A stretch of 5,346 bases of DNA from an uncultured Desulfovibrio sp. (lineage in GTDB: Bacteria > Desulfobacterota > Desulfovibrionia > Desulfovibrionales > Desulfovibrionaceae). The first letter of the stretch is position 1. Each line of letters opens with the position of its first letter. A program made the position numbers and the translations under genes. Of this stretch, positions 1 to 5,346 are shown one piece after another. The stretch lies in the NCBI GenBank assembly GCA_900555975.1, contig USNI01000079.1, positions 1-5,346 of the forward strand. The letters run 5' to 3'. The notes beneath the pieces were generated by a model. That model made no database searches. It was not told where the DNA came from and saw nothing but the letters and a program-made list of their open reading frames with translations.

Positions 1-276
1 CTCGTTTTTGGTGAGCTCGGTGCTAGTGCCGGTTTGCGTGTTGGTGACCATGGAGCGGGCGATGGAGGACGCCTTCTGGATGTCGCTGGCGGCGCCGGCC
101 ACGATGGTGGTCAGTACCAGCGGAACGACGACCATGCGGATGAGATTGATGAAAAGCTGACCGATGGGCTTGAACCATGCGGGATCAAAGCCCATGGAGG
201 GAGCGGCGAGACCGGCGGCCACGCCGAGGACCATGCCTATGGCCATCTGGACGGGCAGACTGATACGGGATTTCAT
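1..276 (-). CDS. Dicarboxylate/amino acid:cation symporter (DAACS family), N-terminal part, cut by window edge
   Basis: The reading frame starts at ATG 276-274 on the minus strand behind a strong ribosome site (GGAGGAGT, complement of 281-288) and stays open for 92 codons to the window edge. It begins MKSRISLPVQMAIGMVLG, with a first membrane segment at about residues 7-26. A second hydrophobic stretch at about 38-63 carries the family-like run LIRMVVVPLVLTTIVAGAAS. These match the first two helices of GltP/DctA-type inner-membrane symporters, which take up glutamate, aspartate or C4-dicarboxylates with Na+ or H+. The substrate cannot be told from this fragment. Residues 65-92 are polar (for example NTQTGTSTELTKNE), where the family normally begins a third helix, so the end of the fragment is odd. 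The gene is transcribed away from the riboswitch/yhhQ operon and need not be related to it. Family assignment is fairly sure; intactness is not. Confidence 0.72.
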   Translation of the reverse strand, partial: MKSRISLPVQMAIGMVLGVAAGLAAPSMGFDPAWFKPIGQLFINLIRMVVVPLVLTTIVAGAASDIQKASSIARSMVTNTQTGTSTELTKNE

Positions 277-354
277 GAAGACTCCTCCGGAAAGCAGAAC
301 CGTTGCAGAAGAACGGCGGGATGAATGTCGGGAAGGCGTCCGGCCGTCTGCATC

Positions 355-360
355 GTTATA
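355..360 (-). promoter_or_regulatory. Possible -10 element for the symporter gene
   Basis: Read on the minus strand this is TATAAC, a 5/6 match to the sigma-70 -10 box, about 80 nt upstream of the symporter start codon. No good -35 box lies 16-18 bp upstream of it; the nearest TTGTCA (complement of 387-392) is too far away. This is a weak call by eye. Confidence 0.22.
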
Positions 361-442
361 CGGCGTCCGGTTCACCAGGTCCGTCTTTGACAAAATCGAA
401 AAAAAACGGCACGACAGACATCTTTTCCATGAAAGAATAGCT

Positions 443-462
443 CTGTCAAGCCGACGTGACAG
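443..462. repeat. Inverted repeat CTGTCA-N8-TGACAG
   Basis: The two 6-bp arms (443-448 and 457-462) are perfect, with an 8-nt spacer. It could be a protein-binding operator for either divergent gene, or chance. I do not recognise it as a known regulator site. Confidence 0.35.
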
Positions 463-500
463 GAGGCGTAAGGCGACAGGTTGTGACTGTTTTGTAGAAA

Positions 501-539
501 AAATGCTTTTTCAGAGCGTCGTGGTGCAGGAAAGCATTT
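501..539. repeat. Inverted repeat AAATGCTTT / AAAGCATTT
   Basis: The perfect 9-bp arms at 501-509 and 531-539 are separated by 21 nt, and two extra T-G pairs are possible inside. No T-run follows the second arm, so it is a poor terminator for plus-strand transcription. It may be an operator or an RNA hairpin upstream of the yhhQ leader. Confidence 0.35.
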
Positions 540-584
540 GCCTTGCATGGCCGTTTGGGGCATAGTGCCGGACACGCCCTTTTG

Positions 585-590
585 TTAAAT
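585..590 (+). promoter_or_regulatory. Weak candidate -10 box for the yhhQ-queC-queF operon
   Basis: TTAAAT is a 4/6 match to the sigma-70 -10 consensus, preceded by TG at 583-584. There is no clear -35 at the right distance. If real, transcription would start near 597 and give a leader of about 120 nt containing both aptamers. It is offered only as the best candidate seen. Confidence 0.18.
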
Positions 591-652
591 AAGGAGAAAT
601 CACAGGAGAAATACGCTGCATCCATGTCTTTGGCCCCGATCGTCCACCCTGA

Positions 653-685
653 GCCGTGTGCTTGAGAACCACGTAAAAAACAAGC
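653..685 (+). promoter_or_regulatory. preQ1-I riboswitch aptamer, copy 1
   Basis: The RNA can fold into the compact H-type pseudoknot of class I preQ1 riboswitches. P1 pairs CGUG 655-658 with CACG 670-673. U659 follows P1. P2 pairs loop bases GCUUG 660-664 with tail bases CAAGC 681-685. The unpaired AGAA 665-668 leads to C669, which sits immediately before the P1 3' strand, where known aptamers place the C that pairs with preQ1. The tail UAAAAAA 674-680 is the typical A-rich strand. The order of elements (P1, U, P2 strand, short loop, C, P1 strand, A-rich tail, P2 strand) matches the known Thermoanaerobacter and Bacillus aptamers as I remember them. The downstream queuosine genes strongly support the call. 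P1 is short at 4 bp. Confidence 0.85.
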
Positions 686-718
686 GCCGTGTGCTTGAAA
701 ACCACGTAAAAAACAAGC
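686..718 (+). promoter_or_regulatory. preQ1-I riboswitch aptamer, copy 2, adjoining the yhhQ start codon
   Basis: This copy has the same fold as copy 1, shifted by 33 nt. P1 is CGUG 688-691 with CACG 703-706. P2 is GCUUG 693-697 with CAAGC 714-718. The ligand-pairing C is C702 and the A-rich tail is 707-713. The last P2 base is separated from the yhhQ AUG (720-722) by a single U. Ligand binding would lock the nucleotides from -2 to -6 of the start codon into a pseudoknot, which should block 30S binding, so control is most likely at translation. No terminator hairpin or U-run lies between the aptamer and the gene, which argues against a transcriptional switch. Confidence 0.87.
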
Positions 719-719
719 T

Positions 720-1406
720 ATGAAACAGCATTCTTTTTCAGCAACGTTCATGTTGCTCGGCATTGTGTTCTGTACCTGTCTCATCATTTCCAATCTGCTG
801 GCTGCCAAGATCTTCATGCTGGGTACTCTTGCTCTTCCGGCGGCGGTCATCATCTTTCCAGTTTCCTACATCATCAACGACTGCATCGCCGAAGTCTGGG
901 GATTTCGTCGGGCTCGCTTCATCATCTGGACCGGTTTTGCCATGAATTTTCTTGTGGCCGCGCTGGGGCAGATTGCGGTTTTTCTTCCTTCCGCGCCGTT
1001 CTGGGACGGTGAAGCACATTTCAATTATCTGTTCGGTCTTGCTCCCCGTATCGCAGCGGCGAGTTTTCTGGCCTTCCTTGCGGGATCCTTCCTCAATGCC
1101 TACGTCATGAGCCGCATGAAGGTTGCCTCGAAAGGAAAACATTTTTCTGCTCGAGCCATTGTGTCCACGCTGCTCGGAGAAGGCGTCGATTCGCTCATTT
1201 TCTTCCCCTGTGCCTTTGCGGGCATGCTGTCATTTTCGGACATGCTGCCCATGATGCTGGCTCAGACCGCGCTCAAGACGCTGTATGAGATCGTCGTGCT
1301 GCCGATAACCATCCGTGTGGTTGATTACGTCAAGAAGATGGAAGATACCGACGTGTATGATGAGGGCATATCCTACAATATTCTCAAGATCAGGGAGGTG
1401 TCCTGA
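720..1406 (+). CDS. yhhQ: Queuosine precursor transporter, YhhQ family (COG1738)
   Basis: This 228-residue inner-membrane protein has about six hydrophobic segments, at roughly residues 9-29, 33-52, 66-90, 107-129, 146-171 and 176-201. Family-like motifs are visible: [14 protein letters not shown] (53-66), [14 protein letters not shown] (110-123) and [14 protein letters not shown] (149-162). YhhQ proteins import queuosine precursors such as preQ0 and preQ1. The gene is first in an operon with queC and queF, directly under two preQ1 aptamers, which independently supports the role. The chosen start puts about nine residues before the first helix and lies 1 nt past aptamer 2. No canonical ribosome site precedes it, only an A-rich stretch with ACAAG inside the aptamer. 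The next in-frame Met (codon 11) also lacks one and would clip the first helix. The exact substrate is not readable from sequence. Confidence 0.9.
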
Positions 1407-2104
1407 TGGCCGGAGCCGTTGTGGTGTTCAGCGGCGGGCAGGATTCCACCACCTGTCTGTTCTGGGCGAGAGAGCAGTTTGAGCAAGTCCGGGCCCTGAG
1501 CTTCTTCTATGGGCAGAAGCACAGACATGAGCTGGACATGGCCCGTGCCATAGCTGGGGACGCAGGGATTCCGCTGGATGTGCAGGATGTGAGTTTTATT
1601 TCCCGTCTTGGGCGCAGTTCCCTCACGGACGATACGATGGTCATGGACAGGGAAAAGCCGGAAGGCAGCTGGCCCAACACGTTTGTCCCGGGTCGAAACA
1701 TGTTTTTTCTCGGCGTTGCTGCCGTGTGGGCGCGCGAGCACGGTATGCGCGATATCGTCACCGGAGTGTCTCAGACGGATTTCTCCGGCTATCCCGACTG
1801 CCGGGACACATTCATCCGGTCCATGAACGTCACGCTGAATCTGGCCATGGATGAGCAGTTCGTTCTGCATACGCCGCTTATGTGGCTGGACAAGGCTCAG
1901 ACATGGGCGCTGGCCGACAGGCTCGGCGTGTTCGAGCTGGTGCGGACGCGTACGGTAACCTGCTACAACGGCATTGTCGGTGACGGCTGTGGAGAGTGTC
2001 CCGCGTGTCGTCTGCGTCGGCAGGGACTGGAGCGCTACCTTGAACAGAAAAAACAGGCGGAGTCGGGAACCCGCGTCGCCGAAGGAGAGGACCGTCATGC
2101 ATGA
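1406..2104 (+). CDS. queC: 7-cyano-7-deazaguanine (preQ0) synthase QueC
   Basis: QueC converts 7-carboxy-7-deazaguanine to preQ0 using ammonia and ATP, in the cytoplasm, as the last step before QueF. The 232-residue protein has the N-terminal ATP-binding PP-loop SGGQDST at residues 9-15. Its C-terminal zinc site is formed by Cys186, Cys195, Cys198 and Cys201, within [17 protein letters not shown]. Length and motif spacing are normal for the family. The start codon overlaps the yhhQ stop in a TGATG, and GGGAGGTG at 1393-1400 is a strong ribosome site 5 nt upstream, so translation of the two genes is probably coupled. queD and queE, which make its substrate, are not in this window and would have to be elsewhere. 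The gene should fall under the riboswitch through the shared transcript and coupling. Confidence 0.96.
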
Positions 2105-2558
2105 CAGAAAGGATGACCATCTTACGCTTCTCGGCTCCTCTGTCCGTTACCGTCAGGACTATGCTCCGGAAGTGCTGGAGACGTTTGAAAACAGACATGC
2201 CGAGCATGACTACTGGGTACGTTTCAACTGTCCGGAATTTACCAGTCTGTGCCCCATTACGGGACAGCCGGATTTTGCAGAAATACGTATCGAATATATT
2301 CCTGATGTGAAAATGGTGGAAAGCAAGAGTTTGAAACTCTATCTGTTCAGTTTTCGCAATCATGGAGATTTTCATGAAGACTGTGTCAATGTCATCATGA
2401 AGGATCTCATTAAATTGATGGATCCACGTTATATAGAAGTGACAGGTATTTTTACGCCTCGTGGCGGAATTTCCATATATCCGTATTGCAATTATGGGAG
2501 ACCGGGAACGAAATACGAGGAAATGGCGACATTCCGCATGCTTCATCATGATCTCTGA
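2097..2558 (+). CDS. queF: NADPH-dependent preQ0 reductase QueF, unimodal (short) type
   Basis: QueF reduces the nitrile of preQ0 to the amine preQ1, using two NADPH. The 153-residue protein is the short, single T-fold type seen in Bacillus rather than the double-length E. coli form. Catalytic residues are present: Cys52 in [16 protein letters not shown], Asp59, and His93-Glu94 in FHED. The family motif [16 protein letters not shown] starts at Glu75, the base-recognition residue. These sit three positions before the Bacillus numbering as I recall it. ATG 2097 is chosen because GAAGGAGAGG (2081-2090) sits 6 nt upstream; a longer in-frame extension would run inside queC with no support. The gene overlaps queC by 8 nt (ATGCATGA). 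Its product preQ1 is the ligand of the riboswitch heading the operon, which gives direct feedback. Confidence 0.96.
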
Positions 2559-2601
2559 TGCTCTTCGAGGGAAATCTTTTCCCCGCAGATGAAAGGAACA
2601 T

Positions 2602-2638
2602 GCATGAAAAAAGGGACTATCGGTCCCTTTTTTCATGC
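2602..2638. terminator. Perfect 16-bp hairpin terminator after queF
   Basis: The arms 2602-2617 (GCATGAAAAAAGGGAC) and 2623-2638 are exact reverse complements around a TATCG loop, 43 nt past the queF stop. The A-run and T-run sit inside the stem, a layout that can work as an intrinsic terminator in either direction. It closes the queuosine operon before the tilS promoter. Confidence 0.85.
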
Positions 2639-2652
2639 CGGTCTTCCGGCAT
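2635..2652. repeat. Short inverted repeat overlapping the terminator arm
   Basis: ATGCCGG (2635-2641) and CCGGCAT (2646-2652) pair around TCTT. The left arm shares 2635-2638 with the terminator's right arm, so the two hairpins cannot both form fully. It ends right beside the TTGACA of the tilS promoter. Confidence 0.5.
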
Positions 2653-2682
2653 TTGACAAGAACGGTACGGGATGAATATGAA
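2653..2682 (+). promoter_or_regulatory. Sigma-70-type promoter for tilS
   Basis: A perfect -35 TTGACA (2653-2658) is followed after 18 bp by TATGAA (2677-2682), a 4/6 match to the -10 box. It lies between the queF terminator and tilS and would give a leader of about 40 nt. The -35 is strong, the -10 only fair. Confidence 0.5.
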
Positions 2683-2730
2683 GACATCGGGACGCGTGTT
2701 GACTTTGTCCGGATGTCATAAGGGAGGCGT

Positions 2731-3756
2731 ATGTCACAGCCTGTTTTTTCTTTGAAGGCGTTCACGGTCGGGGATGCCCGCATGGTGCTTTCCGTTGCGC
2801 GCTTTATCCGGGACGATCTCGGTGTGGACATACGAGGAGAAAAACTTGTCATAGCGTTTTCCGGCGGGGCGGATTCCACGGCCTTACTGACTGTGTTCTG
2901 TGCGCTTCGCGAGTCTCTTCAGCTTTCTCTGGTCGCCGCACACCTTGATCACGGACTGCGTCCGGAGAGCGCGTCGGACGCCGAGGCGGCGAAAGCGCTG
3001 TGCCTTCGGTTCGGAGTTCCCTTTTTGGCAGGACGCGAACATGTCGGGGAGCTGTCCCGTACATGGCATTGCGGTGTGGAGGAGGCCGGACGCAGGGCCA
3101 GATACGCATTTCTTGAGAACTGCCGTCTGCAGCAGGGCGCCCGGTGGGTGCTGACGGCGCATCATGTCGGAGATCTGGCGGAAGACGTGCTCATGAGGCT
3201 TTCCCGGGGATCAGTGTGGCCGGCGCTCGGAGGCATGAAGGCTGTGGTGGATGAGCCGGGACGACATATTCTTCGTCCTTTGCTCATGCAGGAAAAAGAA
3301 ACTCTGGAGGCCATGCTGCAGCGGCTTGGCATCTCGTGGCGGGAAGATGCTTCCAATGCAAGCCGGACGTGGAAGAGAAACCGGGTGAGACATGATCTCA
3401 TTCCCTTGTTCTTGAAGGAGAATCCTTCCTTCTATGAAAGTGTGCGCCGCCTTTGGCGCAGTGCACGGAGGGATGAGCACGACTGGAAGATCCGGGCCGA
3501 ACATGGGCTTGAAGAACGCGACGGGAGTCTCTTTCTTTCGGACAGGACGCTTCACGAACTTTGCGAGTCCGACAGAATGCGTCTCATGGCGGAAGCTCTG
3601 CATCGCCTGCAGGGGGAAGTCAGGGCCGATACGCTGGAGTCGGTGAATGCGTCATGGAAGCGAAGACATTTTCCGCGTCGTTTTTCTTTCGGCGGAGGCG
3701 TCAAGGCAAGGCTCGACGGCGGGGGACTGTGCTTTTTCCGGGCTTCGGGGCGCTAG
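2731..3756 (+). CDS. tilS: tRNA(Ile)-lysidine synthetase TilS
   Basis: TilS joins lysine to C34 of the CAU-anticodon tRNA-Ile2 using ATP, switching its decoding from AUG to AUA; it is cytoplasmic and normally essential. The 341-residue protein has the PP-loop SGGADST at residues 44-50 and HLDHGLRPES at 71-80. It also shows EEAGRRARYAFLE (117-129), the TAHHVGDLAED segment (142-152) and EDASNASRTWKRNRVR (205-220). These are the N-type ATP pyrophosphatase core and the lysidine-specific motifs. In the AHH segment the commonly seen DD is GD here; Asp148 remains. The C-terminal part (about 225-341) is diverged, as is usual, and the length suits the short form of the family. Ribosome site AAGGGAGG (2720-2727) lies 3 nt before the ATG, rather close. 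It is a separate unit from the queuosine operon, linked to it only by the theme of wobble-base modification. Confidence 0.94.
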   Translation: MSQPVFSLKAFTVGDARMVLSVARFIRDDLGVDIRGEKLVIAFSGGADSTALLTVFCALRESLQLSLVAAHLDHGLRPESASDAEAAKALCLRFGVPFLAGREHVGELSRTWHCGVEEAGRRARYAFLENCRLQQGARWVLTAHHVGDLAEDVLMRLSRGSVWPALGGMKAVVDEPGRHILRPLLMQEKETLEAMLQRLGISWREDASNASRTWKRNRVRHDLIPLFLKENPSFYESVRRLWRSARRDEHDWKIRAEHGLEERDGSLFLSDRTLHELCESDRMRLMAEALHRLQGEVRADTLESVNASWKRRHFPRRFSFGGGVKARLDGGGLCFFRASGR

Positions 3757-3970
3757 CTGTCGTCCGGCAAAAGAAATTTCTGTCCGGCCTGAATGTCTTT
3801 CTTGCAGGGAACGAAAAGTCGTATCCGTACGAGGGAGACAAGCCTGTGCATACTGGAGACGGGAGGAGATACAGGGTGTTTTTTCCGACTGTCGGATGCC
3901 CGTCGGCAGAGGTTGTAACACTATGCAAGAATTACCCGAAATGCGTTTTTCCTGCTGGGATTTTTGATAG

Positions 3971-4007
3971 AAAAACAATACAATATGTTGTTTTTATTTA
4001 TAAAAAA
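3971..4007. repeat. AT-rich island with overlapping inverted repeats
   Basis: AAAAACAA (3971-3978) pairs with TTGTTTTT (3988-3995) around TACAATATG. The same T-run also pairs in TTTTTAT-TT-ATAAAAA (3991-4006), so the two hairpins are alternatives. TACAAT at 3979-3984 is a 5/6 -10 match without a good -35, and TATAAA occurs at 3999-4004. The island could be the promoter for the zinc-ribbon gene, a weak end signal for tilS, or both. Confidence 0.4.
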
Positions 4008-4102
4008 TCATTACTGAGTATTTCCGGACATCCCGGATGCGTGATGACGACCTTTTGCCTTAACCTTGCCAGCTGGTGTAGGGTGCTTATCTAGCAGCAC
4101 AG

Positions 4103-4135
4103 GGAAGGCGAAGAACGTCGCAACCTTCCATTTTT
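4103..4135 (+). promoter_or_regulatory. Terminator-like hairpin just upstream of the zinc-ribbon gene's ribosome site
   Basis: GGAAGG (4103-4108) pairs with CCTTCC (4124-4129), and an inner CGA/TCG pairing is possible with a bulge. The hairpin is followed by ATTTTT. It lies only a few bases before the GAGGAG ribosome site, so it could trim tilS readthrough or act as a leader attenuator. The stem is short. Confidence 0.35.
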
Positions 4136-4153
4136 CTCGCGAGGAGTTTTATC

Positions 4154-4423
4154 ATGCCGCTGTACGATTTTGAGTGCAAGGACTGCCGGCACACCTTTGA
4201 GGAGCTGGCTTTTGATGACTACGATGTGATCAGCTGCCCGAAATGCGGATCCACGCATACGGCCCGCCTTGTTTCCGCCCCCAGTCCGCTCAAGACAGGA
4301 GCTTTTCCCTTCAAGATAGGGCCGAGACCGGCATGGATGAATGACAAGAGACTCAATCGCAACAGTCCCTGTCACGGAAACTGTTCCTCATGCGGCGGAG
4401 GAACGGACAGCGCGGCACAGTAA
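4154..4423 (+). CDS. Small FmdB-family zinc-ribbon protein
   Basis: This 89-residue protein starts MPLYDFECKDC and has the FmdB/CxxC zinc-ribbon layout. Cys8 and Cys11 pair with Cys28 and Cys31 (CPKCG), separated by a short acidic stretch. Such proteins are often annotated as FmdB regulators after an amide/urea regulation study, but the function of most is unknown. The rest is basic and Gly/Ser/Pro rich, and a second Cys cluster, CHGNCSSCGGG (73-83), lies near the C-terminus. GAGGAG (4141-4146) 7 nt upstream fixes the start. The htrA-like gene follows after 205 nt in the same direction, so co-transcription is possible but not shown. The family call is confident; no role is claimed. Confidence 0.88.
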   Translation: MPLYDFECKDCRHTFEELAFDDYDVISCPKCGSTHTARLVSAPSPLKTGAFPFKIGPRPAWMNDKRLNRNSPCHGNCSSCGGGTDSAAQ

Positions 4424-4628
4424 ATCATGTCCGGAGTCATTTACAATGGCGGTATCGTTCGATGCGGGGTATGTCTGAGTTCCAGGATGATCAACGATTC
4501 AGATGCAGATATTTTCCGGCGTCAGGGCAGCCCGGCATGACGAAGTGAAGCGATCCTCCGGGATGGAATGCCCGCGGATGTTTTATTTCAGAAAAAACGC
4601 TCTAAAGACGATTGCACAAGGAGTTCTT
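4424..4628. other. Intergenic region before the HtrA-like gene
   Basis: It contains a 37-codon open frame (ATG 4427 to TGA 4538-4540, including RCGVCLSSRM) with no ribosome site, probably not a gene. An inverted repeat, CGTCA (4520-4524) and TGACG (4538-4542), is the clearest structure. The AT-rich stretch around 4579-4606 (TTTTATTTCAGAAAAAA, then TCTAAA) is the likeliest promoter area, but no good box pair is seen, nor a recognisable heat-shock or sigma-E element. Confidence 0.4.
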
Positions 4629-5346
4629 ATGAACGGCATCCTTAAAAAGACGGCACTTGCCGTAACTGGTTTCGTGTTTCTGGCCTCTTCGGCCTCGGCG
4701 GCTCCCATGCTGCCCGATTTCGTGCCTCTGGCAAAAAATGCCGGTCCGGCCGTGGTGAACATCAGCACCGAAAGGGAGATGGACAGTCCCGTCATGGATA
4801 TGTTCAACTTCCCCGGCATGGATCGTTTCTTTGAACAGTTCGGCGGACCTTTCGGCATGCGTCCAGGTCAGCCTGTTCCCAGACAGAAGAGCAGTGCTCT
4901 CGGTTCCGGCTTCATCATTTCTGCCGACGGCTATATCGTCACCAACAACCATGTGGTGGAAGGTGCCGACAAGGTGACCGTAAAGCTTAACGACGACAAG
5001 TCGGCCGGTCTTGCCGCCACCATCGTGGGTACCGACGAGGAAACGGATCTCGCCCTGCTCAAGGTGGAAAGTCCCACGCCGCTGCCTGTGCTCAAGTTCG
5101 GTGATTCCGATGCCATGGAAGTCGGCGACTGGGTCGTGGCCATCGGCAACCCCTTCGGTCTGAGCAATACCGTGACCGCCGGTATTCTGAGCGCCAAGGG
5201 ACGCGACATTCACGCCGGCCCCTTTGACAATTTCCTTCAGACCGATGCGTCCATCAACCCCGGCAACAGCGGCGGTCCGCTCATCAACATGGCCGGTGAG
5301 GTCATAGGCATCAATACCGCCATCACAGCCAACGGTCAGGGCATCG
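4629..5346 (+). CDS. htrA: Periplasmic HtrA/DegP-family serine protease, N-terminal part, cut by window edge
   Basis: HtrA/Deg proteins degrade or refold damaged envelope proteins in the periplasm. The 239 visible codons begin with a Sec signal peptide ([20 protein letters not shown], then SASA) with likely cleavage after residue 24. A flexible Met/Phe/Gly-rich segment follows at about 50-88 (for example [17 protein letters not shown]), as in the LA loop of DegP-type proteases. The trypsin-like domain shows the full catalytic triad: His108 in TNNHVVEGA, Asp140 in TDLALLKV and Ser214 in [17 protein letters not shown] (171-178) and LQTDASIN (203-210) are also typical. The one or two PDZ domains expected at the C-terminus are beyond the edge, so DegP, DegQ and DegS types cannot be separated, though a cleavable signal argues against DegS. 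AAGGAG (4618-4623) 5 nt upstream sets the start. Confidence 0.95.

Follow-up and report, generated by a model that had tools for sequence, protein, structure and literature searches.

The stretch of DNA analysed here (the window: 5,346 nucleotides from an uncultured Desulfovibrio sp.) carries yhhQ, queC and queF on its forward strand, preceded by two short repeated units (Table 1). The three genes lie downstream of the units, as an earlier note on this DNA had claimed, and each scored above its curated NCBIfam cut-off. A promoter-like string and a terminator-like hairpin, the latter taken as the probable end of the operon, were picked out by eye. The consensus scan of positions 400-2800 listed no plus-strand promoter, the candidate at 538-566 being among the strings passed over, and the terminator scan listed a wider palindrome (2602-2638) around the candidate operon terminator on the minus strand only. 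The unit junction (681-697), read on the minus strand, also resembles a terminator hairpin followed by a T run, which is probably a by-product of the repeat.

Table 1. Features of the yhhQ locus in the window
Feature	Positions	Strand	Remarks
Promoter-like TTGCCT-17-CATAGT	538-566	+	Putative, by eye; several Mailhella relatives have similar strings in their leaders
Unit 1, predicted preQ1-I type II-like aptamer	653-685	+	P1 655-658/670-673 CGUG/CACG; P2 660-664/681-685 GCUUG/CAAGC; C669; A-rich L3 674-680
Unit 2, predicted preQ1-I type II-like aptamer	686-718	+	P1 688-691/703-706; P2 693-697/714-718; C702; L3 707-713
Predicted junction hairpin CAAGCGC-CGU-GUGCUUG	681-697 (681-687/691-697)	+	7 bp; pair probability 0.98-1.0, nested ensemble
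yhhQ, queuosine precursor transporter	720-1406	+	TIGR00697, 111 bits, cut-off 51
queC, 7-cyano-7-deazaguanine synthase	1406-2104	+	TIGR00364, 249 bits, cut-off 150
queF, preQ1 synthase (QueF-II)	2097-2558	+	TIGR03139, 173 bits, cut-off 87
Terminator-like GGGAC-loop-GTCCC-TTTTTT, putative operon end	2613-2633	+	By eye

The preQ1-I aptamers are among the smallest known. The two directly adjoining 33-nt units were delimited identically, to the base, by reading of the sequence and by two repeat finders, in agreement with the earlier description. The second finder listed 653-718 as its sole tandem array in the window (period 33, 2.0 copies, 96% matches), and the units were 97% identical by repeat finder. 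G666/A699 is indeed the only mismatch between them and falls in loop L2. Both units contain P1, P2, a C before the P1 3' strand and an A-rich tail, L3 being UAAAAAA in each, and their sequence fits a predicted H-type pseudoknot in which the loop of the P1 hairpin pairs with the 3' tail to give P2. The P2 3' strand of unit 2 ends one base before the yhhQ ATG (720). The published account of the class places the specificity C directly before the P1 3' strand and separates type II (AC) from type I (UC) by the preceding base (PMC11625349); C669 and C702 are each preceded by A, which makes both units type II by that rule. A unit model, R1, whose training alignment includes the window's own units, matched unit 1 at 655-684 (42.3 bits) and unit 2 at 686-721 (53.4 bits). 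The minimum-energy fold of 640-760 was ordinary as compared to shuffles (z -1.14), in a nested folding scheme that cannot represent pseudoknots.

A search with the Rfam PreQ1 model had been proposed as a check, with two matches expected. It gave no Rfam match at the gathering score in the window and no RF00522 match at E <= 10 in 600-760, and an RF00522 search of the genomes of 15 relatives returned nothing above the cut-off. The homologous unit before yhhQ of Phocaeicola vulgatus (L057) aligned end to end with RF00522 at 14.7 bits, and another homologue (L143) aligned partially at 12.3 bits, the cut-off being 39. No RF00522 match at E <= 10 came either from the 141 bases spanning the yhhQ start in E. 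coli K-12, a leader that by eye is laid out like the published type III. Since RF00522 also misses clear homologues and this E. coli leader, its score is not decisive for membership; the cut-off is a detection threshold rather than a defining trait of preQ1-I. Both the class and the tandem arrangement put forward earlier are supported through another route, namely the pairings kept among homologues. The assignment of the units to the preQ1-I class, type II by the AC motif, is thus supported at the level of sequence, and they would be expected to bind preQ1. An RF00522 match of 23.4 bits in a Mailhella genome (G004) was set aside, since by eye it appears to be the end of a tRNA gene. Phocaeicola vulgatus has another RF00522 match below the threshold (30.1 bits; L081, G012:C1:3181471-3181528), which does not lie near yhhQ.

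A genome scan with YhhQ confirmed 572 relatives, of which the best 80 named loci were used. These carry yhhQ, mostly together with queC and/or queF. A narrow pattern located a unit upstream of yhhQ in 78 of the 80 (best 80 of 572), missing L048 and L069; L048 was recovered once longer loops were permitted. Two units were present in L002, L003 and L004 among these 80. In the loci read, the distance from the last unit to the start codon is a few bases to roughly a dozen, and the subtype is frequent before yhhQ in those from Bacteroidota. The yhhQ leader of L069 holds a weak R1 match (2971-3002, 17.5 bits) with a different hairpin before AAAAAAACAGGAA, and possibly represents another subtype.

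Among 41 distinct units (L091-L108 were excluded as repeats), P1 was CGUG/CACG in 36, CGAG/CUCG in four and AGAG/CUCU in one, and no mixed P1 combination occurred, though the pattern permitted them. P2 alternates between two subtypes, GCUUG/CAAGN and UCYAG/CARGA, the latter with a constant A-A mismatch; type II members may have just two canonical P2 pairs, according to PMC11625349. In an alignment of 40 units picked as distinct, every P1 cell pairs and two P1 pairs show double changes, the covariation resting mainly on a single position (U-A to A-U). Scored over both helices, covariation and the fraction of paired cells were higher than in any of the 500 shuffles or any slid control. The number of double-change pairs was equalled in 238 of the 500 shuffles, and slides of +1 and +2 yielded more double-change cells or pairs than the true register. 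Only 66.5% of P2 cells are paired in this alignment because MAFFT misregisters the Bacteroidota subtype. A16 and C17, which form the AC motif, are invariant columns in the 40 units, as are five A residues of L3.

Taking a tandem as at least two complete aptamers in one leader, such an arrangement of predicted aptamers is found at 653-718 of the window, in six Mailhella genomes and in arrays of one Bacteroidaceae genus, that of G489. Mailhella MAGs (Desulfovibrionaceae) are the nearest relatives of the window by YhhQ among the matches listed. R1 matched all 19 Mailhella genomes examined, and six of the 19 (G002, G003, G004, G021, G022, G023) have adjacent units 33 nt apart. The doublet of G022 lies within a 3.17-Mb contig; those of G021 and G023 lie at contig ends. 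G021 seemed to have a second tandem locus, on contig C15, but this was discounted: contigs C15 and C2 break off within the same repeat and are most simply one split locus, which G022 has whole. When R1 was run family-wide under stricter filters, 21 of 288 genomes matched, and adjacent pairs occurred only in six Mailhella genomes among the matches listed.

Loss of the P1 or P2 pairings in relatives had been named as an outcome that would count against the riboswitch reading. The seven Mailhella doublets read, one in the window and six in other genomes, showed no such loss, and changes within their units are confined to loops L2 and L3. Over six tandem leaders (window, G002, G003, G004, G022 and G023; G021 was excluded as like G022), 3 of 33 columns vary in unit 1, 1 of 33 in unit 2 and 25 of 33 in the adjacent upstream 33 nt, which were compared ungapped. 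The yhhQ genes of five tandem genomes differ on average by 0.396 per fourfold site. Both copies look held by selection, perhaps together with gene conversion; their near-identity leaves no between-copy covariation signal, and gene conversion may be what keeps them alike. In the YhhQ tree, where G023 is not placed, its yhhQ being cut off, six tandem rows and the single-unit genomes G001, G005 and G017 form a group of nine (94/97, not starred). The tandem label needs three changes on this tree, two of them forced by starred branches, and one gain followed by losses is a possible history. The doublet is dispensable, since G001, the closest by YhhQ (96%) among the matches listed, has a single unit. 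In single-copy Mailhella leaders the unit lies within three bases of the ATG, so that its ligand-induced folding would be expected to mask the start.

R1 also matched 156 of 301 Bacteroidaceae genomes, with an adjacent pair only in G489 among the matches listed, where three units stand upstream of a yhhQ-queF operon. Within the genus of G489, 31 of 45 genomes matched R1 at E <= 1 (G610 at 0.96) and 30 loci were returned (L134-L163). The parser found three units in 16 of these, two in eight and one in four; in L142 it found two units 62 nt apart and in L163 none. By eye, L139 and L142 each hold an extra unit with one broken P1 pair, and L163 has one unit with a long L2. A small hairpin (ACCTTCAGTCGTTGAAGGT) seems to be inserted in the L2 of this unit (near 1538 of the minus strand of L163). 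Although the copies of one array are diverged from each other, their helices are kept. The usual triplet runs from CGAG/CUCG with GCCUG/CAGGC, through CGUG/CACG with ACCAG or CUUG, to CGAG/CUCG with GCUUG/CAAGA; by eye, P2 of the middle unit is often weak, down to two canonical pairs. Spacings range from 29 to 38, and most arrays are free of spacers, the base after the CAGG, CCAG or CAAG of one P2 being the first P1 base of the next unit (e.g. L147 1444-1534).

A two-unit alignment was made of 33 rows, 24 of which come as two per array and share its middle unit. In it, 97.7% of P1 cells are paired, with 31 double-change cells, and the covariation score was above that of every shuffle (500) and every slid control. 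Two double-change pairs were counted, a number equalled by every shuffle, because each P1 has a single position that carries the evidence. A YhhQ tree of 34 rows (L151 was dropped as too short) contains a clade with 100/100 support in which 22 of 22 rows have at least two units, and another group of seven (100/99) with two doublets and five single units. In all 23 parsed arrays compared (L139 and L142 excluded), the diverged copies cross-pair less than controls made of copied units, which is no proof of selection, since any divergence reduces cross-pairing. Related leaders of two phyla carry doublets or triplets of the predicted aptamer.

A two-unit model (R2), tried on 24 loci, gave 50-86 bits for arrays, most of which are in its training set, and at most 45.1 for single units. 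Searches with R2 under stricter filters in 393 genomes of the order of G012 and 395 of its phylum found no arrays. They returned ten matches in the order and one in the phylum (included in the ten), with spans of 46-57 nt, shorter than two units, and nine of the ten proved on reading to be single units (L168 left out). The large searches filter more strictly: the search of 301 genomes gave one adjacent pair, and the genus search found arrays in several of the same genomes. The absence of arrays elsewhere is therefore not established by these searches.

Three other readings of the repeat were weighed. Unit 2 alone could regulate yhhQ, with unit 1 a redundant slippage duplicate kept alike by gene conversion. 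The 97% identity of the copies in the window fits this, as do the single units of G001, G005 and G017 within the same clade of nine, and in G002 the two copies share a change to T in the A-rich loop, the pattern expected of gene conversion. However, the doublet is present in six other genomes despite a difference of about 40% at fourfold sites of yhhQ (five tandem loci), unit 1 varies solely in L2 and L3 in the leaders read, and in a second phylum arrays have endured, with differing copies whose helices are kept. We regard a redundant unit 1 as unlikely, though it is the most credible of the three.

A repeat of 33 nt could also be coding, as 11 codons, and a leader peptide could sense queuosine-modified tRNA via its Asn and His codons, which are of the kind read by queuosine tRNAs. 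A frame is open through both units (654-722), reading Arg-Val-Leu-Glu-Asn-His-Val-Lys-Asn-Lys and stopping at a TGA that shares bases with the yhhQ ATG; in this frame G666/A699 is a silent difference (GAG/GAA). In Bacteroidota, however, the frame meets TAG or shifts with the varying length of L2, and the array spacings of 29-38 break it. Third-codon positions in Mailhella vary no more than the rest, L2 and one L3 base excepted, and an in-frame ATG was seen by eye in just two of six upstream flanks. A conserved open frame, freer third positions and a conserved start, by which a leader peptide would be recognised, were not found, and we give this reading very little credence. Slightly less still is given to the interleaved inverted repeats acting at the DNA level, as operators bound by a transcription factor, instead of in RNA. 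CGTG/CACG and GCTTG/CAAGC are inverted repeats in DNA as well, but interleaved helices, an unchanging C ahead of the P1 3' strand and an A-rich loop are as expected of an H-type pseudoknot, the last unit stops close to the start codon in the loci read (a few bases to roughly a dozen away), and a homologue aligns end to end with RF00522 (14.7 bits). On this evidence the redundant duplicate, the coding repeat and the DNA operators were each rejected as the main reading.

Building on the units, their helices as seen by comparison, their conservation and their tandem relatives, we infer the ligand, the direction of control and the coupling between units as follows. The doublet is likely a tandem preQ1-I type II-like translational off-switch, in which preQ1 would be bound by both units, with unit 2 closing the start and unit 1 coupled to it through the predicted junction hairpin. 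Unit 2 takes the position of the single unit in single-copy Mailhella leaders. No GGAG-like ribosome site is present in the 15 bases before the yhhQ ATG; because of this, and because its P2 ends one base before the ATG, folding of unit 2 would shut the start codon directly. Unit 1, ending 34 bases upstream of the ATG, is probably unable to cover the start itself. The predicted junction hairpin pairs the tail of unit 1 (its P2 3' strand) with a strand drawn from P2 (5' strand) and P1 of unit 2, so that it is predicted to oppose both pseudoknots, and its letters are identical in the six other tandem loci read. Duplication would thus have created a hairpin by which the ligand-free RNA is predicted to hold both units open. 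Capture of ligand by one unit would then release the other, and such coupling would give a steeper response and require more preQ1 than a single unit.

By a nearest-neighbour estimate, freeing both units is 4.9 kcal/mol cheaper than the sum of freeing each, and positive coupling is therefore predicted. Several features of the nested ensemble speak against such coupling. The unit 1 P2 strand also pairs there with the unit 2 tail with a probability of 0.79. The start codon is mostly paired in this ensemble without ligand (unpaired probability 0.23-0.36 at 719-722), and locking unit 1 gave 0.17-0.48, with no clear change from the ligand-free state. An open start (ON state) without ligand was thus not seen in the nested ensemble, a model that ignores pseudoknots, Mg2+ and co-transcriptional folding. 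A bolder and more doubtful extension, which we offer tentatively, is that the head-to-tail preQ1-I arrays, double or triple and spread over two phyla, are true cooperative devices. In Mailhella, a strand-exchange hairpin would link the identical copies, and a single ligand would open it for both of them; the diverged, abutting Bacteroidaceae copies would stack each P2 on the next P1 to form a continuous rod ending at the start codon.

The units resemble type II riboswitches of Bacillus subtilis and Thermoanaerobacter tengcongensis, as described in PMC11625349, in their H-type pseudoknot, AC motif, A-rich L3 and downstream que genes. They differ from them in standing in tandem, in having a P2 that ends at the start codon and covers no Shine-Dalgarno-like sequence, and in not being reported by RF00522. 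Their position before yhhQ is shared with the type III E. coli yhhQ leader, which sequesters the ribosome site (PMC10622847) and belongs to a type with a UU motif, a pyrimidine-rich loop and a paired AAGG (PMC11625349). Unlike type III, the window units have a single U before GCUUG and are doubled. The cooperative response predicted for the window recalls type I (Carnobacterium), where two ligands share one pocket; there, according to PMC11625349, cooperativity arises within one UC aptamer, whereas the window would use two coupled AC aptamers.

Many riboswitch classes are known to form tandem arrays. Repetition of one class before one gene is also a feature of the c-di-GMP-I, glutamine and SAM-I (pseudo-cooperative) tandem doublets and triplets compiled by Sherlock et al. 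2022 (PMC9481103). That survey covered 44,270 RefSeq genomes and environmental DNA, and its Table 3 puts preQ1-I, -II and -III as not found in tandem; the class repeated here, preQ1-I, is thus one absent from its tandem set. The main text of Morales and Merino 2025 (PMC12452182) does not contain the term 'preQ1'. We found no earlier report of a tandem preQ1 riboswitch in the literature searched, many subscription papers and supplements being beyond reach. As judged from sequence, the window doublet is a real tandem of preQ1-I-type units and one member of a larger group of such doublets and triplets, for which no earlier report was found. Annotation likely undercounts this yhhQ-leader subtype, because the Rfam PreQ1 model does not report it. 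The doubled arrangement would likely sharpen the off-switch, as modelled here. A 30-nt aptamer that occurs naturally in doubled and tripled form would offer a minimal, easily synthesised system for asking whether aptamer number sets the steepness of control, and the same arrays could show how near-identical neighbours avoid or exploit cross-pairing.

Two minor observations concern the distribution of yhhQ. The yhhQ operon and leader of L062, a record titled Roseburia, group with Bacteroidota rows, which may reflect a wrong label or contamination of the MAG. Six Mailhella genomes (G001-G004, G021 and G022) carry a second yhhQ (L110-L115), 64-65% identical, which is preceded by a single unit in five and by only a degenerate one in L115. 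These second copies group with Bacteroidota rows in the tree, which suggests transfer between phyla.
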